Source: a virus
IMG/VR virus record: IMGVR_UViG_3300013004_000043
Span: 1-64,000 of that record
DNA: 64,000 nucleotides
Strand: one strand, 5' to 3'
Part shown: positions 1 to 64,000 of the stretch, in pieces
Layout of the letters: each line of letters begins with the position of its first letter
How positions within the stretch are numbered: the first letter of the stretch is position 1
Notes under the pieces: model-generated
Databases searched by the model: none
What the model was told of the DNA's origin: nothing
Seen by the model: only the letters and a program-made list of their open reading frames with translations
Translations under genes and position numbers: made by a program

Positions 1-156
1 GGTTTCTTGCCGCCAATCTTTAGGATCCTCACTAGGTGGCTCACTTGAGTGATTACCTATCTGTGCAGAGATCACGTAGATACCACCCAAATCTCTAGAT
101 TTGATATTACGCACCCAGAAGCCGCCTGTAGTTCTGTCTTCAAATTCAAGCTTCAT
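1..156 (-). CDS. Unrecognised protein, 3' end beyond window
   Basis: An open frame starts at an ATG (positions 156-154) behind an AAGG-type ribosome site and runs without a stop off the left edge, giving 52 visible residues. The start MKLEFEDRTTGGFWVRN has the Trp- and Arg-rich look of the mosaic proteins found elsewhere in this window, but no module can be assigned with certainty. It is the last gene seen in the transcription direction and follows the mosaic gene at 188-1120 after 31 nt. Confidence 0.55.
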   Translation of the reverse strand, partial: MKLEFEDRTTGGFWVRNIKSRDLGGIYVISAQIGNHSSEPPSEDPKDWRQET

Positions 157-187
157 TTTGCACCTTGCTTTCATTTACAATTGAAAC

Positions 188-1120
188 TTATAGCCCACAA
201 TACATCAGATCTTCGCCGTCTAAAGAACCATTTGACGGCATTCCAGCCCATTGGACTCCACCTTGCCAAGCTAGCCACAGCAGTTCAACATTGCTATCGA
301 AGTACCTGTACTCGTTGCGAGCAAAGTAGGCTTTGTTCCAACCGTACCGCTTGCCGATATCAGCTTCGAACGCTTCCTGCATTGCATTGGCCGAACTATC
401 TAGGATCTTTGGAGCGTTGGACTTATCTGGAGTTTTCAACTGTGCGTTTGTCAGATCAATATGTTCTAAGTTTGTTAGATCACAGTACGTCATGAACTTT
501 CCGCAGTTGGTACGAAATTCGTACGGTCGCTTTCTCTCAGGCGAAACCGAAGCTATGTAACCTCTAACTCCGTCCCACCTATGCCCAGGTTTGATAAACC
601 TTACTTTATCGCCGACTTGAACGGCTTCCTCGACCCAGACGCCCTGGATTTCGCTCGGGAACGCTTCGTCGCGAACAGGTTTCTGCCTTTCAGCCACACA
701 AGGACTCCCAGTGGCACCGCTCGAACTATTCGGAATCTCCGGAGAGTTGGCGGTTTCAATCCGGCACTCTTCCCAATACCCGCTATCCTCTCCGTCGAGT
801 ATCAAAAACCTGTATTCTCCTACGGCTACCTCGCTAAGCAGCCCTGTTCTCCAGTCCGATTCTTCCGATTCCCTGTATTCGCACTCGATCGGCCCGTTAC
901 TCAAATCAGCCTGTACTGGCTCGCGATATTGCCTCGGGACTGATCCCGGCTCAGTCGTTGCGAATTCTTTAAGAAGTGGCGGCTCAACGGGTCGGCATTG
1001 CCCCCTTCCAGCCCAAAACCAGTTGTCGTTGCCGCTCGGCGTGACCTTTATCAGGCTGTCGCATGGCTCAATCACTTTGCACTTGACCCAAACGTCATCG
1101 CCTACTTCAAAATTTTGCAT
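188..1120 (-). CDS. Mosaic module protein (310 aa)
   Basis: Function unknown. The protein is assembled from modules that recur in other genes of this window. An N-terminal stretch is followed by a module beginning YREPVQADLSNGPIECE and ending CRIE (about residues 65-125). Next comes a KOW-like module with DKVRFIKPGHRWDGVRG (about 170-220), and then a C-terminal module with KRYGWNKAYFARN and LLWLAWQGGVQWAG (about 250-295). The same modules occur at 14533-15516, 21916-23862 and 24397-25437 in different orders. No signal peptide or membrane segment is visible. The start is supported by AAAGGA 8 nt upstream. The modules could be small beta folds for binding, but that is a guess. Confidence 0.85.
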   Translation of the reverse strand: MQNFEVGDDVWVKCKVIEPCDSLIKVTPSGNDNWFWAGRGQCRPVEPPLLKEFATTEPGSVPRQYREPVQADLSNGPIECEYRESEESDWRTGLLSEVAVGEYRFLILDGEDSGYWEECRIETANSPEIPNSSSGATGSPCVAERQKPVRDEAFPSEIQGVWVEEAVQVGDKVRFIKPGHRWDGVRGYIASVSPERKRPYEFRTNCGKFMTYCDLTNLEHIDLTNAQLKTPDKSNAPKILDSSANAMQEAFEADIGKRYGWNKAYFARNEYRYFDSNVELLWLAWQGGVQWAGMPSNGSLDGEDLMYCGL

Positions 1121-1227
1121 TGCGCTATCCTTTAACTAATAGACAAAAGACTAAAAACGTAATTAAGCGTCAGTTCAAACGCTCAAAAACATGCCACACG
1201 CCCGGATTGATAACTACTGTTCCGAGA

Positions 1228-1298
1228 GGACCGAGATGGAATCGAACCATCGCCCAACACTTTAGAGGGGTGCTGCTCTACCACTGAGCTATCGGTCC
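1228..1298 (-). tRNA. tRNA, probable Arg (anticodon UCU), atypical anticodon loop
   Basis: Read on the minus strand, a perfect 7-bp acceptor stem (GGACCGA/TCGGTCC), a 4-bp D stem (GCTC/GAGC) with GG in the loop, and a 5-bp T stem (GATGG/CCATC) with loop TTCGATT are all present. The anticodon arm is odd: the 7-nt loop reads CCTCTAA, so the anticodon is UCU but position 33 is C rather than U, and the closing pair is C-A. An alternative fold has a 9-nt loop. Its 5' half is nearly repeated at 4442-4472. Confidence 0.8.
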
Positions 1299-1395
1299 TT
1301 GGGCGGGCTATCTGGAGTGATCGCGAAAGCTACTCCCCATTCTTACTGGTGCTACCCCGCTGGCTCACCAGATCAGTCAGGAGCTACCTGACAAC
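1299..1395 (-). other. String of three hairpins upstream of the tRNA
   Basis: Between the small gene at 1399 and the tRNA lie three consecutive stem-loops: GGAGT/ACTCC (1314-1318 with 1332-1336), CTGGTG/CACCAG (1346-1351 with 1366-1371) and TCAGG/CCTGA (1377-1381 with 1387-1391). On the minus strand each contains GTAGC. No reading frame fits here. It may be a tRNA leader with processing hairpins or a small structured RNA. The 1121-1227 stretch on the other side of the tRNA shows nothing recognisable. Confidence 0.35.
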
Positions 1396-1398
1396 TTG

Positions 1399-1752
1399 CT
1401 AAAGGTTAACACCAAAACGCTCTTTGTGGTAGAGGCTACGAGCAGTTTTTGAATCTTTTCCGTAGACTTCCGCATCAAGCAAAAACGATAGGCCTGAGAT
1501 CTCACCACCTGTCAACCACTCAAAGGCAACGTCACCGTTGTTTGTAATCAAAACTCTCGCCGGTGCATCGTGTTCTTGCCTCCAAGTGTCAATACGCTTT
1601 CGAACAAAATCAAGCAGCTCTTTAATTGGTGCCGGGCTACCTTCGCCATCCCAATTGTCTTCAAGGTTGTAAAACTTGAGTAGCTGCATGCAAATTGCAT
1701 CCCAAGCCTGTTCGCGTTGTATTTCGTTTTCAGTTTGTTCCTGTTTGTTCAT
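1399..1752 (-). CDS. Small protein with LEDNWDGEGSPAP motif (117 aa)
   Basis: No function can be assigned. The core has a pattern I associate with short uncharacterised bacterial proteins: an aromatic residue, then LEDNWDGEGSPAP (about residues 31-43), a helix, and a strand pair around VLITNNGDVAFEW (about 66-78). Such proteins sometimes sit in toxin-antitoxin-like pairs. Its start overlaps the end of the 79-residue gene at 1730-1969 by 23 nt, so the two are probably translated together. AAAGAAC precedes the ATG. Confidence 0.75.
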   Translation of the reverse strand: MNKQEQTENEIQREQAWDAICMQLLKFYNLEDNWDGEGSPAPIKELLDFVRKRIDTWRQEHDAPARVLITNNGDVAFEWLTGGEISGLSFLLDAEVYGKDSKTARSLYHKERFGVNL

Positions 1753-1969
1753 TTTGTTCTTTCATAGTTCTTATTTTATCTTTCAAGTCCTGTGCCCACC
1801 GAATGCAGGCTACTGCAATTTCACAAGCTGTGTTCAGCTTATCAACGCTTGATCCGTTTTCAATTTGACTTCGTAGCCTGGTTACATCGTCGTCTTGCCC
1901 AATCTTTCCATCGAGTGCAACGCTTACAGCATCCAGTATACGGTGATCCCAGTCAGTTGCTACCGTCAT
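1730..1969 (-). CDS. Unrecognised small protein (79 aa)
   Basis: A short, mostly helical, charged protein without recognisable motif. The stop of the upstream epimerase (ACC TAA) directly precedes the ATG and the 3' end overlaps the next gene by 23 nt. Its assignment rests on this operon packing and on the absence of a better frame. Confidence 0.65.
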   Translation of the reverse strand: MTVATDWDHRILDAVSVALDGKIGQDDDVTRLRSQIENGSSVDKLNTACEIAVACIRWAQDLKDKIRTMKEQNEQTGTN

Positions 1970-2869
1970 TTAGGTTTCTCTTTCTGTGTTTACCTGATCG
2001 CAGAAGTCAGCTACATACTTTTCAAGAGAGACGGTTGGCCACCAACCCAACTTAACTGTAGCCGAATGGTCGGTACAAAGTGTAGTGCGGGCCTCTCCTA
2101 ACCTGGAAGAAATGTATTCGATTTTTGAACCTTCAAACATTTTAGCCAGCTCATTAATCGAGTAGTTTGTGCCTACGCCTACGTTGTAAATACAGGCACC
2201 CGGTTCTTGTACTTGAGATATCTTGTCGAGAGCCCATGCGACATCGCCCACATGAATAAAGTCTCGACGTTGCTCTCCGTCGCCCGTGATAGTCAACGGC
2301 AAATTGGCTTTGTATAGCCTTTCAAAAATACCAACAACGGTTGCGTCTGACCCGGCAGTAACATGCCCAGGCCCGTAAACGTTAAAGAAACGAGCAATGG
2401 CCGTCTGCACGCCGTGACAATGCGTATACATCTGACACATTTCTTCGCCTAAGTGTTTTGAGAATGCATACGGGTTTGCCATGGCCCCACCGTAGTAAGA
2501 CGAAGACCCGGCATACACAAGCCGGTTGTTGTGGTTTTTACAGAAGATCTCGAGAACATTGGCTGTACCAGTTATGTTGTCTTTGTAGCTTTTCAAAGGG
2601 TCGTCAAAGCTAGGATTAACCCTGGATTGTGCTGCCAGATGAAAAACAATTGAGTCAGTTGGAAAATTAGCTTGGCTGGATATAGCTTTTAAATTAGCGA
2701 CGTCTGAAATATCGCAGCGTGCAAATCTCAAGTTTTCCGTCACGCGGTGTTTGTACATATCTTTGTCAACGACCAGTACTTCATAACCTTCGTTGAGTAA
2801 CCGCGAAGTAAGGTGCCCTCCGATAAACCCAGAACCACCAGTTACCACTACCGTCTGTTTATTACTCAC
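1970..2869 (-). CDS. NAD-dependent epimerase/dehydratase (299 aa)
   Basis: Extended short-chain dehydrogenase of the UDP-glucose 4-epimerase/nucleotide-sugar dehydratase type, expected to act on a nucleotide-activated sugar with bound NAD. The Rossmann glycine motif GGSGFIG is at residues 11-17, the acidic strand end VVDKD near 33-37, the SSSYYGG segment near 122-128 and the catalytic YAFSK (Tyr134, Lys138) follow in the family order. Length is normal for a compact member. The start is a GTG with AAGGAG 8 nt upstream and lies inside the end of a 54-residue gene. It could supply a sugar donor for the phage glycosyltransferases at 34-36 kb and 45 kb. The exact substrate cannot be read from sequence. 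Confidence 0.92.
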   Translation of the reverse strand: MSNKQTVVVTGGSGFIGGHLTSRLLNEGYEVLVVDKDMYKHRVTENLRFARCDISDVANLKAISSQANFPTDSIVFHLAAQSRVNPSFDDPLKSYKDNITGTANVLEIFCKNHNNRLVYAGSSSYYGGAMANPYAFSKHLGEEMCQMYTHCHGVQTAIARFFNVYGPGHVTAGSDATVVGIFERLYKANLPLTITGDGEQRRDFIHVGDVAWALDKISQVQEPGACIYNVGVGTNYSINELAKMFEGSKIEYISSRLGEARTTLCTDHSATVKLGWWPTVSLEKYVADFCDQVNTERET

Positions 2870-3026
2870 TTTTAAGCTCCTTAAAAGGTTCTAAAGCCGC
2901 TTTGACATCAAGTTGGTTTACATTTAGCTTGGTTTCTAAATGTCTGTACACAGCGTACCTAAGCACAATCAACGAAGCGATAAAAACCAAAAAACGTAAA
3001 CATTCTAGCAGTAGCTTACTTTTCAT
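2862..3026 (-). CDS. Small single-span membrane protein (54 aa)
   Basis: A frame of 54 codons fills the gap between two genes. It encodes MKSKLLLECLRFLVFIASLI and onward: a basic start, one hydrophobic segment (about residues 5-24) and a soluble charged tail ending ELKSE. GGGAAAGG lies upstream of its ATG, its start overlaps the preceding gene by 11 nt and its stop overlaps the GTG start of the epimerase by 8 nt. These couplings are the main support. Function is unknown. Confidence 0.6.
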   Translation of the reverse strand: MKSKLLLECLRFLVFIASLIVLRYAVYRHLETKLNVNQLDVKAALEPFKELKSE

Positions 3027-3264
3027 CGCTGAAAGCCTTTCCCTTAACGATTTCGTCGATAGCTCCCTGGATATCCAAGATAAGCCGTTTTGCTCCGGCT
3101 AGCGTAATGAAAATGTCTTCGTAGTTATCCGGATTTTCCGGATGGTCTGGATCTACAATTTCAGCTTTAGACCAACTTAAGCCGATGGCTTTGATCGTTT
3201 TTTCTTCGCCTGGTTTACGTAGCAGGCACATACCGACATTAATTCCGCCTAAAACGTCTGCCAC
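3016..3264 (-). CDS. Unrecognised small protein (82 aa)
   Basis: A soluble 82-residue protein with no motif I recognise; the middle is rich in Pro, Asp and Glu (DPDHPENPDNYED, about residues 38-50). The start is a GTG with AAGGTG upstream. The 3' end overlaps the 54-residue membrane protein gene by 11 nt, so they probably form an operon with the epimerase. Confidence 0.7.
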   Translation of the reverse strand: MADVLGGINVGMCLLRKPGEEKTIKAIGLSWSKAEIVDPDHPENPDNYEDIFITLAGAKRLILDIQGAIDEIVKGKAFSDEK

Positions 3265-3340
3265 ATCAACACCTTTCGTAAAAACAAAGATTTTCCTGTT
3301 TTAGAAAACTTTTTAAATTGAGAAAACTATTAATGAAGAA

Positions 3341-3658
3341 TCAAACCACTTCGATCTCTGGGTGGGTTTCCAAGATGATGCAAGGAACGTGAATTTCTGC
3401 GTTATTCTCGACGTCAACTGCCTTAAGGTGGTAAGTATCTTCTTGTTTTGTTCCGCCAAGATAAACACCCTCCACCGCCCAAACTCTAAACCCTCCCGCC
3501 GTCGCGTAGTGTGGCATCCGCAACACATCGCCAGTCTTAAACGATCTGTCGGGTCGCTTATACAAACCAAGGTCGCACAATAAGCCTCCGACACTAGTAC
3601 ACTTTCCATCTTCGAGCTCTGCCATTTTCAACAACCAATCTTTACTTGGACCATTCAT
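3341..3658 (-). CDS. Unrecognised protein (105 aa)
   Basis: I place the start at the ATG of MNGPSKDWLLKMAE because GGAGG lies 8 nt upstream. The longer frame would run into the tRNA-like element at 3704-3835. The protein has a helical start followed by a strand-rich part with RMPHYATAGGFRVWAVEGVYLGG, suggesting a small beta domain. It resembles no family I can name. About 75 nt without features separate it from the next gene. Confidence 0.7.
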   Translation of the reverse strand: MNGPSKDWLLKMAELEDGKCTSVGGLLCDLGLYKRPDRSFKTGDVLRMPHYATAGGFRVWAVEGVYLGGTKQEDTYHLKAVDVENNAEIHVPCIILETHPEIEVV

Positions 3659-3670
3659 CTTTTCGCCTCC

Positions 3671-3703
3671 AAAAATACGCCTTGCCGAAATGGCGTGGCA
3701 AAA
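3671..3703 (-). repeat. Conserved tRNA trailer, copy 1
   Basis: The 33 nt directly after the tRNA-like element at 3704-3835 read, on the minus strand, TTTTGCC..CCATTTCGG..GGCGT followed by TTTTT. The same layout occurs after the tRNA at 4685-4756 (positions 4652-4684). In this copy ACGCC pairs with GGCGT ahead of the T run, which looks like a weak intrinsic terminator or processing signal. Confidence 0.45.
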
Positions 3704-3835
3704 GGACTGCGACGGAATCGAGCCGTCTTTACTCGCTGCGAGTGTCAACGCAACACACACTAGCAAGTCTTTTAGCGTCGTTGTGCTGTCACCGTTGCAA
3801 CGGATCAAGCACGCTAGCCAACCTGGCTACAGTCC
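3704..3835 (-). tRNA. tRNA-like element with enlarged body (132 nt)
   Basis: The minus strand shows a 7-bp acceptor stem (GGACTGT with GCAGTCC, last pair G-U), a T arm of 5 bp (GACGG/CCGTC) with loop CTCGATT, and a D-like arm containing GG. The rest is too long for a standard tRNA: between D and T arms lie a stem GTGCT/AGCAC closing a 20-nt loop that itself contains CCGT-TGCA-ACGG, then stems AGTGT/ACACT and ACTCG/CGAGT. No 7-nt anticodon loop can be placed with confidence. It may be a tRNA with insertions, a decayed tRNA or a tRNA-like RNA. Confidence 0.45.
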
Positions 3836-3839
3836 AAAA

Positions 3840-3861
3840 GATCGGGCAGGGTTTTAATTTG
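3840..3861 (-). other. Fragment resembling a tRNA 3' end
   Basis: The 22 nt match the T arm and 3' acceptor strand of the tRNA-Gln at 5125-5193 at most positions (GATCGGGCAGGG is identical), but no partner 5' strand is found nearby. The T stem is broken. It is best read as a remnant of a duplicated tRNA gene. Nothing else is visible in 3862-3913. Confidence 0.35.
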
Positions 3862-3913
3862 CTTGGCCGCAGATCACGCTCGGCCCGAAGTGGGTTGGCA
3901 CTGCGTCTGCTGT

Positions 3914-4267
3914 TTACCGAACGTGTTCAACAGGTTCATCAGGCATTGACGGATTCCATGTCCGCTTCTTGTTCTTGACCATTTTCGCTTGTGCCGCTTC
4001 CACCAACTGCGTTGGCTTTACGCCAGCCCGTCGCGATGCGTCCAGCAACAAAAGGAAACAATCGGCCAACTCTTCACAAAGATCAGGCGTTCCGACGGCC
4101 TCCTGGCATTCGCGTGCTTCCTTCTCCAGATGCTTTAATGCACCCAAAGGACCTCGTTCTAAATCGCTACCAAATGTGTCCTGCGACCATTTGGCTTGAT
4201 CTTCCACCAAGTCGCTGAACTTGTCTGCAAAATCAATCATCGAATAAAAAAAACCAGATGTTGACAT
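3914..4267 (-). CDS. MazG-like dATP/dGTP diphosphohydrolase, DUF550 type (117 aa)
   Basis: All-alpha NTP pyrophosphohydrolase family protein, expected to cleave (d)NTP to (d)NMP and pyrophosphate. The DUF550 signature is visible: WSQDTFGSDLERGPLGALKHL (about residues 27-47), the metal-binding EKEARE (48-53), then EELADCFLLLLDASRRAG (65-82) and KMVKNKKRTW near the end, followed by DEPVEHVR. Phage members include MazZ, which works with PurZ in making diaminopurine DNA, but most DUF550 phage proteins occur without PurZ and none is visible here. I choose the ATG at 4267, behind AAAGG, over a TTG six nt earlier. The gene sits inside the tRNA array. Confidence 0.88.
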   Translation of the reverse strand: MSTSGFFYSMIDFADKFSDLVEDQAKWSQDTFGSDLERGPLGALKHLEKEARECQEAVGTPDLCEELADCFLLLLDASRRAGVKPTQLVEAAQAKMVKNKKRTWNPSMPDEPVEHVR

Positions 4268-4327
4268 ACTCAACCTTTGTTACGTGTAGTACGCTCGATT
4301 ACGCCTCCCCGAATTGGTTCAGCAAAA

Positions 4328-4394
4328 GGATCGCCACGATTCGAACGTGACTTGCTCGGTCAAGAGCCGTGCGAGTCCACCACACTGCCGATCC
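4328..4394 (-). tRNA. tRNA, probable Lys (anticodon CUU), short
   Basis: On the minus strand GGATCG pairs with CGATCC at the ends. The T arm is TCACG/CGTGG with the standard loop TTCGAAT. An anticodon arm CACGG-CTCTTGA-CCGAG gives four pairs and a loop with U33 and anticodon CUU. The D arm is reduced (AGT/ACT with a GG-containing loop). The gene is 67 nt long, short for a tRNA. Confidence 0.65.
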
Positions 4395-4441
4395 TAGTTC
4401 TGCCTACCCTTGCGATTCGCTTGCCTTGCGTATCACCTTGC

Positions 4442-4472
4442 GGGTGCTGCTCTACCATTAAGCTAACGGTCC
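4442..4472 (-). pseudogene. 5' half of a tRNA, 3' half missing
   Basis: Minus-strand GGACCGTTAGCTTAATGGTAGAGCAGCACC matches the 5' half of the tRNA at 1228-1298 at about 28 of 32 positions (acceptor strand, whole D arm, start of the anticodon arm). The sequence that follows, up to the tRNA-Lys, contains no T arm and no ACGGTCC strand. It looks like a truncated duplicate. Confidence 0.5.
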
Positions 4473-4480
4473 AAAAACCA

Positions 4481-4639
4481 CTAACGCTTACCAATCACCA
4501 ATTGCAATTCAAGCTCGGCTAGGAAGCACAGGCTTCGCTCGATTTCTTTTCGCAAGTTTGGGTCCATCTTTTGAGCATCTCGACTGAACAGCAATTGCTG
4601 ACGACCGACGATTTCATTCCTTACCTTTTCTAGCGACAT
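4481..4639 (-). CDS. Unrecognised small helical protein (52 aa)
   Basis: The start is the ATG of MSLEKVRNEIVGRQQLL behind AGAGG. A longer frame would extend through the tRNA-Gly at 4685-4756 and is rejected. The product is a charged, helical 52-residue protein without recognisable motif. It sits between two tRNA genes, in the same way as the MazG-like gene. Confidence 0.6.
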   Translation of the reverse strand: MSLEKVRNEIVGRQQLLFSRDAQKMDPNLRKEIERSLCFLAELELQLVIGKR

Positions 4640-4651
4640 AACAAAACCTCT

Positions 4652-4684
4652 AAAAAAACGCCGCCCCGAAATGGATTGGCAAAA
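4652..4684 (-). repeat. Conserved tRNA trailer, copy 2
   Basis: This is the second copy of the element at 3671-3703. Directly after the tRNA-Gly 3' end the minus strand reads TTTTTGCC..CCATTTCGGGG..GGCG and then a run of seven T. The shared CCATTTCGG core and T run suggest a common 3' processing or termination signal. Confidence 0.45.
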
Positions 4685-4756
4685 AGAGCGGGCAGGATTG
4701 GCTACCTGCAAATACTTGACATGGGAAGCATTATGCTCCGACCACGCCGCCGCTCT
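4685..4756 (-). tRNA. tRNA, probable Gly (anticodon UCC)
   Basis: The minus strand has a perfect 7-bp acceptor stem AGAGCGG/CCGCTCT and a 5-bp T stem GCAGG/CCTGC, but the T loop has 8 nt (TAGCCAAT) instead of 7. A loop CTTCCCA gives U33 and anticodon UCC; its stem is weak (TAATG/TGTCA with one mismatch and wobble pairs). Length is 72 nt. The amino acid assignment is tentative. Confidence 0.6.
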
Positions 4757-4836
4757 TGACTGGTAAGGTGTGTCCAGCTTGCGGAATTTCACCGCAACCT
4801 CTATCCGTTTGCTTTCGCAGGCGTTTGCATCCCTAA

Positions 4837-5008
4837 GGGTAGGACTGGAATCGAACCAGCTTTGACCTCGCCAGTCGTTTGCGAGTTGTACTGTCACTAT
4901 GACCGCTTGCGATGCCTCGCATTAAGTCGCCTCAGCTATCGGATTCGACCAAACCGACATACGCTTCAAAGGCTAAAATAGGCATGAATCCAAACATGCT
5001 TCCTACCC
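4837..5008 (-). tRNA. tRNA-like element with long insertion (172 nt)
   Basis: The ends form a perfect 7-bp acceptor stem GGGTAGG/CCTACCC, and the 3' part has a canonical T arm (GCTGG/CCAGT, loop TTCGATT). Near the 5' end a D-like arm GCATG/CATGC encloses a GG-containing loop, followed by a possible anticodon loop CTTTGAA (UUG). About 95 extra nt lie in between, including hairpins CTCGC/GCGAG and GTCA/TGAC and a second T-arm-like stem GTCGG/CCGAT. Two fused tRNA remnants, a tRNA with an intron-like insertion, or a chance pairing are all possible. The gap 4757-4836 shows nothing recognisable. Confidence 0.35.
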
Positions 5009-5124
5009 AAAGAGCAGGGTGTATACTGTGCCTCTCGCACTATGATGCTACCAAAGGACCGTTGCCGATCTCAACCAGCCACCCATCCCGCTTTCCGGTC
5101 TAGGCCACACTCTCCTGCTCAAAA

Positions 5125-5193
5125 GGATCGGGCAGGGCTTGAACCTGCATTTCGACGCACCAAAGGCGCGAGACTTACTTAGTCGACCGATCC
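5125..5193 (-). tRNA. tRNA, probable Gln (anticodon UUG)
   Basis: The minus strand shows a perfect 7-bp acceptor stem GGATCGG/CCGATCC, D stem GACT/AGTC with a short 5-nt loop lacking GG, and an anticodon arm CGCGC-CTTTGGT-GCGTC (four pairs, U33, anticodon UUG). The T arm is standard: GCAGG/CCTGC with loop TTCAAGC. It is 69 nt long. The stretch 5009-5124 holds nothing clear. Confidence 0.75.
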
Positions 5194-5330
5194 TCGCCGT
5201 CTCTCCGGCTGTCTCGTTGTTTAGGCTTCGTGATTTTCAGTTAACTCGGAGTTCATCACCCGAGAACGATCCGTACTCCACGGCCACTCACTGGTAGTCA
5301 CAACGTTTTCACCCGCTATGTAAATCAAAA

Positions 5331-5396
5331 TGACCGTGCGGGGTTCACACCCGCTACTCAAACGTGAAAAGGGTAATACTTGGTGGTATACGGTCC
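5331..5396 (-). tRNA. tRNA, possible Glu (anticodon UUC), short
   Basis: On the minus strand GACCGT pairs with ACGGTC, the D arm is ATAC/GTAT, and the T arm is GCGGG/CCCGC with a non-standard loop TGTGAAC. The anticodon loop TTTTCAC would give UUC, but its stem has two mismatches. At about 66 nt this is a small tRNA and may be decayed. The 5194-5330 stretch contains a hairpin CTCGG/CCGAG (about 5257-5276) but no gene. Confidence 0.45.
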
Positions 5397-5421
5397 TCGC
5401 AACTTAGGCAGTTGCCGCCGA

Positions 5422-5505
5422 AGGTTGAACAGGATTTGTACCTGCGAATCTGCGTTTGTCACGTTGTCTAATGCTAGCCTGTAGCTAGCTTCCGACTTTC
5501 AACCT
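5422..5505 (-). tRNA. tRNA-like element lacking a normal D arm (84 nt)
   Basis: Minus-strand ends AGGTTGA/TCAACCT form 7 bp and the T stem is GCAGG/CCTGT with loop TACAAAT. The strongest internal helix is GCTAG-CTACAGG-CTAGC, a perfect 5-bp stem with a 7-nt loop and U33. It begins only 9 nt after the acceptor strand, leaving no room for a D arm, and 27 nt follow before the T arm. If that loop were the anticodon it would read ACA, which is unusual. Confidence 0.4.
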
Positions 5506-5513
5506 TGTTTCGA

Positions 5514-5918
5514 CTAGCGATAGATAACTGTCGCATACCAACCATTTATACCTCGAGCAACGCCGATGTCAATAGCCTGCCGCTGCCCCCAGTAGCAACA
5601 CTTTGAAACAGCGTGGTTAGCTGACACGGTGGAAAAGCCGACGCCTTCGTAACTACCAGCTCCCATGCTACCACCAACATGACGGCAACGACCTTCAGAG
5701 GCCTGTCGCTGTGCCTTACGCTGCGCAATGCTTTCGGCCACCACAGTTTGTTGCCGGTGAACTGTCTCCTGTAACACAGGAACACCGTTGACCGCAACAA
5801 GCCTTTCGCCGGGAGCAAGCCTAAACTCGCTGGAAACAACCGGTCTATCCGAAGGACTGGACTGTGCAAAAGCATTCGAACAACAAACCAAAGCACAGAG
5901 CAAAAACAACTTACGCAT
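5514..5918 (-). CDS. Secreted cysteine-containing protein (134 aa)
   Basis: A Sec signal peptide is evident: MRKLFLLCALVCCSNAFAQ with probable cleavage after AFA (residue 18). The mature protein has a Gln/Arg-rich linker, then a compact domain from about residue 76 with CRHVGG, YEGVGFSTVS, CCYWGQR and a final NGWYATVIYR, so three cysteines. I recall similar CCYWG-containing secreted proteins from planctomycete genomes, but cannot verify this. AGGAG lies 6 nt before the ATG. A secreted phage protein of host type could act at the envelope. Function is unknown. Confidence 0.8.
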   Translation of the reverse strand: MRKLFLLCALVCCSNAFAQSSPSDRPVVSSEFRLAPGERLVAVNGVPVLQETVHRQQTVVAESIAQRKAQRQASEGRCRHVGGSMGAGSYEGVGFSTVSANHAVSKCCYWGQRQAIDIGVARGINGWYATVIYR

Positions 5919-5999
5919 AACTACTCCTACTCGCTATGCTTTCGTCCGTGAAAGCTATTTGAAATTGCCTAGCTACACTGCTAAGCTGCCGATCTTCCG

Positions 6000-7199
6000 T
6001 CACTTGACTGGAAGGCGAGTTACTTTACGCTTAGGCTTGTAGCCTGTCAACTTAGCAGCTGAAATTTTTTCAAGCGAAGTTACTTTTAGTTTGGCAATTG
6101 CCGCTTCGACTTCGTTTATTCTTTGGCGTAAATTCGAATTTTCCAACATTAACGCAGCTTCGTTAGACGTCTTTAAAACAATCTCCTTTTCACGTTCGAT
6201 GCTACTCTTGTTACAATAGCTATCAGATTTTCCAAGAAAAAAACAGTGAACATCCTGTCTGTCTAAGCGAATACCTAGCGTGCACCAACGGGTAATACAC
6301 GTGAAAATGTTCAAAAACTGGTCTAACTCAAGCATCATACAGCGTTCCGATTGCGAAGTCCTCGTATACGGTTGTATCTTAAACCTAACTTCATATGACT
6401 CGCCTAGAAAATTTAAATTTTGTGGTTCGCCTGTTAAATAAATGCCACTGTCGTACATTAATGAATAAACGCTTTCAAACAACGCAAAATTGCACTTTTG
6501 GTTTCTCAAAGCCAAAAGACTGCTAATGTTGGTTTTTGCACGCGACAAACCACCAAGTAGATAACCATAATTTTGCGTTTCTTTACCTGGAGAGAAAAAC
6601 TTAAAAACTCCATTTCTATCATCGACAAATCCAATAACGCTTAATCCTTCCTTTATAGCTGCATACGAATCTTCGTTTCTTCTTCTGTACATGTCATCCA
6701 ACACCACTTCCAACTTTACACCTTTAAACATTTTACTGAAATGCCTTTCATTGTCGAAGTCTTGGGAATATTCCGCGTTAAAACGAGTTAAACGTGTTTG
6801 ATCTAAAAATAAGCCACTTGCATGCAACTTGAATTTAGATTCCTCGAAGTCTCGAATGACTTTAATAGCGTCCGCAATCGTTTTACGTTTAATGCCTCCA
6901 GCCGTAGTAGTCTGCGAAGTAGCCGCAGTCGTACATTCGCTCCAGTCTATCGTATAATTCATACTGTCTTCCGGAAAATTTGTAAGGTTGTTGCTGACGT
7001 TCTTAATTCTACCCGGTATTCTAACCGGTTTAACGGTTTTACAAGCCTCAGACACCAACTCCATGATAGAATTTGCAGCCCGAGCCACGGGAGACCCTTG
7101 AGAACCCTGGTCAGAAATCAGCTCAGGCACATCTATCGGCCATAAAACATGACGTTCAATTTCGTGAAACGTCAAATAAGATGCAATCTTTTTAAGCAT
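6000..7199 (-). CDS. Unrecognised 399-aa protein
   Basis: A large soluble protein with no motif I recognise. It is mixed alpha/beta with a coiled-coil-like stretch near the C-terminus (about residues 345-380, rich in Glu, Asn and Leu) and a basic tail ending RKVTRLPVK. The start is set at the ATG of MLKKIASYLTFHEIE (GGAAAG upstream); the longer frame would begin inside a terminator hairpin. It has its own good promoter at 7237-7264 and is the first gene of the transcript leading to the tRNA array. Confidence 0.8.
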   Translation of the reverse strand: MLKKIASYLTFHEIERHVLWPIDVPELISDQGSQGSPVARAANSIMELVSEACKTVKPVRIPGRIKNVSNNLTNFPEDSMNYTIDWSECTTAATSQTTTAGGIKRKTIADAIKVIRDFEESKFKLHASGLFLDQTRLTRFNAEYSQDFDNERHFSKMFKGVKLEVVLDDMYRRRNEDSYAAIKEGLSVIGFVDDRNGVFKFFSPGKETQNYGYLLGGLSRAKTNISSLLALRNQKCNFALFESVYSLMYDSGIYLTGEPQNLNFLGESYEVRFKIQPYTRTSQSERCMMLELDQFLNIFTCITRWCTLGIRLDRQDVHCFFLGKSDSYCNKSSIEREKEIVLKTSNEAALMLENSNLRQRINEVEAAIAKLKVTSLEKISAAKLTGYKPKRKVTRLPVK

Positions 7200-7236
7200 A
7201 GCTTTCCTTTCTAAAACGACAAACAAGCCAGCTGGA

Positions 7237-7264
7237 AAGATAACGAAAAACTGGCAAGTGTCAA
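7237..7264 (-). promoter_or_regulatory. Sigma70-like promoter
   Basis: On the minus strand a perfect -35 TTGACA (7264-7259) is followed after 16 nt by TATCTT (7242-7237) as -10. It lies directly behind the terminator at 7266-7295 and about 38 nt before the ATG of the 399-residue gene. The terminator/promoter pairing makes it the most convincing promoter in the window and suggests use of host RNA polymerase. Confidence 0.7.
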
Positions 7265-7265
7265 G

Positions 7266-7295
7266 TAAAAAAATACCCGGCACGCGCCGGGTATT
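7266..7295 (-). terminator. Intrinsic terminator
   Basis: A 10-bp stem (7272-7281 with 7286-7295, arms AATACCCGGC/GCCGGGTATT) with a 4-nt loop is followed on the minus strand by a run of seven T. It ends the transcript of the virion-type gene at 7319-8443. Confidence 0.9.
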
Positions 7296-7318
7296 AAGTA
7301 AGCTAAAAGCGTAATTAG

Positions 7319-8443
7319 CTACAGCTGAAAATCGTCAGGTTGTTGAGAAAACAAACCTGCAAGATTTTGTATTCCACCACCTAATCCGCCTCGCATTTTT
7401 GCAAACAAATCGTACAAATTGCTAGGTTTAGCCGTTTGTTGCCCTGCTTGACGACCTAACAAACCAAACAAAGCTCTAGGATCAAGCCCAGATAGATTTG
7501 GTGGAATCATATTTGAAACGGATTTAGGTGCAACGCTTTGACTTTGATCAAGCATTTGGCTGTACGGTGACTGCATTGCAGTCGAAACATCTGGGACGGT
7601 TTGAGAATCCATTAACTGTGCAGGTCGCTGCGGCACAGCGGACGGCATTAGCAGGCTTTCTGGAGCTTGTGCTTCAGGTAAAGGCGTAGAAACAGGAGGG
7701 GTTTGTGCAGGCTCTGGAATAGGCACAGGAGCTAACTCAGTCGCTACGGCAGGTGTGGGCGACTTATTCATTGCGGCTTGTCGTTGTTTAAGTGTTCTAG
7801 GCCCTAAACTAACAGTAGGATTACCTCGGTCTCTAAACGCTTGAAATTTAGCTTTAGCTGCTGCGTCATACTCTCGTTCAGCGGCTGTCGGCCCTACAGG
7901 TCTACCTACTGGCATAGTACCACCAGGAACAATATCCGCTATCACAGGATTACCGCTAGGTCCCGTACCGTAGTTTATTTGATTAGACATACCAGGTCGC
8001 ATCTGCGGCTTAGGGGCAAGCCTCGCAGGATCCGGTGATCGCATCGCGGCGTAATTCGGATTTTGTGTATTAAATAAATTGGTTCCTGGGCTTTTAGCTA
8101 CGTTTTTTAAGTCATAAGCTGTATCACTAACAGAACTAGGTGCTTTTAAAGCAGCAGGAGCTTTCGGAGCGGCAGGAGCTCCAGGTAGTTTAGGTGACGA
8201 AGCAGCACTAAACGAAACTTTGGTCATAGAAGGTCGCAGAAGTTGTTCACGGCCTTTTGCACCTGGAACTGGCGACATATGCTGTGTCGTGCTACCTCTA
8301 GGTGCAAACTTGTATGCGTTTTGCAACTTATCTGCTGCTAGTTTGACAAGAAAAGCTCGTATTTGCTTTCGGCTGTTTGCCTTCTTACAAAGAGCTTTTA
8401 CAACGCAGGAACTAACAGCAGATTTGATTATTTGAGGTAGCAT
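7319..8443 (-). CDS. Ala/Pro-rich probable virion-associated protein (374 aa)
   Basis: Residues 1-60 contain a helical, basic N-terminus (KALCKKANSRKQIRAFLVKLAADKL). The rest is low-complexity Pro/Ala/Gln/Ser with short repeats, ending in a Gly-rich part (MRGGLGGGIQNLAG) and FSQQPDDFQL. The composition and the helical KLAAD-type N-terminus recur in the neighbouring genes at 9428-14465, which suggests one family of virion or internal proteins. ATG at 8443 is chosen for the GGAG 6 nt upstream. A terminator follows the stop. A structural role is inference from composition and context. Confidence 0.75.
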   Translation of the reverse strand: MLPQIIKSAVSSCVVKALCKKANSRKQIRAFLVKLAADKLQNAYKFAPRGSTTQHMSPVPGAKGREQLLRPSMTKVSFSAASSPKLPGAPAAPKAPAALKAPSSVSDTAYDLKNVAKSPGTNLFNTQNPNYAAMRSPDPARLAPKPQMRPGMSNQINYGTGPSGNPVIADIVPGGTMPVGRPVGPTAAEREYDAAAKAKFQAFRDRGNPTVSLGPRTLKQRQAAMNKSPTPAVATELAPVPIPEPAQTPPVSTPLPEAQAPESLLMPSAVPQRPAQLMDSQTVPDVSTAMQSPYSQMLDQSQSVAPKSVSNMIPPNLSGLDPRALFGLLGRQAGQQTAKPSNLYDLFAKMRGGLGGGIQNLAGLFSQQPDDFQL

Positions 8444-8454
8444 TTCAATCTCCA

Positions 8455-8988
8455 CTAACTGGCAGATTCTTCGGTTCCAAAGTCTTCGGCAGTAACCTCT
8501 AAACCAAGCATTCCTGGTTTAGGCGGAGCAATCGTATCTTTAAGTTCTGTGCTAAAGACACTAGCTTCCGACCGGTTGTCAGCATTATCAATGTCTACAA
8601 GCGACAAAGTAACGCTAGCTCCGTCCGGTCCGCTGAGTGCTGGAACCTCAGACGAGTCGGCGTCAAGCTCGAGCACTTGAATACTACCGTTGATCTCGAC
8701 AGTCAGTTCTCTGGCTACAACGTCAGGAGCAGATTTTGGTGGAAGATAGACGACGAACAAAAGCGAATCAGACATACGGTTTTCTCCTATGATTTGAACC
8801 GTTATTTTACCTGGACCAAGCCTAAACAACAATTTCTTTTGGGTCGCTTCAATCTCATTCAAACGCTTGATTAGATTTCGGTAAAGCAAAAAACGAGTGT
8901 CAGCGGCGACCGTTTGGCTTGAATTAATCAGAAAACAAAATTGCCTGATTTTTTCAAGTTGTTTTCGATTGTAATCAAAAGGCCACAT
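8455..8988 (-). CDS. Two-part protein with a probable internal start (177 aa)
   Basis: The frame from the ATG of MWPFDYNRKQLEKIR gives a helical N-terminal part (about residues 1-71), then an acidic beta-rich part beginning MSDSLLFVVYLPPKSAP. That second methionine (position 8775) has AGGAG 8 nt upstream, a stronger ribosome site than the first ATG. The 106-residue C-terminal part may therefore be made separately or be the only product. It has strands around ELTVEINGSIQVLELDAD and a PPKPGMLGLEVTAEDF tail. No function is recognised. Confidence 0.7.
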   Translation of the reverse strand: MWPFDYNRKQLEKIRQFCFLINSSQTVAADTRFLLYRNLIKRLNEIEATQKKLLFRLGPGKITVQIIGENRMSDSLLFVVYLPPKSAPDVVARELTVEINGSIQVLELDADSSEVPALSGPDGASVTLSLVDIDNADNRSEASVFSTELKDTIAPPKPGMLGLEVTAEDFGTEESAS

Positions 8989-9006
8989 AATAAAGCCTAT
9001 ACGAAA

Positions 9007-9426
9007 CAATCCCGTCTAAGCACAAGACCTAGACGGGATTGTCCGAGATACGGATCACCCCCTTAAAGGTAAATGTACATAGACTGTTTCTACTCCTAGA
9101 AAAGTCAAACGTGCAACAAAAGCAACGCTTCGGCTAATTATAGCTCCGGAAGCGTTGGACTCGATAGATTAAAAGTGAGCTGGTTAGTTACGCCTGGGCT
9201 AAACCCTCGATCGAAACTTGTTGACCACATCAACAGAGGTTTCAGGCTCACCGGGAAGGATGCTGACGCAGACAGTTTAACCCGGAGCAGAACACACTGC
9301 TAATAACTAACCGAAGCACGCATGCGAAGGATTTTACTGCGTCGTGCTTACGTCTCCGTTAGAAGACGCAAGATTGCAAGGCAAAATTGATTAACCTTCG
9401 ACCTTGCAACCACACTCTCACTGTGG
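9007..9426 (-). ncRNA. Candidate structured non-coding RNA (about 420 nt)
   Basis: The gap between the genes at 8988 and 9428 has no reading frame but is tiled with helices. There is a 12-bp stem 9007-9018/9030-9041; 9 bp 9123-9131/9149-9157; and a long-range 9 bp 9182-9190/9304-9312. That long stem encloses nested 9192-9195/9244-9247, 9213-9217/9239-9243 and 9219-9224/9230-9235, plus 9251-9255/9281-9285 and 9286-9290/9297-9301. Further along are 9314-9320/9343-9349, 9351-9355/9364-9368, 8 bp 9374-9381/9402-9409, and 9410-9414/9422-9426. The strand is taken from the neighbouring genes. The first stem, at the RNA 3' end, could terminate transcription. It resembles the large ornate phage RNAs (GOLLD, ROOL) in style only. 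Confidence 0.6.
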
Positions 9427-9427
9427 C

Positions 9428-10087
9428 TTATACTCCTTGTGCTGGCGGAGGCATCATAGGTGGATGCCAATTTTTAGGTGGCTGTGTCGGAGCAACGGGC
9501 GGTTTTGCAGCCGTAGGTGCTCTACCGGTAAACTGACTCAATGCATCCGGGTTCTGCATTAGGTAGTAAATAAGCGGCAAACCGATTGCACCGCCAAATG
9601 CACCGCCGCCACCGCCTAGCATACCCCCACCAGCCGCACCTAACCCCATAGAAGCTATAAGCGGTATCAACCAACTTTTGTTCTGCTCAAACATTCCTGG
9701 CAGGTCGAAACCACCGCCACCACTGTTCATCTTTTCACCTAGCTGCAATAATGGAGCTAGTTTAGGATGCTCAACCATTTTGTTAATCATGTCATCAGTA
9801 GTCGGCATTCCGGCTCGCATAAGTTGACCACCTAAGCCCATACCGACAGCTGTTGAACCTATTGTGTTTGCCGCTCCGCCTACCCAGCTAGGAAGCCACT
9901 TCTTGGCTGCGGCTGGGTCTAAACTCGGTGCAGCTTTAGGTGCTGCGTTTTGAATACCGGTGGAAACAGACTTAACCGCAGGTGCTGCTTTTTGCGATGC
10001 TCCAAATAAGCCAGGTGCATACTTCTGACCTAAATTCTTACCTGCGTTTAGTAAATTTGGAGCGGCTGACCTACCTGCCGATATCAT
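9428..10087 (-). CDS. Gly/Ala/Pro-rich probable virion-associated protein (219 aa)
   Basis: The protein has an Ala/Pro-rich first half, a hydrophobic glycine-rich middle (TIGSTAVGMGLGGQLMRAG, then WLIPLIASMGLGAAGGGM and an AFGGAIGLPLIYYLM helix) that could insert in a membrane, and a Pro-rich tail (PPKNWHPPMMPPPAQGV). ATG at 10087 is the only ATG start near; GGGAGG sits unusually close to it. An upstream TTG start is possible. It overlaps the Nudix-fusion gene by 17 nt. A role as a capsid-internal or DNA-ejection protein is inference. Confidence 0.65.
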   Translation of the reverse strand: MISAGRSAAPNLLNAGKNLGQKYAPGLFGASQKAAPAVKSVSTGIQNAAPKAAPSLDPAAAKKWLPSWVGGAANTIGSTAVGMGLGGQLMRAGMPTTDDMINKMVEHPKLAPLLQLGEKMNSGGGGFDLPGMFEQNKSWLIPLIASMGLGAAGGGMLGGGGGAFGGAIGLPLIYYLMQNPDALSQFTGRAPTAAKPPVAPTQPPKNWHPPMMPPPAQGV

Positions 10088-11054
10088 ACCTCCCAACGGC
10101 GGATAACCTGAACATAGGCTTATTCGAGGGCTGGTAATCGGGTTTAATCGGTGCAAGATCGTTCGCCTTGTCTAACGCAGCAGGCGAACTAAGCGAAGGA
10201 GTACCGAAACCACTTAACTTATCGAACCCAACCTTTAGCTCACTTGCAATCTTCTTACCAAACTTACGCTCTGCCAAATCAATTGCTTGCTTGATTTGTG
10301 TTGCGCTTTGACCTGCTGCAACCATACGACCAAAGAAGCTAGCTTGAAAGTTGTTAAGCCCAGCTCGCTTAAAGCGATCTAGGCTTTCAAACGCTTTTTC
10401 ACCGTTAGCTGTATCTTCAGGATTTATCTTGTACTTGTGTTTACCTTCACCCGTTGCAGACAGGCACATCGACCCGACTTTAGCTAAAGTTTCTTGAATT
10501 CCAGACGTGTCAGCTTTCGTAACGGCGGGAGCTTTCACGCTGGCAAGTGGATTTGGTTTACCGGCTAGTCTAGGTTGGTATGAGCCTGAAAAACGTGGTG
10601 CTAGCGGTAGACCCATTCCAGGTTGCATTGCAGGTAGCATGTTTGCCTCTTTTGTTTGTTTGTTAGCTTTGAGTAACTCTGAAATGTCTGCTTTCAAGGT
10701 ATCGTGACAATCTTCCAACGCATTCATTTGAGCTAGCGTTAACCATTTGTGTTCGTCGTGCTCACTTGGTTCTGTTTTAACATCTGGCTTTGTGCCGCTA
10801 GCCCTAGCCAGAAACAACCGAATACGTTTTCCGTCGCCTGAGCGTTTATTTGTCGTGCCGCCTAGTAATTGTACTGAAAGACCTGTCTCTTCCGCTACCT
10901 CACGCAAGGCTGCGGCACTAGGACTTTCGCCGGAATCACGATGACCTAGCGGCGGTTCCCATTGACCAGCCCTTGTGTTACGCTTGCTTCGACGGATGAC
11001 AAGAAAATTATCAGCTTCGTCAAGCACTACGGTTAGGCAAACATCAGGCTGCAT
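10071..11054 (-). CDS. Nudix hydrolase fused to virion-type domain (327 aa)
   Basis: Residues 1-130 form a Nudix hydrolase, which cleaves nucleoside diphosphates linked to another group. The full signature is present: G37, E43, R51-E52, E55-E56, G58 (GHRDSGE, then REVAEETGL). From about residue 138 (MLPAMQPGMGLPLAPRFSG) the protein changes to a Pro/Ala-rich start and a helical domain with FKRAGLNNFQASFFGRMVAAGQS and IDLAERKFGKKIASELK. An AGAGG site precedes that internal ATG (10640), so the 189-residue C-terminal part may also be made alone. The start at 11054 avoids the tRNA-Thr; its ribosome site is weak. Confidence 0.8.
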   Translation of the reverse strand: MQPDVCLTVVLDEADNFLVIRRSKRNTRAGQWEPPLGHRDSGESPSAAALREVAEETGLSVQLLGGTTNKRSGDGKRIRLFLARASGTKPDVKTEPSEHDEHKWLTLAQMNALEDCHDTLKADISELLKANKQTKEANMLPAMQPGMGLPLAPRFSGSYQPRLAGKPNPLASVKAPAVTKADTSGIQETLAKVGSMCLSATGEGKHKYKINPEDTANGEKAFESLDRFKRAGLNNFQASFFGRMVAAGQSATQIKQAIDLAERKFGKKIASELKVGFDKLSGFGTPSLSSPAALDKANDLAPIKPDYQPSNKPMFRLSAVGRYDIGR

Positions 11055-11082
11055 TTTGCTAAATCTGCTTTTAGGGATTAAA

Positions 11083-11154
11083 GGCCTCGACAGGTTTCGA
11101 ACCTGCAACCTGCTGATTACAAATCAGCTGCTCTACCAGTTGAGCTACAAGGCC
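11083..11154 (-). tRNA. tRNA-Thr (anticodon UGU)
   Basis: A canonical 72-nt cloverleaf on the minus strand: acceptor GGCCTTG/CGAGGCC, D stem GCTC/GAGC with GG in the loop, anticodon arm GCTGA-TTTGTAA-TCAGC, and T arm GCAGG/CCTGT with loop TTCGAAA. It contrasts with the irregular tRNAs at 1.2-5.5 kb. Confidence 0.95.
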
Positions 11155-11160
11155 TTGCAA

Positions 11161-11808
11161 CTACTCGTTCCAAAGGCTATCTGAAATGCTCTGCAACTTT
11201 CTAGCAAAAAAGTAGTAAACGGCTTCAAAAAATTCTCGCATGAAGTCGTTCAAAAGAAAAACGATTATCGAAAACGGCCAAAACAAAAACCAGCCTATAA
11301 AGCGGTCTTTGTAATTAGCGATACTTGGCTGCGTGACTACCGAAAACTGCTTAATGAAAGCTTCAGCTATTTTCTTAATTTCTAAATCTTGACTTTTTGA
11401 AGCCGTTACAGGATCTCTAAGAACAGAGTTCCTAACATAAGTTTTCCAATCGGCAACCTTTAGTAGCTCAACGTCGCGTAAACCTGGCAGTTTGTTTTCC
11501 GCAATCGCCTGAATAAAACTATCGAAGTTAGCGTTACGTTCCTTGACTTTTGCCTTAACAAGCTTTCGCCACTTAAAAAAAGCCCATACGATGCCAAGAA
11601 GCAAGTAGACGCCTGCGGTCAGCCCTATCAGCCCGATGTTGTCTCTAGCGTAGGAAAATACATCGTACTTGAACCCAAACTGCGTTACACCGAAAAACAG
11701 TGCAAAGCAAATAAGCAACCAGAGCAGGTTGTCATATGCGGCATTAAACAAAAGCAATCCGAAACAAAGACCGCAAAAAATCAAAAACAAAAAATTAAAA
11801 CCATCCAT
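11161..11808 (-). CDS. Multi-span membrane protein (215 aa)
   Basis: Hydrophobic segments are visible at about residues 3-22, 27-44, 58-77 and 168-186. A soluble basic loop (about 80-160) lies between the third and fourth, containing KVKERNANFDSFIQAIAENKLPGL. A C-terminal amphipathic helix follows the last span. No family is recognised. It lies between the Dps-like gene and the tRNA-Thr; the stop is six nt from the tRNA. A phage inner-membrane protein of this type could act in lysis, exclusion or host takeover, but nothing in the sequence decides this. Confidence 0.8.
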   Translation of the reverse strand: MDGFNFLFLIFCGLCFGLLLFNAAYDNLLWLLICFALFFGVTQFGFKYDVFSYARDNIGLIGLTAGVYLLLGIVWAFFKWRKLVKAKVKERNANFDSFIQAIAENKLPGLRDVELLKVADWKTYVRNSVLRDPVTASKSQDLEIKKIAEAFIKQFSVVTQPSIANYKDRFIGWFLFWPFSIIVFLLNDFMREFFEAVYYFFARKLQSISDSLWNE

Positions 11809-11812
11809 CAGC

Positions 11813-12523
11813 CTAAACCCTTATAAAAGAGGCTAACACTCGTGCGGCAGCTTCTTTTGAAGCTGTTTCCCGCTTTTCCGTTTGACGCCGAAGCATCCAG
11901 TGATACTTCTCAAGTTTTTGCGTCATGTCCTGTAACATGTTACTGGTTACAGGGTCATCGTCTGTATCAGAGATAGCTTCTTTAAATTTGTCAACAAGCG
12001 TAGAAAGCCTAATGGTCATTTCTTCCAAAATACTATCAGCTTGCATGAATTTTGTAGGCAACGCCGTTAAAGCGGATCTTGCGGCTACTTCAGCCGGGGA
12101 GCTATCTGCCGGGCTATCAAGTGTAGCCATGCGTTCGGCGATATCGTCAGTAAGTTTGTCTAAGAGCTCGTAACCATCGCCAAGAAAATCATGCAGAAGC
12201 TTAAACATTGTGCCTTGAGCATTCCAGTGACACTTTTTAAGCATTGAAGAGGCATCAATGCAATTGTAAAGCAGATCCTGGAGAACTTCTGTACACGACA
12301 TTTTTTCGTCTCTTTTGGGTTGGTTACTTGAAAAACCGATACGGATAGTCATTTTCCGCAGGATTATTGTAGCAGCCTGTTTAGCCAAAGTCGCCATCGA
12401 ATTTACTCTTGAGTCGATGACAGACGGGTCGATGTGCAGACGAAAGTTTGTAGGTTGGTGTGTGACGCCCTTATATCGACCCTTCTGATCGTCAACAATC
12501 CAGTCCTGAGGAGCTTGTTGCAT
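11813..12523 (-). CDS. Dps/ferritin-like protein with N-terminal extension (236 aa)
   Basis: Residues 75-236 look like the Dps four-helix fold, whose members bind DNA and oxidise iron. The first helix pair has KKCHWNAQGTMFKLLHDFLG, and the second has LTDDIAERMATLDSP. These supply His99, His111, Asp126 and Glu130 at the Dps ferroxidase positions; the usual Asp four residues after the second His is replaced by Gly, with an Asp next to it. The first 74 residues are not part of the fold and include MATLAKQAATII, similar to the start of the next gene. An internal ATG (MSCTEVLQ) could give the plain Dps length. Start and upstream stop overlap as TGATG. Confidence 0.75.
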   Translation of the reverse strand: MQQAPQDWIVDDQKGRYKGVTHQPTNFRLHIDPSVIDSRVNSMATLAKQAATIILRKMTIRIGFSSNQPKRDEKMSCTEVLQDLLYNCIDASSMLKKCHWNAQGTMFKLLHDFLGDGYELLDKLTDDIAERMATLDSPADSSPAEVAARSALTALPTKFMQADSILEEMTIRLSTLVDKFKEAISDTDDDPVTSNMLQDMTQKLEKYHWMLRRQTEKRETASKEAAARVLASFIRV

Positions 12524-13263
12524 CAGATTGCGTACGATTCGCCTCTACCTTCGGATCGAGTCCAAGCTCCTTCGGCCTGCTTCAAACGGCCAACAGCAAG
12601 TAGCGATACAAGTTTATCCACTGCACCGGCTTTAACTGTAGCATTCCAAGCCTTGCTGTCTGGATAGTCTTTTTCACCCGGTTTGGCTGGCTTTTCACCT
12701 CTTTGCCTTTTGGCGTGGACATTATCCCAAAGGCCCCGTTTACCTGCCGCTTTGATAATAAGCTTGGCGGCGGCAATTTTTATAGCTAGCGGCGGGTTTG
12801 AATCAGAGTTACATTCACAAGGATCTGCACCGCGGTTGTCGCACTCTTGGGAGCTGCAGTTGTAATCTGCGGCTTTCTTTTCTTTTTTCTTAGCCTTAGA
12901 ACCTGTCGGCCTGCAGCTGTCTTCACTGTAAGGTGTTTTTCCCGGCACAGGTTCATAACCTTTCCAACAGCGAGATGCTGCGACCTTGTCTAAATGCCGA
13001 TTAAGTACTCTAGATAGAAGTACGCCTAAACCGGCACCTGCGCCGCCGATAGAACCACTTACTAGGTTTTGTTTTAGTCGCTGAAGCTTGCTCTCGGGGG
13101 ATTTATCCGTTTCAAATGCTTCGGAAATTGGATGGTGTGCTGCCCCTAATCCTGCTCCAAGTAAGGCACCGCCTCCAGCCATAGCCAAAGGTAGCCCGAC
13201 ATAGTTAAAAAGAGCATTGCTGTCAGATGCGGCTTGTTTAGCCAAGGTCCTTATGTCAAGCAT
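12523..13263 (-). CDS. Glycine-zipper virion-type protein, paralogue A (246 aa)
   Basis: After MLDIRTLAKQAA comes a glycine-zipper hydrophobic module (about residues 19-90). It contains LFNYVGLPLAMAGGGALLGAG, HHPISEAF, a Pro-Glu-Ser linker and VSGSIGGAGAGLGVLLSRVL. The gene at 13530-14465 carries the same module, so the two are paralogous in this part. The C-terminal half has a cysteine-rich segment (YNCSSQECDNRGADPCECNSD, about 133-153), perhaps metal-binding, and a helical end. ATG at 13263 is chosen over an upstream GTG. It is likely virion-associated by composition and neighbours. Confidence 0.7.
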   Translation of the reverse strand: MLDIRTLAKQAASDSNALFNYVGLPLAMAGGGALLGAGLGAAHHPISEAFETDKSPESKLQRLKQNLVSGSIGGAGAGLGVLLSRVLNRHLDKVAASRCWKGYEPVPGKTPYSEDSCRPTGSKAKKKEKKAADYNCSSQECDNRGADPCECNSDSNPPLAIKIAAAKLIIKAAGKRGLWDNVHAKRQRGEKPAKPGEKDYPDSKAWNATVKAGAVDKLVSLLAVGRLKQAEGAWTRSEGRGESYAI

Positions 13264-13277
13264 AGTTAATTCCACAA

Positions 13278-13511
13278 TTAGGTATTTCTAGAAAGCTTAT
13301 CAATAAGAGTTTTTAGCCAAGCACCTGAAATAGCTCGACCAGGTTCAGTTCCAACAAGATAAGAACCATCGCCGCCTAAACCAGCCCCGCTCAAACCACC
13401 AGCCAAAGTGGTAGTTAGCTGCGTAGGACGGCCATTTTGAAAGAAATTATCTTTCAAATTAGCTTTTTTTACAGCCAGCTCAGCTAACGCAGCTACAGCA
13501 AGTTCACACAT
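13278..13511 (-). CDS. Small Ala/Gly-rich protein (77 aa)
   Basis: The start CELAVAALAELAVKKANLKDNFF is helical, followed by a glycine-rich turn region (TLAGGLSGAGLGGDGSYLVG) and a short helix. It resembles a shortened version of its two glycine-zipper neighbours. No clear ribosome site is seen before the ATG. It is placed by position in the block and by composition. Confidence 0.55.
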   Translation of the reverse strand: MCELAVAALAELAVKKANLKDNFFQNGRPTQLTTTLAGGLSGAGLGGDGSYLVGTEPGRAISGAWLKTLIDKLSRNT

Positions 13512-13529
13512 CTTGTGCGTTGAACCCTG

Positions 13530-14465
13530 TTAATATTGTTGCACCGGAGAACTTAAGTGCCGCAGAGTTTGTGCAATACCTACACCGGTACCCACGCCAG
13601 CCCCTGTCAAAAGGCGTTCTCGCCATCGTCGCTTGCGAGCTTCTGGGTCGTTGTCACCTGAAAACAATTCCTGGATTGGGTGGGCTAAGGCCCCTACTCC
13701 GGTTCCCGTTAAAGCACCAGCACCCAGCAACGCAGCTGGAATACCGGCGTAATGCGTCAACTTATCGGACAAGGTAGGATCGGCTGCTTGTTTAATTCTG
13801 CTTTTAGCCGCAGCCGTAGCAAACGCTTTTATACTAGCCTCTTTCTCGTCTTCATCTTTGCGTCGGCGGCTGCCCAAATAAGCACCAACAGCTCCGCTTG
13901 TTAAACCAAGGCCAGCACCTAGCCCCATTGGACTGGTTGCAAACTGCCCTAGCTGCGATAGTAAACTTGGTTTAGCAGGCGGAAAACGGCCTAAACCGTC
14001 TAAACCCGGTCCGCCCTTAAATGGTTGGGTTTGCTGTGGTTCAGATTTCGCTGTGTCGACTGCTGCAGGCGTTGTTTTTTCTACGCTTGGTTTAGCTGCC
14101 GAAGGTAACTCGGCTAGTCTAGCCGTCTTTACTCTGGCCGCAGCTTTGGCCAAATCTCCCAATAGATAAAAAAAAGGCGTATCGACTTTTTGAGTCGACA
14201 TCGCCTGTTTGCCCCGCATGTCAGCCAGAGTAGTCTGGCGACGTGCAGGGCGTGGAATGTTAGCCGACGGAGCAGCTTCTGGTCTCACTGAAGTTGGCGG
14301 AGTAACTGGGATGTTTCCAGTCTGACCAGGCGTATTTGCCTTCTTTTCGGGTAGTTTCTTACCTTTTGAGGTTTGATTCCACTCGTTGACATCTACCCCT
14401 TTAGATTCTAGCTTTTTGTGATTTACGTTGAAAAATTTACGCTGTGCTTCCGACTTGTATGGCAT
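13530..14465 (-). CDS. Glycine-zipper virion-type protein, paralogue B (311 aa)
   Basis: The N-terminus MPYKSEAQRKFFNVNHKKL matches the PYxSExQRRFF-type start that I know from phage and prophage structural-block proteins. A long Pro/Ala/Thr-rich linker (about residues 35-150) follows. There is then a glycine-rich hydrophobic segment (MGLGAGLGLTSGAVGAYLG) and the module shared with 12523-13263: HYAGIPAALLGAGALTGTG, AHPIQELFSGDNDPEARKRR, LLTGAGVGTGVGIAQTL. GGAGG precedes the ATG. The shared module, with its conserved HPI and PE positions, points to a common partner. A virion role is inferred. Confidence 0.75.
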   Translation of the reverse strand: MPYKSEAQRKFFNVNHKKLESKGVDVNEWNQTSKGKKLPEKKANTPGQTGNIPVTPPTSVRPEAAPSANIPRPARRQTTLADMRGKQAMSTQKVDTPFFYLLGDLAKAAARVKTARLAELPSAAKPSVEKTTPAAVDTAKSEPQQTQPFKGGPGLDGLGRFPPAKPSLLSQLGQFATSPMGLGAGLGLTSGAVGAYLGSRRRKDEDEKEASIKAFATAAAKSRIKQAADPTLSDKLTHYAGIPAALLGAGALTGTGVGALAHPIQELFSGDNDPEARKRRWRERLLTGAGVGTGVGIAQTLRHLSSPVQQY

Positions 14466-14488
14466 AATAAGAGCCCTCCATGCCTCAT

Positions 14489-14517
14489 ATTATGCTAAAT
14501 TAGCTTAGATAACACAA
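14489..14517 (-). promoter_or_regulatory. Possible promoter with palindrome
   Basis: The minus strand has TTGTGT (14517-14512), a 17-nt spacer and CATAAT (14494-14489). The spacer contains the palindrome GCTAA-T-TTAGC, which could be an operator. The -35 match is poor, so this is tentative. The site lies in the only sizeable gap upstream of 13530-14465. Confidence 0.3.
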
Positions 14518-14532
14518 CGAGAGAAAGTCGAG

Positions 14533-15516
14533 CTAGCTTTTAGATACTGCTATGCGGCAATATCGCCAGCCGAAAAACTGAGCCGTCGAGGTTGGTCTTT
14601 GTTCAACGAACCGGTAATCGTTACCTTTATCTAGAATAGTAATCAATCTGGACCCGCTTCCTGACCAGGGTTCAACATTGTGGTCGCTAAACTCAGCTTC
14701 AATTGGGCCGTTCAAAAGATCTTCAGCGGTAGGTTCACGATACGCTGGCTCTGGTTTAGCGGCGTTATGGCAACCAGTTTCCTTGCGAAATTCGTCAAAC
14801 ATTCGCACATTGACAGAAAACCAGGTTTGCATAAGGTCGGCAGCTCTTTCGTCGGCCTCTTTACGCGGAGCTCCTGCATCTTGTGCCATTGTGCTAAGGT
14901 TGCAGAAGATCGACCAAGCGAAATTAGAATCAGCCCGAATCGTATTGTAGTAGTTGTGAACGACGCTGAATGCCGACTCGCTAAGATCTAAAGATGGGCT
15001 CCCCTCTGTTGGTTCAGGTGCAACAGCTTGTTGCTGTTCCTGTAAAAGCTTGTCAAGAGCAACTAGCGTAACCGGCCAATTATCCATCTCCAGGTCTACC
15101 TTTCGATATGAAAGTTTTACAACTTTTCCTTCGCAAATAGCTGCAAGCTTGCAACCGTTAAGCAAAGTATGTTCGACAACTTTTACCCCTTCGACATAAA
15201 CAGCTTCGCTGCTAAACGTGTCGTCACACACGACAACTTCATGAATTGCTGGCTGTGTTAAGTATGTGTTTTTAAATCTCTCGTTTTTAACAAACAGAGC
15301 CGCTTCAGCTGAAGTTGCAGGTCTAAATCTGTTATGGTTGTACTCAGAATCAAATCCTGCCAAAGTTATATCGCCGTCATTGTCTAAAACACGATAAGCT
15401 TTACCTTGTTCTAACGGGCCTACTTCAAGTTCGCAAACTACAATGTCATTAATTTTAGGTTTCCAGAATATATTTGGACAGTCGGCGTCGTCATGCTTTA
15501 AGTCTTTGCGACTCAT
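14533..15516 (-). CDS. Mosaic module protein (327 aa)
   Basis: Function unknown; it shares modules with 188-1120, 21916-23862 and 24397-25437. About residues 90-155 form the module with IHEVVVCDDTFSSEAVYVEG and a final NWPVTLVALDKLL (the LYVxG...WPxxLxDL module). About 175-250 are a helical segment unique to this protein (SAFSVVHNYYNTIRADSNF, MQTWFSVNVRMFDEF). About 255-327 are the YREPTAEDLLNGPIEAE...CRIAV module. The start overlaps the region of the upstream stop (AAGTAATATG) with AAAGG in front. Confidence 0.8.
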   Translation of the reverse strand: MSRKDLKHDDADCPNIFWKPKINDIVVCELEVGPLEQGKAYRVLDNDGDITLAGFDSEYNHNRFRPATSAEAALFVKNERFKNTYLTQPAIHEVVVCDDTFSSEAVYVEGVKVVEHTLLNGCKLAAICEGKVVKLSYRKVDLEMDNWPVTLVALDKLLQEQQQAVAPEPTEGSPSLDLSESAFSVVHNYYNTIRADSNFAWSIFCNLSTMAQDAGAPRKEADERAADLMQTWFSVNVRMFDEFRKETGCHNAAKPEPAYREPTAEDLLNGPIEAEFSDHNVEPWSGSGSRLITILDKGNDYRFVEQRPTSTAQFFGWRYCRIAVSKS

Positions 15517-15517
15517 A

Positions 15518-16108
15518 TTACTTCATCCTTTTCAAATAATCCGCGATCCGAAACAAAACTATCACGCATTCCAAAAATATCCGCACCACGACCGAGGCCA
15601 GCAGATACGCCACAGCGTAAGCCGCGACCGTACCAATCATCTGAGGGACCGAACCGCCCGAGCGAGTCCGCAGCCCCATACCAATTGCCATCAGAGCAAC
15701 GCCGACAGCACCGACCGTTAGCCACGTACCCCACAAAGCCGAAACCAAAGCAGGTGTCATAGCCGATCGGAAGCCTAGATCAAAGATCCCGATTGGCTCG
15801 TCTTTAGGTACGTTTGGCGGTGTGGCAGTTTGCGGCGGCTCTTTTGGCCACTCCACTGCCGGTAGAGGTTCGTTCGAGGACACCGAGTAACCTTCCAAAT
15901 AACCTTCCAAATAACTATCGCCGGATTCCTGGCTGTCCTCATCCGGCCACTTAAGCCCGTTGATGTTTCCTGCTATTGAGGTCCTACCGCTCGTCGTACT
16001 TTTTACTCTAGTGTCCCTGGTAATCAACCCGTTGTTTACCAACTGCTGTAGATAGTTACCGCCGACTAACTGTAACTGCCCAGTCTTATCCGTAAATTCC
16101 CAAGCCAT
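15518..16108 (-). CDS. GYF_2-like plus DUF4282-like membrane protein (196 aa)
   Basis: The first 50 residues (AWEFTDKTGQLQLVGGNYLQQ, LVNNGLITRDTRVKSTTSG) follow the GYF_2 pattern, a small domain thought to bind proline-rich partners. After an acidic Pro-rich linker, residues 105-196 match the DUF4282 layout: DLGFRSAMTPALVSALWG, two transmembrane segments, and a final FLECVIVLFRIADYL. The combination is common in bacterial membrane proteins of unknown role, notably planctomycetes as I recall. In a phage it suggests capture from a host. ATG at 16108; a terminator lies 40-75 nt upstream of it, so it may begin a new transcript. Confidence 0.8.
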   Translation of the reverse strand: MAWEFTDKTGQLQLVGGNYLQQLVNNGLITRDTRVKSTTSGRTSIAGNINGLKWPDEDSQESGDSYLEGYLEGYSVSSNEPLPAVEWPKEPPQTATPPNVPKDEPIGIFDLGFRSAMTPALVSALWGTWLTVGAVGVALMAIGMGLRTRSGGSVPQMIGTVAAYAVAYLLASVVVRIFLECVIVLFRIADYLKRMK

Positions 16109-16149
16109 ATTCAATTCTTTCTGGCCAATATTAGGCCGGTTTTGGTTCT

Positions 16150-16185
16150 AAAAAAGCTCTACGTCCGTACGTCGAACAGTAGAGC
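16150..16185 (-). terminator. Intrinsic terminator
   Basis: A 7-bp stem GCTCTAC/GTAGAGC (16156-16162 with 16179-16185) closes a 16-nt loop that may form a few inner pairs. On the minus strand it is followed by six T. It ends the transcript of the gene at 16219-16659 and upstream genes. A GGCC-AATATTA-GGCC hairpin lies just beyond it. Confidence 0.75.
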
Positions 16186-16218
16186 ATATAATAAGCCTTA
16201 GTATTTGCCGAGTGTTGA

Positions 16219-16659
16219 TTACTGCTCGTCGGCTAAAACCTGCTTGGCCTTTTTGAACGTTGGCTCTAAGCCGCTTGCATCGGCCCCGAGAAACTTACCG
16301 GTTGCATCAAAGTATTTTTGAACACTTACTCCGTACGGCACTTCAGGGTTCTCGGCGACCCATAGCTTTGCAGTGAGTCCTGGCAATGTCCATCCCGTGT
16401 GAATTATCTCACCGGCTTCTAGAGCTTGCCGTGTGACCTCAAGCTTTACTGGCGATGTGTTTAGGCTGTTACAATGCTCGACTGCCGCGTTAAGCTCAAA
16501 CCAGTCATGATACCAACGATTGCCGTCTTCGTCTTTTGGGTAATCAACATCGTCGTTTTCTTCATCAACAAAACAATCACCTAAATCAGCAGCGTTGCTA
16601 AGCAGCGAATTAGCAGCGATTAAAAGCCTCTGGTAGCTTTCATGTAACGGATCAGACAT
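16219..16659 (-). CDS. Unrecognised acidic protein (146 aa)
   Basis: The start is the ATG of MSDPLHESYQRLL with AAAGGAAA upstream. The protein is acidic (DEENDDVDYPKDEDG near residue 35) and Trp-containing, followed by a mixed alpha/beta part with WTLPGLTAKLWVAE and VQKYFDATGK. No family recognised. It is the last gene before a terminator. Confidence 0.75.
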   Translation of the reverse strand: MSDPLHESYQRLLIAANSLLSNAADLGDCFVDEENDDVDYPKDEDGNRWYHDWFELNAAVEHCNSLNTSPVKLEVTRQALEAGEIIHTGWTLPGLTAKLWVAENPEVPYGVSVQKYFDATGKFLGADASGLEPTFKKAKQVLADEQ

Positions 16660-16721
16660 AATGAAATTTCCTTTAAACAAGTTAAACACTTGAGACTGAT
16701 GTTACGGTAGCAACCGGAAGG

Positions 16722-17120
16722 TTACTTGCCGATTTCCAAGTTCGGAAAGTTAGGAATCTCTAACTTCTCGATAAAATCTTTAACGAACATGTAGCGGTTT
16801 TCCTGCAGTTCGCTTAACCTGACTGCAATTTCACCGTCGCCATCAGCGAAATACTGCTTGTAGACTCCGTCAACCCAGTACTCAACACTAGCTTCCTGCT
16901 CCCATTTAGCGTTCCAATGTAAAGACAAGGCGATACCATTCGTTGTGCAGTATTTAATGATATCCTGGAAATCGCTTTCAACGCAGTCAACAAACGCTCC
17001 CGAGCCATCGGCGTCAAGTTCATTCTCGAGACAAACCTTTAGCAGTTTTTTGCAGCGGTTGAACTGAGCTTGAGTAAGTATGCCGCCCAAGTAAACTGTT
17101 CCGCAAAATCTATCAGCCAT
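16722..17120 (-). CDS. Unrecognised acidic protein (132 aa)
   Basis: The start ATG of MADRFCGTVYLGG has GGAGA 7 nt upstream. The protein looks like a compact alpha/beta fold with LTQAQFNRCKKLLKVCLE, then SGAFVDCVESDFQDIIKYC, and a helical C-terminus. Its acidic composition resembles the previous gene, but no alignment is obvious. Unknown function. Confidence 0.75.
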   Translation of the reverse strand: MADRFCGTVYLGGILTQAQFNRCKKLLKVCLENELDADGSGAFVDCVESDFQDIIKYCTTNGIALSLHWNAKWEQEASVEYWVDGVYKQYFADGDGEIAVRLSELQENRYMFVKDFIEKLEIPNFPNLEIGK

Positions 17121-17175
17121 CGTAAAATCTCCTTGTGTTTCCAAAAACAAAAACCGTTCCTAGCCGAGCGTCGCT

Positions 17176-17466
17176 TCACTTGCCTGCACGAATGAGCGCG
17201 ACTTGAACCAAGATCCCCACGCCGAGAACTAAGCTAGCCACCAAAAGAAAGCAGATAAAATCTAGCTTCGCCAAAACGAGACCATTTTCAGGTTTGGGCA
17301 ACGGTGTCGTATTTCCGTGCGTAGTGCCTTCCGTGCTGGCATGACCTTCTGTCGCTTGGCTTTGAAACTCACGTTGCTTCGCGTCGAATCGCATGGCTTG
17401 TTGCAACGTAGAGAAATGTCTACGGTGCTTTTTTTCCAGTTTCCTTAACTCGTCAAAAGAATCCAT
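17176..17466 (-). CDS. Tail-anchored type small membrane protein (96 aa)
   Basis: A helical basic N-terminus (MDSFDELRKLEKKHRRHF) is followed by a Gln/Thr-rich linker and one C-terminal hydrophobic span (LDFICFLLVASLVLGVGILVQ) with a short positively charged end. GAGG precedes the ATG at 17466. One soluble domain plus a C-terminal anchor suggests attachment to the inner membrane. Function unknown. Confidence 0.75.
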   Translation of the reverse strand: MDSFDELRKLEKKHRRHFSTLQQAMRFDAKQREFQSQATEGHASTEGTTHGNTTPLPKPENGLVLAKLDFICFLLVASLVLGVGILVQVALIRAGK

Positions 17467-17495
17467 AATTAAAATCCTCTGCAAAAGGTTGTCTG

Positions 17496-18194
17496 TTATT
17501 TCTCGTTTAACTTAGCCAAGAAATCTTTGATGTCGTCTTTTAATCCGTAGACCCGGATTGCCTTATCCTGCGATCTTTTAAGCAAATCAACCGCTTCGTC
17601 GAACAAAGCAAGTCGCAAAGCGTCTTGCTTGTCCTGCTCGCTGGCTAGCAAGTCTTGGACGAGGCTCGCAGCCCTTCTTACGTAGGCTGGCTTCGAGGCT
17701 GCCACGGCGGCCTCGAGAGCCTTCTCGATGATCTCTTGCTGTTCCGGCGGGCAAGTATCCACAATCTCCCCAATGCCGTGGCGTTGGGGCCGAGGATAAA
17801 AGAAAACCGAGTATCCCCGATCCTCCAAAAAATTGATAACATCGCATTGGAGCTCGTCCAGCAGATCGTCGAAGTCGACGTCATAACAGGCTTCTTCGCC
17901 AGCTCCTGCGATGGTCAAAGCCGACTCGACCAAGCCTTCAATGTAGTTTGATTGTCGCCAATGCTCATTCTGCGAGTAAAAGACGATATCGGCTGTATCT
18001 CTTTGTGCTTCTTCCCACTCACTCTCGGTTATCCAGCGAAACCCCTCGGGCATATTCTCAGGGTCAATAGTCCAAGGGTCAACTCCGTCAGGGCCGCCGA
18101 CAGCCACTAGGTTTGCATTTTGCGGGTCCAGGTCGTAGATACGCAAGCCATTAAAAACGCTATCAGTACGCCTTGCAAGTTTACTTGCTACCAT
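17496..18194 (-). CDS. Unrecognised acidic protein (232 aa)
   Basis: A 232-residue soluble protein. The first part is Pro/Asp/Trp-rich (DPWTIDPENMPEGFRWITESEWEE, about 36-58). The central part is acidic and helical (DVDFDDLLDELQCDVINFLEDRG). The C-terminal part is a long Ala/Leu helix series that may form a coiled coil. GGAAAGGAA precedes the ATG. GC is a little higher than in neighbouring genes, judged by eye. No function assigned. Confidence 0.8.
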   Translation of the reverse strand: MVASKLARRTDSVFNGLRIYDLDPQNANLVAVGGPDGVDPWTIDPENMPEGFRWITESEWEEAQRDTADIVFYSQNEHWRQSNYIEGLVESALTIAGAGEEACYDVDFDDLLDELQCDVINFLEDRGYSVFFYPRPQRHGIGEIVDTCPPEQQEIIEKALEAAVAASKPAYVRRAASLVQDLLASEQDKQDALRLALFDEAVDLLKRSQDKAIRVYGLKDDIKDFLAKLNEK

Positions 18195-18197
18195 TTG

Positions 18198-18425
18198 CTA
18201 TTCCTTTCCAAGACATTTGTTGCATGTTACCAGCTTGGGATCGTTCGTATAACGAGAGTGATAACCTCCGTAGCCACAAACATATCCGACGTCATAGTCG
18301 CCGCGAGGAAATGAACCTTCTCGCATTCCGCGATAGTTAGGGTCGTTGCTTCTATCTTTCCTTAGATGCACTACCGTTTCTCTCTTGCTAAACTGAGATA
18401 CTTTACCTCTGTGTTTGATTGACAT
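18198..18425 (-). CDS. Small Tyr/Gly-rich protein with C-terminal cysteines (75 aa)
   Basis: The protein is basic, rich in Tyr, Gly and Arg (YDVGYVCGYGGYHSRY), and ends CNKCLGKE. Cys50, Cys68 and Cys71 are the only cysteines visible, so a metal site is possible but incomplete. The ribosome site is weak. Unknown function. Confidence 0.6.
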   Translation of the reverse strand: MSIKHRGKVSQFSKRETVVHLRKDRSNDPNYRGMREGSFPRGDYDVGYVCGYGGYHSRYTNDPKLVTCNKCLGKE

Positions 18426-18429
18426 GTTC

Positions 18430-18639
18430 TTATTTTCGGCTTCTATGTTGATAGTTTCCTTGCACTATGTCGTCGTAAATAAGATCAGGTGTTACAAAAT
18501 CACCAAGTTCCAGGCAAGTTTCTAACCACTCCGAGAAAAGATACGACTTGTCGTAAAATGTATCTCTAGCCCAGATCTCAGCTAAACCTAACGCAGCTTT
18601 AGCTTTCTTCGCAAACTCATCAAAAGTTTCTTCACACAC
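18430..18639 (-). CDS. Unrecognised small helical protein (69 aa)
   Basis: The start is a GTG with GGGAA about 12 nt upstream; the next in-frame ATG is absent. The protein is helical and acidic (FDEFAKKAKAALGLAEIWARD). It follows the stop of the previous gene directly, so translation is probably coupled. Unknown function. Confidence 0.6.
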   Translation of the reverse strand: MCEETFDEFAKKAKAALGLAEIWARDTFYDKSYLFSEWLETCLELGDFVTPDLIYDDIVQGNYQHRSRK

Positions 18640-18640
18640 G

Positions 18641-18955
18641 CTAAACTAATTCCCTGGTAAAAGGTCTTGGTACCATTGGTTGATACTCAAAAAGATACAT
18701 CTCTGCGGCGTCTTTGCTTGCGGTGGGTATAGACTTACAATCTATGTCTTGCTTGAAGATAGTTGCATTAAAGTCGTCACCGCGAGAAACCGCTTCATCG
18801 TAAGCGTTTTGAATCAACCACTTATCGACTTTCTTGAACAAGCTAGCTGTAATTTTACTGAACTTAGGAAACGGTGTAGTATATCTTCCCGAGAGAGTGC
18901 GTACAATTTCACCAGAAGCCAGCTTACAACCAACAAAACCTTGTCTAATTGTCAT
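18641..18955 (-). CDS. Unrecognised small protein (104 aa)
   Basis: A soluble protein with no recognised motif. The C-terminal half reads YDEAVSRGDDFNATIFKQD and ends in a hydrophobic, basic tail. The start overlaps the end of the next upstream gene by 11 nt. Placed by operon packing. Confidence 0.65.
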   Translation of the reverse strand: MTIRQGFVGCKLASGEIVRTLSGRYTTPFPKFSKITASLFKKVDKWLIQNAYDEAVSRGDDFNATIFKQDIDCKSIPTASKDAAEMYLFEYQPMVPRPFTRELV

Positions 18956-19157
18956 CGTCGTTCTCCCAAGTAACTGTTACAGGTTTAATGCTATGATTAT
19001 TTTTCGCTCTAGCGAAATCATCATATTGCCATTTAGCCGCCAGATCGAAATCATAAAAAGTTGGAGTTGCTTGTCCAGTTAGCGAAAAAGCCATTGGACC
19101 CCATTCTTTTAAAGCTATACACTTGTTATCTACAATCAAACCAAATAAGTTTTTCAT
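18945..19157 (-). CDS. Unrecognised small protein (70 aa)
   Basis: Short protein beginning MKNLFGLIVDNKCIALKEWG, with strands at the N-terminus and an aromatic middle (TFYDFDLAAKWQYDDFA). GGAG precedes the ATG, and the start shares ATGA with the upstream stop. Such host-like short beta proteins occur in phage early regions. Unknown function. Confidence 0.65.
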   Translation of the reverse strand: MKNLFGLIVDNKCIALKEWGPMAFSLTGQATPTFYDFDLAAKWQYDDFARAKNNHSIKPVTVTWENDDDN

Positions 19158-19489
19158 TTTTCTCCTGCTAGCATATCTTTAAAAAGTTTACCCGGCCCGG
19201 TAATACCTAGCCAACTACCATAGGTACCGTCACCGTAGAGCTTAGGAGGGCTAACAAACTGCCGGAGTTCCGCTTCAGAGTAAGTGATTGGACCCGGTTT
19301 ACGACAACCTTCAATGTACCAAAGAGGCACACTGCGGCAGCCGAATAGCTTTATCATTTCTCGCCACTCAGAAATAAGCAAAGCCGTGTCTGTAAATCCA
19401 CGGCTTCTAAGTTTCTTCGACGCTTTGCTCAATGTATCGCCTACATTACGGCAAATGCGTATCTGCTGTATTTCTTTGCTGTATTTCAT
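19154..19489 (-). CDS. Unrecognised protein (111 aa)
   Basis: A basic helical N-terminal half (RNVGDTLSKASKKLRSRGF) and a Gly/Pro/Tyr-rich C-terminal half (YGDGTYGSWLGITGPGKLF). AGGAATTAG precedes the ATG. It overlaps both neighbours. No family recognised. Confidence 0.65.
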   Translation of the reverse strand: MKYSKEIQQIRICRNVGDTLSKASKKLRSRGFTDTALLISEWREMIKLFGCRSVPLWYIEGCRKPGPITYSEAELRQFVSPPKLYGDGTYGSWLGITGPGKLFKDMLAGEK

Positions 19490-19745
19490 CTAATTCCTGC
19501 TGTTTAAGATCGAAATGATGTAGGTGCTTCGTCGACGGAAGATCCAACATTGTGTCGTCAAGCTTTACAACCAAGTCGATGGCCTTTAAAACCTCTATGT
19601 TGATCTGGTTAGCAATGCCTTCATCGATCTTTCTCGCGTCGTGTTTAGCACTATCGCCTAGCTCCAAAGCATCACTTTGGATAGATCGCAATATATCAAC
19701 AATCTGATTGATTGTTATAACCTTCCAATGTTGTTTTGTAGCCAT
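19446..19745 (-). CDS. Unrecognised helical protein (99 aa)
   Basis: Predominantly helical (SIQSDALELGDSAKHDARKIDEGIANQINIE), soluble and acidic. AGGAG lies 9 nt before the ATG. It overlaps the downstream gene by 44 nt, longer than most overlaps here. Unknown function. Confidence 0.65.
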   Translation of the reverse strand: MATKQHWKVITINQIVDILRSIQSDALELGDSAKHDARKIDEGIANQINIEVLKAIDLVVKLDDTMLDLPSTKHLHHFDLKQQELDEIQQRNTADTHLP

Positions 19746-19786
19746 CTTATCTTCTCCTGATAGAGTTTGTTGCCATGAACATTTCT

Positions 19787-20128
19787 TTACTGTGTTTCAT
19801 TTGATTCTGGATCCTCGAAAGGTAGAAGGTGACAACCACAACCGTGCGGGCAGAGCCAAGCCCGATAACCGCCGGTTTCGCACGTAGCTTGTTCCTCGGC
19901 ATACTGCCATATCTGGTCGCCAACATGCTGCCAACCGTTTAGCTCTGCGGCTTCAAAAATATCGTCAAGTTTGTAACCGCAACCGTTTTCATCCGACCAT
20001 TCTCTAAAAACGTCTTTAAGCCAAGCTATTTCGTACCCGTCACCAGAGTCTGCCCTATCAACCTTTCGCTTGAGTTGTCTTTGCAGCGATTTGTAGGCTT
20101 CGTTTGAATGCGACCACACCCAAGCCAT
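19787..20128 (-). CDS. Unrecognised His/Cys-containing protein (113 aa)
   Basis: The N-terminal half is helical and charged. The C-terminal half carries CGYKL near residue 54, then CETGGYRAWLCPHGCGCHLL with four cysteines and two histidines (about 90-105), a plausible zinc site. GGAGAAAACTAGT precedes the ATG. No known family can be named. Confidence 0.7.
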   Translation of the reverse strand: MAWVWSHSNEAYKSLQRQLKRKVDRADSGDGYEIAWLKDVFREWSDENGCGYKLDDIFEAAELNGWQHVGDQIWQYAEEQATCETGGYRAWLCPHGCGCHLLPFEDPESNETQ

Positions 20129-20129
20129 A

Positions 20130-20651
20130 CTAGTTTTCTCCTAACTTTATTCCTAGTTGCGTAACTTTCTTTTCTACCTCAAGCATACCCGACAACAACG
20201 CACTATCGTGCCGATCTAAGCAATCTTTAAGCTCGCTAGCGGCTTTTACTCGATCAACTACAATTTGGCATGCCGCAGTTTTGACCTCGTCGATATACTC
20301 GACTTCTCCAAATTGAGAATCAAGCAAACAAATCAAATCGTCTTGAATTTGCTCACTAAGCTTTCGCAAAAACCACCTGTAATCATTTTCTTTAACGTCG
20401 ACTTTAGGGTTATAACCTCTAGGTACTAAGTTGTCGTCGGCAAGATAATCCACTAAATTCCATTGGTAAACGGAATCCGGCGTCGGGCCTTGTTTTCTCA
20501 CAGGGTCTTGTAGCAGCAAGTCGAATCTACCGCCGAGCAGCTCCCGGCAATGTACATGTAGAACTGCCGCATAACAACCATTGTGTAAAAACACATAAGG
20601 AGCAGCAACGGCTTCTGCTTCTCGTCTTCGGCTAACTAAATCACGCAACAC
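20130..20651 (-). CDS. Unrecognised protein (173 aa)
   Basis: A soluble alpha/beta protein: strands around PYVFLHNGCYAAVLHVHCREL, then a helical acidic C-terminal half (VKTAACQIVVDRVKAASELKDCLD). The GTG start has GGGGGTT upstream and lies inside the end of the zinc-finger gene, so translation is coupled. Unknown function. Confidence 0.7.
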   Translation of the reverse strand: MLRDLVSRRREAEAVAAPYVFLHNGCYAAVLHVHCRELLGGRFDLLLQDPVRKQGPTPDSVYQWNLVDYLADDNLVPRGYNPKVDVKENDYRWFLRKLSEQIQDDLICLLDSQFGEVEYIDEVKTAACQIVVDRVKAASELKDCLDRHDSALLSGMLEVEKKVTQLGIKLGEN

Positions 20652-20871
20652 GTGTAACCCCCATGTTTAATAGTTCTTCTTCAATTTTTCGGCTCAGGTG
20701 TAAATCAACAAACTCAGATCCGCAACTAGAACACGTAGGCATTTCTATGCCCTTTAGGTTTACAGTATGCAACTTTGAATTTATTTTTACCTCCATACTA
20801 CAGTCACGAATAACTGGTTGAACTGTTTTAGTGTCGCAATAGCAACACCACCAAGGAAAAGGCTTGTCCAT
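20641..20871 (-). CDS. YgiT/MqsA-type zinc-finger protein (76 aa)
   Basis: Two CxxC pairs are seen: CCYC at about residues 9-12 and CSSC at about 47-50 within MPTCSSCGSEFVDLHLSRKIEEELL. This is the layout of the YgiT-type zinc finger, the N-terminal half of MqsA-like antitoxins. The usual C-terminal helix-turn-helix is absent, so it is not a complete MqsA. No adjacent MqsR-like toxin is recognised. GGGAG precedes the ATG. Confidence 0.7.
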   Translation of the reverse strand: MDKPFPWWCCYCDTKTVQPVIRDCSMEVKINSKLHTVNLKGIEMPTCSSCGSEFVDLHLSRKIEEELLNMGVTRVA

Positions 20872-20875
20872 TTAA

Positions 20876-21085
20876 TTAGCTCCCGTGATTGTCGCGTTCA
20901 GGTTTAAATGGCACAAAACCGTTGCAGTTTTCTTTGACCCATTTAAGTCTTTCTTCTTCCGTTGAAAACCCGGCGGTAAACGCACAGTTACTACCTCTGA
21001 AAAACTTAACGACATAGAACATTCCGTTTCTTTCGTGCGTGTAATAACGATTCAACTGAAACATCGGTAAATCTTTTACAGTCAA
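20876..21085 (-). CDS. Unrecognised small protein (69 aa)
   Basis: I place the start at a TTG that shares TTGA with the stop of the upstream gene, with GGTGGAAAG in front; a longer frame from another TTG would overlap more. The protein is aromatic and basic (MFQLNRYYTHERNGMFYVVKFFRG) and looks like a small beta domain. Unknown function. Confidence 0.55.
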   Translation of the reverse strand: MTVKDLPMFQLNRYYTHERNGMFYVVKFFRGSNCAFTAGFSTEEERLKWVKENCNGFVPFKPERDNHGS

Positions 21086-21318
21086 TTGCTTTCCACCTTC
21101 TTGCAGCAAGCAAAAGTACCAGTACGAAACGCACGGCTTTCACCTAGCCGCCTATACCAGCCTTTGCCTGCGTAAACGTAAACCTGCGGGTTTTCTTTTT
21201 TATCTGTAGGCCAAGTGAACCTATCACCCGGCTGCAGCCAGCGAATGAGTGTACCGGAGCCGTAAAGCTCTTGACCCCATACGCTGGCTGCTATTTCTCT
21301 TTGTTCGATTGCGGTCAT
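21082..21318 (-). CDS. Unrecognised small protein (78 aa)
   Basis: The N-terminus is helical; the rest is Trp/Tyr-rich with WLQPGDRFTWPTDKKENPQ and VYVYAGKGWYRR, and it ends with a Cys pair. It may be a small beta barrel. GGAAGG precedes the ATG. Unknown function. Confidence 0.65.
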   Translation of the reverse strand: MTAIEQREIAASVWGQELYGSGTLIRWLQPGDRFTWPTDKKENPQVYVYAGKGWYRRLGESRAFRTGTFACCKKVESN

Positions 21319-21591
21319 TTAACCTTCCAGTTCTACACGATTAGCAAGGTCGGCTCGGCCTATCGAGATTGCAAATTCACTTGTTTTTCGAATTGCAGTT
21401 TCCCTATCTAAAACCTTGCCGTCATAGTGTGTCCAAATTTCAGCAGTATACAATCCGCCATCAGTTGCAGCATCGATAGCCCAACCATCGAAGTCTCGAA
21501 TAACTCTTAGTGTTGTCGCTTGCTGCGGTGTAATGTAGTCATACCGGTCGAAAGGCATTTGCACGCCTTCAACGATGTCGTCTTCTAACAT
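21319..21591 (-). CDS. Unrecognised small protein (90 aa)
   Basis: A soluble alpha/beta protein (ATTLRVIRDFDGWAIDAATDG, ETAIRKTSEFAISIGRADL). It starts one nt after the stop-side of its neighbour. The ribosome site GAAGAAAAC is moderate. Unknown function. Confidence 0.65.
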   Translation of the reverse strand: MLEDDIVEGVQMPFDRYDYITPQQATTLRVIRDFDGWAIDAATDGGLYTAEIWTHYDGKVLDRETAIRKTSEFAISIGRADLANRVELEG

Positions 21592-21655
21592 ATGTTTTCT
21601 TCGCTGCTCTTTCTGTCGTTATTCCAATCGTCGATGTGCTGTAGCTTTATACTTG

Positions 21656-21871
21656 CTAGTACCCTTTAGCGTCTAATTCCGCTTTTAGCTCGTCTTGAAT
21701 AGCTGAATCTCTTGAAAGAACAAGCTGAAGGTCTATTTCATTGTCCGTCAGTATCGACACGGGCATTGATAACAGTTTTCGATAAAGTTCGATCTTCAGC
21801 TCGCTTAAATGCTGTGAATCTCTTGTCATAAATTCATAGTTACCGGTTGCCGTTTGATTTACCTCTGCCAT
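21656..21871 (-). CDS. Unrecognised small helical protein (71 aa)
   Basis: Mostly helical, acidic protein (HLSELKIELYRKLLSMPVS, LQLVLSRDSAIQDELKAELD). GGAGCC precedes the ATG. Unknown function. Confidence 0.65.
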   Translation of the reverse strand: MAEVNQTATGNYEFMTRDSQHLSELKIELYRKLLSMPVSILTDNEIDLQLVLSRDSAIQDELKAELDAKGY

Positions 21872-21915
21872 AGCTTAGGCTCCTTTTCAGTGTTTGTAGC
21901 TTCAAAAGAATCTTC

Positions 21916-23862
21916 TTAACGTTGACTTTCATTTTCTGTCAACTTCATACCGAACGGGGTTCCGTCTTGTTTTACAAAAGCCTCAAAAGCTTCTTCCCAT
22001 GTGTAGCTATCTTCACCGATCCAACAACAGGTGTCGTGGATAGCGTCGATACGATACAATGAAAACGTGCTGCTCTTGCGTCTTAATCGCGTGTCAAAAA
22101 ACGGTTCTGCCTCTTGGCCGTTTAAGAACGGTCGATATTGCTGAGAAATCTCCATGGCGGTTTGATCTTTTTCTAAATCTACCACCACTAAGTCAGACAG
22201 CTTTTCCGGCCAGTCGTCATCTGGGTTTCCAACTTCTCGACTTTCGATCCTGATCTTACATCCATTCGCCGCCTCGGCAATGTTGTATCCGTAGATCGGA
22301 TGGGTAATGTCCTCTAGCTTTCCATTGACATACAAGGCTTCCCTGTTGTCTTGATCGTTGACGATGACCAACTTTTTGACCGGTTCAGGCTCGATCATTT
22401 CTCGCTCTTCAAAAACCAAATTGTTTTTCCGCACTAAATCAAACAGATTTTCTGGCCATTCCTTTACAGGTTTTTTAGCGACGTAGTTTTCAATCCTGAC
22501 TGCGCGACCTTTTGCAACCTCAGCCATGAAGCAGTCGTAGCTTGTTTCGCTGCTTCGATTCAAAACGCCATTGACGTAAAAAACCTGGTCCCCTTTTTGA
22601 TTGGTCACAACGACGAAATGCTTGCCTGGTTCTGGTTCGGCAGCCACAAGCCGGATCGCTGGCCACATATCACGGCTCGCCTCCTCGACTCGATCACCGA
22701 TCACAAGCCAGTCTTTGCAGCTCAGCGACCAGTAGCCATCAGACGCCAGCCGAGGCTCATCGCCAAGCAGCCGAAAGCCTTTGGGTACAGGAAGCTCGGA
22801 TTTGCACGGAGCGATCGGCACTTCGATTCGGCAATGAGCCCAGCGGTGAATGCTGCCTTGCGAAGCCGTAACGAAGGGGAACCCGTACTCTTGAAAAATG
22901 TGAATGAGCAATTTCTTTTCCCAGTTATCGCCACTCCCTTGTCGCACTTCGCAATTGATAGCCCCACTTGCTAGGTCAGCTAGTGTCGGCGTGCGGTGCT
23001 GCTTGGGTTCAGGCTCGTACTTTTCAAGCTCGGAAATTGCGCACCATCGGGAAAAATTTGAGTAGTTGCTTCGGAACAAATACTCGCTTTGCAAAACGCA
23101 TGATATTCGCCCGATTGTTCCACACTTAGCGTGATTCGGATTTACGAATCGAACTTGATCGCCTTGTGCTGGCTTCCAGGGTTCAGGCTTGGTTTCAACA
23201 GGCACTTCGATTCGGCATTGGTTCCAATGCCTCTCAATTTCCAAACTCCTGTTCTTGGCCCGAAAGCGATTAGATACTGAATCGTGAATATCAACCAAAA
23301 GCCCTGATATCCATATATCAGAAGTATAGTTTCGCACTTCGCATTCAATCGGACCGTTCCTTAGATCAGCTAGCGTCGGCTCTCGATGCTTTTCTGAGGT
23401 CGGTTCAGGTTTAACCACAACTGGACTGAATGCTTCAATGACCTCAGCACCAACATTCTTGCCGATTTCTTCGACAGGCTCTTTAATCGGTCGGCAGTAC
23501 CAAGCAGGAGCTGCAACCGCCAACGAAGGAAAAAATCCTTCCCCCAGGTAGTTCCAGCCTGCACCCCAGTTAATGAAGTCCCCAGGCATCGGCTCTTCGT
23601 TGTCCTCAAGCATTCGGCAGCCGTCCTTGGGAATGCGTGTCGGTGCTGGCTCGACGTACACTTGGCAATGCGTCCAGTAAGCGTTTCTCGCCGCCCAGTT
23701 GCCGTTAATCCACCCCTGCAAAAACGCATCGTCTCGCCATGAATCAACGTCTTCGTTTCGGACCCTAGCCGGAATCGGCTTGCCAGTCTTTATAATTTCC
23801 GCAACATCGTCAGCGGTTGCGTCACGCCAGTTTTCGTCACCTTGCTTTTTTTCATCAGACAT
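21916..23862 (-). CDS. Large mosaic module protein (648 aa)
   Basis: The longest of the mosaic family, function unknown. In order: a WRDATADDVAEIIK segment ending in CQVYVEP (about residues 12-72); a variant of the RMLEDNEEPMPGD module; the REPTLADLRNGPIECE...CRIEVP module (about 160-222); and a KOW-like module with GDQVRFVNPNHAKCGT. A second HRTPTLADLASGAINCE...CRIEVP copy (about 290-350) and PKGFRLLGDEPRLASDGYW (about 360) come next. Two copies of the LYVNG...WPxxLxDL module (about 415-480 and 490-560) and a unique C-terminal part complete it. Modules are joined by EPEP-type linkers. Confidence 0.85.
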   Translation of the reverse strand: MSDEKKQGDENWRDATADDVAEIIKTGKPIPARVRNEDVDSWRDDAFLQGWINGNWAARNAYWTHCQVYVEPAPTRIPKDGCRMLEDNEEPMPGDFINWGAGWNYLGEGFFPSLAVAAPAWYCRPIKEPVEEIGKNVGAEVIEAFSPVVVKPEPTSEKHREPTLADLRNGPIECEVRNYTSDIWISGLLVDIHDSVSNRFRAKNRSLEIERHWNQCRIEVPVETKPEPWKPAQGDQVRFVNPNHAKCGTIGRISCVLQSEYLFRSNYSNFSRWCAISELEKYEPEPKQHRTPTLADLASGAINCEVRQGSGDNWEKKLLIHIFQEYGFPFVTASQGSIHRWAHCRIEVPIAPCKSELPVPKGFRLLGDEPRLASDGYWSLSCKDWLVIGDRVEEASRDMWPAIRLVAAEPEPGKHFVVVTNQKGDQVFYVNGVLNRSSETSYDCFMAEVAKGRAVRIENYVAKKPVKEWPENLFDLVRKNNLVFEEREMIEPEPVKKLVIVNDQDNREALYVNGKLEDITHPIYGYNIAEAANGCKIRIESREVGNPDDDWPEKLSDLVVVDLEKDQTAMEISQQYRPFLNGQEAEPFFDTRLRRKSSTFSLYRIDAIHDTCCWIGEDSYTWEEAFEAFVKQDGTPFGMKLTENESQR

Positions 23863-23901
23863 TTGCAGTTTGCCCTTTCAGGGTCTTGGGTTTACGAATC
23901 G

Positions 23902-23921
23902 TCCGTGTATCTAACGCCACG
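23902..23921 (-). repeat. 20-nt intergenic repeat, copy 1
   Basis: TCCGTGTATCTAACGCCACG (plus-strand reading) also occurs at 24349-24368. CCGTG and CACG can pair around a 10-nt loop. Both copies lie in gaps upstream of minus-strand genes next to mosaic genes, so a shared leader or operator is possible. Confidence 0.6.
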
Positions 23922-23930
23922 AATCAAAAA

Positions 23931-24308
23931 TTAAAAAATTTCGTCGCAGTGATCTATAACGTTAAAACCAGCCTCGTTTAGTTTGGATTGTAAAAAGCCA
24001 TACAGCATGCCTAGATTTGCATTTGTGGTTTCGCACCCACCACGAGAGTCGCCACGAGCGTTTCGCAACTCCAGAGCATAAATCGGAACATTGTCATTTT
24101 GTGATGGAGCAGAATCACCGCAAGGATCAACAAACGGCGTGAGTCGCAGGATATCGTCATCACAGCCCGAGGCCATGATATAGATTGTATTGAGATCGTA
24201 ATCACCACCCCTTTCTGCGGATACTTCCATTTCGCACTTGACGGGCGATTGATCCAAAATTTCCTTGAGTATTACACTGCTCCAGATGTTTAATTGATTT
24301 TCAGACAT
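23931..24308 (-). CDS. Unrecognised acidic protein (125 aa)
   Basis: Acidic protein with four cysteines. It reads as an alpha/beta fold: a helix at the start, strands around CEMEVSAERGGDYDLNTIYIM, and ALELRNARGDSRGGCETTNANLG in the middle. It sits between two mosaic genes and behind one copy of the 20-nt repeat. AAGG precedes the ATG. Unknown function. Confidence 0.7.
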   Translation of the reverse strand: MSENQLNIWSSVILKEILDQSPVKCEMEVSAERGGDYDLNTIYIMASGCDDDILRLTPFVDPCGDSAPSQNDNVPIYALELRNARGDSRGGCETTNANLGMLYGFLQSKLNEAGFNVIDHCDEIF

Positions 24309-24348
24309 GTTAACCTTTTCGTTTTCCTGCTAGAAGAATATCTAAATA

Positions 24349-24368
24349 TCCGTGTATCTAACGCCACG
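24349..24368 (-). repeat. 20-nt intergenic repeat, copy 2
   Basis: Identical to 23902-23921. Here one more base pair is possible (CCGTG/CACGG), giving a 5-bp stem with a 10-nt loop. It lies about 40 nt upstream of the gene at 23931-24308 and behind the stop of 24397-25437. Confidence 0.6.
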
Positions 24369-24396
24369 GACAGTTGTAAAAAAAACTTAGCACAGT

Positions 24397-25437
24397 TTAC
24401 GATTCTATCGGTTCGTCCAACACCAGATAGCCACCTGCCTGCCGCATCGTCGATCCTGGGTAGTGCTTCTCCAGCATATCGCCTAGTTTGCCGAGTACGA
24501 TCGCAGGGACCGGTAGCCTGATCTGCATGATCGGACGAACTTCGATTGGATTTGAGCCGAATACGCTTGCTGGTACGCCGCAGCGATCCATTGCGTATTC
24601 GATTTCATCTTTCTTTGGTTCCCATTCTCCCGACGGGTCCTCCAGTTGCTTTCCGTCCAACTTTCCCAAGTCCGAAAGTCTTCTTGGCCATTCCTCAGGG
24701 GCTGAAACCTCATAGCTGTCAAACCTGATTAAAGAACCCTTTGCAAGCTTGGCAATGTTGGTTCCGTAGATGGTTTCATCGAAGTCTTCCAAAATTCCGT
24801 CAACGTAAAGCGCTTGATCGCTTATCTCGTGATCACACACAAGGACCAACTGTTTGAACGGTTCGGGCTCATCAACTTGACCTGATTGATACTTTGCCCC
24901 GGCTTGGAAAGCTTGCCAATATTGCTCGATTCCAAGATCAAGATATCGACCATCGCCGTGAGTACGTAATTGATCAGCCTTCCATCCGTACCGCTTGAAC
25001 ATCTCGTTCTCAAAAGAATACCGCATCGAGCCAGTTAAGACCGGTTCGGGCTCTTCGACCACAAATCGGATCGCTGGCCACTTGTCACGGTTCGCAATCT
25101 CGACTCGACCTCCGATCAGAATCCAGTCGTGGTAACTCCAGTAACAATCAGACGCCAGCCTAGGTTCGTCGCCAAGCAATCGAAAGCCTTTGGGGATAGG
25201 CCCGACATCTTTGTGTTGGTCGGCGTGCTTGCCCGGTTCTGGCTCGATAGGAATTAAGTCGTATTCGCTTTCAATGTGGTCCCCTTCATACCTACCATTT
25301 CGATTCCACGAACACCATCGAATGTCGTAAGTATTTTCGCTCATTTTCAAAGTTCCTTGAAGCGGCCACCTGTCATTGGTACTCGTCCAAACACTGAGAA
25401 CAGGATACCCACCCCTAGATTCAGTTTTCCAACTCAT
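24397..25437 (-). CDS. Mosaic module protein (346 aa)
   Basis: Function unknown. It contains the PKGFRLLGDEPRLASDCYW module (about residues 79-130) and the FKRYGWKADQLRTHGDGRY...WQAFQAGAKY module (about 143-190). The LYVDGILED...EEWPRRLSDL module (about 200-265) follows, and a unique C-terminal domain. The first of these is also recognisable at DNA level: roughly 130 nt around 25070-25200 are about three-quarters identical to 22657-22790 in the neighbouring mosaic gene. The start shares ATGA with the upstream stop. Confidence 0.82.
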   Translation of the reverse strand: MSWKTESRGGYPVLSVWTSTNDRWPLQGTLKMSENTYDIRWCSWNRNGRYEGDHIESEYDLIPIEPEPGKHADQHKDVGPIPKGFRLLGDEPRLASDCYWSYHDWILIGGRVEIANRDKWPAIRFVVEEPEPVLTGSMRYSFENEMFKRYGWKADQLRTHGDGRYLDLGIEQYWQAFQAGAKYQSGQVDEPEPFKQLVLVCDHEISDQALYVDGILEDFDETIYGTNIAKLAKGSLIRFDSYEVSAPEEWPRRLSDLGKLDGKQLEDPSGEWEPKKDEIEYAMDRCGVPASVFGSNPIEVRPIMQIRLPVPAIVLGKLGDMLEKHYPGSTMRQAGGYLVLDEPIES

Positions 25438-25619
25438 TTTTTCACCTTAAAAGCCTTTTTAAAATCTTCTGTTCGAAACTCGATAAGCTCTACCTCGTCC
25501 ACCGACGGGTGTATGTACCCGTCGACAATAGCTTGCACAATTTCTCTGATTTTGGAATCTTCACCGTCTAGAGGATCTATTAAACCAATTCTCACAGTCA
25601 CATCGATAGTGTCAGTCAT
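25434..25619 (-). CDS. Unrecognised small protein (61 aa)
   Basis: Short protein with an N-terminal strand (TDTIDVTVRIGLIDPLDGEDS) and a helical middle. GGAGGACTTAAATTA precedes the ATG, which overlaps the upstream stop as TAATG. Unknown function. Confidence 0.65.
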   Translation of the reverse strand: MTDTIDVTVRIGLIDPLDGEDSKIREIVQAIVDGYIHPSVDEVELIEFRTEDFKKAFKVKK

Positions 25620-25900
25620 TAATTTAAGTCCTCCAAGCCGGATAAAGCGTCGTTTACCTTGTTTTCCAAAGCAACCAGTTTTTGACTCAAAACCGCAATT
25701 TGTTTTTCAAGAATGGCATCTACTGCGTTCTGTATTTCTTTGTCTGTAAAAACAAAAGTCATGTCGATATCGTTTTCTAAACTGTCTAAAGCTTTAATTG
25801 TGTAGCAGTGGGCGTTGTAAAGTATGTTTCTTGCCTTGTATAACTTTTTTTGTTTTTCTTCTAGATCTTTAACTGCTGCAATGACTTCGTGCAAACGCAT
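25619..25900 (-). CDS. Unrecognised coiled-coil protein (93 aa)
   Basis: Nearly all helix with heptad-like spacing (VIAAVKDLEEKQKKLYKARN, and IQNAVDAILEKQIAVLSQKLVALENKVND). The terminator at 25912-25938 lies only about 12 nt upstream of the ATG, and GGAG overlaps its far end. Expression may therefore depend on readthrough. Unknown function. Confidence 0.7.
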   Translation of the reverse strand: MRLHEVIAAVKDLEEKQKKLYKARNILYNAHCYTIKALDSLENDIDMTFVFTDKEIQNAVDAILEKQIAVLSQKLVALENKVNDALSGLEDLN

Positions 25901-25911
25901 GTGTTAACTCC

Positions 25912-25938
25912 AAAAAAAACCCGCCAAAATTTGGCGGG
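25912..25938 (-). terminator. Intrinsic terminator
   Basis: Arms CCCGCCAAA (25920-25928) and TTTGGCGGG (25930-25938) form a strong stem, followed on the minus strand by eight T (25919-25912). It ends the transcript of 25974-26453 and upstream genes, immediately before the start of the coiled-coil gene. Confidence 0.85.
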
Positions 25939-25973
25939 CTAGTGAAAGAAAAATCGACGCATTAAAAAATGTT

Positions 25974-26453
25974 CTAGGTTAGAACTTCTTGTGCGGCTGC
26001 CCAGTTATTAACATAACCTTGTCTTTTGTGAAGCTCCATAAGCACTTGAACTCGATTGTCTACCGCCCACAAACGGTTCAGCTTTTCATGATCACTTTTG
26101 TCGAGCGTTTGTAACCCCATCAAACAGCCGTTGGCTTTTGCAAACTCGTGAAACTCATTTGTAAGGAACATCTGCTCTAGAAGATCGGTCAGCTTCAACA
26201 TACCAGCATCTAAGCGAGGCTGCGGCATATCATGCTCAAGGCAGACACGTTTAAAACCGTTTAGGTAATCCACTACAACAACACGGTAGTCGATAAGACA
26301 ACCTGCGTATGCTCTGTCAAAAATGAAACAGTCTAACAGTTTTTGCAGCCAATGGAACGTTGAATTTTGAAAAGGCTCTGTAGGCTTTTCGTCGCGAATA
26401 ACCGCGTAAAATTTTTCCAGTATGTCTGAGTCAAATGTGTGATACATCAGCAT
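25974..26453 (-). CDS. Unrecognised helical protein (159 aa)
   Basis: The start is the ATG of MLMYHTFDSDILEKF with AAGGAC upstream. The protein is almost entirely helical with aromatic residues, including STFHWLQKLLDCFIFDRAYAG and KLNRLWAVDNRVQVLMELHKRQGY. No family recognised. A terminator follows. Confidence 0.75.
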   Translation of the reverse strand: MLMYHTFDSDILEKFYAVIRDEKPTEPFQNSTFHWLQKLLDCFIFDRAYAGCLIDYRVVVVDYLNGFKRVCLEHDMPQPRLDAGMLKLTDLLEQMFLTNEFHEFAKANGCLMGLQTLDKSDHEKLNRLWAVDNRVQVLMELHKRQGYVNNWAAAQEVLT

Positions 26454-26482
26454 AATAAGTCCTTGGTAACTAAGTGTCAACT

Positions 26483-26782
26483 TTAGGAAAGAGAAGCAGG
26501 TTCTTCTTCTGGCTCGTACTCAGGGCAACCTACTGTCATGCAAAAACCTTTTGATCTTATGTTAGTAAGATGTACGTCGCACCTACGTGCATAGTAGCCT
26601 AACGCTCTAAAGTGATCCAACGCCAGATCTGCTACTTCGTCTGACACATCAGGTACATCGACGGAGCAGGCGGTTCTACCTGCTTTTAATGCAGTCTGCA
26701 GTGTTTCGGTCAACAACAAGACCAAATGCTCTAGGGCGTAGATTTTTGCGGCTTTTGGTCCAAGACCAACGTTAAAACTCAT
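26483..26782 (-). CDS. Unrecognised small protein (99 aa)
   Basis: A helical N-terminal half (AAKIYALEHLVLLLTETLQTALKAG), a small alpha/beta region (VADLALDHFRALGYYARRC) and an acidic tail. GAGG precedes the ATG. Unknown function. Confidence 0.65.
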   Translation of the reverse strand: MSFNVGLGPKAAKIYALEHLVLLLTETLQTALKAGRTACSVDVPDVSDEVADLALDHFRALGYYARRCDVHLTNIRSKGFCMTVGCPEYEPEEEPASLS

Positions 26783-26789
26783 GATTAAA

Positions 26790-27023
26790 CTACCTCAAAA
26801 TTACAACATCTTCCAATGTCTCGACCCAGACCCTAGCTCCACAGCTAAGTGGTTTATCCGGTGAGTACTTAACCAAACAGGGTCCAGGTATATGCACCTC
26901 GTGCGCGTACCTGTTTGTCTTGCCTTGTTTGACGGTTATAACAGGTTCGTCTGCACCTGTCTTTAAATTTTTGCGTATAACCGCCTGATTTACGTGCACA
27001 ATCGTTTTCGCTTTTCTGGCCAA
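26790..27023 (-). CDS. Unrecognised small beta protein (77 aa)
   Basis: The start is a TTG with GGAGAATAAC directly upstream; no ATG is available. The protein is basic and strand-rich (TIVHVNQAVIRKNLKTGADE, YAHEVHIPGPCLVKYSPDKP, ARVWVETLEDVVILR). It could be a small beta barrel. Unknown function. Confidence 0.65.
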   Translation of the reverse strand: MARKAKTIVHVNQAVIRKNLKTGADEPVITVKQGKTNRYAHEVHIPGPCLVKYSPDKPLSCGARVWVETLEDVVILR

Positions 27024-27025
27024 AG

Positions 27026-27364
27026 TTATTCTCCGTCGGCTATTTCAAGATCAACTGTAGTAGCCTCGTTGTGTTGCTCGATAGTGTACCAGTCGTTGTG
27101 TGTCACTGTATCTTCCTCCAGGTCGTAAGTAACATTGTCACCGAAGGCGTCACCGTCACCGGCACCGCCGTAGGAGTAAGCTTCTTGTGCCCAATCTTCA
27201 ATCTTATCTGAGAAGTCACCATCGTCGTCGCAATAGCCTGGATCAACGGATACTTCCAAATAGCCTTCATCGCTACCGCCTGAAAATTCAAGCAAAATCT
27301 TTTTTACTCCCAGCTGTTTGGCTTCCTCGTACAACAACTTCGGTAGAGGCAATACAAATGTCAT
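27026..27364 (-). CDS. Acidic protein resembling an uncharacterised DUF family (112 aa)
   Basis: The layout is: a helix (LLYEEAKQLGVKKILLEF), then SGGSDEGYLEVS, a helical acidic part, then YSYGGAGDGDAFGDNVTYDLEEDT. It resembles an uncharacterised family with a GSGDSG-like turn and a GWE-like end (DUF6878-like), recalled from memory. It is strongly acidic. AAGGAAAAG precedes the ATG. Unknown function. Confidence 0.7.
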   Translation of the reverse strand: MTFVLPLPKLLYEEAKQLGVKKILLEFSGGSDEGYLEVSVDPGYCDDDGDFSDKIEDWAQEAYSYGGAGDGDAFGDNVTYDLEEDTVTHNDWYTIEQHNEATTVDLEIADGE

Positions 27365-27365
27365 G

Positions 27366-27728
27366 TTATTCTTTTCCTTCGACTTTTAGGGTTTTAGACA
27401 ACTTAACTCCGACACGCGTCATCCACGGCTGTGGTGTAATGTTTTGCAGCCAATCTTTCATACTTGGAATAAATCCACAATCCTCGGTAACATGCTGCTC
27501 ACCAATAGCCCTAACTGGAACTGTCCTATTGTTGGAGTTGGTTATAGTGACGCCAAACTCCCTTTCACACAAGAAGATACCCTCAGCGTGATGTCTGATG
27601 GCCCTGTGTCTAAAGTCAGCATAGGCCGACTTACTCTCATCAAACCAACTGTGTATCGCCAGATAATCCTCTGGCACACCTCCCCACTTCTTTACCGAAG
27701 ACAGGGAATGATTATAAGGATGTGACAT
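27366..27728 (-). CDS. DUF6915-like protein (120 aa)
   Basis: The sequence has a pattern I know from an uncharacterised bacterial and phage family: SHPYNHSLSSVKKWGG at the start, then YLAIHSWFDESKSAYADFRHRAIRHHAEGI (about residues 20-49), CEREFG, and GEQHVTEDCGFIPSMKDW further on. The many conserved His, Asp and Glu suggest a metal-dependent enzyme, which is inference. I choose the ATG at 27728 (AAGGG upstream) over a GTG two codons earlier. Confidence 0.75.
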   Translation of the reverse strand: MSHPYNHSLSSVKKWGGVPEDYLAIHSWFDESKSAYADFRHRAIRHHAEGIFLCEREFGVTITNSNNRTVPVRAIGEQHVTEDCGFIPSMKDWLQNITPQPWMTRVGVKLSKTLKVEGKE

Positions 27729-27739
27729 AGCCACCCTTT

Positions 27740-28006
27740 CTAGCCGAGCTTGCCGTCACTTATCTTCTTCAAATAGTTTTCAAACTCGTGCTCGCTATAG
27801 AAAACAACCAAGTCGGAAAGGTGTTCAGCAGCGAGCTGAACGCCTGTGTATTCCGCCCGCAAAGTTACGCCACCTTCAACGTATACCAACGTCCACTGTT
27901 GATCTGTATAGTCTTCAAACAGTCTGTCATGTATCTTGCGGACAGGAATCCTCTTATCGTTTCGAGGTAACCCAAGCGATTGAAGAACCAGTTGACGTCG
28001 GCTCAC
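27740..28006 (-). CDS. Unrecognised small protein (88 aa)
   Basis: A GTG start shares GTGA with the stop of the upstream gene. The protein has a basic N-terminus, a strand pair (WTLVYVEGGVTLRAEYTG) and a helical end (HLSDLVVFYSEHEFENYLKK). Unknown function. Confidence 0.6.
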   Translation of the reverse strand: MSRRQLVLQSLGLPRNDKRIPVRKIHDRLFEDYTDQQWTLVYVEGGVTLRAEYTGVQLAAEHLSDLVVFYSEHEFENYLKKISDGKLG

Positions 28007-28434
28007 TCCAGCAGCCCCGCTGCTCGCATATCAGATAATAAGTCTTCTGCAGCATTTAGAACAGATTCATAGCCATTCGAGTGATGGCCTTCGTAAGCTT
28101 TGTTTCGAACGAATGCGGCTTTCTTTTCAGGTAAGCCGTCCAAAAGAGCCGCAATCGCTTGTTCATATTCATCAGATGTTAGGGCCAAAAATGGTAAATC
28201 TCGCGTCACGTTCAAGCACACTTGTCGTCGCACGTCGCCTTTATCAACACAAAGTCTTTCAACTTTTACGTTGACCGTTTTCGGCGTAGATCGATGAACA
28301 TAGACACCCATCGATTGTATTAGATTTCGGCTTGCAACGTCCATCTCCCAGCTAGCCTTGTGGCTTTGGGAGCCTTCGTAAAACCATTCGTATAGTTGGT
28401 CGTTGTAAATGCAACTTGCTACGTAAATTGTCAT
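28003..28434 (-). CDS. Unrecognised protein (143 aa)
   Basis: The start is the ATG of MTIYVASCIYNDQLYEWFYEG with AGGAG 7 nt upstream, sharing ATGA with the upstream membrane protein gene. The first half is strand-rich, the second helical (EQAIAALLDGLPEKKAAFV and VLNAAEDLLSDMRAAG). No family recognised. Confidence 0.7.
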   Translation of the reverse strand: MTIYVASCIYNDQLYEWFYEGSQSHKASWEMDVASRNLIQSMGVYVHRSTPKTVNVKVERLCVDKGDVRRQVCLNVTRDLPFLALTSDEYEQAIAALLDGLPEKKAAFVRNKAYEGHHSNGYESVLNAAEDLLSDMRAAGLLE

Positions 28435-28706
28435 GGTTTTCTCCTGAACTTTGTTTTGATCGTGTAGCGTAATTCTTTCAAAAGCAGCGGGATACATGCA
28501 AGCGACGCGGCTACGGCTGCAGCAGCAACAACCAGTAACACCAGCGATAACCCCATAACAGGGATTATCCAAATCGGTAAAGTAGCTATCCACCAAGGCC
28601 AGTCAATTACGTTTGCTAGTCTAAGTGTTACAAACACTATGCCTATCACAAACAAAAGTGAATAAGCATTAATTAGATAGTGAGGTCTTTCTGAACTGTT
28701 TTGCAT
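28431..28706 (-). CDS. Small membrane protein, two to three spans (91 aa)
   Basis: After a short soluble start (MQNSSERPHYLINAY), hydrophobic segments are visible at about residues 15-33, 38-58 and 57-78, followed by a basic tail ending KFRRKP. AAGGGAC precedes the ATG at 28706. Unknown function. Confidence 0.75.
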   Translation of the reverse strand: MQNSSERPHYLINAYSLLFVIGIVFVTLRLANVIDWPWWIATLPIWIIPVMGLSLVLLVVAAAAVAASLACIPLLLKELRYTIKTKFRRKP

Positions 28707-28927
28707 TTTGTCCCTTTCACATCTGTTTGTACCGGAAAAATCGAATCGCACTTACGGTAGCAGAAGATTTTCTTAAGTTTTACTCTTGAACCTCCTGACG
28801 TATACCAACCTGGCTCACCGTAATTATCAGAGAAACCCGCAGGTGTGCCCCAGTACAACACTACGAAATCCATGTCTCCATTTTCAAACTCGACTTCACA
28901 AAGATATCGCGTACCGTCTTTTTTCAT
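28673..28927 (-). CDS. Unrecognised small beta protein (84 aa)
   Basis: Strand-rich protein (RYLCEVEFENGDMDFVVLYW, GWYTSGGSRVKLKKIFCYRK). The composition is reminiscent of the small beta modules of the mosaic family but no module matches. GAAAGGAAC precedes the ATG. It overlaps the membrane protein gene by 34 nt. Confidence 0.65.
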   Translation of the reverse strand: MKKDGTRYLCEVEFENGDMDFVVLYWGTPAGFSDNYGEPGWYTSGGSRVKLKKIFCYRKCDSIFPVQTDVKGTKCKTVQKDLTI

Positions 28928-28937
28928 TTTGTTCCTT

Positions 28938-29165
28938 TCAAACTACCTCTAAGTTGTATAAATTTAGCTCGTCTGCCGTCGGAAGTCTAAAATGCTTCGG
29001 TAAGAAAAGTTCATCGGGGCGTCCTTTCAATGACATGTACATACGTTCGCAAATTGTAGTAATTCTGGTTACTCTAAAAAAGTAACACTCAACGAGTCGA
29101 ATTGATAACGTTTTAGCACAAACAACAACATCACTCTTTTCTGGTACCCAAGCTTTTGTCTGGGC
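28938..29165 (-). other. Open frame without a clear start (up to 75 codons)
   Basis: The gap between two genes is open in one minus-strand frame from 29165 to a TGA at 28940-28938. It would encode VPEKSDVVVCAKTLSIRLVE and later SLKGRPDELFLPKHFRLPTA, which looks protein-like. The first ATG is at 29042, leaving 34 residues and no clear ribosome site. It may be a short gene, a frame-shifted remnant of the gene at 29166-29534, or chance. Confidence 0.3.
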
Positions 29166-29534
29166 TTAAGGTGTTTTAATACGCCGCCGTAGCCATCGCC
29201 GTAGCCGTAGCCGTAGCCGTTGCCGTAGCCCCAGCCGTATCCGTCGCCGATATGTCTCAACGCTATACTTGCCTACAGCATAGCTCACAAGAGATGTAGG
29301 TTGCCAATCGAGGCTAGCATAACTAAAATATTCATCACCTTTTTTGACCGTTTCACCTTCGTTTAAAAACCGATAGTCGTCGCCAACAACCCGCTTTGTC
29401 GTAAGCTTGGTTCTACACCGACTTTCCGTTTTTACTTCGGAGCATGCTGCTAAAGCCGAAACCTTTGCAGCTGCTATTTTCGATGGCTTGGCGACATTGT
29501 AACTACCACCAAGCTTTCGCACTATTCTCGGCAT
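29166..29534 (-). CDS. Unrecognised protein with Arg/Leu repeat tail (122 aa)
   Basis: Residues 1-95 look normal: a basic N-terminus, then DDYRFLNEGETVKKGDEYFSYASLDW and a VETYRR motif of the type that ends small phage beta domains. After this the frame enters a hexanucleotide repeat and reads RLGLRQRLRLRLRRWLRRR to the stop, which is unlikely to be native. Another frame reads the same repeat as Gly-Tyr repeats. A frameshift at the repeat is possible. AGGTG precedes the ATG. Confidence 0.6.
   Translation of the reverse strand: MPRIVRKLGGSYNVAKPSKIAAAKVSALAACSEVKTESRCRTKLTTKRVVGDDYRFLNEGETVKKGDEYFSYASLDWQPTSLVSYAVGKYSVETYRRRIRLGLRQRLRLRLRRWLRRRIKTP
29182..29252. repeat. Hexanucleotide microsatellite GCCGTA
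   Basis: About eleven imperfect tandem copies of GCCGTA fill roughly 70 nt. In one minus-strand frame they encode Gly-Tyr/Gly-Asn/Gly-Trp dipeptides, in another Arg/Leu. Copy-number change would not alter the frame because the unit is six nt. Confidence 0.85.
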
Positions 29535-29538
29535 GATT

Positions 29539-29859
29539 TCACCTGAAAAAAGTCCAGCCTTGACCTGGTAAAGCTTCTAACACGCGTTCTTTTGCTTCGG
29601 TTCGACTACCAGCCCTAACAAAAACACGTATTTGGTTTTCATTGGCTGTATCGTCCGGTGAAAAAGCACAATACAGATTCGCAGGGCCACCCCAGTAAGC
29701 TCCACCGACATCGTAACAAGCGTCTTGAAATTGCACTTTCTGCAAGTGCAGTTTCTCTGGATCACCTTCAACCCAGTTTCTACGCCCCATATCGGCTCCC
29801 CAGCTCGAGTAACCTTTGTTAACAGGGAGTGCTAGAATTTTGTTGATACTTGCTGTCAT
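29539..29859 (-). CDS. Unrecognised protein (106 aa)
   Basis: The start at the ATG of MTASINKILALPVNKG is behind AGAGGA; a longer frame overlaps the upstream gene more. The protein has aromatic and Gly-rich stretches (FQDACYDVGGAYWGGPANLYCAF) and a strand-helix-strand end (IRVFVRAGSRTEAKERVLEAL). Unknown function. Confidence 0.65.
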   Translation of the reverse strand: MTASINKILALPVNKGYSSWGADMGRRNWVEGDPEKLHLQKVQFQDACYDVGGAYWGGPANLYCAFSPDDTANENQIRVFVRAGSRTEAKERVLEALPGQGWTFFR

Positions 29860-30178
29860 CTGAAGATAATCCTCTATACTCAGGTCGCCTAATTCCGTAT
29901 TTAAGAACAACAACGCTGTTGTCTTTCATTCGAACGTAGTTGTGATATTGCCTACAGAAAACCATCTTTTGATAGTCATACGAGTTGCGTATGCCGCGTT
30001 TTCGCCATTCGTTTTTAATGGCTGCGTCAACATACTCGTCATTGAAACCAAAAGCGGCCACTTCTTCCGGGTCGATGCCGTGGGTTTTGACTTCTTCCCA
30101 CATGTTTAAAACCAGAAGCAAGTGTTGTTGTTCTTCTGTTTTAGATCGCATCGAATCAATTATTTGATTAGCTGACAT
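29819..30178 (-). CDS. Unrecognised protein (119 aa)
   Basis: A helical N-terminal half (IDSMRSKTEEQQHLLLVLNMW), then FGFNDEYVDAAIKNEWRKRGI and a basic Tyr-rich C-terminus. ATG of MSANQII is chosen, with GGGTAA in front. It overlaps the next gene by 41 nt. Unknown function. Confidence 0.65.
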   Translation of the reverse strand: MSANQIIDSMRSKTEEQQHLLLVLNMWEEVKTHGIDPEEVAAFGFNDEYVDAAIKNEWRKRGIRNSYDYQKMVFCRQYHNYVRMKDNSVVVLKYGIRRPEYRGLSSDDSKYQQNSSTPC

Positions 30179-30182
30179 GTTG

Positions 30183-30329
30183 TTACCCAATTACAAAACA
30201 AAGAACAACACCTACGCATAAACCAAGAAACAAAACAGCTGCCGTAATAGCAAAAAATTCAAAGCTATTGGACGCTTTTTGCTGATCTTTATAGTCAAGT
30301 TCATCCTCAATGTCCTGTAGCGATTTCAT
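30183..30329 (-). CDS. Small tail-anchored membrane protein (48 aa)
   Basis: MKSLQDIEDELDYKDQQKAS is an acidic soluble start, followed by one hydrophobic span (FEFFAITAAVLFLGLCVGVVL) to the C-terminus. AAGGAAAAG precedes the ATG at 30329, and the gene overlaps the end of the previous one by 23 nt. Unknown function. Confidence 0.65.
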   Translation of the reverse strand: MKSLQDIEDELDYKDQQKASNSFEFFAITAAVLFLGLCVGVVLCFVIG

Positions 30330-30738
30330 GCTTTTCCTTTTTATCTTTCGGAATCGTGAGATTGTATCGGCGTGCCGCCTCAATGTAATGATAACGCAAA
30401 TGCTCTACTGGTCGATTCCAACCGTCAGTAAAGGCATCTACGAGATCGTCGTGTAACATAGCCTGAAAGTCGTCTAAACTAGAGCGAAAGCGACCAACAA
30501 CGTCTTGGTCGAAAAGTTCACAAAAATCGTTCTCTCTAACAACTTGGCCAAAAGACATTTCTTTACTTTTTAGTTTCTCAGCAACATCGTCTGGTAGAGA
30601 TAAACCAATTGCACAGCGTCGTCCACACGGCGTTAAATACCAGCAACGACCGTCACGGAATGCTGGATTTTTTTTCTCTATAACAAAAGCCTGCCACGCT
30701 TTGTCAAATATCGATTGCAAAGTAATCTTTTCAATCAT
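30307..30738 (-). CDS. Tandem paralogue 1, unrecognised (143 aa)
   Basis: It is clearly homologous to its neighbour at 30740-31153: both begin with IEKITLQ/DEKITLQ and IFDKAWQAF and continue with GRRCA(I/V)GL(S/A)LPD, MSFG, DDFQAMLHDDL or a matching motif, and a final LTIP. The conserved pattern Cys-x3-Gly-Arg-Arg-Cys-Ala suggests a shared structural site. GGAGAATAAA precedes the ATG. Similar proteins occur in other phages as far as I recall, without function. Confidence 0.75.
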   Translation of the reverse strand: MIEKITLQSIFDKAWQAFVIEKKNPAFRDGRCWYLTPCGRRCAIGLSLPDDVAEKLKSKEMSFGQVVRENDFCELFDQDVVGRFRSSLDDFQAMLHDDLVDAFTDGWNRPVEHLRYHYIEAARRYNLTIPKDKKEKHEIATGH

Positions 30739-30739
30739 T

Positions 30740-31153
30740 TTATTCTCCTGGAATTGTAAGTCCATACGCTACAGCTACGTCTTTGTATCTTTCTTTAAGC
30801 TCGTATGTCGAATATTTCCAAACGCCTTTTTCTTGTAATTCATCGTGCAATTTACTTTGAAAATTAGTCAGTAAATCTTCAGCCAGAGTTGTAACACTAT
30901 CATCGAAAATATATCGATAATGTTCGTATTTGTGTGCAAGACAGCCGAAACTCACCATTTTACCCGCTAAAGCTGTGACAACTGAATCCGGCAAAGCTAA
31001 GCCTACGGCACAACGCCGCCCATCTTCGGTCGAGTAGCGACAAATATATCTGCCTTCGTCCGCGTCAAATTCAGCCGCAGGGGGCCTGTCTTCAACAATA
31101 AAAGCCTGCCATGCTTTGTCAAATATCATTTGTAGCGTAATCTTTTCGTCCAA
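30740..31153 (-). CDS. Tandem paralogue 2, unrecognised (137 aa)
   Basis: Homologue of 30307-30738 from a local gene duplication, with the same start (KITLQMIFDKAWQAF), the DGRRCAVGLALPD core (about residues 44-56), FQSKLHDEL and a final AYGLTIPG. It carries an insertion of acidic residues near position 25. The genes are separated by one nt. Function unknown. Beyond it, 31154-31311 holds no supported gene. Confidence 0.75.
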   Translation of the reverse strand: MDEKITLQMIFDKAWQAFIVEDRPPAAEFDADEGRYICRYSTEDGRRCAVGLALPDSVVTALAGKMVSFGCLAHKYEHYRYIFDDSVTTLAEDLLTNFQSKLHDELQEKGVWKYSTYELKERYKDVAVAYGLTIPGE

Positions 31154-31311
31154 CGTAAGCCTCCTGCGGCCTCAAAGCCGCGTATCAATTAAAAGAAACA
31201 GGGTAGGGTTGTCGTCGGCTCTCAGTATCTCAAGATGCCGATAACGAATTCTAACTGCAATTCGACGGATTTTCATCGTCGTAGCTGTGTCGAAAAACGC
31301 TATAAACCTTT

Positions 31312-31635
31312 CTACCACTCGTAGACATCCAAAGACACACAAACATTGGCGTCACAATCAAACCAAACGTAATCAAATTCAAGTTGCTTGGCTGCCCACA
31401 GTATCTTAGAAACATGCGGGTGACATTCTTCAAGCTCTGAATCACTAACACTGAACAGAAAGCCGTAATTGTTTTCCATGGTGCACTTACCGGCACACCA
31501 CTGAGCAGCTTCCGAAGTGAGATGAGCTGTACTTAGCTCCAAAACTCGAGGGGTATCTAACCCCTCGAGATCGATTTTAACGTCAGACAATCGGTACTCA
31601 CGATCTGGCACCCGGTAAAACGCTGTAAACATCAT
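31312..31635 (-). CDS. DUF5983-like protein (107 aa)
   Basis: The sequence contains LELSTAHLTSEAAQWCAGK, then a Cys/Met-rich turn, YGFLFSVSD, HPHVSKILWAAKQLEFDYVWFDCDANV and a short end. The STAHLT start and the WFDCDA end recall the uncharacterised DUF5983 family. No clear ribosome site is seen, and the start overlaps the end of a PhoH-like remnant by 38 nt. Unknown function. Confidence 0.65.
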   Translation of the reverse strand: MMFTAFYRVPDREYRLSDVKIDLEGLDTPRVLELSTAHLTSEAAQWCAGKCTMENNYGFLFSVSDSELEECHPHVSKILWAAKQLEFDYVWFDCDANVCVSLDVYEW

Positions 31636-31831
31636 TGATAACAGGGTGCCGCATGTTATCCGAGAAGTTGAAATACTGTATACCAACAGAATCAAGCTGG
31701 CTTACACAATCTAGAAAGAGCGGAAACTCGCCTGTTCTTCGCGTGTCCTGCGTAGGGTCACCACACAGAATCATTTTAGAAGTTTTACCCAATCGCGAAA
31801 AGCCTGCGTTTGTTGCCGGTTTAAACAGCTA
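31598..31831 (-). pseudogene. C-terminal remnant of a PhoH-like ATPase
   Basis: About 77 codons read ATNAGFSRLGKTSKMILCGDPTQ, then FPLFLDCVSQLDSVGIQYFNF and SDNMRHPVINDVYSVLPG. This is the C-terminal third of a PhoH-like ATPase (sensor region SKMxxxGDxxQ and the D/N-x-x-RHPxV segment). The P-loop and Walker B parts are missing. The frame has no ATG before it and is continuous with the zinc-ribbon gene at 31829-32056 except for one TAG. It is best read as a truncated gene. Confidence 0.7.
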
Positions 31832-32056
31832 GTAGTCGTAACGGTTTAACTTAAGCCTGTAAAAGGTTCTTGCTCCCCAGTTTTGTAAATTATCAGGCTT
31901 GTTGCTTCGACAAGTATTACAACTGTCGTAAAATTCGTTAGGCTTTTGGCTGGTTTTTCTAAAACTGGCCAAGAGCACCTCGCGATTACAAGTATTGCAT
32001 TTTTTTGTTTCAGCGTCGTTTGCAAAGGTAGACGAGCTATCTTTTGTTTCTAGCAT
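31829..32056 (-). CDS. Zinc-ribbon protein (75 aa)
   Basis: Two CxxC pairs, KKCNTCNREVLLASF and FYDSCNTCRSN (about residues 19-50), form a zinc ribbon of the type often seen at the start of phage HNH/endonuclease VII-like proteins; no nuclease motif follows. The stop is a TAG in the same frame as the PhoH-like remnant. Possibly a nuclease-associated insertion that broke the PhoH gene; that is inference. Confidence 0.65.
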   Translation of the reverse strand: MLETKDSSSTFANDAETKKCNTCNREVLLASFRKTSQKPNEFYDSCNTCRSNKPDNLQNWGARTFYRLKLNRYDY

Positions 32057-32268
32057 GCTTCAGCTTCTTTCTGCATATCAAAAAACATACCTTCAACAGC
32101 TGCACCTAAAAACCAAGGGTCTTCCAGGTTTGCTTTTGAGGGTAACAAGACGCGAGCATTTCGCTTGCCGTCGCTGTTAACCCAATAAACTCTCAATGAA
32201 ACCCCTAGCTTGTCTTTCACAAGTTCTACTTTAGAATTTCTAGGTAGGTTTGACAGAATAAATGACAT
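32050..32268 (-). CDS. Unrecognised small protein (72 aa)
   Basis: Small protein with strands around SKVELVKDKLGVSLRVYWVN and KRNARVLLPSKANLEDPW, ending in an acidic helix. It overlaps the zinc-ribbon gene by 7 nt. Ribosome site weak. Unknown function. Confidence 0.6.
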   Translation of the reverse strand: MSFILSNLPRNSKVELVKDKLGVSLRVYWVNSDGKRNARVLLPSKANLEDPWFLGAAVEGMFFDMQKEAEAC

Positions 32269-32279
32269 GCTGTGCTTTC

Positions 32280-32639
32280 TTAGACTTCAACCAATTTGCA
32301 ACGTGATTCCCATGCGTAGTACTGAGCTGAAATAGCTGCAGGCGTGCGTTTAAATCGCGTTGAAAGCTCCCTGGCCGTAGTCTGCGTAAATCTAATTTGC
32401 CGCATAAACATTCGCTTGAATTCTTTGTAAAGCAAACGCTTTTCAACTACCGTCCAATGTAGGTTAGACTTAGGTGGATTCCTTCTTGCCGCACGCTTGT
32501 CAGAGCTAGCAACCAGTACATCGCCAGACTCCAAACTTACTTTAAGTATGGCGTAGATCAGTCTTTTTGTTTCCAAATCAGAATCAAGCACAGGTGCCGC
32601 GATACGTTCAAACTTCTTACTGTGTAACTTCTTAAGCAT
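32280..32639 (-). CDS. Basic protein, possible SANT/Myb-like DNA-binding (119 aa)
   Basis: The start is the ATG of MLKKLHSKKFERI with GGAG upstream; the longer frame runs into a terminator. A C-terminal helical segment HWTVVEKRLLYKEFKRMF... TQTTARELSTRFKRTPAAISAQYYAW (about residues 62-109) has the spacing of a Myb/SANT or helix-turn-helix unit used by phage regulators. It is the first gene after a terminator, so it could be a regulator. The assignment is by pattern only. Confidence 0.6.
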   Translation of the reverse strand: MLKKLHSKKFERIAAPVLDSDLETKRLIYAILKVSLESGDVLVASSDKRAARRNPPKSNLHWTVVEKRLLYKEFKRMFMRQIRFTQTTARELSTRFKRTPAAISAQYYAWESRCKLVEV

Positions 32640-32650
32640 GTTTAACTCCA

Positions 32651-32675
32651 TAAAAAAAGACACCTTTCGGTGTCT
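32651..32675 (-). terminator. Intrinsic terminator
   Basis: A perfect 7-bp stem AGACACC/GGTGTCT (32658-32664 with 32669-32675) with loop TTTC/GAAA is followed on the minus strand by seven T. It ends the transcript of 32700-33116. Confidence 0.92.
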
Positions 32676-32699
32676 AAATTGAAACAAATGTTGATAAGC

Positions 32700-33116
32700 C
32701 TATTGGCTACGTTTGAAGCAAAAGTTAGCGTACTTCTGCTCTCGACTGATGCATACAGGTCTGTAACAGACTACAGAAAACTCGTCAGTTTCTATTGTCA
32801 TGTTGTGAGTGTTGCCGAGTTTTGTAAAATTATCCTGTAGGCTGCGGAGAGCCGACGCATCTTTCTCGGAAGCAGTTGTAGCCGCTGCGAATTCCAAGCA
32901 GAAGTAGTTAGGTAAAGCATCACCCTGTATCTGCAAAAACACTAAATCTGCTTTTAAGCTGAACTCTTCAACTTCGCCAGTGTTGAAATAGATTGTGACT
33001 TTTTCAGGTCTCTCGACTGACCTAAACCTGATAGGCCAGAAGTCATACGTGGGTTTTACTTTTTTGATTGGGGCTACCGCGACTTTTTTCTCAACCTGAA
33101 TTGGCTCTGTTATCAT
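32700..33116 (-). CDS. Unrecognised protein (138 aa)
   Basis: A Lys/Pro/Val-rich start (VEKKVAVAPIKKVKPTYDFW) is followed by a beta-rich domain (VTIYFNTGEVEEFSLKADLVFL, TIETDEFSVVCYRPVC). AAGGAAGG precedes the ATG. It is the last gene of its transcript. Unknown function. Confidence 0.75.
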   Translation of the reverse strand: MITEPIQVEKKVAVAPIKKVKPTYDFWPIRFRSVERPEKVTIYFNTGEVEEFSLKADLVFLQIQGDALPNYFCLEFAAATTASEKDASALRSLQDNFTKLGNTHNMTIETDEFSVVCYRPVCISREQKYANFCFKRSQ

Positions 33117-33129
33117 AACCTTCCTTAGC

Positions 33130-33327
33130 CTACTTGCTTGACCTTCCCATTGTTATATTAGACTGTAAGCGTATCTCTTTGTTGTTAAACGTCCAGCATT
33201 CGCCGGTTTCGTCTACAAAAACTACCCACAGAAGATCGTGTTCTTGCGAGTAGTCTATAACAAAATGAGCAAAACCTTTACCCTTAGGCGTATCCAGCGG
33301 TAGGGGCGTGTGCAGCTGGCGTATCAT
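33130..33327 (-). CDS. Unrecognised small beta protein (65 aa)
   Basis: Strand-rich small protein (FAHFVIDYSQEHDLLWVVFVDETGECWTF) with a basic end. It looks like a three-strand sheet. Its start overlaps the stop of the upstream gene by 4 nt; no clear ribosome site. Unknown function. Confidence 0.65.
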   Translation of the reverse strand: MIRQLHTPLPLDTPKGKGFAHFVIDYSQEHDLLWVVFVDETGECWTFNNKEIRLQSNITMGRSSK

Positions 33328-33632
33328 TGTCGGTTTATTGAAACGCTGCTATCTGGATTTGCCATAGCCCCGTCACCGTAACTTCCACCAACACGGTCTG
33401 GAAAAACTTGAACTTGCTCAAAGTTAGTGAGTTTAATTCCGACGTTGTCCGGTATGGTAAAAATCTCTGCGGGACGATGCAGTTTCAAATAATTTCTTGC
33501 AAACTCTAGAAATTTCAAGACGTCACTAGAAAGAGGCTGTGAATAGGCATTCGCCAACGCAGCCAGCAAATCTTTGGGGTTTTGGCCGGGAGCAGGTGAA
33601 GTCAAAAATGAACCGGTAGAATTTTCCGCCAA
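33324..33632 (-). CDS. Unrecognised protein with TTG start (102 aa)
   Basis: The only nearby start is a TTG with GGAGG 10 nt upstream. Upstream of it the frame stays open through SESIVNFTTAFGGTPT back to the TAA of the gene at 33687-34262, so the two genes are in the same frame separated by a single stop. The protein contains a helical middle (LKFLEFARNYLKLHRPAEIF) and a Gly-rich end. Unknown function. Confidence 0.55.
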   Translation of the reverse strand: MAENSTGSFLTSPAPGQNPKDLLAALANAYSQPLSSDVLKFLEFARNYLKLHRPAEIFTIPDNVGIKLTNFEQVQVFPDRVGGSYGDGAMANPDSSVSINRQ

Positions 33633-33686
33633 GGTGGGGGTACCTCCAAACGCTGTAGTAAAATTGACGATCGACTCTGAAAAAAA

Positions 33687-34262
33687 TTAAAAATCAACTG
33701 TAGCAACTGTTTTTTCCAACTTTGACAGTTCCTTTACGTCCAGTTCTAACACGGTATCGAAAGATTTCAAGCGTTCTTCTGCCCTGTTAAGTGCAATATC
33801 TCTTATTTTTATTTCGATATCCGAAGGAATCAGATTGCAAGCATCTCTAATTGCTTTAACATCCTCGTCGTACGACGCTCTAACAAAAACTACGTTGTTA
33901 GAAAAAGGGCGAAACAAATCTAGATAAGGTGCTATCAAAACGTCTACAAACGCAATCGGATGAAACTTTGAGAACTCAGCCACAAACGCACGTAAGCGTT
34001 GCACGACATCCCGTGAGTAATACTGGATAAACTGCACAGGGTACGCCGTTTCGCCGGAGAATATCGAACCAAGAAGCGCTATAAGTTCTTTGTTCCTACA
34101 AGTTTCAACAAAAAAATCGTGTTCTATTCTGTTTTTGGTGTAAAGCTGTTTATCGTGTAGAAACCGGTAGCCCGCTCTACGCAAAATAGGTATAGCTTGG
34201 CTCAGGTCTGCACCCGGAGTTCCTGTAACTATCAAATTCTGCCCGCTAAAAGTTGTTTCCAT
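33687..34262 (-). CDS. Unrecognised alpha/beta protein of the glycosyltransferase cluster (191 aa)
   Basis: It starts with a strand and a GTPGADL loop (NLIVTGTPGADLSQAIPILRRAG, about residues 9-31) reminiscent of sulfotransferase or kinase nucleotide loops but without the P-loop lysine. It continues as alternating strands and helices (VDVLIAPYLDLFRPFSNNVVFVRA). Its start shares TAATG with the stop of the GT-B gene and AGGAG precedes it, so it is coupled to that gene. A role in surface sugar modification is inferred from context only. Confidence 0.7.
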   Translation of the reverse strand: METTFSGQNLIVTGTPGADLSQAIPILRRAGYRFLHDKQLYTKNRIEHDFFVETCRNKELIALLGSIFSGETAYPVQFIQYYSRDVVQRLRAFVAEFSKFHPIAFVDVLIAPYLDLFRPFSNNVVFVRASYDEDVKAIRDACNLIPSDIEIKIRDIALNRAEERLKSFDTVLELDVKELSKLEKTVATVDF

Positions 34263-35362
34263 TACGAGAGCTCCTGTGATAAAAACCTGGCAAATTCTTG
34301 TGCTTGCTTTTTGTGGTTGCTATAAGCGTTTTTCTGCAGCCCTTTCAAGCCAAGATCGTTCATGTTGATTGCTTGCGACAATGTCGTAGCCAAATCTTTA
34401 AAACAAACGATGCCCCTAGGATTGAACGTGTTAGAGACTACAGTGGGTACGAGCATCCCGGATAAACCACCAGATATGTAAGACCTTGCTGGTGGTATGT
34501 CGTGACATATAAGCGGTGTCCCACTCACCGCTAAATGCGGAATTAAGGCTCCGTGCTTAAATGAAGCACAGGCCAAATAAACCCAATCATGTAAGTAAGC
34601 CATCGCATGATACTGACTATACGGCATCACACCGGCAAGCACAACGCGATCCTTGAAGGAAAGTTTCAGCTGATTTAAACGGCTTTTGTGTACCTTAGGT
34701 AATGATTTTTCAAGCAAAAAGGTAACTTTAAGCGTTTCGTGTTTTTTAAGTAGGGCTTCGAAAGTGGAAATCAACTCGTTACCAATATCCTGCGAAAAGT
34801 CTGATCCTAGAAGCACCAGCATTTTCACCTTGTCCTTATCGACTTTTCCTTGCTTCGGTACAAGTAGCTTATCCGCCGAACAAAGCGTTGACCAATTTCG
34901 ATCAACTTCGAAATCTTTACACTCTGAGCTCAACCACAGAGCAGAATCTCGATTAAGACAAATAGCTTTAGAGTTAAGCAGCAATTCTCCAAACAGCACT
35001 TCCTTACTACACCAGCCTGGAAAATACACGTGGTTAAGAGTACTGGTTTTACCTAGATTTTCAATGTGCGAATCCAGTTCGCTGGCTCTTTCGGTGTTCT
35101 CACCTACGGATTTTGCCGTAAGAAAAGTAAGCCTGTCTGGATAAAACCAAAACGCGTGCGTTAGATTTTCGTAAAGCTTAAGGCTTTTGTTGCTGTCTCT
35201 AATAACACGGTCATCCCAATAGCAGTCTACGTTCCGTGCTACTGGCCCGTTAGATATGACTTTAACTGAATTGCCCAATCTAAGCATCCAATTTGCAAGC
35301 ATAACAGCCGCAAGCGTCGTGTCGTTATGCTTGTAATCTACGTAGATACCTACTTTTAGCAT
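34262..35362 (-). CDS. GT-B type glycosyltransferase (366 aa)
   Basis: A two-domain glycosyltransferase-like protein (GT4-like). The N-terminal Rossmann-like half begins MLKVGIYVDYKHNDTTLAAV with the helix LANWMLRLGNSVKVIS. The C-terminal half begins near residue 185 (KMLVLLGSDFSQDIGNE). It contains LKVTFLLEKS, VVLAGVMPYSQYHAMAYLHDWVYLA and HGALIPHLAVSGTPLICHD, which is the usual position of the nucleotide-sugar site, with a Gly-His-Pro pattern. It would transfer a sugar to DNA, a virion protein or a host surface structure; the acceptor is unknown. It lies in a row of sugar genes behind the portal. Confidence 0.8.
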   Translation of the reverse strand: MLKVGIYVDYKHNDTTLAAVMLANWMLRLGNSVKVISNGPVARNVDCYWDDRVIRDSNKSLKLYENLTHAFWFYPDRLTFLTAKSVGENTERASELDSHIENLGKTSTLNHVYFPGWCSKEVLFGELLLNSKAICLNRDSALWLSSECKDFEVDRNWSTLCSADKLLVPKQGKVDKDKVKMLVLLGSDFSQDIGNELISTFEALLKKHETLKVTFLLEKSLPKVHKSRLNQLKLSFKDRVVLAGVMPYSQYHAMAYLHDWVYLACASFKHGALIPHLAVSGTPLICHDIPPARSYISGGLSGMLVPTVVSNTFNPRGIVCFKDLATTLSQAINMNDLGLKGLQKNAYSNHKKQAQEFARFLSQELS

Positions 35363-35371
35363 GTTTGTTGT

Positions 35372-36079
35372 CTAGCTACCGTGTGATATAAAACAAAAAA
35401 ACGGCGAGTTTGCTCGGCAACCTGGAATGTGACCGTAAGGTATCTTTGTTTTCCAAGCAACGTAGTTAAAGCTAAGTTGATCTCTTAAGCTATGGTTGTC
35501 AAGCTCGTACCACCAATACTGGTCAAACTTTAAACTGGCGTTTGTGTTTTTGCGTACAACACAAGCCGTCTCGACCAACCCATTAAACGCAGGATAGTCC
35601 ATCTTACGGTAAAGCTCTATCTGTCTCTTCATCAGTTCGGGGTTATCTTTCTTTAGTCGCAAGCACGCGTGAAGCTCTTGATAAATGCAACTTCTCTGCG
35701 GATGCTTGAAAGAAAAAATGTCAACATTACGTGTTTTGTATACCGTAGCCTCGAGCAAATCGGACACAAACGTCTTAGCTGTTATTCGTTGCGACGCGTC
35801 CACCCAGATCGAAATATCTCCATGTTTAGTGATTATTCCAGGATGTAGTTTGTGCCAGCGAGCCGTTCGCGTTCTGCATAAAGAATGCTTCCAAGCTAGC
35901 GGTAAAACGTCCCACTCGACACCTTCGCTTGTTACAACCTTACCTCGGCCCGACGTCTGCTTATCTGAGAAAACGACATATCTTACACCCGGTTCTGGTA
36001 CATTAGCGGACGCAAAAAAAGTGCTGTCGAGCTTGTCGTAGCTGCCGGTTACACAGCTGTAAACGACGACATTAGTCAT
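35372..36079 (-). CDS. DUF616-like glycosyltransferase (235 aa)
   Basis: The sequence follows the DUF616 (TOD1/MUCI70-type) glycosyltransferase pattern: VVVYSCVTGSYDKLDS at the start, YVVFSDKQ, a basic CRTRTARWHKLHPG (about residues 68-81), then ISIWVDASQRI (the D-containing strand, near 93) and FKHPQRSCIYQELHACLRL. ATG at 36079 is chosen because it overlaps the stop of the GT2 gene (ATGACTAA). It probably acts with its neighbours on a common glycan. Confidence 0.8.
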   Translation of the reverse strand: MTNVVVYSCVTGSYDKLDSTFFASANVPEPGVRYVVFSDKQTSGRGKVVTSEGVEWDVLPLAWKHSLCRTRTARWHKLHPGIITKHGDISIWVDASQRITAKTFVSDLLEATVYKTRNVDIFSFKHPQRSCIYQELHACLRLKKDNPELMKRQIELYRKMDYPAFNGLVETACVVRKNTNASLKFDQYWWYELDNHSLRDQLSFNYVAWKTKIPYGHIPGCRANSPFFCFISHGS

Positions 36080-36863
36080 CTTGTCTGTACCATTGACCTT
36101 TCTTGTACTTGTCACCTCTAGTGACTGCACGGTAATGAAAAATAAAACTGCTAAGGCAGACTGCGGATTTCATGCCTAGCTTTTCCCACCGAGACTGCAG
36201 CTCGTCTTCGTTAAGCGTAGTATACGGCGTAGGATTCTTGACGCCAGCAGCTGTAAAAAAATTAGCGGGGCGGTAAAAGTGTTTTGCATCATACCTTCCC
36301 GCGATCCAGGCTCGCATAGCCGCGAACTGAAAAAAACCATTTACCTTACTGATTGTGTAATGCCCCTTGTACCGCTTTAGAAGCTCTAGCGAGTAGTTGT
36401 CAAGTAAGACGGGATCATCTGTAAGCGTATAGTCACCGATGAACTTTGAAATCTCTTGCTGACCTTTAGCTGTGACACCGGGAGCGTTTGAAAGCGGACC
36501 TACCATTGCAAAAGCAACTTCAGCAAGCTGCACTAAACCTTCATACCAACGCACTGGAAAAACTACATCGTTGTTACCTGCAATTGCATAGTCAACCTGT
36601 TGGTCAGCACAGATTTCAAGCCCGCGGTTCCAGCTTCTTGTTAGCCCTAGCGGTTGCTTAAAGTGCTCAACAACAATTCTTGCCGGATCTGGCGATAGCT
36701 CTTTGAGCTTTCGAGTGTAAGCAGAAGAAAAACCTACAGAACCATCGTCAACAACGACCACAATTCCATTCGGCGTTGTCTTTAAAAACGTAATTATCGC
36801 CTTTGCCGTGTAACTGTGGAGATCAAGTGCTTTATGTGTAGGGCAAACAAAGCCGATTTGCAT
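36072..36863 (-). CDS. GT2-type glycosyltransferase (263 aa)
   Basis: Family 2 (GT-A) fold: VCPTHKA at the first strand, IVVVVDDGSVG (the nucleotide-binding Asp pair, near residue 38), LGLTRSWNRGLE, and NNDVVF in the position of the DxD metal motif (near 97). FIFHYRAVTRG comes near the end. The DxD is replaced by N-N-D, seen in some family members. The start ATG overlaps the portal stop as TGATG. Together with 34262-36079 it forms a glycan-transfer cassette. Confidence 0.85.
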   Translation of the reverse strand: MQIGFVCPTHKALDLHSYTAKAIITFLKTTPNGIVVVVDDGSVGFSSAYTRKLKELSPDPARIVVEHFKQPLGLTRSWNRGLEICADQQVDYAIAGNNDVVFPVRWYEGLVQLAEVAFAMVGPLSNAPGVTAKGQQEISKFIGDYTLTDDPVLLDNYSLELLKRYKGHYTISKVNGFFQFAAMRAWIAGRYDAKHFYRPANFFTAAGVKNPTPYTTLNEDELQSRWEKLGMKSAVCLSSFIFHYRAVTRGDKYKKGQWYRQDD

Positions 36864-38791
36864 CACATTTGTCCTTGCGACATTTGTTGTTGAAGCATAG
36901 CTCCTCCTTGATTTTTAAGCTGCTGCCTCTGCTCGTCCATTTTGGCTCTCACTCGACTGTGTAATATAGGATTGAACTGTTTAAGCTTTCTAAGCTCCGA
37001 ATCCTTTACACTCTCAGGTAGGCCCAGTAACTCCTGTGCAAGCTGCTCTGCCGCCGCTTCCAGATCATTGGGCGTAACAGCCGTGTTTGGCCCCATACTT
37101 TGAACGTAGCTTGTGACAGGTGTCTGACCTGCACCCATAGCCGATTGAGCGTCGGGACCAACTGGATTACCACCTTGTTGCCCGCCAGCAGCAGCTCCGC
37201 CTTGCATTTGAGCTCCAGGTTGACCACCTTGCTGTGTGGCTGGATTCATACCCTTGGCAACTTCAGCAGCAAAACCAGCTTGCTCCATTTCTTCTTGCAT
37301 CCTAGCTTGCAATTCCTGCTGCTTCCTAGCCTCGTCAGAAAGCCGTTTTTGCTCTGTTTCCCAATCAAAACCAACAGCCGACAATCCAGATTGACCTGAT
37401 AGCTGCTGTGCCATCATAAGCTGCAACGCAGCCATTTGTTTTTGCATGTCGTCTGCAATAGTTACTGGTTTAAGTTTACATTCAACCTGCTGCCAGCTCA
37501 TAATCCTAGAGACGGTTTCCATAATCCACTGCAAAAACTTATTAGCGTCATCGATAAGATTTCGATGCTGACTTTCGAACAAACGAAGTCCTACTGGCGC
37601 AGCCTGAACACTAAGTGTGCCTTGATAGAGCTCTACAGGAACGCCGGATTCGTTTAGAAGAGAATCGTAAGCCTGTGTAATCATGTCAGTCGGGGCTAAT
37701 TGACTTGCTTCACCGCCCAGTATCTGGTACTTCACAGGAAACGGTAGCATCTGCCAACCCGCAGGGTCGCGTCTACGGCGGTTAATCATGTTTCGAATCT
37801 GAGATCTAAAGTCACCCATGTTATAGGAAGCCATGGGATCGTTCATAGCAAAACCACCGGCACCACCGCCGCCACCAGCTTTTACTTCCGGCGTAATAAG
37901 CCGAAAAGGTATGATGTAGTCAAGTGCGATAGCTTCATTGTACCTGCGTAGCACCTGCAGGTTCCAAAGTTGTCTGTAGTTTATAAGACTTCTGGGCAAA
38001 CCCCAACCCATAGCACGAATACCGGCCAGAGTTTGTTCTTTCATGTGGTAAATGGCGTCTGGATGAAAGCGAAATAGCTTATCTTGACGAATAGCCTCCA
38101 GTACAGACTTAGGGGATCTCTCGAGATGATACAGATTACCCTCTTTAACCATTCGCTTGTAGTACTCTGGAATACGCCACAAGTAAGCTGTCTCGTCTGT
38201 GTACGGATCGTGCAGAATTTCTATCTCATGCGGATTCCATCGCTTTAAGATAAGGTGTTCCGACTCTTCCTTAGGTTTATCAACAACAGTCCAAGGTCCT
38301 CGCCAACCAGTTTCTGGACAAGTCGCAACAAAATTGAAAGAAGCATCAAATTGAAAGTTGAAATTGTTGTAAACAACTTTCAGAGGATACATGTTTCCGG
38401 TCTTAGGACATTGCATATGTCGTCTGAAAGGAACAATCACACTTCCGAAAAAGTTACCGTAACACGTCCTATCCCGCATCGCCATTGACATAAACGGCAT
38501 TAAGCCAAGTTTATGCCCTAGATAGTCCTTGTACTTCTTTTTTTCATCGTCGCCTACGTCTTCTCCGCCGATTTCTATGTCGGTTAAAAAGTAAGCAACC
38601 AGCTTTTCCATGGCAGTACGATAAGTACCCATAATCTGCCAAATGTACTCAGACCACCACAGTGCCGACTTGATAGTCGTCGGCATCTGGGTTGTTGCAA
38701 TGTCGTTGAAGGGATCTGCAAAACCATGCTCTCCGTGCGATACGCCTGCTCCGCGACTGAAGAACGGAACGCTTGCGCTTTGGTATGTCAT
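36863..38791 (-). CDS. Portal protein (642 aa)
   Basis: Dodecameric portal vertex protein through which DNA enters and leaves the capsid. The N-terminal and central parts carry the expected portal features: SALWWSEYIWQIMGTYRTAMEKLVAYF (clip/wing start), then LILKRWNPHEIEILHDPYTDE, LGIPRS-like MGWGLPRSLINYRQLWNLQVL (the stem-side helix), and LNESGVPVELYQGTLSVQAAPVGLRLFESQ (about residues 370-400), the standard E-G-VP...Q turn before the long helix. The C-terminal 200 residues are Gln/Met/Gly-rich. A Gly-rich loop is inserted near 300. The gene is flanked by small unknown genes and, downstream, glycosyltransferases. Confidence 0.85.
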   Translation of the reverse strand: MTYQSASVPFFSRGAGVSHGEHGFADPFNDIATTQMPTTIKSALWWSEYIWQIMGTYRTAMEKLVAYFLTDIEIGGEDVGDDEKKKYKDYLGHKLGLMPFMSMAMRDRTCYGNFFGSVIVPFRRHMQCPKTGNMYPLKVVYNNFNFQFDASFNFVATCPETGWRGPWTVVDKPKEESEHLILKRWNPHEIEILHDPYTDETAYLWRIPEYYKRMVKEGNLYHLERSPKSVLEAIRQDKLFRFHPDAIYHMKEQTLAGIRAMGWGLPRSLINYRQLWNLQVLRRYNEAIALDYIIPFRLITPEVKAGGGGGAGGFAMNDPMASYNMGDFRSQIRNMINRRRRDPAGWQMLPFPVKYQILGGEASQLAPTDMITQAYDSLLNESGVPVELYQGTLSVQAAPVGLRLFESQHRNLIDDANKFLQWIMETVSRIMSWQQVECKLKPVTIADDMQKQMAALQLMMAQQLSGQSGLSAVGFDWETEQKRLSDEARKQQELQARMQEEMEQAGFAAEVAKGMNPATQQGGQPGAQMQGGAAAGGQQGGNPVGPDAQSAMGAGQTPVTSYVQSMGPNTAVTPNDLEAAAEQLAQELLGLPESVKDSELRKLKQFNPILHSRVRAKMDEQRQQLKNQGGAMLQQQMSQGQM

Positions 38792-38813
38792 TGCAAATCC
38801 CTCTAAAAGCTAA

Positions 38814-39002
38814 CTACTGCTTAGTAGCCTTATTGACAGCATCTACCGCATCTTTCATCAAACCACCGTCTAACCGATCTGCGGTTTTTTCGTCTTCTGG
38901 AAAATTTAACTCCATCTGTGCAAGCTTCTCCCCGCCTGATTTTCGGCAGCAGTCCGGTTTATCGCACGGAGTATCTTTACTAATAGCACCATTCTTTTCC
39001 AT
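38814..39002 (-). CDS. Small Cys-containing protein (62 aa)
   Basis: Short protein with CDKPDCCRK near residue 13, three cysteines close together, followed by a helical acidic part. ATG (MEKNGAISK) is chosen, with AAGG in front; a GTG nine nt earlier is an alternative. It lies directly before the portal gene. Unknown function. Confidence 0.6.
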   Translation of the reverse strand: MEKNGAISKDTPCDKPDCCRKSGGEKLAQMELNFPEDEKTADRLDGGLMKDAVDAVNKATKQ

Positions 39003-39007
39003 AATTA

Positions 39008-39760
39008 TCACGCCTTAATCAAAAGAACAAAGTCTAAACAACCCATCGTCCAACTTAGTCCAACCGAAGCCACTTGATAGTTGACGCCAGTCGCTTGAAC
39101 TCCAACCGTTACCGGTTGGTTTATGTCTAAAACAGGAGGCAAATACTGTTGTCCGTACTCGAATCGAGTGTCGTAAACCAGAACAAGACATTGTTTTGAG
39201 TCAATAACTTGATGATACTTCGACGACAAAGTACCAAACTGGTCGAATTCAAAATATACCGTAAAACACGGTTTAGACGGAACATCAGCCGTCAGAAACG
39301 GTATTTCCAACTTCGCAAAAGCCTCAGAAATCACACTTTCACGTGAAATAACAGCTGCAGGTTTCGCGTCAGCAGTTATTTTGTTTAAGGTCACCGACGA
39401 ATCCTCGTAATCAATCAGGTCTTCCCAAACCTCCGTAGAAGTCGGTTTAGCTTCTTTAGGAGTCCTGGCTTTTCTTGTTGCTTTTTGTTTAGGTTGTGCG
39501 GCTAACGCTTGAAAAAAATCTGAACCGTTGGCTGCCGCTTTTGCAGCTTTTTGAAGAGCTTCTTTGGAAACCTTGCTGAGGTCGACAGTAACCGATTCGG
39601 ATTCATCTGGATCAACTACAACTACACCAGGCTTGTTATGATTAAAACCTGACGATCTGCCATCGGAATCTGCAGCGTAAGCGTCGTTTACACCGTTAGC
39701 TGAAGCACTAGGTATTTCCGTGGCTCCTGGTAGTACTAGACTAGGTTTGTAGCCGCTCAT
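39008..39760 (-). CDS. Unrecognised protein (250 aa)
   Basis: The first 100 residues are acidic and low complexity with a basic KQKATRKARTPKEAK stretch. From about residue 140 it becomes a beta-rich domain (CFTVYFEFDQFGTLSSKYHQVI, CLVLVYDTRFEYGQQYLPP, VTVGVQATGVNYQVASVG). AAAGGAAAC precedes the ATG. Position next to the portal suggests a head or neck-related role, not supported by motifs. Confidence 0.75.
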   Translation of the reverse strand: MSGYKPSLVLPGATEIPSASANGVNDAYAADSDGRSSGFNHNKPGVVVVDPDESESVTVDLSKVSKEALQKAAKAAANGSDFFQALAAQPKQKATRKARTPKEAKPTSTEVWEDLIDYEDSSVTLNKITADAKPAAVISRESVISEAFAKLEIPFLTADVPSKPCFTVYFEFDQFGTLSSKYHQVIDSKQCLVLVYDTRFEYGQQYLPPVLDINQPVTVGVQATGVNYQVASVGLSWTMGCLDFVLLIKA

Positions 39761-39771
39761 TGTCGTTTCCT

Positions 39772-40380
39772 TTAAGACGGTAGATTGTCGTTGTCGTTGT
39801 CGTTGTCGTTATTTTTTTGCGTGGAATCTTGAAAAGGATCAGATGTACCTGGTTGAAAATACTGCGACGAAAGAAAGGCATCATCACCCATCCAACCTTG
39901 TTGTAGTTCTTCCATATTCGCATTCTCAGTTAGTTCTGCCACGTCAAATACGACAAGCTCTCCTGCCGCGTTCAACCTGGCTGCTGTCTGATTAGGTAGT
40001 CGCAGATAATAATCTATGTCGCCCTTTATCCTTTGAATCTTGGTTATAGTCAATGGTAAACCGAAAAACACAGATACGGACGTTTCCTTACCTATGCGAA
40101 GATGTAAAGCTTTTACCAGATCGGAAAGTCTTGTGTAGGCGTACACTGAAGGGTAATCGCCTTCCGGACTATCGCAAAGACAATACTTAAGTGTCGGAAG
40201 CGATATTTCCTCAGCTTCCTGCTGACTAATCGCCAGCATTGCGTCTGCTACGACTGGGGGTAGTCGCTTAAGATACGCAGCGTAGTCTAGTTGATTGTCG
40301 TCAGTCGCAGGTTGCCTGGTTACGATAGCCTGCATTGCGTTTTCAATAGCCGACAACTCTGGTTTCTTAACTCCTGTCAT
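39772..40380 (-). CDS. Unrecognised protein with Asn-Asp repeat tail (202 aa)
   Basis: A soluble alpha/beta protein with LPTLKYCLCDSPEGDYPSVYAY, LPLTITKIQRIKGDIDYYLR, a Gln/Gly-rich end and a final NNDNDNDNDNLPS tail encoded by a hexanucleotide repeat. GGGGATACAAG precedes the ATG. Function unknown. Its 3' gene neighbour begins 12 nt later. Confidence 0.75.
   Translation of the reverse strand: MTGVKKPELSAIENAMQAIVTRQPATDDNQLDYAAYLKRLPPVVADAMLAISQQEAEEISLPTLKYCLCDSPEGDYPSVYAYTRLSDLVKALHLRIGKETSVSVFFGLPLTITKIQRIKGDIDYYLRLPNQTAARLNAAGELVVFDVAELTENANMEELQQGWMGDDAFLSSQYFQPGTSDPFQDSTQKNNDNDNDNDNLPS
39785..39810. repeat. Hexanucleotide repeat TTGTCG
   Basis: Four tandem TTGTCG units encode the Asp-Asn tail of the gene at 39772-40380 on the minus strand. 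Length changes would keep the frame. Confidence 0.85.
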
Positions 40381-40624
40381 CTTGTATCCCCTCGCTAGAA
40401 GGCACGTAAGACAGTGTTACATAAAACATATCCGCAGAAATAGAAACAACGCCCGGAACAGCTATAATTGACTTGGTGCTAGAAACCCAGTCGTTTACTT
40501 TTAATTCCAGCAAGTCCAAAGACTCTGCATAGAACAGCTTCAAAGAAAGAAGTTGATCCGGGATAAGAAACGTTTGCAAACTTTTTAAAGGAAACAATTT
40601 CGGATCTGTTATTTCAAAAGTCAT
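40367..40624 (-). CDS. Unrecognised small protein (85 aa)
   Basis: A small alpha/beta protein (QTFLIPDQLLSLKLFYAESL, IAVPGVVSISADMFYVTLSY). The start shares ATGA with the upstream stop and AAAAAGGAC precedes it. It overlaps the next gene by 14 nt. Unknown function. Confidence 0.7.
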   Translation of the reverse strand: MTFEITDPKLFPLKSLQTFLIPDQLLSLKLFYAESLDLLELKVNDWVSSTKSIIAVPGVVSISADMFYVTLSYVPSSEGIQDDRS

Positions 40625-41340
40625 ACGTTTGTCCTTTTTGAAGAAATGCTTTTACCTCGCTTAGCTACATCTAAGTAGTACGCTTCATCCTGCATTTCGG
40701 TCATTACTCGCTTGTAAGCTAAAAATGCAGCGTCAGTGTCTTTGTGCGAAAGGCTAAATAGTCTTTTTGCAGCTTTAACATGCAAGCTGTCCGGAGGATA
40801 AGACACCATGCCAGGTAAAGCTTGTGTTGATTTTTTTGTATCGAAGGCGCACTGCCTGATGTTTGAAAGCACCGCAAAAACACTGATCTCTATTACCGGT
40901 GTACTTGTTAAAACGACACGCTCTAAATCCGTATTTAGCGGATCGTAAATTTTTAGCTTTTGCAACGCGTACTGGTAAAGCACGTTCTTGTCTAAATCAA
41001 ACTGCACCGTTTCCAGGATTCCATCGACTAACTTTTGGTACTCATCAATTCGCACTGCCCACAACAAATGGTTCCATGCCTTATCTTCCCCGTGTGCAAA
41101 CCCGGAGAATATAGGTTTATCGAACTGGTACCAATATACAGACAAGTTGTACTTTTCAACTAGATCTGACAAATTTTTTTCAGTGAATCGACCCCACAAA
41201 TACAGTGCAGCTGGTGTGTACCACGCGTAACCTGGAATGTTCTCAAGCTTTTTCGCGTTCTGGAACTGAATACGATATTTAGGAACTCTGAACGGCTTGA
41301 AAAGATAGTGTTTGTCTTCGTGCAGCTGAACTTTGTTCAC
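40621..41340 (-). CDS. Unrecognised protein (239 aa)
   Basis: The GTG start has GGTGGAAAA upstream. The protein is rich in aromatic residues (IPGYAWYTPAALYLWGRFTE, YNLSVYWYQFDKPIFSG), with helices in the middle and a basic C-terminus. It lies between the portal region and the endonuclease VII-like gene. No motif recognised. Confidence 0.75.
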   Translation of the reverse strand: MNKVQLHEDKHYLFKPFRVPKYRIQFQNAKKLENIPGYAWYTPAALYLWGRFTEKNLSDLVEKYNLSVYWYQFDKPIFSGFAHGEDKAWNHLLWAVRIDEYQKLVDGILETVQFDLDKNVLYQYALQKLKIYDPLNTDLERVVLTSTPVIEISVFAVLSNIRQCAFDTKKSTQALPGMVSYPPDSLHVKAAKRLFSLSHKDTDAAFLAYKRVMTEMQDEAYYLDVAKRGKSISSKRTNV

Positions 41341-41342
41341 GA

Positions 41343-42068
41343 TTATTTTTCCACCGGTACCGAGTCAACAATACCGAGTATCTGTGCCGCGGTAAGCAAC
41401 AAAATGCTTGAGTTGTCGACACCAGCACCAGGACAATACTGATTTGCTAGATTATCGTATATGGCTAGCGTACCTGTCTGCTCAAGCTTTTGGCGGTTGT
41501 TATGTGCGTAAGCTTTGACCAAACCTAACGCTTCTGTCTCGCAAATTTGAATATGCCGTATGCCTTCAAAAGTATCCATACCGTAAGGTATTGGACTATC
41601 TAAAACAGCGCAAGCGTTCACCAGTAACCGACAGAAATCATTGTCGGATTTGAAACTGACAAAGGTAATATCATTCTCTGATTTTGGCTTGTGGGCTCTC
41701 ATAAAGAGATCAGGAAAGGTAGCCGAAAAAAACGACTTGCAAGCCAAACTAATCGGCGGCTTAGCGTCCGGTGTTCCCGGAAAACGTGTCGCTAGACTGT
41801 ACTTAGCTGACTTATTCTTCTGCGGCACAGTTATACGTGTGGCCAGCAAAGTGTAATTGAACGGATCTGCTGACTTAAAGTCTTGTAGTAATTTAAAAGG
41901 GTTTTCAAATTGCTTAAGCAAAACTTGTAGTTCTGGACTCGCGGCTTTTATGCGAGCAAATCGATCAGCTTTACTTTCAGCATCACACACCGCATCAAGC
42001 ATAGCCGCTGTGTCTTCCCACCACCTTATAACGTTATCCGTCTCAAGCCAGCTCAAAAAAACTAACAT
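41343..42068 (-). CDS. Unrecognised protein (241 aa)
   Basis: A soluble, mostly helical N-terminal half (NVIRWWEDTAAMLDAVCDAESKADRF) and a mixed C-terminal half (FVSFKSDNDFCRLLVNACAVL, FEGIRHIQICETEALGLVKAY). The start shares TGATG with the endonuclease VII-like gene. No motif recognised. Confidence 0.75.
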   Translation of the reverse strand: MLVFLSWLETDNVIRWWEDTAAMLDAVCDAESKADRFARIKAASPELQVLLKQFENPFKLLQDFKSADPFNYTLLATRITVPQKNKSAKYSLATRFPGTPDAKPPISLACKSFFSATFPDLFMRAHKPKSENDITFVSFKSDNDFCRLLVNACAVLDSPIPYGMDTFEGIRHIQICETEALGLVKAYAHNNRQKLEQTGTLAIYDNLANQYCPGAGVDNSSILLLTAAQILGIVDSVPVEK

Positions 42069-42535
42069 CAGTTTGCCTTACGCCCCTCTACGAGCAATTT
42101 ACGATACATCGCAGTACGCTTAGCTGCGCTTTTACAACCTTCAATTTGAGAAGTAGCTGCACCCATCGACAATAAGCTGTCGATTTGTTGCTTTTTATTG
42201 ACCCGGCTAAATCTTCGTGTGACCTGCTTAAGCCCGATTGGATGATAAGGGCCTTGCGACGCTTCCAGATAGGTGGCAATCTTGCGTAAAGTATCAGGTA
42301 AAGAAACAGTAGTATTTACGCATCTTGTGCGAAAGAAATTCTCGATCTTACCCATAAGAGCGTTTACTTCCAGCGAAATGACGCCCCGCACTCTACCTGA
42401 GTTGTGATCGTGATCAACTACTGGAGTGAACTTATCCCCGGACATACCTAAAATAGGACACGCATCTGGTGTGTTCTTTTTTCGGTAGTCCTGCAGTTTG
42501 TCGTACGGGACATAAAACTGATATTCTTCAGACAT
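42068..42535 (-). CDS. Endonuclease VII-like (HNH) protein (155 aa)
   Basis: Endonuclease VII resolves branched DNA during recombination and packaging. The catalytic part of its His-Me finger is present: VVDHDHNSGRVRGVISLEVNALMG (about residues 39-62), with the DHDH metal/active-site residues and the conserved Asn. The family's four zinc cysteines are mostly gone: only one (DACPILG, near 26) remains and the usual CNxxLG reads EVNALMG. The C-terminal half is helical and basic. It directly follows a DnaQ-type exonuclease gene (TGATG overlap), suggesting a joint role in DNA processing. Confidence 0.8.
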   Translation of the reverse strand: MSEEYQFYVPYDKLQDYRKKNTPDACPILGMSGDKFTPVVDHDHNSGRVRGVISLEVNALMGKIENFFRTRCVNTTVSLPDTLRKIATYLEASQGPYHPIGLKQVTRRFSRVNKKQQIDSLLSMGAATSQIEGCKSAAKRTAMYRKLLVEGRKAN

Positions 42536-43467
42536 CAAACAGGCCTTTGCTTTCGTCGCTGTGCGGGCGATACGGCTGGAACGGTTCTCGTAGCTCTGTC
42601 TATTGTCGGTACTCTCGGTAAATTTTCAACCTTATCAGTCAAAGCTTCTAGCTGAATTTGCTTAATTTCTTTTTCGATTAAAGGCTCTAAGCCTTCTGGT
42701 GATAGCGGTTTAGGCTGCTCGTTAACCAGTAGTCGGTACTGCTGCATAATGTAATGTACACACATCGCGTCGTAAGCTGCACCGTGCAGTTGGTTTGCAT
42801 CAATAGCGTGCTTTTCTGTCAACTTGTAGAAATCCAGAATAGCCGACATGTTCCATTTAAGCCCTGCGATTCTGACGCCTGCTATGCGGATGAAGTAGTC
42901 TTTAAGCGTCTCTCCGGCTGCTGGTAGCACGATACCCCTATACACTCCAAACGGGCTACCAGGGTCCATAATACGGCTGGCTTTGAAAAGTACACCAGTA
43001 TCGAAGTAGCTCGAAGCAGGCAGATCAAAGCTTCTGTTAAGAAACCGGTTGAAATTACTCTTAACCATTCTCTCGTCGGCCCAGACTCCGTTCTGAGCCA
43101 CAAAAGGTAATTCTCTTTTTTTCCATGTATCGAAAAGCTGATAATAAAAACGAAGGACTTCAATTGGGTCTTGCCCGTTTTCCTTTATAAAAGAAGGGTT
43201 TAAACGCCAACCGGCACCGATAATGCCACGCATGTTACTCAGTTTGTAGTCTAACCAGCCCGTATCAATATCTGCTTTGTACCAGTTAAGCACAAAACTT
43301 TTATGATCTACGACCTTGTTATCTTCAACGATCACGTGCCCGATCTCTAACACGAGATCTTTTTCTTGGCTATTACCTGTGAACTCGGTATCGAAACAAA
43401 GATATGAGCTTGGAAACTCACCGCCGTATTGTTTCTTAAACCGAGGACTCCATTCGTTTACTATCAT
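42535..43467 (-). CDS. DnaQ/RNase T-type 3'-5' exonuclease (310 aa)
   Basis: DEDD-family exonuclease. Exo I is LCFDTEFTGNSQEKDLVLEIG (Asp27, Glu29), Exo II is seen around LPFVAQNGVWADERMVKSNFNRFL (Asp near residue 131), and Exo III is HGAAYDAMCVHYIMQ, where the final Asp lies (near 232). The C-terminal 70 residues are helical and basic (AQRRKQRPV). It could degrade single strands, trim RNA or proofread. The substrate cannot be told. It is coupled to the endonuclease VII-like gene. Confidence 0.85.
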   Translation of the reverse strand: MIVNEWSPRFKKQYGGEFPSSYLCFDTEFTGNSQEKDLVLEIGHVIVEDNKVVDHKSFVLNWYKADIDTGWLDYKLSNMRGIIGAGWRLNPSFIKENGQDPIEVLRFYYQLFDTWKKRELPFVAQNGVWADERMVKSNFNRFLNRSFDLPASSYFDTGVLFKASRIMDPGSPFGVYRGIVLPAAGETLKDYFIRIAGVRIAGLKWNMSAILDFYKLTEKHAIDANQLHGAAYDAMCVHYIMQQYRLLVNEQPKPLSPEGLEPLIEKEIKQIQLEALTDKVENLPRVPTIDRATRTVPAVSPAQRRKQRPV

Positions 43468-43472
43468 AAGGC

Positions 43473-43988
43473 TTATCGACTTGAAAAAACGCCTAAAGCC
43501 GCTTTTAGCTTGGCAAACAACTTGTAAACTCTACGCAACCATCGTGGATATCGCATATACTCAAGCAAAGACTGCGACTCTTTAACCAAAGACTTTGCGT
43601 CGTGCAAAGGACCTTCGCCGCCAAGCGTAGCTTCCCTGATACCTACATGCTGAATACCAGCATACACGGTACCTATCATAGCCATAACAGCAACTTGTGC
43701 CGCTGGCTTCGTTTCAAAAAACCCGGAGTCGTCCATTGCGTTGAGCATAGACAGTTGGGGTAGGTTTGCTGAGTCTACAAGATAACGGCAATAAGCTGCA
43801 CAAGCGTCACCTAAATCTTTGTCTGTTACATTTTCGCGTTTAAGCACCTCGGAAAGTTCTTTCCAGGAGTTCTTGTCCTCGAGTCTCTTGGCTACTTCCT
43901 CCATAACTTGCTTAAAGTTATGTGCCACATCTCTGCCTGGATTGTAAAGTCGATTGTCACTTGCCGACATTCTAGCCTGCAATGTCAT
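43473..43988 (-). CDS. Unrecognised helical protein (171 aa)
   Basis: Helical throughout (FKQVMEEVAKRLEDKNSWKELSEVLKR, GDACAAYCRYLVDSANLPQL), with AVMAMIGTVYA as a hydrophobic helix and a strongly basic end (YPRWLRRVYKLFAKLKAALGVF). The start has AGGAG and shares ATGA with the upstream stop. Unknown function. Confidence 0.75.
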   Translation of the reverse strand: MTLQARMSASDNRLYNPGRDVAHNFKQVMEEVAKRLEDKNSWKELSEVLKRENVTDKDLGDACAAYCRYLVDSANLPQLSMLNAMDDSGFFETKPAAQVAVMAMIGTVYAGIQHVGIREATLGGEGPLHDAKSLVKESQSLLEYMRYPRWLRRVYKLFAKLKAALGVFSSR

Positions 43989-44893
43989 TGTTTTCTCCTG
44001 ACCGCTGCACAGTTAACGCAAACATCTGGGTGAAGTTTATCGTCTTGATTACAGTAGCCCCTAGTCTTACACGCTTTGCAGCTTATTATCGTATAAGTAC
44101 TAGGATGCGTAGCCATCTCACACCTGTCCGTACCGTACGGACATTGATGGCATTCTATACTATCCGAAAGCTTGTGAAAACAAGGAGTTACGTTTCTGTC
44201 CCGCCTTGTTATCAAAATTTTGTTGTAGGTCATAGTTGAGTTACTGTGGCCTACTTCAGTTGCTGTCGGTTCATTTCTAGCCTTAGATCGCGTAGGATCA
44301 AGCAGCAAAAAGCAACGAAGACCTGCGTATTGCCGGTAATCCCAAAACAAGTTTCGAGCCGTATTCTCACCAAGCCGGTTAAGCTTAGACCGATTAAAGC
44401 CGAAACCTAAGTTTTTATTGTCTCTGTTTGTTGCCAGGTGCGTTGTCTTTTCAAAAGACCAGCTCTGAACCAACTTCCTAGGTACAATAGAACCAGCAAG
44501 TGATTGAAATATGAAACGATTTTTCAACTTTCCATCTTGCTTAACTACGTGTACCTCTTCCACAAAGACCGGTATCCATTCAAATTTACGTTGAAAAGTC
44601 CAGTCGATGACCGGATTGCCTACCCACATCGTGTCGACATTTGCGGCTATTCGCCAACAAAGCTCGAGTAGAAGGCTATCAGTCAAAACTTTACCGGCTA
44701 AGTTTTTGATGCTGTTAGTAACCGACGCCGCGGGCATACCTTCCGGCAAAGCCGAAAGCAACTTTTCACTAAAAGCATCGTAAACACCCTGAGTAAGATC
44801 ATGTCCCAGGAAGGACGTCAATGCGGAAGTTAGTCTGTCCCGTTTGGCCAGGATCTTGGCTATCGATATCGACGGTATTTCCGGTAGCTCCAT
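43985..44893 (-). CDS. Unrecognised protein with C-terminal cysteine cluster (302 aa)
   Basis: The first 90 residues are helical. The middle is mixed with basic patches (LATNRDNKNLGFGFNRSKLNRL). The last 75 residues have about ten cysteines and histidines (CFHKL, CHQCPYGTDRCEMATHP, SCKACKTRGYCNQDD, CVNCAA), which could bind two or more zinc ions. The annotated ATG overlaps the upstream gene by 95 nt; a later TTG start is possible. Unknown function. Confidence 0.75.
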   Translation of the reverse strand: MELPEIPSISIAKILAKRDRLTSALTSFLGHDLTQGVYDAFSEKLLSALPEGMPAASVTNSIKNLAGKVLTDSLLLELCWRIAANVDTMWVGNPVIDWTFQRKFEWIPVFVEEVHVVKQDGKLKNRFIFQSLAGSIVPRKLVQSWSFEKTTHLATNRDNKNLGFGFNRSKLNRLGENTARNLFWDYRQYAGLRCFLLLDPTRSKARNEPTATEVGHSNSTMTYNKILITRRDRNVTPCFHKLSDSIECHQCPYGTDRCEMATHPSTYTIISCKACKTRGYCNQDDKLHPDVCVNCAAVRRKQ

Positions 44894-45338
44894 TGAGGTC
44901 TACTCCGCAATCTTCTACTGTAAGGGCCATGTCAATGAAAAGAAATCGATCCCATTCTACGGCGTGCCCTGTGCTCGGGTCGAGAAACATGTGATGGCTT
45001 TTGTCGTTGCCAAAGCCGTGCAAATACTGGTACGGCGAGAAGTCAAGCAAAGGACTATGTGAATCAACAGGCATGTTGGACATTTTTTGCAAAACCTCTG
45101 TCATTTGTTCTAGCGTACCTTCGGCATTTAAAAACTCAGCTACAGCCGCCGCGAAGTGGTTTAGCCGTTCTAGATGGCTTGCTGCGAAAGGTCCGCAGTC
45201 CGGGTAGTCGGCTAAGGAGGCCAATACCGTATCAAAAACAATCTCACCACGGTATGTCAGATCAAAAACAAGCAAGTCGTCGGTAATATACGCGTTAAAC
45301 CCGTCACCGGGTTCCATGTCTTTAAAATCAAATTTCAT
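44799..45338 (-). CDS. Unrecognised acidic protein (179 aa)
   Basis: An acidic protein with alternating strands and helices: AYITDDLLVFDLTYRGEIVFD, FAAAVAEFLNAEGTLEQMTE, HMFLDPSTGHAVEWDRFLFIDMAL. GGAAGC precedes the ATG. The 3' end overlaps the next gene by 95 nt in another frame. The overlap codes NTVDIDSQDPGQTGQTNF. Unknown function. Confidence 0.75.
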   Translation of the reverse strand: MKFDFKDMEPGDGFNAYITDDLLVFDLTYRGEIVFDTVLASLADYPDCGPFAASHLERLNHFAAAVAEFLNAEGTLEQMTEVLQKMSNMPVDSHSPLLDFSPYQYLHGFGNDKSHHMFLDPSTGHAVEWDRFLFIDMALTVEDCGVDLNGATGNTVDIDSQDPGQTGQTNFRIDVLPGT

Positions 45339-45339
45339 G

Positions 45340-46146
45340 TTAGCTTCCGTAAAAAGTTACTTGCGTTTCGAAATTCTGGTGCGTTGTCGATGGAAATGGT
45401 TCTCCATCTGAAAAAACATAACGCTCACCAGTTACACCTATACCTCGTCTACCTGATCTGCCGCCCACGTTGATATGCACACCTTTCTTAGTGTCTAGTG
45501 CATCCTTGAAGCAGGCTTCGCAATGACACAAAGCCACGCTCTCAGGTGCTCGACCTAGTCTCGCGTTCTGCTGTCGAGCTAGCTCTCCTAAAATAGAATC
45601 TCCCCCATTGTGATGCAATTCTGGAAAAGGGTAGTCCCATCTCGTTAAAAAGAAAGCATTGCCCACCCACCAACCACCAGTAACAAACTTGTAAAGGTGG
45701 TTAGAGGTTACAGGTTTACCCGTGTACCAGGGTTGGTGCGGTATAGCTGCATACTGCTTACCACGCTGACGTATCCGGTGAACACAACCGTAGATATCGT
45801 ACAGTCTAGTTGCGTCCTTTACTTGTCGCCACCAGGCATCGTCTACGTTCAACAGATAACTGTCGTCATCAAACCACATTACTTCCTTGGTTTTCAGATT
45901 TTTAAACATTTGACGCATAAGTGGGTATTTGCCGACATTTTCGTTGTTAACGGGCTGGTACAACGAAACTTTAGTACGTTTGGACTTTGTCGCAGCCCAA
46001 TTGCGAACAAAAGACGCAGTATCATTTGATACTTCGTTAAGCCCGACTCGTATTTCTAAAACAAAACGCGTGCCAGAGATAGACTCCAGCACGCGTTTTG
46101 CAAGCTCAGGATAGTTGCCGTAAAGCAACACACAAACAGTGAACAT
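45340..46146 (-). CDS. GT2-type glycosyltransferase (268 aa)
   Basis: GT-A glycosyltransferase: FTVCVLLYGNYPELAKRVLESI at the first strand and helix, IRVGLNEVSNDT, then the metal-binding VMWFDDDSYLLN (DxD near residue 93), and FVTGGWWVGNAFFLTRWDYPFPE with an HNGGDSILGELARQ acceptor-side motif (near 177). It lies far from the other sugar genes, among nucleases. Phage GT2 enzymes can modify DNA bases or receptors; with a DNA metabolism context a role on modified DNA is possible, but not shown. Confidence 0.85.
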   Translation of the reverse strand: MFTVCVLLYGNYPELAKRVLESISGTRFVLEIRVGLNEVSNDTASFVRNWAATKSKRTKVSLYQPVNNENVGKYPLMRQMFKNLKTKEVMWFDDDSYLLNVDDAWWRQVKDATRLYDIYGCVHRIRQRGKQYAAIPHQPWYTGKPVTSNHLYKFVTGGWWVGNAFFLTRWDYPFPELHHNGGDSILGELARQQNARLGRAPESVALCHCEACFKDALDTKKGVHINVGGRSGRRGIGVTGERYVFSDGEPFPSTTHQNFETQVTFYGS

Positions 46147-46148
46147 CG

Positions 46149-46940
46149 TTAGCCTTTCGCTTTTTTAGCCGCCGTTGCAACCGGTTCGGCTTTCTTAGGT
46201 GCTCGAGACCGAGCTTTCTTCAACTTGTCTCGTGTCTCAAGTAGCGTTTTTTCGGTTTCCGAAATTCTGGCCAGTGCATTGTCTAAGTTTTCAACAAACT
46301 CAGCATCAAAATTACCGTCTTCGATTTCGTCGACCGCAGCAACAAATGGACTAAGCATTTCTTGCAAGTAGTTATCAGTTTGCTGTGTGCTGTTGATTAA
46401 CTTCTGCAACATGGCGTTAGGTGACTTTGGAATGCCTGGCTTTCGCCCGCCATTTCGTTTAATCTCTGCGTCACCTTTGCTAGAAATCTCAACACCTAAC
46501 TCACGAGCTGACATCGCTTCCTTACGAATTTTAACCAACAACGCCTCTCGTTTAGCTTCATTTGAAATCTTTTGCAACTGATGAAAGTGCGAAAAACTAA
46601 GCAACCTTCCGTCGCTCATAGGTTGCTCAACCTGCTGCACCAAGTACTCTCTTCGAAACGCCAAAGCAACGTTTCGATAATCTGTCAACTGCGTCAAGCT
46701 GAAACCATCTTTACCCAGATAGTTTGCGAGCTTATTCATTTCAGCTCGCTTGGCCGCATCATTTAGGCCTTCTGACTTGTACAAAATGTCAATCGAGCTG
46801 CCAATATCGTGATATAGCAAAACGCCGACCTTACCTGCCGCAAGAATCTTCTGCTCGATCTTCGATGCAATTTCCTTTGTGACATCGTTCATCGAATCTA
46901 GCAATTCTTGTTTCTTCTTAGAAACGATCAAAGCACTCAT
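46149..46940 (-). CDS. Helical protein resembling DUF1016 N-terminal domain (263 aa)
   Basis: The middle (VGVLLYHDIGSSIDILYKSE, LANYLGKDGFSLTQLTDYRNVALAF, LLSFSHFHQLQKISNEAKREALL, ARELGVEI) follows the order of the helical DUF1016_N domain known from YhcG-like proteins and some plasmid/phage regulators. The nuclease domain of YhcG is absent. The C-terminus is a basic low-complexity tail (KARSRAPKKAEPV...KAKG), suggesting nucleic acid binding. AAGGAG precedes the ATG. Confidence 0.65.
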   Translation of the reverse strand: MSALIVSKKKQELLDSMNDVTKEIASKIEQKILAAGKVGVLLYHDIGSSIDILYKSEGLNDAAKRAEMNKLANYLGKDGFSLTQLTDYRNVALAFRREYLVQQVEQPMSDGRLLSFSHFHQLQKISNEAKREALLVKIRKEAMSARELGVEISSKGDAEIKRNGGRKPGIPKSPNAMLQKLINSTQQTDNYLQEMLSPFVAAVDEIEDGNFDAEFVENLDNALARISETEKTLLETRDKLKKARSRAPKKAEPVATAAKKAKG

Positions 46941-47470
46941 GTGTTACTCCTTAGGTGATTCAAAAAACCAGTAAAAGACTGAACAACCATAGTACTGCCA
47001 TCCTCAGCCTTGTAAAGATGGCAACCAGAGCCAGACGGAACAAATTTGTCTGGATCCCCATTATGCAGAATCAAACCCTGCTGAAAACCCTTCCTTGGAA
47101 AAACCATACCTACGGGCTTTTTACCTGAAAAAGACTTGTGCTTCTCCAGGTACTTTTTTACCAGCGGTAAAACGGTAAAAGATTTAAACCACATAGGATG
47201 CACCGAGCGGTTATCCCGGTGAATTGGCGGCTGCCCTTTAAACGTGTCAGCAAAAAGCACAAATGGAAAATCGTTACACACTTGATTGAAATCATCAAAC
47301 GTGTAAGTGCTAGTTGCAGCAATTTGTTTCAGCTCTGAAAGCAGCGTTTTGTAACCTGTGACCTGTATAAGGTGCATAATCCTAGCGTGTTCCCATGCAG
47401 CACTAGTGACCGAATGAGCATCGATGCTCTGAAACTTGGCCAGCAACGGGTTGTTTGGATTGCCTTCCAT
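46937..47470 (-). CDS. Unrecognised protein (177 aa)
   Basis: A soluble alpha/beta protein (VTSAAWEHARIMHLIQVTGYKTL, FPFVLFADTFKGQPPIHRD, FSGKKPVGMVFPRKGFQQGLIL, MVVQSFTGFLNHL). It starts inside the stop of the recombinase gene (TAATG), so it is probably made with it. No motif recognised; a recombination accessory role would be a guess. Confidence 0.7.
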   Translation of the reverse strand: MEGNPNNPLLAKFQSIDAHSVTSAAWEHARIMHLIQVTGYKTLLSELKQIAATSTYTFDDFNQVCNDFPFVLFADTFKGQPPIHRDNRSVHPMWFKSFTVLPLVKKYLEKHKSFSGKKPVGMVFPRKGFQQGLILHNGDPDKFVPSGSGCHLYKAEDGSTMVVQSFTGFLNHLRSNT

Positions 47471-48966
47471 TACTCGGCCTCAGCTCTGTAGTCGTTGTGG
47501 ATATCTGCAAGCGACAGACCGTTGATTAGCTTTGGTCTAGCCTTGATGTCTAAAGCCTCACGAATTTTACTACAAATCTCAGGATTAGAGTGGATCATCT
47601 GCCCTACTTCTTGCCAGGGTAGGTACTCCTCTTTACCCATACCGAGTGCAACCATGTTTGCTAGGCATTCAACGTCAGCCGCAGGCGACTTCACCTTGAT
47701 GTCTAAACCCATCGCCTTGAGTCTATTCTTAGCAATACCCTCGGCTTCGTGTAACAGACTGCAAATCGACCAATCCCAATCCCAGGTTACCTGCTGTATA
47801 AACTGACCCGTAGTCGGATCTTGTTCATGCCACCAAAGAAACCTGGTTTTAATCCAACGGTGTGTCGGACCAAAAGAATTTTTCGAACAGGCTATCTTTA
47901 CGCCGATACCTTCAAATTGTGAATTCTTAAACTTGCTCCGCCACACAGACAAGTTAAGCCCGATAGACTCGCGGAAGTTTACGTTCTCGCCGCCTAGCGT
48001 GTAACTATGCTCAATACCTCTATCGTCCTTTTTAGTCTTGAGGTGGTTCACAACCAAGATCATGAAAGGAAAGTTGGTCAATTGAGGAATAATCGCATTC
48101 AGGTAGTTTTTGTTTTTCAACGCATCAATCGGGTGAGCTCGGTCGGCGTGACCTTCTTGAACTACTTTGTCTTGCAACTCTTGCGATAGACCAGCTGCTA
48201 GTGAATCCAATCCAATAGCCACTGGAATTGTTGGGCCAGGCCCAGGCTCTCGCTTAGTGCCAGTAAGAACACGTTTTACTTCTGCCACATAATGCGTAAA
48301 CATCTCCTGCCACTCTTCGGTAGAGTTACAGCGGTTGGAGACGAACGGTACAACATCGTGTGGCGATCGCATGATGCGGCAAGCAAAATCCGCGTCAAAC
48401 TTGTGCTCCGCGTCAATGTGAAAAGGCAAACCGTTGAGCTCGTAGACCCATCTAAAAAACTCAAACAGAAGCGAAGATTTACACGACCCCCAGCTACCCG
48501 CAAGCATGATGAGCGCAAACGGTAGGACATCGTTTGCAAGCACATACTCAATCGGTAAAGACGGAGTAGGAATACCTACGCAAAGCTGATCCAATTCCTT
48601 TCTACTGCCAAAAACCTTAGTTGCCCCAAATTTCTCTTTTGCTACCGCGGTAAACGCTTTCATCAACCCGTTACGCGCATTACTCCGATTATTACCAGAC
48701 CACTGAGCATCAAGAGACGCCTTACCTGCCTTGGTAAGCTTTCTTGGGTCGTGGAAAATAGCAAGCTTATCTGCAGGTTCGTTCGATTCCTCTTTAGCAG
48801 GCTTGCTTGATTTTTTAATTCCGCTTTTAGCGTCTTTCTTTTTACTATCAGCCGCAATAGATTCCGGCTTTTGCGTTTTAGCCGTGTTTTCCGGTTTCAC
48901 CGGTTGTGACGGCAGCTCTAACGAAGAATCTGCAATAAACTCATCGTAATCAGAATTTTCAGACAT
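47470..48966 (-). CDS. RecA/UvsX-like recombinase (498 aa)
   Basis: RecA-fold ATPase expected to assist strand exchange and replication-coupled repair. The first 100 residues are a charged disordered extension. The core begins near residue 130 (PIEYVLANDVLPFALIMLAG), with P-loop GSWGSCKSS (157-165), FHIDAEHKFDADFA (the RecA DAE/D segment), Walker B-like VAIGLDSLAAG, and MILVVNHLKTKKDDRG in the position of the RecA Q loop. The P-loop has Cys162 where the family has Gly before the catalytic Lys163. The C-terminal part is an extra domain of about 120 residues. GGAG precedes the ATG. A terminator just upstream separates it from the acidic-tail gene. Confidence 0.85.
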   Translation of the reverse strand: MSENSDYDEFIADSSLELPSQPVKPENTAKTQKPESIAADSKKKDAKSGIKKSSKPAKEESNEPADKLAIFHDPRKLTKAGKASLDAQWSGNNRSNARNGLMKAFTAVAKEKFGATKVFGSRKELDQLCVGIPTPSLPIEYVLANDVLPFALIMLAGSWGSCKSSLLFEFFRWVYELNGLPFHIDAEHKFDADFACRIMRSPHDVVPFVSNRCNSTEEWQEMFTHYVAEVKRVLTGTKREPGPGPTIPVAIGLDSLAAGLSQELQDKVVQEGHADRAHPIDALKNKNYLNAIIPQLTNFPFMILVVNHLKTKKDDRGIEHSYTLGGENVNFRESIGLNLSVWRSKFKNSQFEGIGVKIACSKNSFGPTHRWIKTRFLWWHEQDPTTGQFIQQVTWDWDWSICSLLHEAEGIAKNRLKAMGLDIKVKSPAADVECLANMVALGMGKEEYLPWQEVGQMIHSNPEICSKIREALDIKARPKLINGLSLADIHNDYRAEAE

Positions 48967-48975
48967 GACGACTCC

Positions 48976-49005
48976 AAAAAGCGTAGCCGGGTTATCCGGC
49001 TACGC
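48976..49005 (-). terminator. Intrinsic terminator
   Basis: A 10-bp stem GCGTAGCCGG/CCGGCTACGC (48981-48990 with 48996-49005) with loop GTTAT is followed on the minus strand by TTTTT. It ends the transcript of the gene at 49026-50837. The T run overlaps the region of the recombinase ribosome site, so the recombinase is read by readthrough or from an unseen promoter. Confidence 0.88.
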
Positions 49006-49025
49006 GTGAACAAAAACTAAACACA

Positions 49026-50837
49026 TTACTTCTTAGGCTTGGAATTTCTAGCCGCAGAACGACCAATAGCCTTAGCGGTTTCAAGACTTTTTGTAGTGCT
49101 AGCTACAAAAGGGTCCGCATCTTCTGCTTCGTCAACCTCAGGCTGCGGGTCGAAGTCAGCCGAAACTTCGTCTTCAAACGATTCAACCTGTTCAAATTGT
49201 TGTACAACGCCGGAGTCGCTTTCGGCATCGTCAGACTCAGCTTCGATTTCACCTTCAGAGTCAAACTCTTCAAAATCCTGCATCAGTTCTTCGGCGTTTG
49301 GCTTAGTTACTTTTGTTGTCGAAGCTTTGGTAGCCTTAGTTTCAATCGCAGGAGCCGGATAGTCTTCACCGGGCTCGTCTGAAGCTGAATCGAAATCGTC
49401 CATCAAACTTTCAGCAAATGCCGCTGCAGGTGCCGGTTTGTTTGCTTTGGTTGAAGTAACCTTGGTAACAGGCGTTTCCTCTTCTTGTTCTTCTTCAGGT
49501 TCAGGCGTGTACTCTGGGATTCGAACTTGTGTTCGATTTCTGAGAACGGCTTTAACCGAGTCAAATTCAAGATAATCGGTGTTACTCATCCAGCAGAGTT
49601 CTACAAGCTTAGGTACAAACTTAAACGCAGTTGCAATCCAAACGCAACGCTCTTCAATTGAAGGCTCATAAAGCAAAAACGAATCTGGGCCGTCTTCGTC
49701 TGAGTCTTTCCAGAAAAACAAATGCTTTGAAGTGATATTGTTTACCTGTTCTTGTGTGAAACCCGGTTTAATCAGACCGTTAGGCCCGACAATTCCAGAG
49801 GACACAGCTGCTTCGTAAAGCGTTACTTGCTCACCGCCTTTGGTGTTCTTGCTTTTCGATGCGGTTTCCGCTGCGTTAAACACGTAAGTTGTGTTTTTCA
49901 GCATCTGCTTGTGGATGGGATCGTTCGGATCAAATGTAAACACATCGGGATTGAAAATATGGAAAAAGCATCCACCGTTAACAATACGCTTTTGTGCGTC
50001 AAATTTACCGCAAGGATCGCCGTATTTGTACATGCACGACGGGTCTACATCAGGGTCCCCCTCGTAGGTCTCCTTGGTTCGAGACATAAGCTCAAGAAGC
50101 TTACGTCCGGTGCTGACCGACAACGTAAACAGCGGAAGCGGATCTTCTGCTGCCTCACCTAAAGGAATGCCATTACGCTCAGCCTCCTTGTCGACTCGCT
50201 TCCCGTTCTTTTCGTAACTCAAATCTTCTCGAACTAGGTCAAGCTTAGGTCCATTGTTGTAAATCGAACCCACGCCAAAATAGATCTGCTTCCACGGCTG
50301 GATAGCCTTGTCCATTTTACTCGCGAGAAGCGAATTCCAATCAGAATCCCATTTTCGATTCGCCGTAAACCTACCGCTTTCGTGCGCGTCTTTGGCAACT
50401 TTACAGAACTTAACGTAAGGTTCTTCCCAAAAGTTAATGCCGTCAACAACGCGTTCCTTGCTGCGTGCAATAATGTAACTAACAGGATTACATTCTTTGG
50501 CATCATGGCCAATAATCTTATCGGTATTTTGGTTGATGCCAGCGTAGTTGCAAACATACACCGGCTCAGAAATCGAAACACCTTCCAGACCAGCTACGTC
50601 GTACTGCGAAGTACGACCGTTTAGAAGCTCGGTCGGGTTTTCTGGATTGAGCATGTTCCAGATACGAATAGACATCGTACCACCCTTCTTGTAGCAGTCG
50701 GGGGTTACAAGCCGCACTTTCTTGGCGTCCTTGTTGATGAAATGGTTGTTTCTAGGGCTCAACCTTGGCCCGTCGTCCGTAGGCAGCAAACTTCTTTGAG
50801 TAGTACTTTTTGCACGCGGTCGCAATCGGTTATTCAT
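49026..50837 (-). CDS. Acidic-tailed protein, possible ssDNA-binding protein (603 aa)
   Basis: No certain family. The first 440 residues are a folded, aromatic-rich region (MSIRIWNMLNPENPTELLNG, VYVCNYAGINQNTDKIIGHD, CFFHIFNPDVFTFD, FFWKDSDEDGPDSFLLYEP). Residues 440-570 are a long acidic low-complexity tract with repeats of DDFDSASDE and QDFEEFDSEGE type, and the end is basic (SAARNSKPKK). Single-stranded DNA-binding proteins of phages combine a folded core with an acidic tail, and the gene sits between thymidylate kinase and the recombinase. That is the basis for the suggestion. GGAG precedes the ATG at 50837. It has its own terminator, fitting high expression. Confidence 0.55.
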   Translation of the reverse strand: MNNRLRPRAKSTTQRSLLPTDDGPRLSPRNNHFINKDAKKVRLVTPDCYKKGGTMSIRIWNMLNPENPTELLNGRTSQYDVAGLEGVSISEPVYVCNYAGINQNTDKIIGHDAKECNPVSYIIARSKERVVDGINFWEEPYVKFCKVAKDAHESGRFTANRKWDSDWNSLLASKMDKAIQPWKQIYFGVGSIYNNGPKLDLVREDLSYEKNGKRVDKEAERNGIPLGEAAEDPLPLFTLSVSTGRKLLELMSRTKETYEGDPDVDPSCMYKYGDPCGKFDAQKRIVNGGCFFHIFNPDVFTFDPNDPIHKQMLKNTTYVFNAAETASKSKNTKGGEQVTLYEAAVSSGIVGPNGLIKPGFTQEQVNNITSKHLFFWKDSDEDGPDSFLLYEPSIEERCVWIATAFKFVPKLVELCWMSNTDYLEFDSVKAVLRNRTQVRIPEYTPEPEEEQEEETPVTKVTSTKANKPAPAAAFAESLMDDFDSASDEPGEDYPAPAIETKATKASTTKVTKPNAEELMQDFEEFDSEGEIEAESDDAESDSGVVQQFEQVESFEDEVSADFDPQPEVDEAEDADPFVASTTKSLETAKAIGRSAARNSKPKK

Positions 50838-50839
50838 TC

Positions 50840-51514
50840 TTAACTCCAAGTCTTAAAACAATTAAATGAAACAATCTCTGACACAATATCAGAAAAACTC
50901 TTTAAACCATCTTCTGTTGCATTGTCTGTGCAATCTACCCGAATAAAACCAGCCGCAGGGTGTAGCCGTTTCATTTCTGAGTAGATGCGTGAAGCATTAT
51001 GCAACAATTCGCGTTTGCTTTCAAGTAGGTCTAGCGTTTTTTTCGTGTATTGCCTTTCTGCTTTTTTGGCAATGTTTACTATCGCTAAATCTACAGGCAT
51101 ATGCAGGAAAACGATGCAGTCTGGTTTTGGTAATCCCATCTGACCGTACTCAAGATTGCAAATCAGCTCAATTATCCCTTCCTCTCGCTCCCTTTCTACC
51201 GCAGCGGCGGCGTAAGCCAAATTACTAGGCACGTAACGATCACAAAAAACAATGTCGTTTTCTTCCAGTGCTTGTTTCAAATCCGGTTTAAAACCAAATC
51301 GTTCCATGGCAAAAAGACTGGCCTGTACCTCTATTGGAAACACGCCAAACTCGCCGTTTAGATATCTGCCAATGATATCGCTCCAGGCGTTGTGTCCGTA
51401 AGCAGGAAACGAAAAAAGCTTTGTCGTTGCCCCTGCCTTTTCAAAATGCTCTCGTAGCAATTTTGTAACGGTACCTTTACCGGAACCGTCTATACCTTCG
51501 ACGCAAATAAGCAC
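50840..51514 (-). CDS. tmk: Thymidylate kinase (224 aa)
   Basis: Phosphorylates dTMP to dTDP with ATP for phage DNA synthesis. The P-loop EGIDGSGKGT lies at the N-terminus (residues 6-15), followed by the DRYVPSNLAYAAA substrate motif (DR-Y near 95), PDCIVFLHMPVDLA and a lid-like AERQYTKKTLD segment. Length is normal. A GTG start (MLICVEGIDG) with GGAGAAAGTAATC upstream is chosen over a TTG five codons earlier. It is clustered with polymerase and primase. Confidence 0.93.
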   Translation of the reverse strand: MLICVEGIDGSGKGTVTKLLREHFEKAGATTKLFSFPAYGHNAWSDIIGRYLNGEFGVFPIEVQASLFAMERFGFKPDLKQALEENDIVFCDRYVPSNLAYAAAAVEREREEGIIELICNLEYGQMGLPKPDCIVFLHMPVDLAIVNIAKKAERQYTKKTLDLLESKRELLHNASRIYSEMKRLHPAAGFIRVDCTDNATEDGLKSFSDIVSEIVSFNCFKTWS

Positions 51515-51564
51515 GATTACTTTCTCCAAGGTTTCTTGTCGATCTCACCAAATTGACTAACAAA

Positions 51565-52233
51565 CTAAACGACTTCAATCAGCCGCTGCAGCGTTCCGCA
51601 AGGGTCAAGCGGACGCCAATCAGGCTTACGGCTAGAACCCGTAGTGTACATAACATTACCCGCAGTAGTAGCGACACAGCGTGCCCGGTCACGACTGACA
51701 TTATGCTTATCACTACGAGCAGCAATAGACGCATTATCTGCAGCTCTGGCTGCAGCTGTAGCCGCAAACCAAGCCCCGGTAACAGTAGAACTCGAAACAG
51801 ACGCTGCCCTAGCCGCCGCAATGGCAGCATCTGCATTTTTTTCGTTAAGCATCACCCGCCACGGACCGCCGAAACAAAAAATGTCAGCTTCAGACTGAGC
51901 ACGAGGAAGAACCGAGTTCCACATCCAATCTAAAAGCAACTCCAACCGTTCTTTTTCTTTTTTTCGACCTGTGCCAGCCGCTAGAGGAAGCAAAGACTTC
52001 CATTGGCGGCTGTTTCGAATATATGCAGGTATCGCGTCTTGAATCGAAATAATCCAATGACCTATTACCTCGCTCATACAGGCTGGAATGCCATCGTGCA
52101 ATTCACCGGTCAAAGCTAGATTTATCGCCGCAATCGAGCACGCCGATTCATACGATCCAAGTCCCGCGCAAAGCTCCATGCCTTGTACCTTATTTTCAAT
52201 CGCCTTAAATTGGTCCTGTGTTAAATTTTTCAT
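51565..52233 (-). CDS. Conserved unrecognised protein (222 aa)
   Basis: The sequence has a pattern I have seen in uncharacterised phage and bacterial proteins: LCAGLGSYESACSIAAINLALTGELHDGIPACMSEVIGHWII, then QDAIPAYIRNSRQWKSLLPLAAGTGR, LDWMWNSVLPRAQSEAD and an Ala-rich C-terminal helix region with AWFAATAAARAADNASIAA. Function unknown. The start shares ATGA with the polymerase stop (AAAAAATGA). Confidence 0.75.
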   Translation of the reverse strand: MKNLTQDQFKAIENKVQGMELCAGLGSYESACSIAAINLALTGELHDGIPACMSEVIGHWIISIQDAIPAYIRNSRQWKSLLPLAAGTGRKKEKERLELLLDWMWNSVLPRAQSEADIFCFGGPWRVMLNEKNADAAIAAARAASVSSSTVTGAWFAATAAARAADNASIAARSDKHNVSRDRARCVATTAGNVMYTTGSSRKPDWRPLDPCGTLQRLIEVV

Positions 52234-55200
52234 TTTTTTCGCCTTTGTTCGTAAGGTGGTGGTGGGGTCATATCACGTTTAAGTCTGGGTTTTGTGTTAA
52301 AAACCACGGACCTGTCGTCACCAGCTTTAGCCGGTTCACTGTAATGAAAAACGCAGCCTTCGACAATGCCCTGGCCCAACGGTAAACCGTATTTTTTTGC
52401 TTCAGTATCCGTTACTTTCTCGCCCCAGTGCGTCATGACCTCACCTTCAATTCCAAGATAATAGGGTCCTGAACCTGTGGGCTCACCCTCCCTGTCGCCG
52501 GAAATGTAAGTTGGATAAATCGGAACTGATTTTCGCATGTAAGTCGGCAGCACGTACTCGCAAACATGTTTGACATATTTGTACGGCACCTCAAGCAAGA
52601 TCGCATCGTGAACCTGCAGCAAAAGCCTGAACATATCGTGTCCTTGTTTTCGCTGCTTGTCGCGATAATCCATGATGTAGCCTAGCGCTCGGCTTACTAC
52701 GGAAGCAATCATGCTTTGGATTGGAAAGTTCATGGCTTGTCGTTCAAACTCAGCTGCAAGATCACTTGCACCCGAGCTGTCTGGAAACCGTCTAAACCGT
52801 CCAAAGCAATTGCAAAGATATCGTGGCACTTCAACTGGTTGTTGATTTTCATCCAGGTAATAGCCGCGAGCTCTTTCCTTGCAACCTTCAAAAAACGGAA
52901 CAAGGGCTGGGTACGTGTTGAAGATAGTTTTAATTACGGCTTTAGCTTCATCTACCGTAATGTCAATACCTTCCTCTTTTGCGGCGATCGAGATAGCCTT
53001 GGCTCCTCGCCCGTAAGCAATACCGAAAATAACAGACTTGGCTACAATGCGTAGGTGTGTTTTTTCAATGGACTTAAGCCCTGTTTTAGTGGGGGCACAC
53101 TTCAGCCTAAACGCATTAACAGCTACATTTGAATGTATGTCGTAAAAATCAGGATGATTCTCTGGTAGCTGATTACGCTTAGCATGGTCAATCATGTTAA
53201 CATCGCCAGCCATGACCGCCATTCCAAAAAGTTCAGCGCCGACATAGTCCGCCTCAACAAGCACATAACCTGGCGAGGCTTTCAACAAGCTTCTTAGTTT
53301 GTATTTGTACCTAGATTTAAGCAGCCGTTTGAAGTCGTCGTCGCGTTTTTTGGATATATTTTGAAGATTAGGCCTGGCACTTGACCATCGACCTGTTTCC
53401 TTAGTTTGATATATGTGCGTTCGTACTTTTCCGTCCGAGCAACAAGCCGCGGCTAGCCCTTTATCGTACTCCATGTTGCCGTCGTCGTCGTAACAAACTT
53501 CTTTAGTGTCCTCATCGATTGAGGGTGGCCGTAAAACCGTTTTTAACGCTTGATCCAGGAAACGATAATCTCGGATCAATCTAAGCAACGCTTGCTTATT
53601 TTCGTCCTTTATCTCCTGTGCAAGGATAGGAAGAATCTTATTGCTGGTAGACGGATTATGTTGGCTTTCGACTCCTTTTTGTCTGATCTCCTCCCATGGT
53701 TTAGGCGGTTTGCTTGTGTCGTAAAGCGGCATCAAATTCAACGATTTGGCGTCCGCAGGTCTAACCCTAACCGGTGCTCCAGTTTCTTTGTCTCGTTTGC
53801 CGTTTAGTTGGTGCCCAAACAAAGCTTCTCGAAGATGAACAAGAGACCTGATATTAAAATCAGGCCAGTTAAAACTCTTTCGAATCTTTGCTTCGATTTC
53901 GTTTCTACCGTCTACAAATTGCACCGTCAAAAAGTCGACTCTGGCTTTATCGAGTGTTATGCCGTTTCGGTGAATATCCAAAACAGCAGGCGTGGCTATT
54001 TGAGATTCCCAGAAAGCTTCACGGCAGCAGTTACCGTCGTAGTCGCTATCAAGCATGGGATTGAACTTGTAGTACAGCCTAAGTGTGACGTCCGCGTCCC
54101 ACATGCCATAAGGTAAAAGCGTTTCGTTTGGACATTCGCCGTAACCTTCCAGCTCTTCAGACGACAGCCCGTGCTTTTTACAGTACGTTGTTTTCCACTC
54201 CTGCAACGCCGTATCGTACCTTGGAGCGTTTAAGTAACGAGCTGCGAGCAGCTCAAGCTTGTATTGAGCTGTCTCCTCAATTGCGTGACACATAAGTCCC
54301 GTGTCTGCCCCGCCTTCGTACTTAGTTCGGTACCAAGCAGGAACAGTAGAACCAGGCTCAAAACCGTCAGCAAAATAGGCATTAAATAATGCCTTACTGC
54401 CTTTTGGTAGCTTGTCTAATTGCGGTAGCTCGAGATCGTAAAGCTTACATGAAAAACACTCCTGAATGTCAATACCGTATCCAACTAGCCACTCCAAGTC
54501 AGCGTTAAAGAAATGCCCGACAACCCGCTTTCGTTTAAATTGTAAATCAAGCTTTTGTCCGTCTTCGCGTGTAACTGTTACCTTACCACCTTTGAAAAAA
54601 GTAGTCAGAAGAGCAGCTATCTCTGGATCGTTTAAAACGTCCAGTTCCTCGTTTATCGCACCGCCTGCGTGATGCAGAATAATACCGATAGCTTTTTTAG
54701 GTTTCCAAGCTAGCTGTATAGTTCGCATGTAGGAGCCTTTGTTAACCCCGTGCGAACCGTGCCATTCTGCGTCGACCGCAATAACTTCTTCGATCGAAAT
54801 GTACTCTTTATCTATTTCAGTCAAGTAGTAAATCAGCTCGTCAACTGTACTAACTACATTGTGCTGAACGGTCGTATCGAAGCTTACGTCTTTGCCGCTT
54901 GTGAGATTTACAAACGAAGCAATTCCAGTTTCTAAAGATCTAATTGCAGACTGATCTCTGATAGTTTGCCGTGGATGCACAACAGTCATCACGGCAGCTT
55001 CTGACCAGCTATCCGCTACGCTCTCTTTATCTAACGCTGTGTTGTATTTGTACTTGACGACTTTACCTAGCATTTCGTTGACGCCGTGTCCGTCGCCAAG
55101 AAGAGCCTTACTTGCGTCAGTTCCAAGACAAAGAATAAAATCCGGTCTAACTATTTTGATCTCGTGAGCAAGTAGATAAGCACCGTCTTTTACCCACTGC

Positions 55201-55733
55201 GCTCTAAACGTCGTTTTACCGTTTGGAGGCATAAACTTCACAAGATTGGTAACATAAATGCTACCAATGTTAGGAAGCTTAAACTGCTCAAAAAGTTTGA
55301 GCAACATTAAGCCGTCTTCGTCCGCAAAGCACCGTTTTTGATTAAGGGCCGCACCCCATGGATTTTTGTTAATGATCATTATCTTGGCCGGTCGAGGGCC
55401 AGCAACGTCAGCCCCCCACAAGTGCCCAGGAAGAAACTTTACGTCTTTCGTTTGATGTGATGCTATTTCTACCGGCAAAACAAACGAAGAGTCTCGCAAA
55501 GCACTGCGGATAAGCTCGTACATAAACGAGTCACTAGCGTCGCCTCTCGCTTCAGCGTGTTGTGTAAAAGCACTTCCACCGTAAAGCGTAGGTAGTTCCG
55601 GCGAATCTAAAGGATAAATTGCAGAACTAGTTCTAATTTCTGCTAACTTGTTCAGCTTGAATTGCTGTGACTTGACATTAGAACGATTAAGAACGTTTAC
55701 CGTCCCACCTAGTTTTTGTATTTTTCTAGCCAT
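52230..55733 (-). CDS. Family A DNA polymerase with UDG-like and 3'-5' exonuclease domains (1167 aa)
   Basis: Replicative DNA polymerase. Residues 100-275 look like a family 4-type uracil-DNA-glycosylase fold: PAKIMIINKNPWG, IYVTNLVKFMPPNGKTT, PDFILCLGTDASKALLG and VVHPRQTIRD. The exonuclease is intact: Exo I DAEW (Asp321, Glu323), Exo II HFFNADLEW (Asp412), Exo III YGMWD (Tyr542, Asp546). The polymerase has motif A ADYVGAEL (Asp829, Glu834) and motif B RIVAKSVIFGIAYG (Lys899, Phe903, Tyr907). Motif C is VHDA (His1042, Asp1043), where the usual next residue Glu is Ala1044. It is overlapped by the primase gene. The UDG-like active site does not match canonical motifs, so it may be non-catalytic. 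Confidence 0.93.
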   Translation of the reverse strand: MARKIQKLGGTVNVLNRSNVKSQQFKLNKLAEIRTSSAIYPLDSPELPTLYGGSAFTQHAEARGDASDSFMYELIRSALRDSSFVLPVEIASHQTKDVKFLPGHLWGADVAGPRPAKIMIINKNPWGAALNQKRCFADEDGLMLLKLFEQFKLPNIGSIYVTNLVKFMPPNGKTTFRAQWVKDGAYLLAHEIKIVRPDFILCLGTDASKALLGDGHGVNEMLGKVVKYKYNTALDKESVADSWSEAAVMTVVHPRQTIRDQSAIRSLETGIASFVNLTSGKDVSFDTTVQHNVVSTVDELIYYLTEIDKEYISIEEVIAVDAEWHGSHGVNKGSYMRTIQLAWKPKKAIGIILHHAGGAINEELDVLNDPEIAALLTTFFKGGKVTVTREDGQKLDLQFKRKRVVGHFFNADLEWLVGYGIDIQECFSCKLYDLELPQLDKLPKGSKALFNAYFADGFEPGSTVPAWYRTKYEGGADTGLMCHAIEETAQYKLELLAARYLNAPRYDTALQEWKTTYCKKHGLSSEELEGYGECPNETLLPYGMWDADVTLRLYYKFNPMLDSDYDGNCCREAFWESQIATPAVLDIHRNGITLDKARVDFLTVQFVDGRNEIEAKIRKSFNWPDFNIRSLVHLREALFGHQLNGKRDKETGAPVRVRPADAKSLNLMPLYDTSKPPKPWEEIRQKGVESQHNPSTSNKILPILAQEIKDENKQALLRLIRDYRFLDQALKTVLRPPSIDEDTKEVCYDDDGNMEYDKGLAAACCSDGKVRTHIYQTKETGRWSSARPNLQNISKKRDDDFKRLLKSRYKYKLRSLLKASPGYVLVEADYVGAELFGMAVMAGDVNMIDHAKRNQLPENHPDFYDIHSNVAVNAFRLKCAPTKTGLKSIEKTHLRIVAKSVIFGIAYGRGAKAISIAAKEEGIDITVDEAKAVIKTIFNTYPALVPFFEGCKERARGYYLDENQQPVEVPRYLCNCFGRFRRFPDSSGASDLAAEFERQAMNFPIQSMIASVVSRALGYIMDYRDKQRKQGHDMFRLLLQVHDAILLEVPYKYVKHVCEYVLPTYMRKSVPIYPTYISGDREGEPTGSGPYYLGIEGEVMTHWGEKVTDTEAKKYGLPLGQGIVEGCVFHYSEPAKAGDDRSVVFNTKPRLKRDMTPPPPYEQRRKK

Positions 55734-56826
55734 CTATCTTCTTCCAAGAAACTTTGACACCTTGTTTAGCCGCTTCACTGGCAATGTAGTCGTAAAGAAA
55801 AGCTTGCTCAAAATCAGCCGGGTCGGTGTCGTCCGGCAACCATACCGAACAACAACCACCAGCTAATTCTGCTTTTAGCCGTTTTTCTGTTTCCATTAAA
55901 TTTTCAAGTACTTTAGCTTTTTCTGCGTCTTTACGTACGTCTGGGTCGAGCAAAAATACAACGGAATGATTTTTAAAACTGGCTGCCAGCAGTTCAAACT
56001 GCTTTGTGGTAACAGACGCACCAAGTATTGCACCAAACGAGTCGCCGCCCCGCCAAACACTGGTAACACCCTCAACAACAATTCCGGTTTCACGTTTTCT
56101 CATGTTACCAAAATTATAAATTACTTGTCGTTTAGGTGTTCCTCTTGCGGTGTAGTATTTAGGAACGCTTGCCAGTTTCCAATCGATGTCAAAAGGAGCT
56201 CTAGCTTGAAATCCAACCATCTTTTTGTTCATGTAGATCGGAATAATTATACGTTTACGGCACAAAGCATGACTACTGTTTTCGCACCAGTGCACGTTAT
56301 AATAAACACCAAGCTTTTTTACATCGAATCCACGAATACTAGTCAACCAAACAACAGCTTGGTGATCTTGAGGTAATTTGTCTATTCGAACAACTTCTCC
56401 GGGCCAGCTCATTCTAAATGAATCAAGATCTACTTCTTTACCCTCTACGACTTCCGCTTTTGTTAAATCAAAAAGTTTATGCCCGGTAAGCATCACTTCA
56501 AGCCGATCGTAACATTCTTGTTTTTTTAGCGATAGCGGACAACCTGCGTTAAAACAAACAACAAGCCTGTTTTGTATTCTCTGATACTCATCGACTGTTC
56601 CATATCTGTGATTAATCAAACATCGAAATCGCGTGTCGTTGCAAAACGGGCAGCAGACGGCGTAAGTCTCCCCCCAGTTTTGAATGTCAACTGTTTCTTT
56701 GTTAGTTAAAAAATCAATGCGACGCTTTCGTTCTTGTTTCTCGCTTGAATTTCCTATTCTTACGTTTTTGAAAGTCGCTTTAATTCTGTTGTAAAGAAGT
56801 AAATTTAAAGGTTTGTCTGCCATCAT
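55726..56826 (-). CDS. Bacterial-type DNA primase, zinc finger plus Toprim (366 aa)
   Basis: Synthesises RNA primers for replication. The N-terminal zinc-binding part has CCPFC (58-62) and CFNAGC (91-96), with RCLINH between. The Toprim domain starts with IVVEGVTSVWRGGDSFGAIL (about residues 250-270) and continues with VVFLLDPDVRKDAEK (about 290-305) and DDTDPADFEQA. At 366 residues it lacks the C-terminal helicase-interaction domain of DnaG, as in some phage primases. The start overlaps the stop of the helicase gene (ATGATG), and its end overlaps the polymerase, so the three form one replisome operon. Confidence 0.88.
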   Translation of the reverse strand: MMADKPLNLLLYNRIKATFKNVRIGNSSEKQERKRRIDFLTNKETVDIQNWGETYAVCCPFCNDTRFRCLINHRYGTVDEYQRIQNRLVVCFNAGCPLSLKKQECYDRLEVMLTGHKLFDLTKAEVVEGKEVDLDSFRMSWPGEVVRIDKLPQDHQAVVWLTSIRGFDVKKLGVYYNVHWCENSSHALCRKRIIIPIYMNKKMVGFQARAPFDIDWKLASVPKYYTARGTPKRQVIYNFGNMRKRETGIVVEGVTSVWRGGDSFGAILGASVTTKQFELLAASFKNHSVVFLLDPDVRKDAEKAKVLENLMETEKRLKAELAGGCCSVWLPDDTDPADFEQAFLYDYIASEAAKQGVKVSWKKIDG

Positions 56827-58520
56827 GTCTGCTCTTGTGTTTCATTTGCTTCGTCATAGGAATTGTTAAAATCAAATTCGTCATCGACATCAGAACCATC
56901 AGCTTCCGTATTTTCTTCAATACTTGGTATAAACCCATCAATCGGTGGTGCAACAATTTGACTGTCAGCAATACTTTCTTTTCGAACTATTCGACCAAGT
57001 CTGTCAATTGTGTAACCTTCGGGCGACGTCACAGTGTTAAATAGGCCATCTACTTTAAGAAGAACAGGATTGTGTTTTCCAGCTCGTCGCTGCTTAGAAC
57101 AAGTAAGCTGACCCATGTAGTCGTCATTTAACCTACTACCTGCAAAACAGAAAGCGAAGTTTTCTCCGAAGCTTTTTGAACCTTTTGCCTGTGTGTGATC
57201 CATTCGTTTTGCTGGATTTAAGATAGCGTTGGCTTCGCCCGATAATTGATGAAAGGCCCAAACAGGGGTGTTAAAAGGCATAGCAATCCTGTTAACAAGG
57301 TTTAAGCCAGCTAGCTGATACAAAACGTCTTCCCTTTGTCTTTGCTTCGGGTCAACCGTCACATCTCGCTGTACCATCAAGCCTACATAGTCCAAAATAA
57401 CGGTAGCTACAAAATAATCAGGACCACATCGCTTTAATTCCGTTTTTATAGCCGAAGCTATCTCAGGAACACCGCGGTTTCCGGCAGTCTTGAACTTCTC
57501 GTGTCTACCGGTAAAGTCGAGGCAAACAGTGTGCTCGTTAACAATCGGCAAAACACGTTGGTACCTTTGCATTTCAGGTTCAAATACACCGTTGGCAATC
57601 TGCTCCTTAAAAAGTACTTTTTCGTAATCGTTTGGTTGTTCTGGATCAGTGCCGAATATTGAAACACCGTTGGTTCCCATCACTTGCAATCGTGTGCGAG
57701 ATATTTGAGCTGAGTACATCAGCAACCTATCTCGAAGTTCGTTTTGCAGTGGAGCCTCGTAGGAAACTAAAACAGCCAAACCTTTTTTACCGTTCGATTC
57801 ACCGCTTAAAAACCTAGCAAAAGCTTGTTTCGCAGCCGCGTACCACAGCATTACAGCCAGCGTGGTCTTGTACGAACCAAACGGAGCTAAAATAGCGTAC
57901 GCTTCACCCGGAGCCGTACCGCTGTCAAGAAACGTATCAAGAAAACCAATACCGCACGATGTCAAACTTACATTTGCACGCTGATCCCAGCCGTCGGGCA
58001 AAGTTAAATTTCTACCGCCAGATATCGACAAGCCCATCAACGACTCAGTCTGTGCTGATGCTTGCTCGAAGATAGCAGGTAACTGCCCTATATCATCTAG
58101 GTCCCGTAGCTTGGCTATTGCAAGCTTCTTTTGCTGCTCGAGCAAAAACTTAGTCGCAAACTTGAAAGCAAACGATTCTGACTTTGAACTCTTTGGACCT
58201 TCTTGATCTTTAAACAAGTCAGGATCGAAGGCGTAGTAAAGAAAATCGTCTAGCTCGTCGTACTCTTCGGTATCTAGTTCCAAAAAGCCTTTTTCAATAT
58301 AGCTAGCGACATCCGCATTAATCTGCGAAAGCTCAGGAAGACAGTTGTTTTCGTTAAAATAATCCCAAACCACTTTGTAAAGTAACTGATACCCTACAAA
58401 ATCAAAATGACCCGCAGTCAGGCTCGATCTGAAACTTTCAAATACCTGTTCGTTTCTGAACAGAATTGCCAGAAAAAGTTTCAAGTGAGCGTCTGACAGC
58501 GTCGATTGCTGCCCACTCAT
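56823..58520 (-). CDS. DnaB-like replicative helicase (565 aa)
   Basis: RecA-fold replicative helicase. The N-terminal 160 residues are a helical DnaB-N-like part. The ATPase domain begins near 180 (IGFLDTFLDSGTAPGEAYAILAPFGSYKTTLAVML) with P-loop APFGSYKTT (212-220), in which Tyr217 replaces the usual Gly before Lys218. Further motifs include VSYEAPLQNELRDRLL, FVATVILDYVGLM (Walker B-like, near 370-382), and VWAFHQLSGEANA, the DnaB-type Q/H segment (near 425). The C-terminus is acidic. AAAGGAAATC precedes the ATG. Confidence 0.85.
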   Translation of the reverse strand: MSGQQSTLSDAHLKLFLAILFRNEQVFESFRSSLTAGHFDFVGYQLLYKVVWDYFNENNCLPELSQINADVASYIEKGFLELDTEEYDELDDFLYYAFDPDLFKDQEGPKSSKSESFAFKFATKFLLEQQKKLAIAKLRDLDDIGQLPAIFEQASAQTESLMGLSISGGRNLTLPDGWDQRANVSLTSCGIGFLDTFLDSGTAPGEAYAILAPFGSYKTTLAVMLWYAAAKQAFARFLSGESNGKKGLAVLVSYEAPLQNELRDRLLMYSAQISRTRLQVMGTNGVSIFGTDPEQPNDYEKVLFKEQIANGVFEPEMQRYQRVLPIVNEHTVCLDFTGRHEKFKTAGNRGVPEIASAIKTELKRCGPDYFVATVILDYVGLMVQRDVTVDPKQRQREDVLYQLAGLNLVNRIAMPFNTPVWAFHQLSGEANAILNPAKRMDHTQAKGSKSFGENFAFCFAGSRLNDDYMGQLTCSKQRRAGKHNPVLLKVDGLFNTVTSPEGYTIDRLGRIVRKESIADSQIVAPPIDGFIPSIEENTEADGSDVDDEFDFNNSYDEANETQEQT

Positions 58521-58531
58521 GACGATTTCCT

Positions 58532-59329
58532 TTAAGCGTCTCTGGCTGATTCAACCAAAGACAAAGCCAATTTTTTAAACCTTGAAGACAAACTAGCACC
58601 GTAAACCGAATTGTAAATTTCCGGAAAAACAGTGTAGTCAAAAGCCGCCAAAAATTCTAAATCGTCTGCGTACTGTTGCATACGCAAAAGAATAGAATCT
58701 AAGTTCACATCGGCTTTACGCTTGTCTTCTTCCGCTTGAAGTGTACTGACCGCTAAACAATAACGAAAAAGCGGCGATAACTCCAAACGAACATCAAGTA
58801 AAGAACAATATACAGCTGAAGCCATAGGCTGCCTAGCCCCTGCGGCTGCAGATGTTCGAAGAAGTATTTCAGTTTTTGCTCTGTGTGAATCCGCTATAAA
58901 TTTTGCCTGCACACGTCTAAAAGCGTCTTTAGCAAAATCCGCGACGACTGTTGCGTTATTTTGAGATGCCAATTGCAAAACAGTCGGCGTTGGTAACGAA
59001 CTAGATCGCAACGAATAAAACAAAATCCGCACGTATTCAATAGGTGTTTTAGGTTTTGAAATATCCGCCACCTTCTGATAAGCAACCAACCACTGGTTCT
59101 TTTTTGGCTTTTCTTCTGGTGTGTTGTAACGGTTACCACCGTCCAAGCTTTTAGCTGGATTGTAAACTTGCGAGGCAGAACTGAGCCTACACAAATCCAA
59201 AACACGACGCTCAAGTACGTAAGTTTTCTTAAAAAGATCTACGTAGACTGGAATTTCCGGTTGGTCGCTGAAAGTGACGCAGGCAGGCCTAGCTGTCGCT
59301 GACGGTTTAGGCTGCTTTGAAAATGTCAT
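58532..59329 (-). CDS. Unrecognised helical protein of the replication block (265 aa)
   Basis: A soluble, mainly helical protein (LERRVLDLCRLSSASQVYNPA, FLAAFDYTVFPEIYNSVYG, ALSLVESARDA) with no recognised domain. It lies between the DnaB-like helicase and the UvsW-like helicase, so a helicase-loading or accessory role is a reasonable hypothesis, not more. The start at 59329 has GGAGAAGG upstream; a longer frame overlaps the previous gene. Confidence 0.75.
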   Translation of the reverse strand: MTFSKQPKPSATARPACVTFSDQPEIPVYVDLFKKTYVLERRVLDLCRLSSASQVYNPAKSLDGGNRYNTPEEKPKKNQWLVAYQKVADISKPKTPIEYVRILFYSLRSSSLPTPTVLQLASQNNATVVADFAKDAFRRVQAKFIADSHRAKTEILLRTSAAAGARQPMASAVYCSLLDVRLELSPLFRYCLAVSTLQAEEDKRKADVNLDSILLRMQQYADDLEFLAAFDYTVFPEIYNSVYGASLSSRFKKLALSLVESARDA

Positions 59330-60906
59330 TCGTATTCCTTCTCCAGCTGTGGATTTTGAAACTTCTGTCTCCAACCGTGTTTTCTGTAAACTTTCATACG
59401 ACCTTTTGTGTGCCGATTAAAACCACTGTCCCAGCCGTCAAGATAGTCGTGAATAACACCGCTAGCTTTGCCTTCAGCGATGCGACTAACGCGGCCTGGA
59501 ATTTGCGTGCTGTCAATTTCACTGCTGCCGCCGTTTCCACGTATAAGTACAGCTAAGTTGTTAAACGAAACACCTACATTCCAAACAGTCGTAGCAATCA
59601 CTTTTTTCAATTGACCTTTTTCAAACTGCTGCGTGAGCATCTTCTTACGTGTAAAATCCATAAGCGGTTCTTCGGAACTACAAAACCCTTGTTGCTTGTA
59701 GGCCTGGAGCTCTTGCGGTTCCAGCCCATTGTCAGCATACACCAAAGTAAACTCAGGCAACAGCTTTTTCAAATGAAAAGCGTGAATAATGGTATCTACC
59801 GTAATAAGTACTTGCGTATCTTTATCGTAGCTCCTGGCATCTTGTGCGATCAAAGCGTTGCGACCGTCGTTTTTCCACAAACCTGCACGTTTTCGTTTAA
59901 CTTTTTCGTCCGTGTCTATACCGGCACAGGGATTGTAGTCCAGCTTTACGTTTGTCCAATGCACTTCAATAGGAACAACCAGTCCCGCCCCCTGGGAAGT
60001 CTGGTAATCCACACGATAAATTATCGGCCCAAATATTCCCTCTAATCGCAAATCCTTTCCATCAAATCGAGCATCGTGCGAAGCTGATAATCCGTAGTTT
60101 CGACTGTTTTGCCAGCGAATAAGCTCTTCTGAGGCGTTATCCGCTGCAAGTTCATGGCACTCGTCTCCGATAAGAATATCGGCGTCCGCCGGACTGTGCT
60201 TAAGCGAACCAGCCGTGTAACACATGACTCGTCGGTTTTTAACCTTGTGGCCGCCACCTACAATGCCGACGTCACCAACCATGGAAGTAAGCTCGTTGTA
60301 GATTCTATCACAAAGAACAGGCACACGCCTGGAAACGATATCAATCCTAGCTTTAGGAAAAACTGACGCAATAATTCCTATCATAAACGATTTACCGAAA
60401 CCAGGAGCACAGTCAATTCTACCGCAACTATTGTTGATGACTGCCTGCAAAAACTCAGGTTGATGTTCTCGTAACGTGTAATCTTTGATGTTCTGCATGT
60501 AAAGCTTGAATCGATCTGGCTTTTTTACCGTGGTAGTATCGACAAAGCTAACTTTGTAGCCCGCAGCTTTAAGTGTTTTAGATATGGTTTTCCAAAAACC
60601 AAAAGGTGTGGCTATTCGTCCTTTATGATCTAGCTCAAACAAAGTGTGGTGGTCGATTGCAAATGGCTTTTGTCCGCTTCTTTTAGCCTCGTAAAGCTCT
60701 TTTCCAACAAGTTGCCTATACGAGTCGAAACTAAGCTTTGGCGACAATATAGCTTCTATTTTGTCATCTGGAATTAAAGGATCAACAAGCAAAAAATTAC
60801 CGTTTTTACGTAAAACAACTTCTTTAGCCATCATATAGCCCATTGTAAACAAGAGATTTTCAAGTAGAATAGCTATAGCTGCGACGACAGCGAAGCCAAT
60901 TACCAT
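59326..60906 (-). CDS. UvsW-like superfamily 2 helicase (526 aa)
   Basis: Branched-DNA and R-loop helicase type. After an N-terminal domain (to about residue 140), REHQPEFLQAVINNSCGRIDCAPGFGKSFM provides the Q region and motif I (167-173), ILIGDECHE motif II (DECH, 248-251), GLSASHDAR motif III, and VLITVDTIIHAFHL, LTQQFEKGQLKKVIATTVWNVGVSF and IPGVRSRIAE-type QIPGRVSRIAEG motif VI follow. The first 25 residues (VIGFAVVAAIAILLENLLFT) are hydrophobic and atypical, and the ATG lies in a hairpin. A later start at MGYMMAKEVV is likely. Confidence 0.88.
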   Translation of the reverse strand: MVIGFAVVAAIAILLENLLFTMGYMMAKEVVLRKNGNFLLVDPLIPDDKIEAILSPKLSFDSYRQLVGKELYEAKRSGQKPFAIDHHTLFELDHKGRIATPFGFWKTISKTLKAAGYKVSFVDTTTVKKPDRFKLYMQNIKDYTLREHQPEFLQAVINNSCGRIDCAPGFGKSFMIGIIASVFPKARIDIVSRRVPVLCDRIYNELTSMVGDVGIVGGGHKVKNRRVMCYTAGSLKHSPADADILIGDECHELAADNASEELIRWQNSRNYGLSASHDARFDGKDLRLEGIFGPIIYRVDYQTSQGAGLVVPIEVHWTNVKLDYNPCAGIDTDEKVKRKRAGLWKNDGRNALIAQDARSYDKDTQVLITVDTIIHAFHLKKLLPEFTLVYADNGLEPQELQAYKQQGFCSSEEPLMDFTRKKMLTQQFEKGQLKKVIATTVWNVGVSFNNLAVLIRGNGGSSEIDSTQIPGRVSRIAEGKASGVIHDYLDGWDSGFNRHTKGRMKVYRKHGWRQKFQNPQLEKEYE

Positions 60907-60937
60907 CTGAGCCTCACAACTCAGATGGTTTTTTTTT
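60902..60937 (+). terminator. Terminator-type hairpin on the plus strand
   Basis: A 10-bp stem ACCATCTGAG/CTCAGATGGT (60902-60911 with 60920-60929) is followed on the plus strand by a T run to 60937. All CDS around are on the minus strand. On that strand the hairpin contains the first ATG of the helicase frame and would be preceded, not followed, by the homopolymer. It could end an antisense transcript. Confidence 0.55.
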
Positions 60938-60939
60938 GT

Positions 60940-61416
60940 CTAATCCGAAGTTTTGTTTTGTCTTTCAAACACGTCGACAACTTCATAATGCCCATACTCG
61001 CCAGGCTTCCAAGGTGATAAACCTTTGTACTTGCCTGCAATGGTCATAAGCTGAACAAACACGTCCGGCAAAAAGCCAGTCGGTAAAACAAAAGCAATCG
61101 TAGCAATCTGGCCCGGCACTATTGATTCGTGAACGGAATAACGTTCTCTGCCGACTGCATTCTTGTAGTAAACTCTGTGCCATCTTTTTTCCCTTAGTTC
61201 AACGTCGATTGCAGTGTCCCAGTGAATTTTCTTTACTGCGTCTTGATGCGACGAAAGTAGTTTCGACGCCATTACCATGTTCGATCTATGCCATGTCGAC
61301 AAAAACAAAATCTTGTCTGTTAGGTTTCTGGCAAACAAAAATCGACCAGACTCCTTGTCCTTAGCATTACCCAAACAAGGCGACGTAAATCGTATCTGAA
61401 CGTTGTAATCTTTCAT
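60940..61416 (-). CDS. Unrecognised protein (158 aa)
   Basis: A compact protein with VQIRFTSPCLGNAKDKESGRF at the start, FLSTWHRSNMVMAS, RVYYKNAVGRERYSVHESIVPG, and GLSPWKPGEYGHYEVVDVF at the end. Such sequences occur in other phages as uncharacterised proteins to my memory. The start shares ATGA with the upstream stop. It ends just before the plus-strand hairpin. Function unknown. Confidence 0.75.
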   Translation of the reverse strand: MKDYNVQIRFTSPCLGNAKDKESGRFLFARNLTDKILFLSTWHRSNMVMASKLLSSHQDAVKKIHWDTAIDVELREKRWHRVYYKNAVGRERYSVHESIVPGQIATIAFVLPTGFLPDVFVQLMTIAGKYKGLSPWKPGEYGHYEVVDVFERQNKTSD

Positions 61417-62237
61417 TTTTTCTCGAGACTACTTAAATACATTTTCTTCGCTTGATGGCTTTTAAAAAAAATATCTGCGTCAAAAAACTCTAGCTTGGTC
61501 TGAAAAGAAAGCCAATGTCTTACGACAAAGTGTAAAAAAAGACGAGATAGCTCAAAAAGCTTGTTTTTCGATGCTCTGGCTTTTGCTTCTACATGTAGAA
61601 AATTGTCCGTGGGGACAACTTTTAAAGCATCATGCAAAACTATGGCTCGACTACACTCTGCGTCGTTTGGATTTGTTTTTAAACCAAAATAGCGTTCAAT
61701 GCGTTGTAAACCCCCGTAATTCGGTATCAACCATCTTGGTTCTACCAAAGTCGCGACAAAATGCATTGCTGGGTCTAAGTTCCAATCAGAACCTAAAGCC
61801 GAAAATACCGGAGCCAAACAGTGGTCTTGCCAAGCTATGTCGACGGCTTCAGGTATGTTTTCATACATGCCTCTGGCAAGCAAGTACGTGTTTATAGAAT
61901 TGTCGTCAAGCAAATGCCAGTTACACGACTGCCGCCTGCAAGAAGGTATAACGGCAAGGTCGTATAAAAAGTACTTCGACATAGCTAGCGTGCTTGACCA
62001 AGGTAATGTCGATCCAACGTAGACTCGCGACAAGTTGTCAGCCTTTACCTTGTATCTCCGCACCGTATCGAAATACAACTCAGTAAGTATAGCGTAATTC
62101 GAGGGGAAACCAACCACCCAGTAATCAGACGCAGGCAACTCGCCAAACTTAGGCTTAACTATGTCTTTACCCGCCTGCAGACTCCAAATGTCGCCATTGG
62201 AGTCTGCGTGTAAGCAAATAAGTGGTTTGGTTGTCAT
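61413..62237 (-). CDS. Unrecognised protein (274 aa)
   Basis: An alpha/beta protein (KPLICLHADSNGDIWSLQAGK, DYWVVGFPSNYAILTELYFDT, AMSKYFLYDLAVIPSCRRQSC, LFELSRLFLHFVVRHWLSF). Its position next to the SbcC-like gene would fit a partner nuclease (Mre11/SbcD), but no DxH...GNHD motifs of that family are visible, so that role is not supported. The start shares ATGA with the SbcC-like stop. Confidence 0.7.
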   Translation of the reverse strand: MTTKPLICLHADSNGDIWSLQAGKDIVKPKFGELPASDYWVVGFPSNYAILTELYFDTVRRYKVKADNLSRVYVGSTLPWSSTLAMSKYFLYDLAVIPSCRRQSCNWHLLDDNSINTYLLARGMYENIPEAVDIAWQDHCLAPVFSALGSDWNLDPAMHFVATLVEPRWLIPNYGGLQRIERYFGLKTNPNDAECSRAIVLHDALKVVPTDNFLHVEAKARASKNKLFELSRLFLHFVVRHWLSFQTKLEFFDADIFFKSHQAKKMYLSSLEKK

Positions 62238-64000
62238 TTTTCGATTGTGATCATTTGGTCAAAGGCACTGGTCATATCTTGAACGTGCGTGATGACAACA
62301 ATCTGCTTCTGAGCTCCAACGTTAGCAGACCAACTCTGCATCGCGTCGTGAAAGTAAGCGACATTGTCAGCATCCAGCCCGGCTGTGGGCTCGTCCAAAA
62401 ACAGCATACCAATATTATGACCGAAAAGCCTATCCAAAGCCGCCCGAAAAGCAATAGCCAGTATGACTTTCTGCCCGCCACTCAGCTGTCGTGCTGAAAC
62501 GCTTGGTTTACCTGGAAAGGTAACCTTGAACGACAAGTCATTTGACGCTTCCACCGTAAAAGGCGAGTTAAACAAATCGAGCTGCTCGTTGATGTGCGAC
62601 TCTAGTCGAACCAAATTATTCTGAGCAACACGCTTTGGTAATCCAGACCAGTGAAACGCACTAGCAACACGGTCTATAACGTCAGCCAGTGCCTTGATTT
62701 TTACCTCTCTGGCAAGCGTCGCTTTGACTTTTGCCAGCATTTCTTTGGTTTTAGCCAACTGCTGTGTCGTTGTTTCGTATTGCGACGCCAGTTTAGCTTT
62801 TTGCAACAAAGCCTCCCTATGCTCTGCCAACTTCTGCAGCAAGGAATCGTCAGCGTCACCTGCCAATAAAAGCAAAGACTCGAGCTGCTTTTCATTGCTG
62901 TCGATTTGAGCTCTAGTTTGCATTATACGCCCATTCAAATGGTCTAAATCTGCTTTTAGCGACTCGTACTTTGGCCGCGTCGCCGTTACTGCTTCTTTTG
63001 CGTTTTTACGCGAACGCAAAACATTCAACGCATTTTCAAGCTGCGAGTCTGAGACTTCAACAGAAACATGCGACAAACCTTGTAGTTCAGCTTTCGCGTT
63101 ATCCAGTTTAACTTGTCGCTCTTGCCTATTCTTTTGCGTCGCGTCTAGTTGCCTGTAAAAATGACTACTTTGCGTCAAATCTGCATCAAGTTTTTCTCTC
63201 CGCGTTTCGAGCTCAGCTCTTTCATCTACTAGCTTTTGTTTGTGGCTTGCTGGCAATTCTTGTAAACAAGAAGAACATATCGTTTTGTTGCCTTTCGATA
63301 AACTAAAAACTGCAGCATCTAACTCTTGAGCCTTTGCGGCCATTCTTTCTTTTTCGTTCCGTTTGACGGGAAGTTCCTCAGCCAAATAAATTGGTTTGCT
63401 AGAAAGCTGTTTCGCAATATCTGCGTCGAGCTGCTCGATCTGACCTTCATATAGCGAAATAATTTTTTGAAATTCTTCTCGCTTCGCTTCGAATGCGGTT
63501 TGAGCGTTTTTATCTCTAACAGTCTGTTCTGCCAGTTCGCAAACCTTTTTGTGTTTCTCAAGCCAAGCGTTGGCGGATTTTAGCTTACCGTCAATTTGCG
63601 TAAACTGCTTTTCCTTTTCAAGAAACGCAGCTTGCAGTTCGTCAGCCGCGTAGCAAGCTTTGTCTTTGGCTGCCCTTAAAGTGCCCGCATCTTTAAAAGC
63701 TTGCCATTTGGCTTCAGCCGCTTTGGCCGCGTCTTCTTTAAGCAAACCTTTGATTTTAGTTGCCTGAATAGTCGCGAGTGTTTCTTCTAACTGTAAAATG
63801 TTACTTTCAAGATCTAAGCTGTTATCCAATGTTTGCCTGCCAGCAATCTTGTCCCTAAAAGCTACGCAAGTTTTATGTAAACCAATAGCTGACTCAACGC
63901 CGCAAAGGTGCTGAAAAGCTTTGGCCCTAACACTCTCTGTGTCATCAAGAAAACTAAACATTTCCCACTGGTCAACGAACACGTAGCGTTCAATTACGTT
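62234..64000 (-). CDS. SbcC/Rad50-like ATPase, N-terminus beyond window
   Basis: SMC-like repair ATPase. The visible 588 codons are open to the right edge, so the start and Walker A lie outside. A long coiled coil with a zinc hook (TICSSCLQELP, near 63265) is followed by the return coil, then signature RQLSGGQKVILAIAFRAAL and Walker B MLFLDEPTAGLDADNVAYFHD, ending with an ITHVQDM H-loop. Together with an Mre11-like nuclease it would process DNA ends. No such gene is seen next to it in this window, though it could lie upstream. Length is shorter than bacterial SbcC, as in phage gp46-type proteins. Confidence 0.9.
   Translation of the reverse strand, partial: NVIERYVFVDQWEMFSFLDDTESVRAKAFQHLCGVESAIGLHKTCVAFRDKIAGRQTLDNSLDLESNILQLEETLATIQATKIKGLLKEDAAKAAEAKWQAFKDAGTLRAAKDKACYAADELQAAFLEKEKQFTQIDGKLKSANAWLEKHKKVCELAEQTVRDKNAQTAFEAKREEFQKIISLYEGQIEQLDADIAKQLSSKPIYLAEELPVKRNEKERMAAKAQELDAAVFSLSKGNKTICSSCLQELPASHKQKLVDERAELETRREKLDADLTQSSHFYRQLDATQKNRQERQVKLDNAKAELQGLSHVSVEVSDSQLENALNVLRSRKNAKEAVTATRPKYESLKADLDHLNGRIMQTRAQIDSNEKQLESLLLLAGDADDSLLQKLAEHREALLQKAKLASQYETTTQQLAKTKEMLAKVKATLAREVKIKALADVIDRVASAFHWSGLPKRVAQNNLVRLESHINEQLDLFNSPFTVEASNDLSFKVTFPGKPSVSARQLSGGQKVILAIAFRAALDRLFGHNIGMLFLDEPTAGLDADNVAYFHDAMQSWSANVGAQKQIVVITHVQDMTSAFDQMITIEK

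Follow-up and report, generated by a model that had tools for sequence, protein, structure and literature searches.

Does the gene-free stretch at 9007-9426 (minus strand) of this uncultured lake phage specify an RNA, and if it does, on what might that RNA act? The window analyzed here covers 64,000 nt of a 71,684-base virus record, and in it the 420-nt region separates two genes of the minus strand (9428-10156 and 8455-8988). The first-pass annotation had described the region as free of genes, densely folded and a candidate for a structured minus-strand RNA of a new kind. We examined its coding content, its fold, its conservation and its relation to the ribosome.

Coding content, fold and conservation of the region

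The ORFs within 9007-9426 span only 32-42 codons, and none is credible in the standard code. For example, the minus-strand ORF at 9138-9251 is disrupted in the related genome G002, where the alignment shows a lost GTG and an in-frame TAA. Stop-codon recoding was also tried and rejected, since reading TAG as glutamine gives no gene-sized frame; TAG terminates 43 of the 166 long ORFs, although a tRNA with the anticodon CTA is present. The region is thus free of genes under both codes. The CTA tRNA lies at 1226-1298 (-), and a tRNA with the anticodon TCA occurs in G002 (L033:10737-10811, +). In both genomes many long ORFs still terminate at TAG or TGA, so we see no sign of genome-wide recoding.

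The dense folding is likewise borne out. The minus strand folds with -153.5 kcal/mol and a z-score of -6.56, which none of 100 shuffled sequences reaches, and the plus strand folds less well (z -5.65). As background we took 67 windows of 420 nt from the same strand of the near-identical genome G001, of which four have z < -4, with a minimum of -6.8. Fold energy alone is therefore not decisive, and the case for a structured RNA leans on conservation and compensation.

The flanking proteins match only two other contigs in IMG/VR. In the first (G001, 3300034279_001861, 175 kb), the RNA region is identical across 420 nt. In the second (G002, 3300008448_000001, 205 kb), the region is 83-84% identical and the gene order is kept; the two proteins on either side share 65-72% identity, and DNA alignments between the genomes average 73%. 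Conservation begins at the GTGAG strand and extends as far as position 8988, where the next gene starts. It includes an invariant run of 51 nt (9022-9072), the third longest between the two genomes. Another invariant run, of 60 nt, lies on the minus strand of G001 at ~170462-170521, right before a gene start; it holds the inverted repeat GACAGCACGGCTTGCCGTCTGTC and is perhaps a promoter, operator or leader. The NUDIX (10071-11108) and glycine-rich (9428-10156) ORFs, which overlap in the window, form a single ORF of 577 aa in G002 (L003:3672-5405).

Searches for DNA homologues of the region in cultured phages and plasmids gave nothing meaningful, and bacterial genomes searched with two exact patterns gave no match. 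The pattern CTTTAAGGNGGTGATCCG was rejected as a way to homologues, as it matched five unrelated phages, all without the RNA. Distant relatives found through the DNA polymerase (G003-G005) do not show the region, because these fragments probably do not reach the locus; in the polymerase region, G004 and G002 do not differ. In the window, the 1167-aa protein encoded at 52230-55733 (-) is a family A DNA polymerase that also carries a uracil-DNA glycosylase domain at its N terminus.

To assess compensation, we projected the 146 pairs of the fold made from the window sequence alone on G002. The pairs divide into 106 unchanged, nine with a one-sided change, eight compensatory, 18 broken and five with a gap. 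When the same substitutions were redistributed in 2000 replicates, 2.2 compensatory and 28.5 broken pairs were expected, and no replicate reached eight of the former or as few as 18 of the latter. The reverse test, with the fold made on G002, is weaker and points in the same direction (four compensatory pairs, P 0.09; broken pairs, P 0.06). This compensation rests on one independent homologue, G002, whose linker could be aligned only with uncertainty. Covariation in the homologous region, which the annotation had proposed as a check, thus speaks for the helices, and breaks without compensation, named there as a refutation, are fewer than in the null. The other proposed check, an Rfam search, matched no known family with cmscan, either at the gathering thresholds or up to E 10; the snoRNA-type hits are chance hits far below threshold. 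It is well supported that 9007-9426 carries a conserved structured element with helices kept by compensating changes, and its best reading is an RNA with the same orientation as the neighboring genes. The features are collected in Table 1.

Table 1. Features of the locus, with positions in the window, strand and the evidence for each
Feature	Position	Strand	Evidence or remark
Whole conserved non-coding region	9007-9421	-	G002 alignment; fold z -6.56; projection test
5' unit, multibranch domain, ~245 nt	9175-9421	-	Consensus fold
P2, hairpin, GGTTGCAAGG / CCTTGCAATC (9402-9411/9372-9381)	9372-9411	-	Three compensatory pairs relative to G002
P3, variable hairpin, 3 nt shorter in G002	9349-9370	-	MFE; two compensatory pairs, consensus fold
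P4, hairpin	9315-9348	-	MFE and consensus fold
P5, long-range helix GGTTAGTTAT/GTAACTAACC (9303-9312/9182-9191)	9182-9312	-	Consensus fold
GCTATAAT, invariant -10-like element; candidate promoter of 3' unit	9137-9144	-	G002 alignment
3' unit, four hairpins, ~125 nt	9007-9131	-	z -5.33 for 9000-9131; 92% identity with G002
SL1, loop GGAG	9082-9106	-	One compensatory pair
SL2, weak G-U rich hairpin, loop UAAG	9055-9072	-	Fold; partly hides 16S-complementary site
UAAGGGGGUGAUCC, complement of last 14 nt of 16S rRNA, one G-U	9052-9065	-	Invariant in G002
SL3, UCCG-UAUCU-CGGA	9042-9054	-	MFE, consensus fold
SL4, 15-bp terminator-like hairpin, then UUUCGU	9007-9041	-	MFE
Upstream gene, glycine-rich protein	9428-10156	-	Family search: none matched
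Downstream gene (MWPF...)	8455-8988	-	Weak SD, -2.4 kcal/mol; 65% identical in G002

A scan of the gene-free stretches found two long ones that are both conserved and structured, 9007-9426 and 117.1-117.6 kb of G001. The second, unrelated to the first, is a gene-free stretch of ~400 nt (L043:17140-17570, that is G001 ~117.1-117.6 kb, minus; G002:165985-166403; G003:23963-24481) with 86-90% nucleotide identity among relatives. Its minus strand folds with z -6.8 to -7.9, the three-sequence consensus has eight compensated pairs, and it contains the longest invariant run of the genome comparison (61 nt). It has no Rfam match and no complement to the 16S tail. With a second, unrelated structured RNA conserved in these phages, the lineage may therefore rely on RNA more than usual.

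Two apparent units and a complement to the 16S rRNA tail

The 5' unit is closed by the helix GUGAG (9417-9421)/CUCAC (9175-9179), which is followed by UUUUA. Both closing strands are invariant in the alignment with G002 and their flanks are variable; 9165-9418 alone folds with z -4.6. P2 is the clearest case of compensation. The 8-bp helix listed there earlier (9374-9381/9402-9409) is present and has about 10 bp plus an extension. The 9-bp helix that had been proposed to join distant positions (9182-9190/9304-9312) is found as P5, with one compensatory change from A-U to G-C. P5 encloses the helices AGCAG/CTGCT (9297-9301/9286-9290) and CCGGG/CCCGG (9281-9285/9251-9255) and the GCCUGAAAC arm. 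Within P4 lies an invariant palindrome, CGCAUGCG (9319-9326), which is a possible site of self-pairing between two copies.

Between the units, the linker (~9128-9170) has kept neither its sequence nor its fold, with the invariant GCTATAAT as the one exception. Of the coding-strand copies of GCTATAAT, both in G002 and two of the three in G001 lie outside genes, so that a -10 element is plausible; the promoter scan did not score it as a promoter, and no conserved -35 was found. Since the center is not conserved and holds this invariant element, two RNAs, or a domain and a separate 3' unit, appear to fit better than the single RNA of ~400 nt that the first-pass annotation had expected: its structured RNA stands, and its one-piece form is doubtful. 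At the other end of the 3' unit, the U tract behind SL4 is short, the hairpin is absent from the list of the terminator scan, and conservation passes SL4 and reaches the SD of the next gene.

The 3' unit contains a feature that the annotation did not mention, the 14-nt complement UAAGGGGGUGAUCC. In E. coli numbering, the paired stretch of the 16S rRNA starts at 1528 or 1529 and includes the last nucleotide. With -25.3 kcal/mol it is the best site for the 16S tail in 64 kb, counting both strands (next, -20.5), and the top site in the 205 kb of G002 as well (next, -23.1); the other 115 kb of G001 offer no site with this duplex energy. It lies mostly inside the invariant run of 51 nt. Opening SL2 would cost ~7.5 kcal/mol against a gain of 23.6 for the duplex with the 16S tail. 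Unlike an ordinary ribosome-binding site in an mRNA, UAAGGGGGUGAUCC has no start codon 5-10 nt past the SD core: AUC stands at the usual place, and no AUG, GUG or UUG is in reach. The same stretch occurs in two unrelated phage contigs directly before ATG (L050, GATCCGATG; L053, GATCCGTCATG).

The complement was spotted post hoc, and shuffled RNAs reach up to -23.2 kcal/mol at some site of the whole 16S rRNA; its weight therefore lies in the exact 3' tail, the genome-best site and the invariance. With only one independent homologue and no change in it at these positions, the site itself shows no covariation. Pairing of the region with other sites in 16S, 23S and 5S rRNA gave nothing convincing beyond chance. 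A bS21 gene was searched for in the phage and not found. The idea of a CsrA sponge acting through GGA loops was rejected, since inspection gave one clear loop only.

Possible actions on translation initiation

Our leading reading, to which we give a probability of about 0.38, is that the 3' unit RNA pairs with the anti-Shine-Dalgarno tail of the 30S subunit and holds or recruits the subunit. The region would be produced as the 5' multibranch domain and a 3' unit of ~125 nt, the latter probably started by a -10 element of its own and with SL4 as its end. The UAAG exposed in the loop of SL2 would be the first part to pair with the free 3' end of the host 16S rRNA; the weak hairpin would then open, and up to 14 bp could form across the anti-Shine-Dalgarno sequence. 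A bound 30S subunit would be held or recruited and would not initiate there, as no start codon lies behind the site. Where subunits are held, host initiation would be dampened in trans; where they are recruited, phage messages would be favored. The 5' unit may serve as a scaffold or as a module that binds protein or RNA. The genome-best site, its invariance, an opening cost below the duplex gain, the ATG that follows the same stretch in L050 and L053 but not here, the upstream GCTATAAT and the independent folding of the 3' unit argue for this reading; the single independent homologue, the post hoc detection of the complement, the position of the site partly inside SL2, the poor U tract of SL4, the leader-like conservation beyond SL4, the -10 element with no conserved -35 and the failure to find a bS21 gene argue against it. 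The more specific proposal, that a lytic phage uses a small RNA to capture host 30S subunits by pairing with the full anti-SD and so shuts off or redirects host translation, seems rather unlikely.

A close rival, which we regard as possible though doubtful, is that the region acts in cis as the leader of the downstream MWPF gene. A 30S subunit would wait on standby at 9052-9065 and reach the start at 8988 past hairpins that are bridged or opened. The SD at this start is weak in both phages (-2.4 compared with a gene median of -5.9), and the conserved block continues through SL4 to this SD with identical spacing, as a leader would have it. However, looping out SL3 and SL4 still leaves ~20 unpaired nt from SD to AUG, an internal in-frame start at 8775 (SD -7.3) may be the true start, and a leader of 430 nt is unusual for a small gene. 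In a variant of this leader, the 5' domain may tune the start like a riboswitch or attenuator, through pairing of the CUCACUUUU strand with the SD; the competing pairings are near-equal (P1, -7.7; CUCACUUUU with SD, -7.0; SL2, -6.9). A 10/12 promoter lies right before the 5' domain in G002, so one leader transcript is possible; the lack of conservation in the linker between the units speaks against the leader reading. The leader and the leading reading share the ribosome tail as their target, and the difference between them is action in cis or in trans.

We consider it unlikely that the region is one large ornate RNA of the GOLLD or ROOL kind, a scaffold or multimer in which the 16S complement is incidental or holds ribosomes. 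The multibranch fold and the conserved loops resemble such RNAs, the palindromic CGCAUGCG could pair between copies, and GOLLD binds ribosomes in pull-downs according to work cited in PMC12286853. A link to these families, which the first-pass annotation mentioned without making it, nevertheless finds no backing: cmscan detects neither up to E 10, the length is about half that of many GOLLD members, the center is not conserved, and no tRNA array adjoins. The tRNA-Thr to which that annotation pointed is real (11081-11155, 1.7 kb away), but it is separated from the region by genes and is not part of a tRNA island beside the RNA; further tRNAs lie at 5123, 4326 and 1226. A gene-free stretch of ~600 nt at 4898-5513 (-) holds a tRNA-Gln called by ARAGORN and further T-arm-like motifs (GGTTCGATTCC, GGTTCAAGCCC and GGTACAAATCC), possibly degenerate or unusual tRNAs.

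Ordinary translation signals with a terminator are an improbable explanation. The long SD would serve a rare AUC start, or a five-codon minigene (AUG UAC AUU/ACU UAC CUU UAA, 9080-9063) would use the GGAG in SL1. Start, stop and GGAG of the minigene are retained in both phages, but its sole change alters the peptide, and it leaves the 245-nt 5' unit and the invariant 51-nt run unexplained. Least probable is a DNA element rich in inverted repeats, such as an origin or a packaging or recombination site: conservation is strong at the DNA level and the plus strand folds too, but the minus strand folds better, no feature specific to origins came up in passing, the region lies within a run of co-directional genes, and the 16S complementarity and TATAAT are meaningful on the minus strand only.

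Comparison with known systems

Few structured RNAs are known from phages, and most lack an assigned function. This one points to a concrete target that is cheap to test, the 3' tail of the 16S rRNA, which is universally conserved; if the pairing is real, a phage RNA would here intervene in translation initiation. By titles and abstracts, we found no precedent in the open-access literature for a phage RNA that acts on the anti-SD. Like GOLLD, the region is phage-borne, free of genes and elaborately folded, and the likeness may extend to behavior (the ribosome binding cited above) rather than to membership. Many GOLLD RNAs exceed 800 nt (PMC12286853) and lie near tRNA islands, whereas the region has 420 nt and no covariance-model match. 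ROOL is similar as a large structured phage RNA; it differs in that the region has no match to its covariance model and no evidence of a pseudoknot or multimer.

The extended Shine-Dalgarno sequences of the phage mRNAs in L050 and L053 share the CTTTAAGGNGGTGATCCG complement to the 16S tail. There, ATG follows at once, whereas the region has no start codon and a conserved non-coding context. Leaders with a ribosome standby site or a hairpin-spaced SD are known from T4 gene 38 and tisB. The region differs from these in its much greater length, its extra conserved domain of 245 nt and the ~20 unpaired nt between SD and AUG; it resembles them in the succession of a strong site, hairpins and then a poorly marked start codon.
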